DNA from: an uncultured Bacilli bacterium
GTDB taxonomy: Bacteria; Bacillota_I; Bacilli_A; RF39; UBA660
Reading direction: 5' to 3'
Assembly (NCBI GenBank): GCA_947601485.1
Contig: CANQGF010000009.1
Location: 1 to 33,408, forward strand
DNA: 33,408 nucleotides
Translations under genes and position numbers: made by a program
The notes under the pieces: model-generated
What the model was told of the DNA's origin: nothing
Databases searched by the model: none
What the model saw: only the letters and a program-made list of their open reading frames with translations
Part shown: in pieces, positions 1-33,408 of the stretch
Numbering within the stretch: the stretch's first letter is position 1
Layout: each line of letters opens with the position of its first letter

Positions 1-320
1 ACAGTTTTTCCTACTCTAACACTAGAACGAATTTTTTCAGAATATGGTAATTGATCTTTAAGTAAATGAATATTTTTGTATTAAAAATTTTATTAAAACT
101 ATTTTCTAAATTTGTAATTAATAGTATTGTATTCATGTAATTAATCTCCTTTTTTATTTTTGTTTAACCTAATGATAAGGTATTATTTGATATTAATCAC
201 TTTTTTTATGGTTTATTTACACCCGTACTTTGAAAACACGACCAACTATAAATTTAAACTTGACTTTTACAGGGGATTAGTGTAAATTATATAACACAAA
301 GCAAGAAAAAATTAAATATG

Positions 321-487
321 TTTACTTATTAAAATATATTTGTTATAATTTTCTTGTAAGATAGATATAATAATATTGTAGAATATTTGTTATGTCTACA
401 TTTGGTCTATTAATTCAATTAATGGATCAAACCCGTGTTAGCGCCAAGCGCTGCTTAAAAAAGTAACCTTTATGGTTGCTTTTTTAA
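321..487 (+). ncRNA. Candidate short transcript (sRNA or small-ORF mRNA) with promoter and intrinsic terminator
   Basis: TTTACT (321-326), 17-nt spacer, extended -10 TGTTATAAT (344-349 core); hairpin AAAAAAGTAACC-TTTAT-GGTTGCTTTTTT at 457-486 followed by a T-run. Confidence 0.45.
392..466 (+). CDS. Possible 24-aa small ORF MSTFGLLIQLMDQTRVSAKRCLKK, not in the ORF track
   Basis: ATG at 392, TAA at 464-466, between a strong promoter and a terminator; no convincing Shine-Dalgarno. Confidence 0.3.
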   Translation: MSTFGLLIQLMDQTRVSAKRCLKK

Positions 488-493
488 TGCAAT

Positions 494-661
494 TTAAAAT
501 CTTTTCTTATTTAATTCTTTTAATATTCTTCTTATTTCTTCTACTGAGAAAAAATATTTTTCACTTTTTGTAAATGACATTTTATTTTTATATTTATAAT
601 CGTATTTATCAATATAAGTTAGCATATCAGATACTTGAAATAATCTTTTTTCTTCAAATAA
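494..661 (-). pseudogene. C-terminal remnant of a protein-coding gene
   Basis: Open minus frame reading ...LFEEKRLFQVSDMLTYIDKYDYKYKNKMSFTKSEKYFFSVEEIRRILKELNKKRF*, with protein-like composition but an upstream in-frame stop and no good start near its 5' end. Confidence 0.35.
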
Positions 662-763
662 CTATTTTAAAATGAAATTTTTCTTTCCCCAAAAATAAAA
701 CTTTTACTAAACTAAATTATAAACAAAAAAAATTGCTATTTTTATATTTAAAAACAACAATTT

Positions 764-1540
764 TTACTTTTTAAATAATTTTTTTATAAAGATTTCATTA
801 TCAATAACATCATAAGGTATAATATCTTCATTATTAATAACTTTTTCAATATTTCGATCTATTAAATCTTTAACCATTTCTTTATCATTAGTTAATTCTT
901 CTAATAAAGGTATAAGATCTTTAAATTTTTCATAAGTACTTTCATTTTCATGATGTATATCGCTTCCTAAAAAATGAATCATATGTTTTTTTAACATAAT
1001 ACTTAATGTTTTTTGAGCTTTTCTACCCCATTTACCATAAAGGGATGCAAAATTGCCTTGAAATAAAACACCCATCTTAATTAATTCATTATAAACCTTT
1101 AAATTCTTATAATAAAAATATCTTTCTGGATGAACAATAATAACTTTATATCCTTTATTAAATAATTCTTCAATATATTCTTTTAAATTCTTAAATTCTT
1201 TATCAAAAGGAAGTTCAATTAATAAATATCGAGAATTATTAACAGAAGTAATAACATCTGTTTCCAAATAATAAAATAAATCTTCATTAATAGCTATTTC
1301 ATTACCTAAATAAATATTGATATCTAAATTATTTTTTACTAATTCTTGTTTTAATGTATCAAATATTTTCTTTTTATTGGCATTATTACAAGTATACCCT
1401 TGTAAAATGCGAAAATGAGGTGTAAGTATTAAATCAGTATAACCACTTTTAATAGCCTTCTTTATTAAGTTAAGACTTTCTTTAATACTTATAGCCCCAT
1501 CATCTATTCCATATAAGATATGTGAATGAATATCTTTCAT
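764..1540 (-). CDS. CpsB/CapC-type (PHP-fold) tyrosine-protein phosphatase
   Basis: N-terminal MKDIHSHILYGIDDGA motif, LILTPHF and VHPERY motifs; adjacent to CpsD- and CpsC-like genes. Confidence 0.85.
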   Translation of the reverse strand: MKDIHSHILYGIDDGAISIKESLNLIKKAIKSGYTDLILTPHFRILQGYTCNNANKKKIFDTLKQELVKNNLDINIYLGNEIAINEDLFYYLETDVITSVNNSRYLLIELPFDKEFKNLKEYIEELFNKGYKVIIVHPERYFYYKNLKVYNELIKMGVLFQGNFASLYGKWGRKAQKTLSIMLKKHMIHFLGSDIHHENESTYEKFKDLIPLLEELTNDKEMVKDLIDRNIEKVINNEDIIPYDVIDNEIFIKKLFKK

Positions 1541-1542
1541 AT

Positions 1543-2235
1543 TTATTTCTTCTCTTCACTTGTATAATAACCAGAATAATAATAAGAATTATCTTTAGAA
1601 TCAATTTGATTTAAAACAGCATATATTCTTTTAGCTCCAACATTCTCTAAAGACTTTTTACTTTTAGCAACTGATTCTAATTTAGTATCTTTATGTTTAA
1701 CAACTAATAATATTAAATCAACATAAGTAGATACAACAAGTGAATCATCTAGCCCTAAAACAGGTGGACAGTCTAAAATAACCATATCATATTCTTCTTT
1801 TAATTTATCAATAATACTCTTACATTTTTTAGTAGCAAGTAATTCTGATGGATTAGAAGGATATGGTCCAGTTGGAATGATATCTAAATTTTTAACTTTT
1901 GTTTTCTTAATATACTTATGATAATTTTTTTCCCAATCTTTATCTATTAAAAGATTAGAAAATCCTTCTCCTTCATCACAAGTAACATTAAAGATTTTAT
2001 TTTGTTTACCTTTTCTTAAATCACAATCAATAATTAAAACTTTTTCATTATTAATAGCAAAAGCCGCTCCTAAATTAGAAGTTATAAAACTTTTTCCTTC
2101 TCCTGGAAAAGAAGAAGTTGTCATAATAACTTTGGTATTTTCATCAACAGAAGAAAACTTAATATTAGTTCTTATTCTTTTTATTTCTTCACTAAATGAT
2201 GAATATGGTTTTTCAATAATAATTAACTCATTCAT
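1543..2235 (-). CDS. CpsD/CapB-type tyrosine-protein kinase (BY-kinase)
   Basis: Walker A SSFPGEGKSFITSNLG, Walker A' VLIIDCDLRKG, VILDCPP; Tyr-rich C-terminus YYYSGYYTSEEKK. Confidence 0.9.
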   Translation of the reverse strand: MNELIIIEKPYSSFSEEIKRIRTNIKFSSVDENTKVIMTTSSFPGEGKSFITSNLGAAFAINNEKVLIIDCDLRKGKQNKIFNVTCDEGEGFSNLLIDKDWEKNYHKYIKKTKVKNLDIIPTGPYPSNPSELLATKKCKSIIDKLKEEYDMVILDCPPVLGLDDSLVVSTYVDLILLVVKHKDTKLESVAKSKKSLENVGAKRIYAVLNQIDSKDNSYYYSGYYTSEEKK

Positions 2236-2237
2236 AT

Positions 2238-2909
2238 TTAAGCACTCTTTCTTCTTTTATACATTGGTACATTACCAAGAACATTTAATTTTAATTTTTC
2301 TTCTAATTCATCACTATCTTTAACTGATGTATCAAAATAGTAAATTACAAAGACAATTCCTAAACCTAATACCATACCTACTAAAGTAAAGATAGCTAAA
2401 TCTCTTACTGTATGAATATTGTATGGTGCTTCTTCAATTTCAGCTTTTTCAAAAATATAAACGTTTTCCAAATTATAAATATTAACTATTTCATTTTTAA
2501 ATGCTAATGCAATAGCGTTAGCTAAATTAGCAGCAATACTCGAATCTAAATCACTAACTGTAATTTTAATCATTTCGGTATCATCTTCACTACTAACTGA
2601 AATATTATTAACTACATCTTGATATTCAACATCTAATTGTAATTTTTCAATCGCTTCATTAACTACTTTTTTGCTTTTAATAATTTTGGTATAAATAGGG
2701 ACTAAATTACGTCCTAAGGTAATATCCCCTTGCGTTACCGGAGCATTATCTTGAACTAATATAACAGTTGTTTCACCCTTATATAATGGTTCTTTAACAA
2801 TGAATAAATAACCAATAGCTATAATAAGGGTAAATACTAATACCAAAATAATAATTGGTAACTTTTTAATAAAATAGCTAAAAAGATCTTTCAAATTTAT
2901 TTCTTCCAT
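2238..2909 (-). CDS. Wzz/CpsC-type polysaccharide chain-length/kinase activator membrane protein
   Basis: Two TM segments at the termini, Wzz-like organisation, directly upstream of the BY-kinase. Confidence 0.85.
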   Translation of the reverse strand: MEEINLKDLFSYFIKKLPIIILVLVFTLIIAIGYLFIVKEPLYKGETTVILVQDNAPVTQGDITLGRNLVPIYTKIIKSKKVVNEAIEKLQLDVEYQDVVNNISVSSEDDTEMIKITVSDLDSSIAANLANAIALAFKNEIVNIYNLENVYIFEKAEIEEAPYNIHTVRDLAIFTLVGMVLGLGIVFVIYYFDTSVKDSDELEEKLKLNVLGNVPMYKRRKSA

Positions 2910-2977
2910 ACTCTTTTTTTCTCCCCAGTCAATGCCTATATTTTAGCATAAATATGCGCAAAAATAAATACTTTTTT

Positions 2978-4408
2978 TTATTTACTGCTAATAATTATCC
3001 TATATTCATTATTAAAACCATCTTCAAAGGCATAACCATCTAATAAAGTAACTTTAAATGTTAATGTTTTACCATCAAATGAACTATGTTTAGCACTAGT
3101 TAGAGATCCACTAATACCTAAACCCTTTATAATTGCTTTTGCAAATCTAATTAATGATAATCCACCATTTTTAACATTTAATAATTGTTTTCTGGTTAAT
3201 TCTGTTGTACTACCATCAGGTAACTTAATAACTAATTTAGCAAGATGTGGATTGGAAGCAAAATTAGTTAAAGCATCATTTAATCCTGTGCCACTTCCCC
3301 CTTCATCATGGGAATTTTTTGATAAAACATCAGCAATAGTTTGATTATTATATGTTGAAGAAAATTTACAATAAATATTATGGTTAGTATTAAAACTAAC
3401 ATCATATACTTTTATATAATCTACTGATTTATATGAATTATTATCCATATAATCTGAACTAATAATATTATTACTATTAAAGACAATATTATATTTATTA
3501 CTTTTATTTAATAAATAATAATTATTACTATCTATCACAAATTCTACAGTTATTTCTTTTTTATATAAAGAACTTAACATTCTATCTTCATATTTTAAAC
3601 TAGATGTATTAGTTAAATTTTTAAATAAATTATTAACTATTTCTTTAACATTATCTTTATTTATTTCATATTTATTTCCATTATATTTAACTATAATATT
3701 ATTAATATCACTTCTATTTATTATATTATTAGTATTTTTTATAACATTATCTATTAAATTACTTACTTTATTAGTAACACTTTTTATATTAATATCTAAT
3801 TTATTATCTTTATAATTAGTACTAAAATTAATTTGATTATCTATATATGTTTTAAAATAATCATCAGTATTAATTCCCACTTTTTCATTAACTTTTTCCC
3901 ATTTGGCAACAAGAGTTATATTATCTGTTATTTTAGTATTAAAATCAAATTTTTTATCATTATAATACCAACCAATGAATTTATAACCATTACGAGTGGG
4001 ATCAATAATTGGTTTTACTACTTCATTATATTGAACATTAACTTTAGTTTTATTGCCTAATGTATCATCAAATAAAACATAATTAGCAAAAGCTTCAAAT
4101 TTAGCTTCTAAAACAGTATCTTTTTCTATTCCATAACTACCATCATATTTAGTATCCCCAATAAACCATCCACTAAATATATATCCATCTTTCTCTAATT
4201 CTTCTAATTCTAAAGTGCTATCATACTTAACCATTTCTTCTTTATATACTTCACCATCTACTAAATATTTAACACTATATTCTAATTCTTTTTTCTCTTT
4301 ATTAGCAAATATGAAATATAAAATAGTCCCAGCAGCTACGATTAATATAACTAATATTAATAAAACAATTAAAAATATTTTTAATTTACTCTTTTTCTTT
4401 TTTTCCAT
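2978..4408 (-). CDS. N-terminally membrane-anchored extracellular protein with InlB B-repeat (Listeria-Bacteroides repeat) domains
   Basis: MEKKKKSKLKIFLIVLLILVILIVAAG anchor; repeats ...GYIFSGWFIGDTKYDG...VLEAKFE and ...GYKFIGWYYNDKKFDFNTKITDNITLVAKWEK. Confidence 0.75.
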   Translation of the reverse strand: MEKKKKSKLKIFLIVLLILVILIVAAGTILYFIFANKEKKELEYSVKYLVDGEVYKEEMVKYDSTLELEELEKDGYIFSGWFIGDTKYDGSYGIEKDTVLEAKFEAFANYVLFDDTLGNKTKVNVQYNEVVKPIIDPTRNGYKFIGWYYNDKKFDFNTKITDNITLVAKWEKVNEKVGINTDDYFKTYIDNQINFSTNYKDNKLDINIKSVTNKVSNLIDNVIKNTNNIINRSDINNIIVKYNGNKYEINKDNVKEIVNNLFKNLTNTSSLKYEDRMLSSLYKKEITVEFVIDSNNYYLLNKSNKYNIVFNSNNIISSDYMDNNSYKSVDYIKVYDVSFNTNHNIYCKFSSTYNNQTIADVLSKNSHDEGGSGTGLNDALTNFASNPHLAKLVIKLPDGSTTELTRKQLLNVKNGGLSLIRFAKAIIKGLGISGSLTSAKHSSFDGKTLTFKVTLLDGYAFEDGFNNEYRIIISSK

Positions 4409-4483
4409 AATATAATTAGCTCCTTAAATACTCCCTAATTATAGCAAAATAACATTTCAAACACAAGGTAGTTATCATTTCAA

Positions 4484-4562
4484 GCAAAAAGAAAAGATAT
4501 ATTTCTATGTATACCTTTTCCAGGATTAAGTTTATGATGGTTTTTATGACTTTTCCTTGTCA
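4484..4562 (-). terminator. Conserved 3' UTR element and terminator hairpin of surface protein A
   Basis: Minus strand TGACAAGGAAAAGTCATAAAAACCATCATAAACTTAATCCTGGAAAAGGTATAcatagaaaTATATCTTTTCTTTTTGC. Confidence 0.6.
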
Positions 4563-4567
4563 GTTTG

Positions 4568-6449
4568 TTAACCTTTAGTGGCAGCCTTATAACATTCTAG
4601 AGAGTTACCACTCCCAGAATACGTAGACCATCCAGAAGGACAATAATAGGAACGTTCGGAATTAGAAGAAACAGATCCGGACTTTTTGCAACTCGCCGTG
4701 CAATTATTTTTACTATGAATCCAGCGTTCGCCAGTCAGTTCACAAAGATAACCATATCCGAAATAACCAGTGCTCTTCAAGGCATAGCTAGCAACATAAT
4801 CATCACTATTCCAATAAGATTCTGTACATTTACGAATTCCTTTCATTGTCAAGCAATCATAGTCTTCTCCATTCTCGTTATAAGCTCTCCTTTCGAATCT
4901 TCCTTCAGATCTAAGAATTCTCTCTTCTTCCCCAAGAGTATCATAAATAGGGTAATATTCAAAGAAAGCACCCACATAATAGAAATCGTCCTCGATCTCG
5001 ATATTAGAGCATTCTTGAGGTTCTCCTTCACAAGCGTTTTCAGCGGAAGATCTAGAATTATATTTTTGAGAGCTATTAAAACTACAAGTATAATATGTAG
5101 TTGTATTATACCATCCTTGACTTGACGCAGATGCATTACATATATATCCTCCAGAGGATGAGCCTTTCGTTGCATCGTATACTCTTGTTCCTATTGAACA
5201 ACTATATGCTGCTTCTGTACTTTGAGTTGTACTTACACTATTTGTTGATACTCTTCCTGATGCATCTGTTACTCTTCCTTCGATAGTATATGAAGTATTA
5301 TCATTTAATCCTGTTACTTTGCAATTACCATTTGTATCTTGTTGATACCATGTACTTTGAGTAGTAGCTTTACATTCATATTTGACTATACCACTTCCTG
5401 TATTTCCATCTGTACCTTCTACTTTGACTGTTATACTACTTGTATCTTTACTTTTATATGTTACTTTACTTACACTTGGATTTGTTAAATCCAAGAATAT
5501 ACTATCTGTTGCTTTCCCTGATACATTATTCGCATTATCTCTTACAAAGGCATTATATGTTTTTTCTCCTTCACTACTTGGTAAGGTTATACTCGGCGTT
5601 GTTGTTGCACTCTTCCATTCAGTTGAAGAACATGTTGCATTTGTTGTTATACAATAATCTTTTATATCACTACCTAATGTTAATGTTACTCCTACTCCAA
5701 CGACTTGACTATAATCTTCATTTAGATTAGATCCTCCAGTTGTCTTTCCCATTATAGAAAATGTTGGTACTCCTGGTGCAGTTCTATCTACTGTTATTGT
5801 TTTCTTTGATATATCTGTAGTACTTGATACATTTTGGGCTTTATCTTTTAAATAGACATATATTGTATGAGCTCCATCTGTACTTGTAAATGTATTATTT
5901 TTTACTGTTATACTTTGTAATCCACCTGTCTCTACCCATGTTTGATCACAACTTGTAGCATTAGTAGTTAGACAATAATGGGTTACATCAGTATCTAACC
6001 ATTCTACCTTATATGTTACTTCATTATTATATGTATAGCCATTTGTTAAATCAGCTCCACTTGCATCTTTTCCTGTTATACTAAAACTTGTTACTACTGG
6101 CACATCATCATCTTTTGCAAAATACAAATCACAATATTTTGTGGCATTTGTTTCAATTATTATTTTACCATCACTTGCTTGAGATAATCCACTTGTTGTT
6201 ACTGGTTTCCCTTCATAATCATAACATTTAGTTTCTTCTAAATTTAATAGATAACCCTTGGTTGGGAAAGTTGGTTCATTAGATAACACATACCCCCCCC
6301 CGAGTCTCTTCTTTATATATAGCAAATTTACTATATTCTTTTTCTTCTTTTATTACTTTTACTTCTTGTTTTGTATTTGGTTTTACTATTACAAACACAC
6401 TTAATATTATTAGTACAATTAAACTTATTTTAATATAATTATTTTTCAT
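4568..6449 (-). CDS. Surface protein A: N-terminal anchor, Ig-like/FN3 domains, Cys-rich C-terminal domain; reading frame interrupted at a G9 tract (phase-OFF as assembled)
   Basis: ATG at 6449 encodes MKNNYIKISLIVLIILSVFVIVKPNTKQEVKVIKEEKEYSKFAIYKEETRGG, which leaves frame at the G9 tract (6293-6301); the track ORF 4568..6325 (MLYIKKRLGGGYVLSNEPTFPTKGYLLN...) holds the rest. Paralogue 6659..8221 has the equivalent uninterrupted segment FAIYKQDASGNYVISSDTSFPTKGYLLN. Confidence 0.8.
6293..6301 (-). repeat. Poly-G (G9 on coding strand) homopolymer, candidate phase-variation tract
   Basis: Plus strand reads acaTACCCCCCCCCGAGTCTC; G9 puts the upstream frame into an early TAA (TRGGVCVI*), G8 restores KEETRGGYVLSNEP. 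Confidence 0.75.
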
Positions 6450-6524
6450 ATGATAGTCCCTTCTTTTTTATCTTATCCAAATGTTTTATTATTAAACGTT
6501 TTACAACCTTTGTATTGTAATTAC

Positions 6525-6553
6525 ATTTTACAATTAATGTGTTTTAAAGTCAA
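6525..6553 (-). promoter_or_regulatory. Promoter of surface protein A
   Basis: Minus strand TTGACT (6553-6548), 17 nt, TAAAAT (6530-6525), upstream of the ATG at 6449. Confidence 0.6.
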
Positions 6554-6574
6554 CATATATGTTGTTGTTAAAAG

Positions 6575-6653
6575 GCAAAAAGAAAAGATATACTTTCAAA
6601 TATATCTTTTCCAGGATTAAGTTTATGATGGTTTTTATGACTTTTCCTTGTCA
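6575..6653 (-). terminator. Conserved 3' UTR element and terminator hairpin of surface protein B
   Basis: Same element as 4484-4562; stem GAAAAGATATA...TATATCTTTTC followed by CTTTTTGCC; core differs at about 1 of 49 positions. Confidence 0.6.
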
Positions 6654-6658
6654 TGGCC

Positions 6659-8221
6659 TTAGCCTTTAGTAGCAGCTCGATAACATTGAAGAGAACTATC
6701 ACTTCCAGAATATATAGACCAACCAGGAGGACAATAGAAATTATTTTCTGTTTTGGCAAAGACGTTCCCGTTGCTTCTACATGCCGAAAGGCAACTAGGA
6801 TTTCCCGGGAAAGTGTCTCCTGTCAATGAACACTCGAACATCTCACCTCTTTTTAAAAATATCCCGATTTCACAACTCGATCTACACCACTCTTCATCCC
6901 CTTGGCTAATGACATCTCTTAAATACGGTCCCTGGTCAATCCCGCATATATCCTCACTTCCGAACAAGCATCTCGTTGAGTAACCTAGATTCTCGCAGTT
7001 TTTTACGGCCTCTGACCTACTTTCACCCCCGCATCCCACTTCAGAGTCAGGAAGAAACACGTATCCAATCTTCCCATTACTTGAGCAAGTGCCCTGTAAC
7101 ACATTCTCACAAGCAGACTTCGCCTCCGATTCGGAATCATATCGCGAACCATCAATTCCATCGCATGTCCAGTACGTTGTCATATTATTCCATCCTTTGC
7201 TCGATGCACTTGTTTTACAGATATATCCTCCAGAAGATGATCCTTTTTGAGAATCTTGTATCATTTCTTCTCCTGCTGAACAACTATATGCTGCTTCTGT
7301 ACTTTGGGTTGTACTTACACTATTCGTTGATACTCTTCCTGATGCATCTGTTACTCTTCCTTCTATGGTATATGAAGTATTATCACTTAAATCTGTTACT
7401 TTGCAATTACCACTTGAATCTTGAGGAAACCAAGTACTTTGGCTTGTGGCTTTGCATTCATATTTAACTATGCCACTTCCATTTGGTGTATCACTTCCTG
7501 TTACATTTACTGTTATACTACTTGTATCTTTACTTACATATGTTACATTACTTACTGTTGGATTATTTAAGTCTAATGTTATTGATGCTTCTTTACCTAC
7601 TGATATATTATTCGCTCTATCTTTGATAAAGGCATATCTTGTTTTCTTACCTTCTGTACTATCTAGCACTGGTTCTGTTGGACTTACACTTGTACCACTT
7701 ACATTTACCCAACTTCCATTACATAAACTTTGACTTGTACTTATACAATAACTTACGACATCACTCGCTGTCCATCCTATGTTATATGTTACATTTGTTT
7801 TGTGTGTATAACCACTATTCAATGTTTCATTATTTTCTTTGGTTCCGGTTATACTGAATGTAGTTACTACTGGAGCATCATCATCTTTGGTAAAGTATAA
7901 ATCACAATATGATGCTTGAGTAGCTTGCAATGTTATTTTACCATCTAAACTTTGACTTACTATATCATTAGATATTCCATTATTATTAGAATCAAAACAT
8001 TTAGTTTTTTCTAGATTTAATAAATATCCTTTAGTGGGAAATGATGTATCACTAGATATTACATAATTACCTGATGCATCTTGTTTATAAATAGCAAAAC
8101 TTTTTATTTCTTTTGCTTCATTAATAACATTAACTTCTTGTTTTTTATTAGGTTTAATTATTACAAACATTGTTAATACTATTAACAACACAAGTGTTAA
8201 ATACATATACTTTTTCTTCAT
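6659..8221 (-). CDS. Surface protein B: paralogue of A with N-terminal anchor, Ig-like/FN3 domains and a different Cys-rich C-terminal domain
   Basis: MKKKYMYLTLVLLIVLTMFVIIKPNKKQEV anchor; near-identical SITV.V.G.D...GSGIVKYECKAT.QSTW FN3-like block; shared ending YCP.GWS.YSGS..SL.CY.AATKG. Confidence 0.85.
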   Translation of the reverse strand: MKKKYMYLTLVLLIVLTMFVIIKPNKKQEVNVINEAKEIKSFAIYKQDASGNYVISSDTSFPTKGYLLNLEKTKCFDSNNNGISNDIVSQSLDGKITLQATQASYCDLYFTKDDDAPVVTTFSITGTKENNETLNSGYTHKTNVTYNIGWTASDVVSYCISTSQSLCNGSWVNVSGTSVSPTEPVLDSTEGKKTRYAFIKDRANNISVGKEASITLDLNNPTVSNVTYVSKDTSSITVNVTGSDTPNGSGIVKYECKATSQSTWFPQDSSGNCKVTDLSDNTSYTIEGRVTDASGRVSTNSVSTTQSTEAAYSCSAGEEMIQDSQKGSSSGGYICKTSASSKGWNNMTTYWTCDGIDGSRYDSESEAKSACENVLQGTCSSNGKIGYVFLPDSEVGCGGESRSEAVKNCENLGYSTRCLFGSEDICGIDQGPYLRDVISQGDEEWCRSSCEIGIFLKRGEMFECSLTGDTFPGNPSCLSACRSNGNVFAKTENNFYCPPGWSIYSGSDSSLQCYRAATKG

Positions 8222-8245
8222 TTTTTATTCTCCCTTTTACTTTTC

Positions 8246-8317
8246 ATAACTTATTTTACGTTAACATTAATTACATTATAACTTAATATACATTAAAAAT
8301 CAATAACGTATTTTACG
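8246..8317. promoter_or_regulatory. Pair of direct repeats ATAAC(T/G)TATTTTACG, candidate operator for the divergent XRE regulator
   Basis: Copies at 8246-8260 and 8303-8317 (14/15 identical, 57-bp period) flank the -10/-35 of surface gene B and lie in the divergent intergenic region. Confidence 0.45.
8275..8303 (-). promoter_or_regulatory. Promoter of surface protein B
   Basis: Minus strand TTGATT (8303-8298), 17 nt, TATAAT (8280-8275). Confidence 0.6.
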
Positions 8318-8345
8318 ATATGAGAAAATTTTAGATGTGATAAAA

Positions 8346-8798
8346 ATGAATAGATTAAAAGAATTAAGGAAAGAAAAAAAGCTATACCAAAAGGATATAG
8401 CCAAAGAATTATTTATGAGTCAAACTGGTTATTCACAATATGAAACAGAAACTAATGATATATCAACATTAATGTTAAAAAGAATAGCTAATTTTTATAA
8501 TGTTTCTATTGATTATATATTATGTTTAACTGATGATAGAACACCTTATACTAAATCTATTGTTAACAATATTGATAGTAATAATAATCGTTTAAAAGAT
8601 ATTAGAGAAGATAAAGATTTAAATCAAACTAAATTAGCAAAAATATTAGAAATGAGCCAAACTGGTTACTCTGCTTATGAAACTAAAGATAATGATATAC
8701 CTACAAGAATCTTAATTAAATTAGCTAATTATTATAATGTTCCAATCGATTATTTATTATATATAACTGATAATAGAATACCTCATAAAAGAAAATAA
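8346..8798 (+). CDS. XRE-family regulator with two tandem HTH (Cro/C1) domains
   Basis: Two units: MNRLKELRKEKKLYQKDIAKELFMSQTGYSQYE...FYNVSIDYILCLTDDRTP and NRLKDIREDKDLNQTKLAKILEMSQTGYSAYE...YYNVPIDYLLYITDNRIP. Track start 8337 is GTG; ATG at 8346 seems more likely. Confidence 0.85.
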   Translation: MNRLKELRKEKKLYQKDIAKELFMSQTGYSQYETETNDISTLMLKRIANFYNVSIDYILCLTDDRTPYTKSIVNNIDSNNNRLKDIREDKDLNQTKLAKILEMSQTGYSAYETKDNDIPTRILIKLANYYNVPIDYLLYITDNRIPHKRK

Positions 8799-10952
8799 TT
8801 ATGATATTTCCTTTAAACTTAAAGATACTTTTTGTTTCTCTAAATTAATATCATCAACATAAACATCAATAATATCTCCAACTTTTAAAAGTTCACTTGG
8901 ATGTTTAATATAATTATTACTCATTTTTGATATATGAACTAAACCATCATTTTTAATTCCAATATCGACAAAAGCTCCAAAATCAACAACATTTCGAACT
9001 GTTCCTTGTAATTTCATTCCTACTTTTAAATCTTCTAAATGTAGGATATCTTTTTTTAAAATTGGTTTTGGTAACATATCACGTGGGTCACGATTAGGTT
9101 TTTCTAAACATTCAATGATATCATCTAAAGTATATTTATCAATACCAATATTTTTAATAATTTCTTCTTTATTTAAAGATGACAATTTTTCTTGTATTTC
9201 ATTAGTGCCAATTAAAGTTAAGGGAATATTTAAGTATGCTAATAATTTTTTAGTTAATTCATAACTTTCAGGGTGAATACTAGTCATATCAAGTATATTA
9301 TCACCATTTTGGATCCTTAAAAACCCAATAGCTTGTTCATAAGTTTTATCATTTAAAATCTTTTTCTTTAATAATTCATTACGATTTTTAAATGAACCAA
9401 ATTCATCTCTAAATTTAATTATTTTATCAATCGTACTTTTAGTTAAACCAGAAATATATTTTAAAATAGAAGGTGATGCTGTATTTAAATTAACACCAAT
9501 TTGATTAACAACTTTTTCAACCACAAAGTTTAGACTTTCTTTTAATTTTTTATCATTAACATCATGTTGATACAAACCAACTCCAATACTTTCTGGATCA
9601 ATTTTAACAAGTTCTGATAAAGGATCTTCTAGCCTTCTACCAATAGATATAGCACTTCTTTCTTCAACATGTAGATTAGGGAATTCACTTATTGCTAAAT
9701 TACTTGCAGAATATACTGATGCGCCAGCTTCACTTACAATAATATATTCTACATTTCTTTTAGATGATTTAATAACATCCGCTATAAAAGCTTCCGATTC
9801 TCTTGAAGCGGTACCATTACCAATAGCAACAATATCAATCGCATAGTCATCAATTAATTTTAAAACAATCTCTTTACTTTTTTCATATTCACATTTTGGC
9901 TCATGAGGATAAATAACACTAATTTTTAGAGGTTTACCTGTTTTATCTAAAACAGCTAATTTACAACCAGTTCGATAAGCTGGGTCAAAACCTAATACTG
10001 TCTTTTCTTTAATTGGTGGTTGCATTAATAACTTTTCTAAATTATCACTAAAATTATCAATCGCAACATCTTCTGCTTTTAATTTTAATTCACTTCTAAT
10101 TTCTCTTTCTATTGAGGGCTCTATTAATCTTTTATAACTATCAAGAATGGCATCATTTACAATAGCTACTATTTCACTATTGTTAGTATTTTTGATAATC
10201 TTACTTTTTAAATAATCTAAAATAAGACTTTCTTCAATATCAATATTAACATTTAAAACGCCTTCATCTTCACCCCTATTAATAGCAAGAACTCGATACA
10301 TTTTCAAATATTTAACTGGCTCTTTAAAATCATAATACATTTCATAAGTCTTAAGTTCATCTTGAGCACTTTTCTTCTTTTTACTAACCATAATACCATT
10401 ATGATAAGTTAAATATCTAATTTTACTACGAAAAGAAGCATTATCACTAATCCATTCAGCAATAATATATTTAGCTCCCATAATCGCATCTTCAACTGTT
10501 TTAACATTATCATTTAAATATTTTAAAGCTATATTATTAATACTACCTGTAACATTAAAACTCATAATTATTTTAGCCAAAGGCTCTAATCCATTTTTAA
10601 TTGCTTCGGTTGCTTTTGTTTTTTTCTTTTCTTTAAAAGGACGATAAATATCTTCTATTTCTACTAATTTATTAGCTTTGGAAATAGCCATACTTATTTC
10701 ATCTGTTAAAAGACCTTTTTCTTCAATTAATCTTTTTACTTCATCTTTTCTTTTTTGTAAATTAACTTCATACGAATATTCCTCTTCAATAGCGCGTATT
10801 TGAACTTCATCTAAATTACCAGTAACTTCTTTACGATATCGAGCAATAAAAGGAATTGTATTGCCTTCTTCTAATAAAGTTAAAGTACTTTTAATACTTT
10901 TAATGCTAATATTTAAAGTTTTAGCTAATTCTTCAATTATTTTATCATTCAT
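8799..10952 (-). CDS. tex: Tex-family RNA-binding protein (YqgF-like, HhH and S1 domains)
   Basis: IPFIARYRKEVTGNLDE, GFDPAYRTGCKLAVLD, C-terminal S1 domain LKVGMKLQGTVRNVVDFGAFVDIGIKNDGLVHIS. Confidence 0.92.
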   Translation of the reverse strand: MNDKIIEELAKTLNISIKSIKSTLTLLEEGNTIPFIARYRKEVTGNLDEVQIRAIEEEYSYEVNLQKRKDEVKRLIEEKGLLTDEISMAISKANKLVEIEDIYRPFKEKKKTKATEAIKNGLEPLAKIIMSFNVTGSINNIALKYLNDNVKTVEDAIMGAKYIIAEWISDNASFRSKIRYLTYHNGIMVSKKKKSAQDELKTYEMYYDFKEPVKYLKMYRVLAINRGEDEGVLNVNIDIEESLILDYLKSKIIKNTNNSEIVAIVNDAILDSYKRLIEPSIEREIRSELKLKAEDVAIDNFSDNLEKLLMQPPIKEKTVLGFDPAYRTGCKLAVLDKTGKPLKISVIYPHEPKCEYEKSKEIVLKLIDDYAIDIVAIGNGTASRESEAFIADVIKSSKRNVEYIIVSEAGASVYSASNLAISEFPNLHVEERSAISIGRRLEDPLSELVKIDPESIGVGLYQHDVNDKKLKESLNFVVEKVVNQIGVNLNTASPSILKYISGLTKSTIDKIIKFRDEFGSFKNRNELLKKKILNDKTYEQAIGFLRIQNGDNILDMTSIHPESYELTKKLLAYLNIPLTLIGTNEIQEKLSSLNKEEIIKNIGIDKYTLDDIIECLEKPNRDPRDMLPKPILKKDILHLEDLKVGMKLQGTVRNVVDFGAFVDIGIKNDGLVHISKMSNNYIKHPSELLKVGDIIDVYVDDINLEKQKVSLSLKEIS

Positions 10953-13161
10953 TATTTCTTACTCTTTCTATTAATTTAACTGTTTCATTATAATCTTCAT
11001 CTAATAACTCAATTCTAAAATTTTGAATACCCACGTCTTTTAATTCATTCAAATAATCTAATAAATTGGTTTTATTAGTATTAAGAATTGTTGTACTATG
11101 ATTTAAGGGATTAGTTTCCATTTGATATAATTTATTATTCCGATCCTTTAAATAGTATTTATGATTATTCATACATACATGACATTTTTCTTCTTTATTA
11201 ACTAACTTTTGGATTGGACAATATTTCATAATCATTAATTCAATATTGCCATATAAATATATTTCTATACTTTCTTTATTTTGGGTATTATTAACAATAT
11301 CTTTAATATCATTAATATCACATTCAACTGATAAACATAATATATTACCATAATTTAAAAGATAATCTAAAGTATAGTGATTAGTTATATTTAGTGGGTA
11401 ATCTCCCCTTTCAGGATATTTAGTTAATGAAGCAATATCACTTGCTAATGTATGTTTATAATCTTCTAGATATTCAATATTATCTCTAGGTATTCGATAG
11501 ATTAAATTATCTTGCATTAATTTTTTGTTAATAACTATGATGTTTTCCACATTATTATCTAGAGCTGCTTGTAATTGTTCTTTTGTTCTCACCAAAATAC
11601 TTAAATTACTTGGTTTTATTTTTTTCTTTATTTTATTATCTTTGAAATCATGTTCTTCAAAAATAGTTTTAGTTTCTTCTCTTAAACTTTTTAATTTATC
11701 TAAAGCTACTCTTCTTATTTCATTAAGTATGCCAATAGGAATAAATATATTATCATCCATTATTAAATCAATATTTTCTACTTCAAATGGCGTATTACCT
11801 GTTTTTCTTAAAACTTCTTCAATTCTTTCTTTAGTTAAAGGAGAATTTTTAGATTTTTCTACAACATAATCATTTATGCCTTCTATTTTAAAATGATTAT
11901 CTTTAACGATAATTTTTAGTTTTTCGTGCGTTTTAGCTACCAAAGATATATAAACTGGTATTTTTTTAGTTACTTCTTTGGGACTTTCCATAACGGGGTT
12001 AGTAAGCATAACCTCATCTAAATCTTTAATATTAATAAAGTTATCTAGATAAATAGTACTTCCTTTTTTACCTAAATTAATTAAATTATCTTTTTCATCA
12101 TACATAAAATTAATTGTTATACCAATGTTATTATTTTTAAATCTAATACCCTCAAATTGCTTTAAATCATGAGTTAATTTAATTTTAATTTTCTTTTTGG
12201 TAACGTTTGTTACCTCACCAATTTTAATACCTACATGATTAGGAGCTTTAATATTCATAATATCATTATCATTAAATAAATATCCTTTAGTATATTCACG
12301 ATTAAAAATAGCTTTCAGTAAAAATAAATCTTCTTCCCTAACTTTTAATTCTTCATGATTTTCATATTGGCTCATTAAAGTCTTATAAATTTTTGTGACC
12401 ATTCCAACATATAGAGGACTTTTCATTCTTCCTTCAATTTTAAAACATTTAATATTACTAGCCATTAATTTTTCAAAATCATTTATAGAACATAAATCTT
12501 TAGGGCTTAATAAATAATCACCTTCCGTTTCAATTAATTGATTATCTTCATAAAGTTTATAAGGAAGACGACACATACCAGCACATTCTCCACGATTGCC
12601 ACTTCGATTTAAAATGGCAGATGAAAAAAGACAATTCCCACTATAAGAGATACATAAAGAGCCATGAATAAAAACTTCCTTTTCTAAAGGCGTTTCAATA
12701 GAATCAATATAATCTAGGGGTAATTCTCTAGCAAAAACGACTCTTTTAATACCTAACTTTTCTAAAAAATCTAGAGAATATTTATTATGATTATGCATTT
12801 GTGTTGAAGCATGAATTTCTAAATTGGGAAATTTTTGATGAACTAAATTAATTAAACCGATATCTTGCATAATAAGAGCGTCAACTCCTATTTTATGTAA
12901 AGATCTAACATAATCTATAACCTCATCTATTTCTCTTTCATAAACTAAAGTATTAACTGTTATATAAATTTTAACATCATATAAATGACATAATTTAGTA
13001 GCGTCATTAATTTCTTCTAAAGTAAAATTACTAGCAAACGCTCTAGCGCCAAATTTTTTGCCACCTAAATAAACGGCATCTGCTCCATTATTAATCGCCG
13101 CGATTAAAGAAGGATAATCACCAACGGGAACTAATAACTCATGCTTCATATTCAAATTCAT
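10945..13161 (-). CDS. Peptidase U32 family protein (RlhA/PrtC-like)
   Basis: ELLVPVGDYPSLIAAINNGADAVYLGGKKFGARAFA; HGSLCISYSGNCLFSS...NRGECAGMCRLPY; FKIEGRMKSPLYV. Confidence 0.9.
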   Translation of the reverse strand: MNLNMKHELLVPVGDYPSLIAAINNGADAVYLGGKKFGARAFASNFTLEEINDATKLCHLYDVKIYITVNTLVYEREIDEVIDYVRSLHKIGVDALIMQDIGLINLVHQKFPNLEIHASTQMHNHNKYSLDFLEKLGIKRVVFARELPLDYIDSIETPLEKEVFIHGSLCISYSGNCLFSSAILNRSGNRGECAGMCRLPYKLYEDNQLIETEGDYLLSPKDLCSINDFEKLMASNIKCFKIEGRMKSPLYVGMVTKIYKTLMSQYENHEELKVREEDLFLLKAIFNREYTKGYLFNDNDIMNIKAPNHVGIKIGEVTNVTKKKIKIKLTHDLKQFEGIRFKNNNIGITINFMYDEKDNLINLGKKGSTIYLDNFINIKDLDEVMLTNPVMESPKEVTKKIPVYISLVAKTHEKLKIIVKDNHFKIEGINDYVVEKSKNSPLTKERIEEVLRKTGNTPFEVENIDLIMDDNIFIPIGILNEIRRVALDKLKSLREETKTIFEEHDFKDNKIKKKIKPSNLSILVRTKEQLQAALDNNVENIIVINKKLMQDNLIYRIPRDNIEYLEDYKHTLASDIASLTKYPERGDYPLNITNHYTLDYLLNYGNILCLSVECDINDIKDIVNNTQNKESIEIYLYGNIELMIMKYCPIQKLVNKEEKCHVCMNNHKYYLKDRNNKLYQMETNPLNHSTTILNTNKTNLLDYLNELKDVGIQNFRIELLDEDYNETVKLIERVRNNE

Positions 13162-13795
13162 CCCAAATTCCCCCTTCCGGTAGTAACTTAAAGTCCATTA
13201 TTTCATCTTTAACGGGATGATGAAACCTAATATGATAAGCAAACAAAGCAATTTGTTTTTTGTCTTGCAAACCATATAATTGATCACCATATAAAGGATA
13301 ATTACGATGAGCAAATTGTAATCTTATTTGATGATGACGTCCTGTAATTAAATTAACTTTAACTAAACTTAAATTATTTTTATTTTCTAAAACTTCATAT
13401 TCTAACTTAGCATATTTTCCTTGTTTTTCATTAGAAATAACACTTATCTCATCTTTTTTTAAAATGTAATCTTCCATTATCCCTTTACCTTTTAAATTGC
13501 CATGGCAAACAAGTAAGTATTCTTTTGTCATTTCATGATTACTTATTATTTTTGAAAGACGACTGGCAGCTTTACTTGTTTTAGCAAATACCATTAAACC
13601 TCCAACTGGACGATCTAATCTATGGACTAAACCCAAGTAAACATTACCTGGCTTTTGATATTTTTCTTTTAAATAATTTTTAACCATTGTAAGTAAATCT
13701 AAATCTTTAGTGTAATCACTTTGGCATAAAATATTAGGCTTTTTGAAAACAACAATAAGATGGTTATCTTCATATAATATTTTTAAATTATTCAT
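13139..13795 (-). CDS. RluA/RluD-family pseudouridine synthase
   Basis: LGLVHRLDRPVGGLMVFAKTSKAASRLS catalytic motif; LITGRHHQIRLQFAH. Confidence 0.92.
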   Translation of the reverse strand: MNNLKILYEDNHLIVVFKKPNILCQSDYTKDLDLLTMVKNYLKEKYQKPGNVYLGLVHRLDRPVGGLMVFAKTSKAASRLSKIISNHEMTKEYLLVCHGNLKGKGIMEDYILKKDEISVISNEKQGKYAKLEYEVLENKNNLSLVKVNLITGRHHQIRLQFAHRNYPLYGDQLYGLQDKKQIALFAYHIRFHHPVKDEIMDFKLLPEGGIWDEFEYEA

Positions 13796-14639
13796 TAGTA
13801 ATCCGTCCTGTTATTCCACATGGTAAATATAAATTAGAATTTTGAATAGGTAAGCATAAATCATCTACTAAAATATTTTGTTTAGGAAAATTAATTTTTA
13901 AAATATTTTCTAAAGATAGATTAGGTAAATTAGTAGAATAAGTATTAATTATAAAAAACAAAAAATTATCATTTAATAGTTCCTTACACAATTTAACAAG
14001 TTCATCTAAATCCTTTTCCAAACTCCAAACTTCCCCATTAGCACCCCTTCCATAACTAGGAGGATCCATGATAATGGCATCATATTTATTGCCTCTTCTT
14101 ATTTCTCTTTTAACGAATTTAAAAACATCATCAATTAAAAATCTAACTGGTTTATCTTCTAAATGATTTAATTTAACATTTTCTTTAGCCCATTCAATCA
14201 TTCCTTTAGAGGAATCAACATGCACAACACTTGCCCCTGCTTTAAGACAAGCCACAGTTGAGGCTCCGGTATAAGCAAATAAATTTAAAACTTTAATATC
14301 TCTATTAGCGTTCTTTATTAAATCCATTTCTAAATCCCAGTTACTAGCTTGTTCGGGAAATAACCCTGTATGTTTAAATCCCATTTCTTTAATTAAGAAT
14401 TTTAAATCTTGATAATTAACTATCCAAGACTCTGGTGTTTTTAATTTATTTTCCCAATGTCCTCCACCAGAATTACTCCGATAATATATAGCATTTATTT
14501 TATAATCATCAAAACCACCTAAATCCCAAGTAACAACTGGATCTGGTCTAAGTAACAAAATATTTTGCCAACTTTCCAGTTTCATTCCCTTACTTGTTTT
14601 TAATATTTTATAATCTTGCCAATTATTACTAACTAACAT
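13788..14639 (-). CDS. Class I SAM-dependent methyltransferase (RlmI-like rRNA methyltransferase)
   Basis: VLNLFAYTGASTVACLKAGASVVHVDSSKGMIEWAKEN...AIIMDPPSYGRG. Confidence 0.9.
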   Translation of the reverse strand: MLVSNNWQDYKILKTSKGMKLESWQNILLLRPDPVVTWDLGGFDDYKINAIYYRSNSGGGHWENKLKTPESWIVNYQDLKFLIKEMGFKHTGLFPEQASNWDLEMDLIKNANRDIKVLNLFAYTGASTVACLKAGASVVHVDSSKGMIEWAKENVKLNHLEDKPVRFLIDDVFKFVKREIRRGNKYDAIIMDPPSYGRGANGEVWSLEKDLDELVKLCKELLNDNFLFFIINTYSTNLPNLSLENILKINFPKQNILVDDLCLPIQNSNLYLPCGITGRITNE

Positions 14640-14690
14640 ACTACCACCAAATTTATTATACTAATAAAAGGCCTAAATCTCAATTAGATT

Positions 14691-17600
14691 TTAATTTTTG
14701 ATTCTTACTCTACGACGGACATTAATTCTTTCCATTATATCTTTATAAATAAGATGAATACAGATATTTTTTTCATAATAATTAACAGAGCTAAAATCTA
14801 TTTCATCTACTACATCTTCAAATGAAGGAAGCTCATATTTATATGTATTATAATCACTTACTATAATAAAAATGGATTGTAAATCAAATTTTACAATTTT
14901 TTTCTCTTGATCTTGTACTATTCTAAAATTTTTCAAGATATTTGCTAAATACTCTTCCCCATTTTCAATTAGGGCATCTTCTTTAATACATATTGAAAGT
15001 ATTTTATCAGTATTAAAAGCATCGTTATCAATATATTGTATAGTTGAAGGAATATAAACTTCAGTAATATCTTGAGTACTAAAAACATTTCCGTCTATTG
15101 TTATAAGTCCATCATTTAAATAAACATGATTAAGAGGTACATCAATTCGACCAGTAATTTTTCTTAAACTTTTAGGCATCGCTAATATTTTTTTAGTAGC
15201 ATTCTTTTTAATATAATTAGCTAGATCAATATCTCTATCTTCAAATGGTGAACCTGTACCTATAACTGAAGAAACTTCAGAAATTTTATAAATATCTTTT
15301 ATTGATTTTATTCCTTCAGGTATCAAAAATCTATTTGAGTCCTGTGCATGATTTATATATATATAATAAAATTCAACTAAACTTTTAGGAATATTAAATA
15401 CTTGATCTTGATAAACAAAACTAATATCTTCTTTTAAAATATGAAATCTTTTAAATAATAAAGCACTTCCTAAAGTAAAGTAATTTCGATCATAAGTAAA
15501 TATTCCTTCACCAGAAAGATCCTCTTTATCGCTAATTTTAAGACCATTTTGAACAGTAATATTTTCAAATAAATTATAAAGGCTATGTTTTCCTGATTCT
15601 GTTTTATAAGTGAAATCATATTGTGATATGGCATTTAAAAAATTTAATAAAAAGAAATTATTTAAAACTTCTTGGCTATCTTTAAAAACTTCATTGTAAA
15701 AACCAATTATTCGATTATAATCTATTTTTAGTAGCCCCAAATGTCTATGAGAAGATACAATCTTTTCATGAACTATCATTTCATAATATTCTTTTTCTTT
15801 ATCATCCTCTATTTTGTCATAAAATAAATCAATAAAACCATTATTAGATAGCGTTAATGCATTATATTTTAAATTATATAAATTATAAAAATCATTATCA
15901 TCTATAGCCATATCTTCTATTTTAGAAAAATATTTTTTTTCATAAACACAACCATTAGAAAAATCAAAGTGTTCATTAAATTCTTTTGGTATATAAGCAC
16001 TATTTTTAAATTCTAATACTAAATCATTTATTTCTTTTAATAAGTCATCTTTAATTTCATAATAAAATTTCTTTTGGGTAAGTAAGGTTAATTTATGCTT
16101 TAATTTTTCTTTTTCTATTCTGTATTTACCATAATTATTTTTAATAAATTCATCTAAAGTTTTTTCTGTTTCACTAACCTTATTTAGTAACATCTCTACT
16201 TTAGCAATAACATCATTTCTTATTTTATCATCATTAAAATCCCAATCATCATATGACATTTCCTCTATCTCTTCCGAAATATTAAATATTTGTAACATTA
16301 CTTTCAAATTTTTAAATCTTGATAATAATTTAATATAAATTTCTCTAAAAATAACAAAGTAAAAACCTGCAAAAACATTGTTGTGATAGTCTTTTTTATT
16401 AAACGATGAAATTGATATATCTATATTCATATCCAAGACATCATAGTGAAAAGTAATATACTGTAAAAGTGAATGAGTAATCCCCTTATTTTCAACAAAA
16501 TTACCCATAAACATTTCATCACCTAACTCTACAAATTTAGAAAAACTTATATTATTAAAAGTTATTAATTTAAGAGTGCTATAATCAAAGGCAAACCTAT
16601 CAATATATTCTATTGTACTAGGGATTGTTATATTATAAAACTTTTGATTATAAAAAGCTTTACATCCTAATTGTTTTAAACCTTCATTTAAAATGATATT
16701 ATTAGTTTGACAATCATCAGAAAAGAGTGGAAAATAAACATCCTCTAAACTACTTGGGAAATAGACAATTTTATCATTAGCGTCTTTATCAATATTATTT
16801 AATAATTTTTCTATTTTTGGGTCACTATAATAATTGCTTTTATCAATGCTTTTTATGCCCTCTGGTAAATTATATATAGCATTTTTTTGTCCCTTTGTAA
16901 GGTACAATTTGTAAAAATCATTATATAAATTTTTTATAATGGTGGCATTTTCAACTTTAATAGATTTATCAAATAATAATTTTAAAGGTAAAAAATCTTT
17001 AAAAAAGAAATATGTTTCAAGTGGAATGGTGTTATTCAGGGTAAAGACACCATTAAAGTTAGTTGCTATACAAAAAATATCTGAACTAATTTTATAATTA
17101 TCATAAAATGAAGATAATTCACCCTTATCTAATGCTAATAATAAATTTAATAAATACTTATTTTCTAATATTTCTTCATAACTTATTTCGTTATTACCAT
17201 ATTTTAATCCATCAATTAATAAAGAAACAGCTTTTTCAATATCGCCTTTAAATAATTCATTAAAATATTCATTTCTTCCTAGTATTATGTTTTGAATCAT
17301 ACTGAATATGATATTTTGATAATATTCTAATTCTAATTTATCTGTATCTTTGTTAACAAATGTTTCAACTATTCCATCTTTGCTTATGGAAAGAGCACTA
17401 AATTTTAAATTATAAATATTTGTTAAATCACTTTCATCTATGGCAATATCTCCATATTCTTGATATTCCCGATATTCATAAAAGACACGATATTTTATTT
17501 CAATTTCTTCAATTTTTTTCAATAATTCATCCTTATGTTCTATATCAAAAGGAATTTTTAATAAGTTATTTATTTCATTATTTTTACTTTCTTCAGTTAT

Positions 17601-18341
17601 TTCAACTTTATGAATATATGTATATTCCTCTAATTGCTTTTCAACTGATGCTAAATCACTTAATATATAATTAACATCTGTTCTAACATTAATTTGTGAA
17701 TTATTATCTAATATTTGTTGTAACCAATTTAAGTGCTTTATCTTTTCATCTATTATTTCGTATTCTTTTTCCTTTTCTTCTTTACTTGGTTCAGAGTTAT
17801 ATTTACTTTCACTTTTATATCTTTCAATATTAGTTATAATACTTACTTCTATAGAATATAAAGTATTTAATGATAAACATAATCTATTTATTATATTATC
17901 AATGGCTTCTTTTTTCTTTTTACTTAAAAATAATTCTTTTCTTATTTCACTTATGGCTAGTAATCTTCCGATTACTTCATTTTGTAAAGTGTTAATATCA
18001 TTTTTATATAAATCTAACTTTTCACTATTTATTAAATAATTAATTCTATCTTCAACACTTTTTTCTTTTATTCCAGCTTCTTTTATAGAAATATTAAATA
18101 ATAGTTCAATAGTCATTTTAATATGATTATTAAGTACATCAGCTTCTAAAATTAAAGTATCATAATCTTTCATAGTTGATAAAATACTACTATACTCATT
18201 CTTATAGTAATCTACTAAACTATCGTTATTAAATTCTTTTCTTTTTGGTATTTTAATTATATCAAGAGGGCGTACTAATTCTGCATTAGTATTTATTTTA
18301 TGATGTTTAAATAACTTTTTTATTAATTCAATTAAATTCAT
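14691..18341 (-). CDS. 1216-aa protein with internally duplicated modules and LRR_5 (BspA-like) segments, no signal peptide; function unknown
   Basis: NIILNEGLKQLGCKAFYNQKFYNITIPSTIEYIDRFAF and HVYLNDGLITIDGNVFSTQDITEVYIPSTIQYIDNDAF; duplicated A.D..DL.N.YNLK..ALS.S..G blocks. Confidence 0.65.
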   Translation of the reverse strand: MNLIELIKKLFKHHKINTNAELVRPLDIIKIPKRKEFNNDSLVDYYKNEYSSILSTMKDYDTLILEADVLNNHIKMTIELLFNISIKEAGIKEKSVEDRINYLINSEKLDLYKNDINTLQNEVIGRLLAISEIRKELFLSKKKKEAIDNIINRLCLSLNTLYSIEVSIITNIERYKSESKYNSEPSKEEKEKEYEIIDEKIKHLNWLQQILDNNSQINVRTDVNYILSDLASVEKQLEEYTYIHKVEITEESKNNEINNLLKIPFDIEHKDELLKKIEEIEIKYRVFYEYREYQEYGDIAIDESDLTNIYNLKFSALSISKDGIVETFVNKDTDKLELEYYQNIIFSMIQNIILGRNEYFNELFKGDIEKAVSLLIDGLKYGNNEISYEEILENKYLLNLLLALDKGELSSFYDNYKISSDIFCIATNFNGVFTLNNTIPLETYFFFKDFLPLKLLFDKSIKVENATIIKNLYNDFYKLYLTKGQKNAIYNLPEGIKSIDKSNYYSDPKIEKLLNNIDKDANDKIVYFPSSLEDVYFPLFSDDCQTNNIILNEGLKQLGCKAFYNQKFYNITIPSTIEYIDRFAFDYSTLKLITFNNISFSKFVELGDEMFMGNFVENKGITHSLLQYITFHYDVLDMNIDISISSFNKKDYHNNVFAGFYFVIFREIYIKLLSRFKNLKVMLQIFNISEEIEEMSYDDWDFNDDKIRNDVIAKVEMLLNKVSETEKTLDEFIKNNYGKYRIEKEKLKHKLTLLTQKKFYYEIKDDLLKEINDLVLEFKNSAYIPKEFNEHFDFSNGCVYEKKYFSKIEDMAIDDNDFYNLYNLKYNALTLSNNGFIDLFYDKIEDDKEKEYYEMIVHEKIVSSHRHLGLLKIDYNRIIGFYNEVFKDSQEVLNNFFLLNFLNAISQYDFTYKTESGKHSLYNLFENITVQNGLKISDKEDLSGEGIFTYDRNYFTLGSALLFKRFHILKEDISFVYQDQVFNIPKSLVEFYYIYINHAQDSNRFLIPEGIKSIKDIYKISEVSSVIGTGSPFEDRDIDLANYIKKNATKKILAMPKSLRKITGRIDVPLNHVYLNDGLITIDGNVFSTQDITEVYIPSTIQYIDNDAFNTDKILSICIKEDALIENGEEYLANILKNFRIVQDQEKKIVKFDLQSIFIIVSDYNTYKYELPSFEDVVDEIDFSSVNYYEKNICIHLIYKDIMERINVRRRVRIKN

Positions 18342-18407
18342 AAATTATCCCCCTTGAAAAAGTATTAATTATTATAACATTTTTTACTTAAAATAAAAAG
18401 AAAAAAA

Positions 18408-18433
18408 TTACCAAATCTCTAGAGATTTGGTAA
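18408..18433 (-). terminator. Hairpin TTACCAAATCTCT/AGAGATTTGGTAA upstream of TA locus 1, intrinsic terminator on the minus strand
   Basis: 13-bp perfect palindromic stem followed on the minus strand by TTTTTTTCTTTTT. Confidence 0.7.
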
Positions 18434-18511
18434 CAAAAATATTAATTTTTTAAAAAACTAAATTAAAAACTATTTACAAAAACAAAATAAGTTGGTTTAA
18501 TTAATAACTAT

Positions 18512-18720
18512 GGAAGATGTATATGTCGTTGCCTAACTTTTTTGAAAAAACTCAGGTGGGTTTTGGATAGAAAGGCAGGTGATGTCAATGAGTAAGAAAT
18601 ATCGTGAAACGATACAATTATTTATTGTTTTAGTGCTAGCACTAGCTTTGCTCCTGCTAATACTAAAAATCTAACTCGAAAGAGTTAGATAACACCATAG
18701 GCAACGCATATGCGTTTTCC
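18512..18720. repeat. Inverted repeat bounding toxin transcription unit 1
   Basis: Left arm 18512-18535 GGAAGATGTATATGTCGTTGCCTA; right arm 18698-18720 is the reverse complement of GGAAAACGCATATGCGTTGCCTA. Confidence 0.6.
18588..18674 (+). CDS. Type I TA-like hydrophobic toxin peptide (28 aa), resembling the TxpA/Fst/holin-like toxin class
   Basis: MSKKYRETIQLFIVLVLALALLLLILKI*; charged N-terminus then a single hydrophobic helix; upstream AGGTGATGTCA SD region; alternative in-frame ATG at 18582. Below the ORF-track size cutoff. Confidence 0.7.
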   Translation: MSKKYRETIQLFIVLVLALALLLLILKI

Positions 18721-18721
18721 T
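18664..18721 (-). ncRNA. Antisense RNA (antitoxin) of TA locus 1, overlapping the toxin 3' end
   Basis: Minus promoter TTGTAT (18757-18752), 17 nt, TAAAAT (18734-18729); terminator hairpin ATCTAACTC-TTTC-GAGTTAGAT (18690-18669) followed by TTTTT. Confidence 0.65.
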
Positions 18722-18880
18722 ATTTATAATTTTAGCACATTTATTTTTTATATACAACAACTTTTAATTATTAGGTGATAATTCCAAAATAGCACTATAA
18801 TCCAAAAACTTATACTTTATTTAAAATAATATATAAAAAATATAAAAAGTGTTATATAATAACCAGTGAAGTGAAACAAT

Positions 18881-19297
18881 ATGACAGATCCATTTTTGCC
18901 AAAAGAATATGTAGCGTTAGCATTAATTAAAGCAAAGCTTCAACTTTTTGAAGAAAATTTTGCTACTACATCAGAACTTAATCAATTTATTTTATTTATG
19001 CAAAAGGAATTTAACGAACGCAAATTGGGCATTGTAATTAAACATGACTTATGTTTAGAAGATTTTAATATAGAGAATGGCATTGTTACCATTACTAATA
19101 GATGCTGTTTTAAATTAGATAGACTTTCTAATGAAATTCTTAATATATTAACTGATGAAACTTTAATTTTAAAATTCTTTATAGAAATTGAAGCAAAAAG
19201 ATTAGAAATTTTAAAAAGTTTTCCCAAATATTCAAAAGCTGCTCAATCTAGTACAAACAAGCTTCTATCTCTTATACCAAAAAAACATTGCAAATAG
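18881..19297 (+). CDS. Hypothetical protein, 138 aa
   Basis: Upstream TATAAT-like box; downstream hairpin ATTATGC...GCATAAT (19332-19352) with T-run; no family recognised. Confidence 0.6.
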   Translation: MTDPFLPKEYVALALIKAKLQLFEENFATTSELNQFILFMQKEFNERKLGIVIKHDLCLEDFNIENGIVTITNRCCFKLDRLSNEILNILTDETLILKFFIEIEAKRLEILKSFPKYSKAAQSSTNKLLSLIPKKHCK

Positions 19298-19331
19298 ATA
19301 TCATGTTTTAATCTTATGAACCAATTTAACT

Positions 19332-19361
19332 ATTATGCGCAAATAGCATAATCGTTTTTAT
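19332..19361 (+). terminator. Intrinsic terminator of orf138
   Basis: ATTATGCGCAAATAGCATAAT followed by CGTTTTTAT. Confidence 0.6.
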
Positions 19362-19377
19362 ATAAAACTAAAATTTT

Positions 19378-20268
19378 TTAATTATTAATTTTAGATATAT
19401 TACTTACAGCGTGAATGCCATCTGATGCCGCTGTTACTAATTGATAAATATCTTTTTTAATAGCATCTCCTATTGCATAAACACCTTCAATTTTAGTTTC
19501 AAAATTTTCATCAACAATAATATGTCCTTGTAAATTAGTAATATTTAAATCTTTAAAAATATCCGTATTTGGTCTATAGCCTATATAAATAAATACTCCT
19601 TTAACATCAAGTTTCATATCATTATCTAAAATAATCCCCGTAATTTTACCATCAATTTCTTGATATTCTTTAATATTTACTCCATAAATAATTTCAATAT
19701 GAGGATTATTTTTAACTTTATCAATTAAAATATCTTCCCCTTTAAAACCAGTCTTTCGATTTAAAATATATACTTTATGACAGATACTTGCTAAATATAA
19801 AGATTCTTGTAAAGCACTATTACCAGATCCAACAACGGCCACATCACTATCTCTATAGTCACTGCCTTCTAAAGTAGCATTAGTACTAATGCCTCTTCCT
19901 AATAAATCTTTTTCATTATCAAGCCCTAAATATTTAGGTTTCGTACCAGTTGCAATTATTACATTGGATGCTCTATATTCCCCTTTATCAGTCACAACTA
20001 TTCTTACATCTTCTTCAATTTTTAAATTAATTACTTCTTCTAACTTATAAGGAATAGCTAGTTCTTTAACTTGTTCAAACAAAATGTTAGCAAAATCACT
20101 ACCTTTAACATTGATAAGTCCAGGATAGTTACTAATTTTTTCAATATTATTAAGCATCCCACCGGGAGTATTTTTATCAACCATTAAAACATTTAAATTT
20201 CCTCTTTTAGCATATATACCTGCTGTAATACCCCCAATACCCATACCAATAATTATTAAATCGTACAT
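19378..20268 (-). CDS. Thioredoxin reductase-like FAD/NAD(P)H oxidoreductase lacking the CxxC active site
   Basis: DLIIIGMGIGGITAGIYAKRGN (FAD GxGxxG), VAVVGSGNSALQESLYLA (NADPH), GVYAIGDA; canonical CATCDG position reads NATLEG. Confidence 0.85.
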   Translation of the reverse strand: MYDLIIIGMGIGGITAGIYAKRGNLNVLMVDKNTPGGMLNNIEKISNYPGLINVKGSDFANILFEQVKELAIPYKLEEVINLKIEEDVRIVVTDKGEYRASNVIIATGTKPKYLGLDNEKDLLGRGISTNATLEGSDYRDSDVAVVGSGNSALQESLYLASICHKVYILNRKTGFKGEDILIDKVKNNPHIEIIYGVNIKEYQEIDGKITGIILDNDMKLDVKGVFIYIGYRPNTDIFKDLNITNLQGHIIVDENFETKIEGVYAIGDAIKKDIYQLVTAASDGIHAVSNISKINN

Positions 20269-20288
20269 ATAAAACCTTTCTATTCTCT

Positions 20289-21083
20289 TTATTTATCATT
20301 ATATAAATCTTCAAATTTACTTTTTCTACATAAAATAACAAAAATAACTAAACCCGCTATAAAAGAAATAAGTGATACAATTTGAGCCATTCTAAATCCA
20401 CCTAACATAAGAGAGTCTGTCCGCATAGCTTCAATAAAGAATCTACCTATTGAATAATACATTAAATAAAGACATGTTAATTGTCCTCTTTTTAAATAAC
20501 GGATTCTTCTTACAAAAAGAAGAATAATAAATCCAATTAAACAATACATACTTTCATAGAAGAAAGTAGGATGATAATATACATTACCAATTTTCATACC
20601 ATTAATAATAAATTCTGGAATGTGTAATTCTTTTAATCTATAATAAGTTGTGGCAAACCCATGAGCCTCACTATTGAAGAAATTTCCCCATCTTCCAATA
20701 GCTTGTGCTAATAAAAGAGGTACTACCACTATATCAGTCATTTTAAAAGGATTAACATCGTTCTTTTTGCAATAAATAAGTAAAGTTAAAAAGCCAGCAA
20801 TTATTCCACCATGAATGGCAAGTCCGCCTTCCCAAACTTTAAAAATATCTAGAATATTATCTTTATAATAAGAAAAATTAAAGATACAATAATAAATTCT
20901 TGCTCCAATTAATCCAAAAATAATAACCCAAAAGAATAAATTAACTACAAAATCTGTAGATAAATTAAACCTTTTACTCTCTTTTAAAACAATGAATAAA
21001 CCTAAAATCATCCCAAGTAATATCATAAGGGAATACCATCTAATTTCTACATTAAAGATAGTAAATGCCACTGGATTCATCAT
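20289..21083 (-). CDS. lgt: Prolipoprotein diacylglyceryl transferase
   Basis: IRWYSLMILLGMILG, GGLAIHGGIIAG, GRWGNFFNSEAHG motifs. Confidence 0.95.
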   Translation of the reverse strand: MMNPVAFTIFNVEIRWYSLMILLGMILGLFIVLKESKRFNLSTDFVVNLFFWVIIFGLIGARIYYCIFNFSYYKDNILDIFKVWEGGLAIHGGIIAGFLTLLIYCKKNDVNPFKMTDIVVVPLLLAQAIGRWGNFFNSEAHGFATTYYRLKELHIPEFIINGMKIGNVYYHPTFFYESMYCLIGFIILLFVRRIRYLKRGQLTCLYLMYYSIGRFFIEAMRTDSLMLGGFRMAQIVSLISFIAGLVIFVILCRKSKFEDLYNDK

Positions 21084-21177
21084 ATCACCTCATATGTATA
21101 ATTATAAAGCAAAAAAGATAACCTGTGAATAGCAAGTTAATTTAAATTTAATAATTTTCGTTAATGAAAGAAAAATA

Positions 21178-21204
21178 TTACCAAATCTCTAAGAGATTTG
21201 GTAA
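21178..21204 (-). terminator. Hairpin TTACCAAATCTCT-A-AGAGATTTGGTAA upstream of TA locus 2
   Basis: Same hairpin as 18408-18433; minus strand continues ATATTTTTCTTTC. Confidence 0.65.
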
Positions 21205-21360
21205 TACAATCGTCTTTTTTAATTAGTTTAGGTCTTTACATTGTAAAAAATATTGTGATTAAATAGATATAGGAGAACTATTATGCGTTACCGTACTAAA
21301 TTCAAAAACTTTTTACACCAAGGTGTAGGGGGTTTTGGAAGTTAGGAAGGAGTGATGCTT

Positions 21361-21459
21361 ATGAGAGATAAAAGTCGCGTAGATTTTTTATTAATCATTA
21401 TTTTTATTCAAGTTTTAGCGTTGCTAATTCTGATAATAAAAATAGCTAGCCGAGGCTAG
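21361..21459 (+). CDS. Type I TA-like hydrophobic toxin peptide (32 aa)
   Basis: MRDKSRVDFLLIIIFIQVLALLILIIKIASRG*; SD AAGGAG at 21347-21352; stop lies within the antisense terminator hairpin. Confidence 0.7.
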   Translation: MRDKSRVDFLLIIIFIQVLALLILIIKIASRG

Positions 21460-21491
21460 CATGCAACACAGGTAACGTATAACGTTCTCCT
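21435..21491 (-). ncRNA. Antisense RNA (antitoxin) of TA locus 2
   Basis: Minus promoter TTGAAT (21527-21522), 18 nt, TAAAAT (21503-21498); terminator GCTAGCCTCGGCTAGC (21460-21445) followed by TATTTTTATT. Confidence 0.65.
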
Positions 21492-21596
21492 ACAAATATT
21501 TTATCATAATTAATAAATTAAATTCAATATTTTTTTAAATTTTATTTTAGCAAAATTAGTTTTGACTTTATTTTACATAAGTATTAATTTTTTTAT

Positions 21597-21651
21597 TAAA
21601 ATAGCTAGCCGAAGCTAGCAAGAAACACTAGGTAACGTATAACGTTCTCCT
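21597..21651 (-). ncRNA. Orphan duplicate of the TA2 antisense RNA gene with no adjacent toxin ORF
   Basis: Promoter TTGAAT (21687-21682), 18 nt, TAAAAT (21663-21658); same 5' sequence GTAGGAGAACGTTATACGTTACC; hairpin GCTAGCTTCGGCTAGC (21619-21604) followed by TATTTTAAT. Confidence 0.6.
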
Positions 21652-21675
21652 ACAGATATTTTATCATAATTAATA

Positions 21676-21723
21676 AATTAAATTCAATTCTTTTTGCACA
21701 ATTAAATTCAATTCTTTTTGCAC
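21676..21723. repeat. Two perfect tandem copies of a 24-bp unit AATTAAATTCAATTCTTTTTGCAC
   Basis: Copies at 21676-21699 and 21700-21723. Confidence 0.9.
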
Positions 21724-21745
21724 AAATTAGAGTAAAATGATAATC

Positions 21746-22909
21746 TTAATTTTGAAATAAAACATCTTCTTTTTGATAAACACGACTAATTAATATAATA
21801 ATAAAGATTGTATAAATAATTGTAGTACCAAAAGTAATTAATGTATATAACATATTACTATTACCTATAAGTAAATCTTGTAATAAGTAAGTATGATTAA
21901 TGATTGGTACAAAAGATAATGGTAAATTTAGTTCTATTCCTGCCGTTGTTAAAAACATAGGAATAATCGTAATCATACTAAGGGGAGTTAAAACACTTTG
22001 AGCTTCTTTATAAGTTTTAGCTTTTGATGATATTAATATAGCAAGTCCACTTATGAAAATAGCAAAAGCAATTAAAATAATAAGGGCCGCTATAATTGTA
22101 ATGGGTGATAAATTTAATGTAGCATTATCATAAATAGCAAAGCATTTATAAGATATAAATAATGATCCTATAATTAAAATGGTATCTATTAAAGCTGTTA
22201 TAATACATGATACCATAATAGCCAAATATTTACCTACTATAATAGCATAGCTTTTAATAGGAAAAGTTAAGAATGTTTCTAAAGTTCCTCTTTCTTTTTC
22301 ACCAGCCAAAATATCAGTTGTAGTATAAATAGCGGTTAAAACAATAGTCATAAGAGCAAAAGTAAAACCAATAGACATCAAAGTATCCATCATAAAATTA
22401 CTACCAGCAAGACTTTCAAATTCATAAGAAATATTATGATAAACTCGATTAGTATCAGCTCCAATACTCTCTAAATAAACATTTGCTAAATAAGTATTAT
22501 AACTTTCAAAGTAATTAGAAATATAACTACTAACAATACTTCCATCATCACTCATCTCATTGCAATAAACTTTGTAATTATGATCATTATAAATAATATA
22601 AGCAACTATTTCCTTATTCTCATAAGCTTCACTTAAACTTTGAGCATCTTCATAAGTTACTAAATTGATATCCATATCTTTAACAATTTCTTTTTCAATA
22701 TCATTTAAATTGTAATTGATGCCTACTTGATATTTTTCATCTAATGACGGCATAGTGATATCATTCATAGTACTATCAAAAATATAAGAGAATATCAAAA
22801 AATAAAGAGGGATTATAAAAGGAGTCAACAACATAATTATTAAAGATTTCTTTTCTCTTAAGATAGCTCTAATTTCTTTTTTTAATGTAATAAATATACT
22901 ACTTTTCAT
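21746..22909 (-). CDS. ABC-2 type transporter permease (NatB-like)
   Basis: Multiple TM helices; LAGEKERGTLETFLTFPI motif; paired with an ATPase gene. Confidence 0.9.
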   Translation of the reverse strand: MKSSIFITLKKEIRAILREKKSLIIMLLTPFIIPLYFLIFSYIFDSTMNDITMPSLDEKYQVGINYNLNDIEKEIVKDMDINLVTYEDAQSLSEAYENKEIVAYIIYNDHNYKVYCNEMSDDGSIVSSYISNYFESYNTYLANVYLESIGADTNRVYHNISYEFESLAGSNFMMDTLMSIGFTFALMTIVLTAIYTTTDILAGEKERGTLETFLTFPIKSYAIIVGKYLAIMVSCIITALIDTILIIGSLFISYKCFAIYDNATLNLSPITIIAALIILIAFAIFISGLAILISSKAKTYKEAQSVLTPLSMITIIPMFLTTAGIELNLPLSFVPIINHTYLLQDLLIGNSNMLYTLITFGTTIIYTIFIIILISRVYQKEDVLFQN

Positions 22910-23654
22910 CTTTAATACCTCCGATTAGTTTAAAGAATGCATCTCTTAAATTAGTGGTCTTGGTTTCTTTTTTAATATTATCAGGACTATCTACTCTAAC
23001 AACTTTTCCTTTATTAATAATAACAACACGATCACAAATATTTTCTGCTTCTTCCATATAATGTGTGGAATACAAAATACATTTACCTTTATTTTTTTCA
23101 CCTTTAATAAAGTCCAAAACAATTTGACTCAATATTGTATCAAGGCCACTAGTGGCTTCATCTAAAATATAGTATTTAGGATTGTGAAGAGCACATCTAG
23201 CAATAGCTACCCTCTGATTTTGACCTGTAGATAAAGTGCCAATTCTTTGATTAATAAAACCTTCTAATGCAAATTCTTTGACAATATCATTAATAATCTC
23301 ATCTATTTTTTTCGGATCTATATGATAATATTCACCACACATTTTAAGTAATTCATACCCGGTTATATCTTTATAAAGTTTAGTATTACCAGATAAAAAA
23401 GCTATTTGTTCTTTTATTTCAATGTCATTATTATCATAAGTCATACCATTAATAGTTATAGTACCACTAGTAGGTTTCATAATACCCGCTATCATTCGTA
23501 AAAGCGTAGTTTTTCCAGCTCCATTAGGTCCCAAAATACCAACTATTTCACCTTCATGCGCTGTAAATGTTATGTCCTCATCTGCTAAAAATGATATTTT
23601 TTCTTTTTTATCATTTTTAATAAATTTTTTTGATACATTTTTTACTTCTATCAT
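22899..23654 (-). CDS. ABC transporter ATP-binding protein (NatA-like)
   Basis: GPNGAGKTTLLRMIAG, LSTGQNQRVAIARCAL, YILDEATSGLD; start at MIEVKN (23654) preferred over the track start because GGAGG lies just upstream. Confidence 0.93.
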   Translation of the reverse strand: MIEVKNVSKKFIKNDKKEKISFLADEDITFTAHEGEIVGILGPNGAGKTTLLRMIAGIMKPTSGTITINGMTYDNNDIEIKEQIAFLSGNTKLYKDITGYELLKMCGEYYHIDPKKIDEIINDIVKEFALEGFINQRIGTLSTGQNQRVAIARCALHNPKYYILDEATSGLDTILSQIVLDFIKGEKNKGKCILYSTHYMEEAENICDRVVIINKGKVVRVDSPDNIKKETKTTNLRDAFFKLIGGIKDEK

Positions 23655-23744
23655 ATTGCCTCCAGATAATTTAAAGATTAACATATATCCTTTTTCTTTG
23701 CAATATATTTATGCTATACTAATATTTAGAAAGAAAGGATAAAT

Positions 23745-24794
23745 ATGCGCGAAAAAAAATATTTTATTATTTCATCTATTATCGGTATTATAGATTTAAT
23801 TTATATGAATTTTTTTAATGTTAAAGAATTAATTAATGTTGATACAGAAAGTTTAGGTGACTCATTAAGTAATGTATCCCAAGTAATTAATAATCCCGTT
23901 TTTTATTATACTTTAGGTATAATGGGTATTATAGCTTTTTTAATTATAATTTTTATTTTTAGTAAAAACAAAGAATCTAAATATAAAAATCTTTTGGTGG
24001 CAATATCAATTATTATTTTTCTTACTTCTAGTAATACCATTATAATGCTTATTTCAATTATTAATATTTTACTATTAAGAAATATACAGGGAGATACTAA
24101 AGAAAAAAAGGAAATGCCTATTTTAGAAAAAGAAACTTCTCCAAATGATACAATAAAAAGTCTTATACTAATTATTATTTATCTATTTGTTAGTTTTACA
24201 CTTGGTGATATCATAACTCACTTCTTTACTAATTTAAGTAATACATTTAAAATTCTTTATAATATTGGGACTGATTTATTTTTACTTTTAATAACAATTA
24301 TTTTATTTCACAAAGAATTATTTAGAGGTTTTAAAATTCTATTTAAAAATATCGCTAATTATAGTAGCTTTTTACTCAAAAATTATGGTTTATTATTACT
24401 AGCTAATATTGTTATATCATTTATAATTATGTTATTAAATGGAGAAATGATTACTAGTCAAAATCAAATAAGTATAAATAGTTTACCTCTTTGGTATCTT
24501 CTTCCTGCATCAGTAATTTACGCCCCGATTGTTGAAGAAACAGTTTTCCGTGGTTGCTTCCGTAAGCTAATTAAAGATGATAATTTATTTATTATCATTT
24601 CCGGTGCTTGTTTTGGATTACTTCATACCATTGGTCAAGAAGCTAATATTATTAATACTTTAGTTTTAGCTCTTCCTTACATGGCAATGGGAATGGTTCT
24701 TGCTTATACTTATATTAAATCAAATAATATTAGTACCAATATTGTAATTCATAGTGCTAATAACTTACTAGGATGTTTAATTAGATTATTCTAA
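23745..24794 (+). CDS. CPBP family intramembrane glutamic endopeptidase
   Basis: APIVEETVFRGCFRKL, GACFGLLHT motifs, multiple TM helices. Confidence 0.88.
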   Translation: MREKKYFIISSIIGIIDLIYMNFFNVKELINVDTESLGDSLSNVSQVINNPVFYYTLGIMGIIAFLIIIFIFSKNKESKYKNLLVAISIIIFLTSSNTIIMLISIINILLLRNIQGDTKEKKEMPILEKETSPNDTIKSLILIIIYLFVSFTLGDIITHFFTNLSNTFKILYNIGTDLFLLLITIILFHKELFRGFKILFKNIANYSSFLLKNYGLLLLANIVISFIIMLLNGEMITSQNQISINSLPLWYLLPASVIYAPIVEETVFRGCFRKLIKDDNLFIIISGACFGLLHTIGQEANIINTLVLALPYMAMGMVLAYTYIKSNNISTNIVIHSANNLLGCLIRLF

Positions 24795-24795
24795 T

Positions 24796-24840
24796 GAAAA
24801 AGGCTATTCAGAAATTTTTTCTAAATAGTCTTTTTTTCTT
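24796..24840 (+). terminator. Intrinsic terminator of the CPBP gene
   Basis: AAAGGCTATT...AAATAGTCTTTTTTT hairpin with T-run. Confidence 0.65.
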
Positions 24841-24849
24841 ATATTTTAA

Positions 24850-27666
24850 TTAACTTTCCTTATCAAAGATTTTTTTTAAAAATTGACCTGTATAAGATTT
24901 TTCTACTTTACTAACTTCTTTTGGTGTACCAGTGGCAATAACTTCACCGCCAAATCTTCCACCTTCAGGGCCAAGATCAATAACATAATCAGCTTGTTTG
25001 ATAACATCTAAATTATGTTCAATAACAATTACTGTATCGCCATTATCAACAATACGATTTAATACCACCAATAATTTTTTAATATCATCAGAATGAAGTC
25101 CAGTAGTTGGTTCATCTAAAATAAATACTGATTTTCCTGTTGCTTTTTTTTGTAACTCTTTAGCAAGTTTAACTCTTCCAGCTTCACCACCGGATAAAGT
25201 AGGAGCTCCTTGACCTAGCTTAATATAAGATAAACCAACATCTTTCATTACTTGTAATTTATCACGAACTTTAGGAATATTTTCAAAAAATGGAATAGCT
25301 TCATTAACTCGCATATCAAGTATTTCAGAAATATTTTTTCCTTTAAATTTAACATCTAAAGTTTCTTTATTAAAGCGCGTTCCTCCACAAACATCACATG
25401 GAACATACACATCTGGTAAAAAATGCATTTCTATTTTCTTAACACCATCGCCAAAGCAAGCTTCACATCTTCCTCCTTTAACGTTAAAAGAGAATCTACT
25501 TTTATCATAACCACGCATTTTGGATTCTTTCATATTAGCAAAAACATCACGTATATCATCAAATACTCCAACATAAGTTGCAGGATTACTTCTTGGTGTT
25601 CTTCCAATAGCGTCTTGACTAATATTTACTACTTTATCAACATTTTCCATTCCTTTAATAGATTTGCATTTTCCAGGAATATCTTTAGAATTATAAATTT
25701 CTTTATGTAGTGTTTTATATAATATTTCATTAACTAAAGTAGATTTTCCACTTCCGGAAACACCTGTTACTACTATAAATTTATTTAAAGGAAATTTAAC
25801 ATTAATATTTTTTAAATTATTTTCACTAGCGCCTTTAACTTCTAAAAATAAACCATTTCCTTTACGCGTTTTTTTAGGTATTTCAATTTTCTCTTTACCT
25901 GATAAATAACGTCCCGTAATACTATTTTCATTTTGCATAACTTCTTCTGGAGTACCAGCAGCCACTATATAGCCACCTTCATCACCTGCTCCAGGACCAA
26001 CATCTACTAAATAATCCGCTGCTAACATAGTATCAGTATCATGTTCAACAACAATAAGGGTATTACCTAAATCACGCATTTCTTTTAAAGAATTTATTAA
26101 TTTTTCATTATCTCTTTGATGCAGACCAATCGAAGGCTCATCTAAAACATATAAAACGCCTGATAAACGACTACCAATTTGTGTTGCAAGTCTAATTCTT
26201 TGGGCTTCACCACCTGAAAGAGTCGCAGCACTTCTTGCTAAAGTTAAATAATTAAGTCCAACATTCATTAAAAAGTGAAGTCTTGATAATATTTCTTTAA
26301 GAAGTAAACGGCTAATTTCTTCCTCTTCTTTTGTTAGTTTTAAATTTTCTAAAAAAGTAATTAGCTCATCGATTGCCATTTCACATAAGTCATAAATACT
26401 TTTTTTATTAACTTTAACTGCTAAAATCTCATCTTTCAATCTTGTACCATGACATTTAGGACAAATGGATTCAATCATATAACCTTCAATCCATTCTCTA
26501 ATCCATGAACTATTAGTTTCTAAATATCTTCTTTCTAAATTATTTATTATTCCTTCATATCTCGATTTAGTATCTCTTGTACTTCCATTCTTCGCTGTAT
26601 AATGAAAATCCATAATATCTTTAGTACCATATAATATGATATCTAAATCACTTCTTTTCATATCTTTAACTGGGACATCTAAATCGATATTATAATGTTC
26701 TGCAACGGTTTTAAGACTACTCATATACATTGTATTATCTAGATTAATTGCCACAATAGCGCCTTTATTAATACTTTTATTTTTATCAGGAATTAGTAAG
26801 TCTTCACTTATTTTTAATCTTGTTCCAAGCCCCTTACATTCTTCACATGCACCATAAGGTGAGTTAAAAGAAAATATTCTTGGTTCAAGTTCACTTAAAG
26901 AAAAATTACAATAAGGACAAGCATAATTTTCACTCATCAAAATATCTTCTTCATCATTAACTCTAATGATAACAAGACCATTAGCCATTTTACAACTTGT
27001 TTCTATAGCTTCAAAAATTCGACTTCTCTCATCACTAGAAACTGGTAATTTATCTATTAAAACATAAATATCATCTTTAACATTTTTTTCAAGTGTTATT
27101 TCATCGGCTGCATTATACATAACGCCATTAACTTTAATTTTAGTAAACCCCTTACCTCTTAAATCATCAATTAAATCTTTATGAGTTCCTTTTTCTCCTC
27201 TTACAACAGGAGCAAATATTTCAATTTTAACTCCTTCATCAAAAGCCAATACTTTATTAGTCATTTCTTCTATACTTTGACTTTTAATAGGTATTTTATG
27301 TGTCGGACAATAAGGTATCCCAATTCGCGAAAACAAAAGTCGTAAATAATCATACAATTCAGTTATAGTACCCACTGTTGAACGAGGATTTTTATTAGTT
27401 GTTTTTTGATCAATAGATATACTTGGAGATAACCCTTCAATAGAGTCAACATCTGGCTTTTCACCACCACCAATAAATTGTCTCGCATAAGCTGAAAGAC
27501 TTTCCACATATCTTCTTTCCCCTTCAGCATAAATTGTATCAAAAGCTAAACTACTTTTACCACTACCAGAAACTCCAGTCATAACAATCAATTTATTTTT
27601 AGGTAATTCTAAATCAACATTTTTTAAATTATTTTCTCTTGCTCCCCTAATTACAATTTTATCCAT
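24850..27666 (-). CDS. uvrA: Excinuclease ABC subunit A
   Basis: MDKIVIRGARENNLKNVDLELPKNKLIVMTGVSGSGKSSLAFDTIYAEGERRYVESLSAYARQF; two ABC cassettes and zinc fingers; start MDK (27666) preferred. Confidence 0.97.
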   Translation of the reverse strand: MDKIVIRGARENNLKNVDLELPKNKLIVMTGVSGSGKSSLAFDTIYAEGERRYVESLSAYARQFIGGGEKPDVDSIEGLSPSISIDQKTTNKNPRSTVGTITELYDYLRLLFSRIGIPYCPTHKIPIKSQSIEEMTNKVLAFDEGVKIEIFAPVVRGEKGTHKDLIDDLRGKGFTKIKVNGVMYNAADEITLEKNVKDDIYVLIDKLPVSSDERSRIFEAIETSCKMANGLVIIRVNDEEDILMSENYACPYCNFSLSELEPRIFSFNSPYGACEECKGLGTRLKISEDLLIPDKNKSINKGAIVAINLDNTMYMSSLKTVAEHYNIDLDVPVKDMKRSDLDIILYGTKDIMDFHYTAKNGSTRDTKSRYEGIINNLERRYLETNSSWIREWIEGYMIESICPKCHGTRLKDEILAVKVNKKSIYDLCEMAIDELITFLENLKLTKEEEEISRLLLKEILSRLHFLMNVGLNYLTLARSAATLSGGEAQRIRLATQIGSRLSGVLYVLDEPSIGLHQRDNEKLINSLKEMRDLGNTLIVVEHDTDTMLAADYLVDVGPGAGDEGGYIVAAGTPEEVMQNENSITGRYLSGKEKIEIPKKTRKGNGLFLEVKGASENNLKNINVKFPLNKFIVVTGVSGSGKSTLVNEILYKTLHKEIYNSKDIPGKCKSIKGMENVDKVVNISQDAIGRTPRSNPATYVGVFDDIRDVFANMKESKMRGYDKSRFSFNVKGGRCEACFGDGVKKIEMHFLPDVYVPCDVCGGTRFNKETLDVKFKGKNISEILDMRVNEAIPFFENIPKVRDKLQVMKDVGLSYIKLGQGAPTLSGGEAGRVKLAKELQKKATGKSVFILDEPTTGLHSDDIKKLLVVLNRIVDNGDTVIVIEHNLDVIKQADYVIDLGPEGGRFGGEVIATGTPKEVSKVEKSYTGQFLKKIFDKES

Positions 27667-27769
27667 ACTATCACCAACTTCTAATATTTTATCCACTCTT
27701 TTTAAAATATGCAAGCACTTATACTATATCAAACATAAGTATGTTTTGCAATACTTTTTATTTATAAAT

Positions 27770-27800
27770 CTAAAAAGGCACTCACAAGTGAGGCCTTTTG
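27770..27800 (-). terminator. Intrinsic terminator downstream of the sigma-like gene
   Basis: Minus strand AAAAGGCCTCAC-TT-GTGAGTGCCTTTTTAG. Confidence 0.6.
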
Positions 27801-27853
27801 ATCGTAGAGTAAACCTCTACATTTATATTTTGAACAAAATCAGCTTTTTTATA

Positions 27854-29743
27854 CTATTTAATTTTTCTTTTTAATATGTCTTGACCCACATTATCTACTT
27901 TAAATATCGAACTATGATATTCTTTTATCGTTTCATTACAAAAATTTTTAAATTCTTGTTCATTAGAAAGTTTTCTATTTACTATATCTTTTAAATTATC
28001 TAAAATTTTTATAACTTCATCAATAGTTAAATTTAATAGTTTAGCATAATCCTCTATAGCATAATTAATTTCATCAAATAAATATAATTGATAAATTTTT
28101 AATTCTTTATCGTTTAAATCATCCCGTACATACATATATTTTAAGATATCTAAAGGAGTTAAAGGATCAATTTTTAATCTTAAAAAGTCATCTTGGTATT
28201 CTGACTTAAGGCTTTCTATATTAGAATCAATCTGATTACTATCAAATAAATCATAAACTTTTTTTAAAATACTATGAAAATAAATCTTAACATTACTTGA
28301 TAAGACATCCATTTCTTTAGCTAATTCAGTATAACTTTTAGGATTATTACTTAACACAATATTATATAATAAATAATATTGCATATTGGTAAGAAATATT
28401 TTTAAAAAGACACATAAATCAATTTTTCTATTTTCATCAATACTACCAGATGGATCAGTATAATAACTTTGTATTTTTTGAAAAATTAACATTTTTTTAC
28501 TTTTTATATTTGGAACGTTACTATTTTCAACTGACTCTATTAATGGATTATTATCAAATTCAATTAATTTAAAAATTGAAGTCCCATTTTTGGCCATGGT
28601 TTCTTTTTTAAAATTAACAAAATCTGTTTCATTTTCTTTAATTCCTAATAATTTCTTTTCTAATGATTTTTTTATATTTTGTAATTCATTATATGATATA
28701 TTCATTTTTGAACATAAATCTATATCTGAGTAATAAGCTTCACCAAAATAAATTAATCTATATAATATATCTTCCAATTTAGATAAATCATTTTTAAGAT
28801 AATAGTACTTTATAATATCTAATGGCTCAATCGGTTCTATTTTTAATTTATTAATGTTATGATATTTTTGTTTTAATTCATCTAATGTTTTTTTAAATAA
28901 CCAACTATCATCGCTTAAACATTGTTTTATTTTTTCAGATGCCCTTTTTTTCTTAACTCTAATCCCTTCTCTTGTTATATTTAACATTTTAGATAATTTA
29001 TCTAGTGTTTGATGATCATCAGATAATACCAAATGATAAATAATATAATAAAGTGAAGGTTCTAAAACATTTTTTAAAACTAAAATTAAATCATGATCAT
29101 ATAAATGATTAACAATTTGTTCTTCATCTACACTATTTTCATCTGGGATAAAATCCTCTACTTCATCGCCATTTAAAAACTCATCATTATAAGGTTCATT
29201 AATACTTATAGAATTTTCAATTAAAGCACCTTTAATTTCCATAAGTCTTTCCTTACTAATATTTAAAAGCTTACATACTTCACTATCATTTGGTAAAGGT
29301 TTCTTTAATTCTTTATAAGAATTTATTAAAGATTTATAATCACTAACTAAATATTGAAGTCTTTTGGGAATTCTAATATCTTTTTCTACATTATTATAGG
29401 CAATTAATATTTTTTGAGTAATCCAATTAGTAGCGTAAGTCGTAAAAGCTCCTAAATCAGGATTATATGTTTCACAAGCTCTCATTAACCCTATGTTACC
29501 TTCTTGAACTAAATCTAATATTTTTAAATGACTACATCTTTCAGCATATTTTCTTGCAATACTAACTACTAATCTTAAATTACAGTTAATTAATTTTTCA
29601 TAATCACCACGTATAGCTAACTCTTTTTGTTCTTCAACACTTAAATTAGGAAATTTGCTTATTTCATGGCAATACATTTTATAAGAGTCATCATTATAAT
29701 AAGTTGTAAAATCTAAACTTTCATCATTCATACTAAACACCAA
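27854..29743 (-). CDS. Sigma-70-like RNA polymerase sigma factor with a duplicated C-terminal module
   Basis: Sigma region 1.2/2 motifs LVVSIARKYAERCSHLKILDLVQEGNIGLMRACETYNPDLGAFTTYATNWITQKI; HTH-like TLDKLSKMLNITREGIRVKKKRASEKIKQCL; second C-terminal copy of about 170 aa. Confidence 0.8.
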   Translation of the reverse strand: MVFSMNDESLDFTTYYNDDSYKMYCHEISKFPNLSVEEQKELAIRGDYEKLINCNLRLVVSIARKYAERCSHLKILDLVQEGNIGLMRACETYNPDLGAFTTYATNWITQKILIAYNNVEKDIRIPKRLQYLVSDYKSLINSYKELKKPLPNDSEVCKLLNISKERLMEIKGALIENSISINEPYNDEFLNGDEVEDFIPDENSVDEEQIVNHLYDHDLILVLKNVLEPSLYYIIYHLVLSDDHQTLDKLSKMLNITREGIRVKKKRASEKIKQCLSDDSWLFKKTLDELKQKYHNINKLKIEPIEPLDIIKYYYLKNDLSKLEDILYRLIYFGEAYYSDIDLCSKMNISYNELQNIKKSLEKKLLGIKENETDFVNFKKETMAKNGTSIFKLIEFDNNPLIESVENSNVPNIKSKKMLIFQKIQSYYTDPSGSIDENRKIDLCVFLKIFLTNMQYYLLYNIVLSNNPKSYTELAKEMDVLSSNVKIYFHSILKKVYDLFDSNQIDSNIESLKSEYQDDFLRLKIDPLTPLDILKYMYVRDDLNDKELKIYQLYLFDEINYAIEDYAKLLNLTIDEVIKILDNLKDIVNRKLSNEQEFKNFCNETIKEYHSSIFKVDNVGQDILKRKIK

Positions 29744-29816
29744 GCTTTTTTATTATATAATATATTTATTGAAAAAAATAGAATCAAATTCTCATTTCCT
29801 TTAATTTTTTTATTAA

Positions 29817-29862
29817 AAATGCCAAAAAATGTTGAAAATTAATTAGTTTTCAACATTTTTCA
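29817..29862. terminator. Intrinsic terminator between tsaD and the sigma-like gene
   Basis: AAAATGTTGAAAA-TTAATTAG-TTTTCAACATTTTT. Confidence 0.65.
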
Positions 29863-30867
29863 TTAACATATATCAGCAGTTGATGAAGCATTTAAATCTA
29901 AACCAGTAAAATCACCATTTAAATATAAAGGATAAGCTGCCGCTCCAATCATCGCCGCATTATCAGTACAATAAATAAACTCTGGTAACTGAAGTTCTGC
30001 ATCATATTTTTCACATAACTTTCTAATTTCTTCTCTTAAATATTTATTTGCAGATACACCACCAGCAATAATTACATTTTTAATATCAGTTTCAAGTAAA
30101 GCTTTTTCTAATTTTCTGGTTAACTCTTCAACTGCTGCGGTTTGAAAAGAACAAGCTAAATCAGCTTTATTAATTTCATTACCTTTTTGTTTTTCTTTAT
30201 TTACTAAATTAATAACACTACTTTTAAGACCACTATAACTAAAATTATAAGTATCATCATTAGCCATTTTAGGTAATTTATAGTTATTAGATCCTTCTTT
30301 AGCTAATTTTTCAATATTAGGGCCACCTGGATATTTTAAACCAATTACTCTAGCTACTTTATCGAAAGCTTCACCTATCGCATCATCTTGTGTTTCGCCA
30401 AGTTTAGTAAATTCATAATCATCTGTCATTTTAATAAGTTCAGTATGACCACCACTTATAATCAAAGCTAATGCTGGATACTTCATTTTATCCCCAATTT
30501 TATTGGCATATATATGACCGATTAAATGATTAACTTTAATTAAAGGTAAATCATAAACATAAGACAAAACTTTAGCAAATTCGACTCCAACCAATAAAGA
30601 ACCTAATAATCCAGGAGCGTAAGTAACCGCAATGGCGTCACAATCACTAACTTTCATATGTGCTTTATTAAGCGTTTCTTCTAAAACCATTGTAATGTTT
30701 TCTGTATGCATTCTTGAAGCTATTTCGGGAACAACACCACCATAATTAGCATGGGTATCCATTTGACTCAAAATAGTAAGAGCAACTACTTCAATTCCAT
30801 TTTTAACTATCGCTATACTTGTTTCGTCACAAGAAGTTTCAATACTCAATATATTTATATCTTTCAT
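29863..30867 (-). CDS. tsaD: tRNA N6-adenosine threonylcarbamoyltransferase TsaD
   Basis: LSIETSCDETSIAIVKNG, HLIGHIYAN, ISGGHTEL, GGVSANKYLR. Confidence 0.97.
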   Translation of the reverse strand: MKDINILSIETSCDETSIAIVKNGIEVVALTILSQMDTHANYGGVVPEIASRMHTENITMVLEETLNKAHMKVSDCDAIAVTYAPGLLGSLLVGVEFAKVLSYVYDLPLIKVNHLIGHIYANKIGDKMKYPALALIISGGHTELIKMTDDYEFTKLGETQDDAIGEAFDKVARVIGLKYPGGPNIEKLAKEGSNNYKLPKMANDDTYNFSYSGLKSSVINLVNKEKQKGNEINKADLACSFQTAAVEELTRKLEKALLETDIKNVIIAGGVSANKYLREEIRKLCEKYDAELQLPEFIYCTDNAAMIGAAAYPLYLNGDFTGLDLNASSTADIC

Positions 30868-31289
30868 TTAATCACCTTTTTCATTACATAAGCATCAACA
30901 TTGCCATAATATTTTTTTCTTCTATTAATGATTTCATAATCTAATTTTTGATACAACTTAAAGGCTTTACTATTGTCCTCTGCTACTTCTAAAAGTATGA
31001 CATCATCCTTCTTACAATATTCTTTTCCCACATAATTCATCATTTTAGTGGCAATTCCTTGATTTTGAAATTTAGGATCAACAGCTATAACTTCTAATTC
31101 GTAAATTTCAAGATTCTTTAATAATAAAATAAAACCATTAACATAATTATTATCTTCATTAACTATGATAATATATTTATCACTATTAAGATAATCTTTA
31201 ATATTATAAGTTTGAGAAAAATTTTTTACAGCTAATAACCCTAACTCATTAATTCTCTCTAAATCTTTATTTGATGCGTTTCTAATCAT
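30864..31289 (-). CDS. rimI: GNAT acetyltransferase, RimI-like
   Basis: GNAT fold motif VIAVDPKFQNQGIATKMM; position in the tsaB-rimI-tsaD cluster. Confidence 0.8.
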   Translation of the reverse strand: MIRNASNKDLERINELGLLAVKNFSQTYNIKDYLNSDKYIIIVNEDNNYVNGFILLLKNLEIYELEVIAVDPKFQNQGIATKMMNYVGKEYCKKDDVILLEVAEDNSKAFKLYQKLDYEIINRRKKYYGNVDAYVMKKVIK

Positions 31290-31834
31290 TTTTCCACTGC
31301 TATTTTTTTAACATAAATGGGATTAACCTTATGAGGATTAACCTCATCTAAAGAGAGGACATAATCAATTATTTTTTCATAATCAAGTTTAATATCTGTA
31401 ATTACATGATATTTATCACTAAATTCTTCATATTCAGAATTAGTTAAATAAGAATAATCACCAACTAAATTGAATTCATCATCAAATATGCCTATATAAT
31501 AGCCATTTTTATCACTAAATCCCATTATTTTGTCTTCTTCATCTGTACTTAAAGCCATACATTTTAATGAATCAATCATTCTAATAGGTTTTTCTAATGT
31601 ATACGCTAATGTTTTAGCTACTGTTACACCAAGTCTTACACCTGTAAATGATCCTGGACCATTAACAACAATAATAGATTCTAATTTATCTTTGTCCAAA
31701 ATTTTATTAATTAAAGGCATTAGGACTCTACTATGTTCTTCTTCATCTTTAATAATTTCTTTTTTTATAATTTTCCCATTTTTATATAGAATTACAACAA
31801 CATCATTTAAATGGGTATCAATAAATAAATGCAT
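31286..31834 (-). CDS. tsaB: tRNA threonylcarbamoyladenosine biosynthesis protein TsaB
   Basis: MHLFIDTHLNDVVVILYKNGK, VVNGPGSFTGVRLGVTVAKTLA. Confidence 0.93.
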   Translation of the reverse strand: MHLFIDTHLNDVVVILYKNGKIIKKEIIKDEEEHSRVLMPLINKILDKDKLESIIVVNGPGSFTGVRLGVTVAKTLAYTLEKPIRMIDSLKCMALSTDEEDKIMGFSDKNGYYIGIFDDEFNLVGDYSYLTNSEYEEFSDKYHVITDIKLDYEKIIDYVLSLDEVNPHKVNPIYVKKIAVEK

Positions 31835-31842
31835 AATTCCTC

Positions 31843-32304
31843 CTATAAAACAGATTCACACAATTCTTCGTAAACTCTACCATAAGGTTTAAATAAAAGC
31901 ACTCTTGTATTTTCATCAATTATTTTGAAAACAATTTCTAGTCTTTCCTCTGGTAAATCCTTTTTTATCATTTCTGACCATTCAATAATGGTAACGCCAC
32001 CTTTATTAAAATAGTCTTTAATTCCCAAATCTTCTTCTGTTTCATCTAAACGATAGACATCCATATGATAAAGAGGCATCTCCCCATTTAAATATTCTTT
32101 AATTATATTAAAAGTTGGACTAGTAATATTTTCTTCAATTCCTAAAGCTTTGGCAAATCCCTTAACAAAAACGGTTTTACCACTTCCAAGTTCACCATCT
32201 AAACAAATTACCATATTAGGAAATTTTTCGCTTTCAATATTTTCTGCTAAATTTAAAGTATCATCAATATCTTTTGATACATATTTAAAATTCATAATCC
32301 TCAC
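31843..32304 (-). CDS. tsaE: tRNA threonylcarbamoyladenosine biosynthesis ATPase TsaE
   Basis: LDGELGSGKTVFVKGFAKALGI, TSPTFNIIKEY, MDVYRL. Confidence 0.95.
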   Translation of the reverse strand: MRIMNFKYVSKDIDDTLNLAENIESEKFPNMVICLDGELGSGKTVFVKGFAKALGIEENITSPTFNIIKEYLNGEMPLYHMDVYRLDETEEDLGIKDYFNKGGVTIIEWSEMIKKDLPEERLEIVFKIIDENTRVLLFKPYGRVYEELCESVL

Positions 32305-32373
32305 CTTATTTAATTATAAATAAAAAATAACCTTTAAACAAGACAATTATGACTATTTAACACAATTAAACAT

Positions 32374-33012
32374 TTATATTATTTTTCCTCTTGATAATTT
32401 TTTTCCTATATCTAATGACAGAGCATAAGAATAATTAACTAAAAAATCTTTGAAATCGTTTTTAAATGCGCTATTTTTAATGCTATTAATAATTAGTTTA
32501 GGATTAACATCAATTTTAATTTGATCTTTGTCAATTTTAAAAATCAAGTTATCTTCCTCAATATTTAAAAATCTTAATATTGATTTTATAAGTTGAAAAT
32601 CATTACTATTAAAAGAACGTATTTTTAAAAATTTTACATCATAAACTTTATGTAAATATTTTTTAGACTGATTATTTAATTCTTTATAGTAAAGATCAAA
32701 AGCAATTTCTCCATCTTGCTCACAACTTATTATTTTAATTAATCCCATTTTATCACAATACTTTAAAAAATGGGTAGTTAAGGCTTGACTATAACTCTCA
32801 TAGCAAATTTTATTATCAGATGTATATTCATTTAAACTTTGAAAAAGATTAAAAACAGATGTAAAAAATAGTAATGAAGCATTATTATATAATATACCTT
32901 TTAAATATAATGAAAAAGAACTAAGGTTTTGATTAATTGAATAGCAATAATCATAGTTTAAAGGTGGTATTATAACTTTTTCAATAAAAAAACCATAATT
33001 ATTTCTTTTCAT
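32374..33012 (-). CDS. Hypothetical protein, about 212 aa
   Basis: AGGAGG lies within the first codons of the track ORF, 11-12 nt before ATG at 33012 (MKRNNYGFF...), so the start is probably 33012; no family recognised. Confidence 0.7.
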   Translation of the reverse strand: MKRNNYGFFIEKVIIPPLNYDYCYSINQNLSSFSLYLKGILYNNASLLFFTSVFNLFQSLNEYTSDNKICYESYSQALTTHFLKYCDKMGLIKIISCEQDGEIAFDLYYKELNNQSKKYLHKVYDVKFLKIRSFNSNDFQLIKSILRFLNIEEDNLIFKIDKDQIKIDVNPKLIINSIKNSAFKNDFKDFLVNYSYALSLDIGKKLSRGKII

Positions 33013-33068
33013 AAAATCAAAACCTCCTAACATATATATATTGTAACATATTTTTGGGCAAAAAAAAA

Positions 33069-33171
33069 CTGGCGACTACCTATTTTTGCTTTCACTATCT
33101 TCGGCGTATTAGTGCTTAACTTCCTTGTTCGGTATGGGTAAGGGTGTGTCCACTAAGCTATCGTCACCAAT
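33069..33171 (-). rRNA. 5S ribosomal RNA
   Basis: Minus strand TTGGTGACGATAGC...CACACCCTTACCCATACCGAACAAGGAAGTTAAGC...GGTAGTCGCCAG; helix I arms TGGTGAC/GTCGCCA pair. Confidence 0.93.
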
Positions 33172-33235
33172 AAAGGATTTTGTCCTTTAAAAACTTGATA
33201 ATGCGTCATCAAACAATTAAATAAATTAAAAGTTA

Positions 33236-33408
<173 letters not shown>

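Follow-up and report, generated by a model that had tools for sequence, protein, structure and literature searches.

Introduction

Sigma factors are usually viewed as combining one reader of the -10 element with one reader of the -35 element, and the locus described here raises the question of what a sigma factor might do with further copies of the second reader, region 4 (sigma4). The locus lies within a stretch of 33,408 nucleotides from an uncultured Bacilli bacterium, analysed at its full length (the window), in which a preliminary description had recognised a sigma-70-like factor with a duplicated C-terminal module of about 170 aa. Were a family with many sigma4 copies to be conserved, it would demonstrate that the domain is able to multiply into an array; a holoenzyme with multiple sigma4 units raises the question of promoter choice, and such genes would mean that transcription control has expanded unusually in gut genomes of small size (about 1.4 Mb).

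Results

Gene and sigma core

The gene is flanked by tsaD (29863-30867) and uvrA (24850-27714), and the following features were assigned to it and to the N-terminal part of its product:

27854..29743, minus strand: intact open reading frame for the sigma-70-like protein (629 aa with TTG 29743 as start)
29759..29787, minus strand: candidate sigma-A-type promoter, TTGATT-N17-TATATT; weak, shuffled sequence giving equally many matches
27772..27799, minus strand: probable intrinsic terminator, AAAAGGC CTCAC TT GTGAG T GCCTTTTT, read by eye
29405..29689, minus strand: sigma regions 1.2-2, aa 19-113 (Pfam Sigma70_r2, E=5.3e-15; alignment to own RpoD)
29099..29371, minus strand: region 3 and the acidic region-3.2 finger, aa 125-215 (alignment to RpoD, same spacing)

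Judging from these neighbouring signals the gene is probably a single transcription unit with its own promoter, its terminator having been missed by a terminator scanner because of a bulge. The likelier start is ATG 29731, four codons inside the TTG and preceded by GGTG, which would yield a protein of 625 aa. Examined by eye, the upstream regions of the family's sigma genes have no unusual motif in common, and their -10 boxes are ordinary and often extended.

The assignment to the sigma-70 family holds, with regions 1.2, 2, 3/3.2 and 4 all present in the intact reading frame, which scores 76.3 bits against the sigma70-ECF superfamily model TIGR02937 (cut-off 42.9). Homology to sigma-70 spans aa 17-275, which align to the RpoD of the same genome from region 1.2 through regions 2, 3 and 3.2 to the end of region 4. 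Among the Pfam models, that of region 2 is matched well above its cut-off (55.4 bits versus 24) and region 1.2 at E=0.0012, with a weak match for region 3 (E=0.51) and one for region 4 that falls slightly below the cut-off (21.8 versus 24.1 bits); the presence of region 4 at its canonical position is established by comparison with the sigma4 of RpoD (hhalign probability 97%, E=1e-11) and by the TIGR02937 match. The core-binding motif D77-x-x-Q80-E81-G82-N is retained, D77, Q80, E81 and G82 being invariant or nearly so across the family alignment, as are the melting aromatics (F/Y/W) in the window protein, save that the first residue of the WW pair is replaced by N. In its first sigma4 the recognition helix has the sequence TREGIR, where RpoD has TRERIR. 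Both profile searches and the best PDB relatives place the protein with SigA and RpoS, and from its sequence the sigma core together with the first sigma4 unit looks functional. It is not the primary (group 1) sigma factor, scoring 119.7 bits against the RpoD equivalog cut-off of 354; a separate housekeeping RpoD of 369 aa, whose existence the preliminary description had proposed to check, is encoded elsewhere in the genome.

Four sigma4-like units and their duplication

Beyond the sigma core, self-alignment and domain searches divide the remainder of the protein into two modules, each consisting of an A and a B unit:

28559..29080, minus strand: module 1 (A1+B1), aa 222-395 (self-alignment)
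27890..28408, minus strand: module 2 (A2+B2), aa 446-618 (self-alignment)
28925..29095, minus strand: sigma4 unit A1 in the canonical position, aa 217-273, with the -35 motif TREGIR retained (HMM, hhalign, AF2)
28652..28819, minus strand: sigma4-like unit B1, aa 309-364 (HMM, hhalign 89% versus A1, AF2)
28253..28420, minus strand: sigma4-like unit A2, aa 442-497, a copy of A1 without the -35 residues (HMM, hhalign, AF2)
27992..28150, minus strand: sigma4-like unit B2, aa 532-584, net charge -4 (HMM, self-alignment, AF2)

The two modules are 31% identical over 176 columns (blastp E=1e-21), and their Smith-Waterman score of 226 lies 21 SD above that of 1000 shuffles (45.8 +/- 8.5, maximum 92); the duplication in the C-terminal half, as originally noticed, is real and far beyond chance. 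What requires revision is the description of the module as region 4 plus an extension, since the extension is itself sigma4-like and each module contains two units.

These units were delineated with an HMM started from canonical sigma4 sequences, which was then iterated on family proteins of one genus. Because the model had been iterated on the same proteins, reversed and shuffled controls were run, and at i-E<1e-3 the HMM gave 147 hits in real sequences and none in either control; applied to proteins of other genera outside its training set, it again places the units at the same positions. By profile comparison A2 matches A1 with 98.9% probability (hhalign, E=1e-17), but RpoD directly with only 2%, so that its identity as sigma4 rests on A1. 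The AF2 model (mean pLDDT 81) likewise shows two related halves, as the preliminary description had anticipated, with one helix series occurring four times. Module 2 is modelled as confidently as module 1, at a pLDDT of mostly about 90-95, and has therefore retained its hydrophobic pattern; values below 50 are confined to the two ends, residues 121-123, the region-3.2 finger (186-191) and the linker (397-412). The model is confident for each domain, with an unreliable domain arrangement (pTM 0.39), and because of this uncertainty Foldseek searches with whole models added little on the array, yielding only sigma chains at low TM among the matches listed. Taken together, the HMM, the profile comparisons and the AF2 model agree on four sigma4 units, of which B1, A2 and B2, as shown by the alignments and predicted structures, arose through duplication of an A+B pair.

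The intact first and degenerate second helix-turn-helix reported at the outset are also evident. A1 alone retains the R-E-x-x-R contacts of -35 reading, which are missing from the recognition helices of B1, A2 and B2, and the net charges of these three units are -2, +1 and -4, respectively. Sub-threshold Pfam matches of the window protein to UBR4, the MTR4 stalk and IF2_N were dismissed as chance.

Distribution of the family

The same genome encodes a relative of 1197 aa, which has its first 400 aa in common with the window protein (38% identity) and has about ten sigma4 units, including weaker ones; seven are detected by HMM at i-E<0.01, one extra unit scores above the Pfam region 4 cut-off, and the AF2 model is confident (82.8). 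Such sigma genes occur in 7 of 38 genomes of the genus, and a family-wide sample gave convincing matches in 19 of 386 genomes from 12 genera, mostly of about 410 or 1200 aa. Proteins with the same plan thus fall into length classes of about 410, 630-690 and 1200 aa scattered over at least 12 genera, the named relatives belonging to uncultured Bacilli and Tenericutes and to Candidatus Coprovivens excrementavium; the group probably falls within GTDB order RF39. The doubled module is common to the window protein and two proteins of the same genus, L036 (690 aa) and L037 (672 aa), and the four-unit form was seen only in these three. Samples at the level of order, class and phylum gave no convincing match outside one family of uncultured gut Bacilli, the three weak matches found there (E 2e-8 to 7e-6) including two with in-frame stops. 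A pattern scan of a collection of genome contigs gave no match with the window protein, and when the better-conserved units were aligned and used instead, 18 named loci were obtained. Phage records, among the matches listed, match the generic sigma core only. Among the adjoining genes examined, none that encodes an anti-sigma factor or partner recurs consistently beside the family's sigma genes.

Selection and divergence

Selection could be gauged on one close pair of long forms, module 2 of the window protein being without a close relative, and in this pair dN/dS is 0.31 overall, mostly 0.17-0.41 across the array segments, 0.61 in unit 2 and 0.57 in the sigma core. Units 6, 9, 10 and 11 of the long-form arrays are about as conserved as regions 1.2-2. 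The long-form arrays, whose conservation equals that of the sigma core, are under purifying selection.

At the uvrA-side locus, by comparison, the sigma gene is only 32-55% identical among five species in which the adjoining uvrA is 90-97% identical, and RpoD averages 91% identity across the genus. Gene lengths at this locus are 396 (with an in-frame stop), 431, 629, 690 and 449+672+1052 aa. The family is maintained, but its uvrA-side locus is evolving rapidly, with recombination among copies weakly suggested as a cause; the high divergence of the window sigma factor could also mean weak constraint. A module tree gave no clear origin for module 2; in it, L036's second module groups with the first module of a tandem gene from another genome, both on long branches.

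Discussion

In its N-terminal part the window protein resembles group 2/3 sigma-70 factors (SigA/RpoS-like), with regions 1.2, 2, 3 and 3.2 and one sigma4 in order and no region 1.1. Whereas these end after a single sigma4 (~280-330 aa), the window protein adds three sigma4-like units, such that its total of four departs from the single-sigma4 plan. Nor does it follow the plan of ECF (group 4) factors, which are without regions 1.2 and 3, since it has a region 1.2 match and a region 3/3.2 segment. ECF41-like factors carry a fused C-terminal regulatory domain (PMC3426412) and are comparable as sigma factors with a C-terminal extension that may regulate in cis, but in their case the fused domain is not derived from sigma4, whereas here it consists of sigma4 copies. 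Another large protein with a sigma-70 core is MzaA, from the MZA anti-phage system (NF041931 / PDLC02203), but the match is limited to that core (101.6 bits versus an equivalog cut-off of 800) and does not extend to the remainder of the protein. Finally, phage D5-like transcriptional regulators (phrog_323) are matched over about 230 positions by the array of the 1197-aa paralogue; this match does not include a sigma core, and the window protein's own array falls below threshold.

Neither Pfam nor NCBIfam holds a model describing a sigma4 array as such, and in the full-text literature searched, outside which most subscription papers and preprints lie, we found neither a description of multiple, duplicated or tandem region 4 nor a sigma subfamily with such a plan. 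The architecture, initially described as unfamiliar, is new within the sigma-70 family, and not a new kind of system.

With middling confidence, drawing on sequence, predicted structure and analogy, we propose that the protein is an alternative sigma factor, its activity being modulated by the sigma4 array fused to it. Its N-terminal 275 aa would bind the RNA polymerase core and open the -10 element, with unit A1 reading the -35 element. Units B1, A2 and B2 would act mainly as a fused regulatory array, which, by analogy with the fused C-terminal domains of ECF41 factors, may restrain or free A1/region 2 or engage a partner. Regulation or scaffolding is suggested for the window protein, rather than DNA reading, because its additional units have lost the -35 contacts and carry little positive charge (-2/+1/-4). 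In relatives of ~1200 aa the array may also touch DNA, which is plausible because at least two of the extra units there, 6 and 9, still have basic recognition helices that are conserved. More tentatively, the family may represent a lineage-specific 'poly-sigma4' class of 2 to about 10 units that either reads an extended promoter or regulates, with the window protein as a four-unit member.

Alternatively, the array could be a DNA reader whose successive sigma4 units contact elements upstream of the -35 element, giving a very long promoter. The basic helices of units 6 and 9 in the ~1200-aa relatives (SNIITxGIRKIDxYR and SIxRRYxRAI) match the sigma core in conservation, and several units of the 1197-aa paralogue contribute to its phrog_323 match (E=4e-6), which is consistent with such a role. 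However, this match may reflect HTH similarity only, and in the window protein itself the extra recognition helices have no R-E-x-x-R contacts and B1 and B2 are acidic, and this explanation seems less likely than a regulatory array. Still less probable is that recombination between tandem sigma genes left the second half behind as a by-product, now decaying and with no function of its own. The variable gene lengths and the in-frame stop at the uvrA-side locus, the clustering of L036 module 2 with a module 1 from another genome's tandem gene on long branches, and the loss of the -35 residues from module 2 could all be accommodated in this way, but all 629 codons are in an unbroken frame, and module 2 keeps its hydrophobic pattern and its modelling confidence.

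Phage anti-sigma factors such as T4 AsiA target region 4, an established phage target (PMC2988021, PMC6755090), and the array could in principle serve as a decoy for such sigma4-binding proteins. A decoy role would explain the fast divergence of the sigma gene, which far exceeds that of the adjoining uvrA at a conserved locus, and its patchy presence (7/38 genus genomes, with tandem copies). Yet defence-system models match only the generic sigma core, and the one measurable pair, of long forms, is under purifying and not diversifying selection, leaving this explanation with very low probability.

Additional observations

Further sigma-like proteins were encountered in the course of this work. 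The genome of the window encodes a third non-RpoD sigma-like protein of 378 aa with two sigma4-like units (contig C44, L006:6034-7167, plus strand). A second group of oversized sigma-70 proteins, in relatives from the genus (L060:2755-8304, minus strand; L054:1422-6482, plus strand; L057:3564-6986, plus strand), combines an N-terminal extension of ~200 aa with a sigma core and C-terminal extensions to a total of up to 1850 aa, the L060 protein having at least nine sigma4-like units. Sigma reading frames of 600-1400 aa occur in many other genera of the family. L115:4689-7622 (minus strand; identical to L135) encodes 978 aa with about nine sigma4-like units and no sigma region 2; no sigma core was found upstream in three frames, and it could represent either a free-standing array or a gene that has been truncated. 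L052:1342-2646 (plus strand) encodes 435 aa with sigma4-like units and no sigma core, adjoining a 950-aa sigma gene.

Small proteins recurring near the sigma genes (L005:1808-2383 and L005:6014-6727, both plus strand; clusters c3 and c5, with five and four members) are without a convincing Pfam match and are possible partners. Within the window, 4568-6325 and 6659-8221 (both minus strand) encode related tandem proteins with cysteine-rich C-terminal ends in common, a secretion signal being seen in the latter, and in L049 and L054 signal-anchored proteins akin to them lie close to oversized sigma genes. The window also encodes, at 14691-18341 (minus strand), a protein of 1216 aa that contains BspA-type leucine-rich repeats (LRR_5, E=9e-12) and in which a secretion signal is not obvious.
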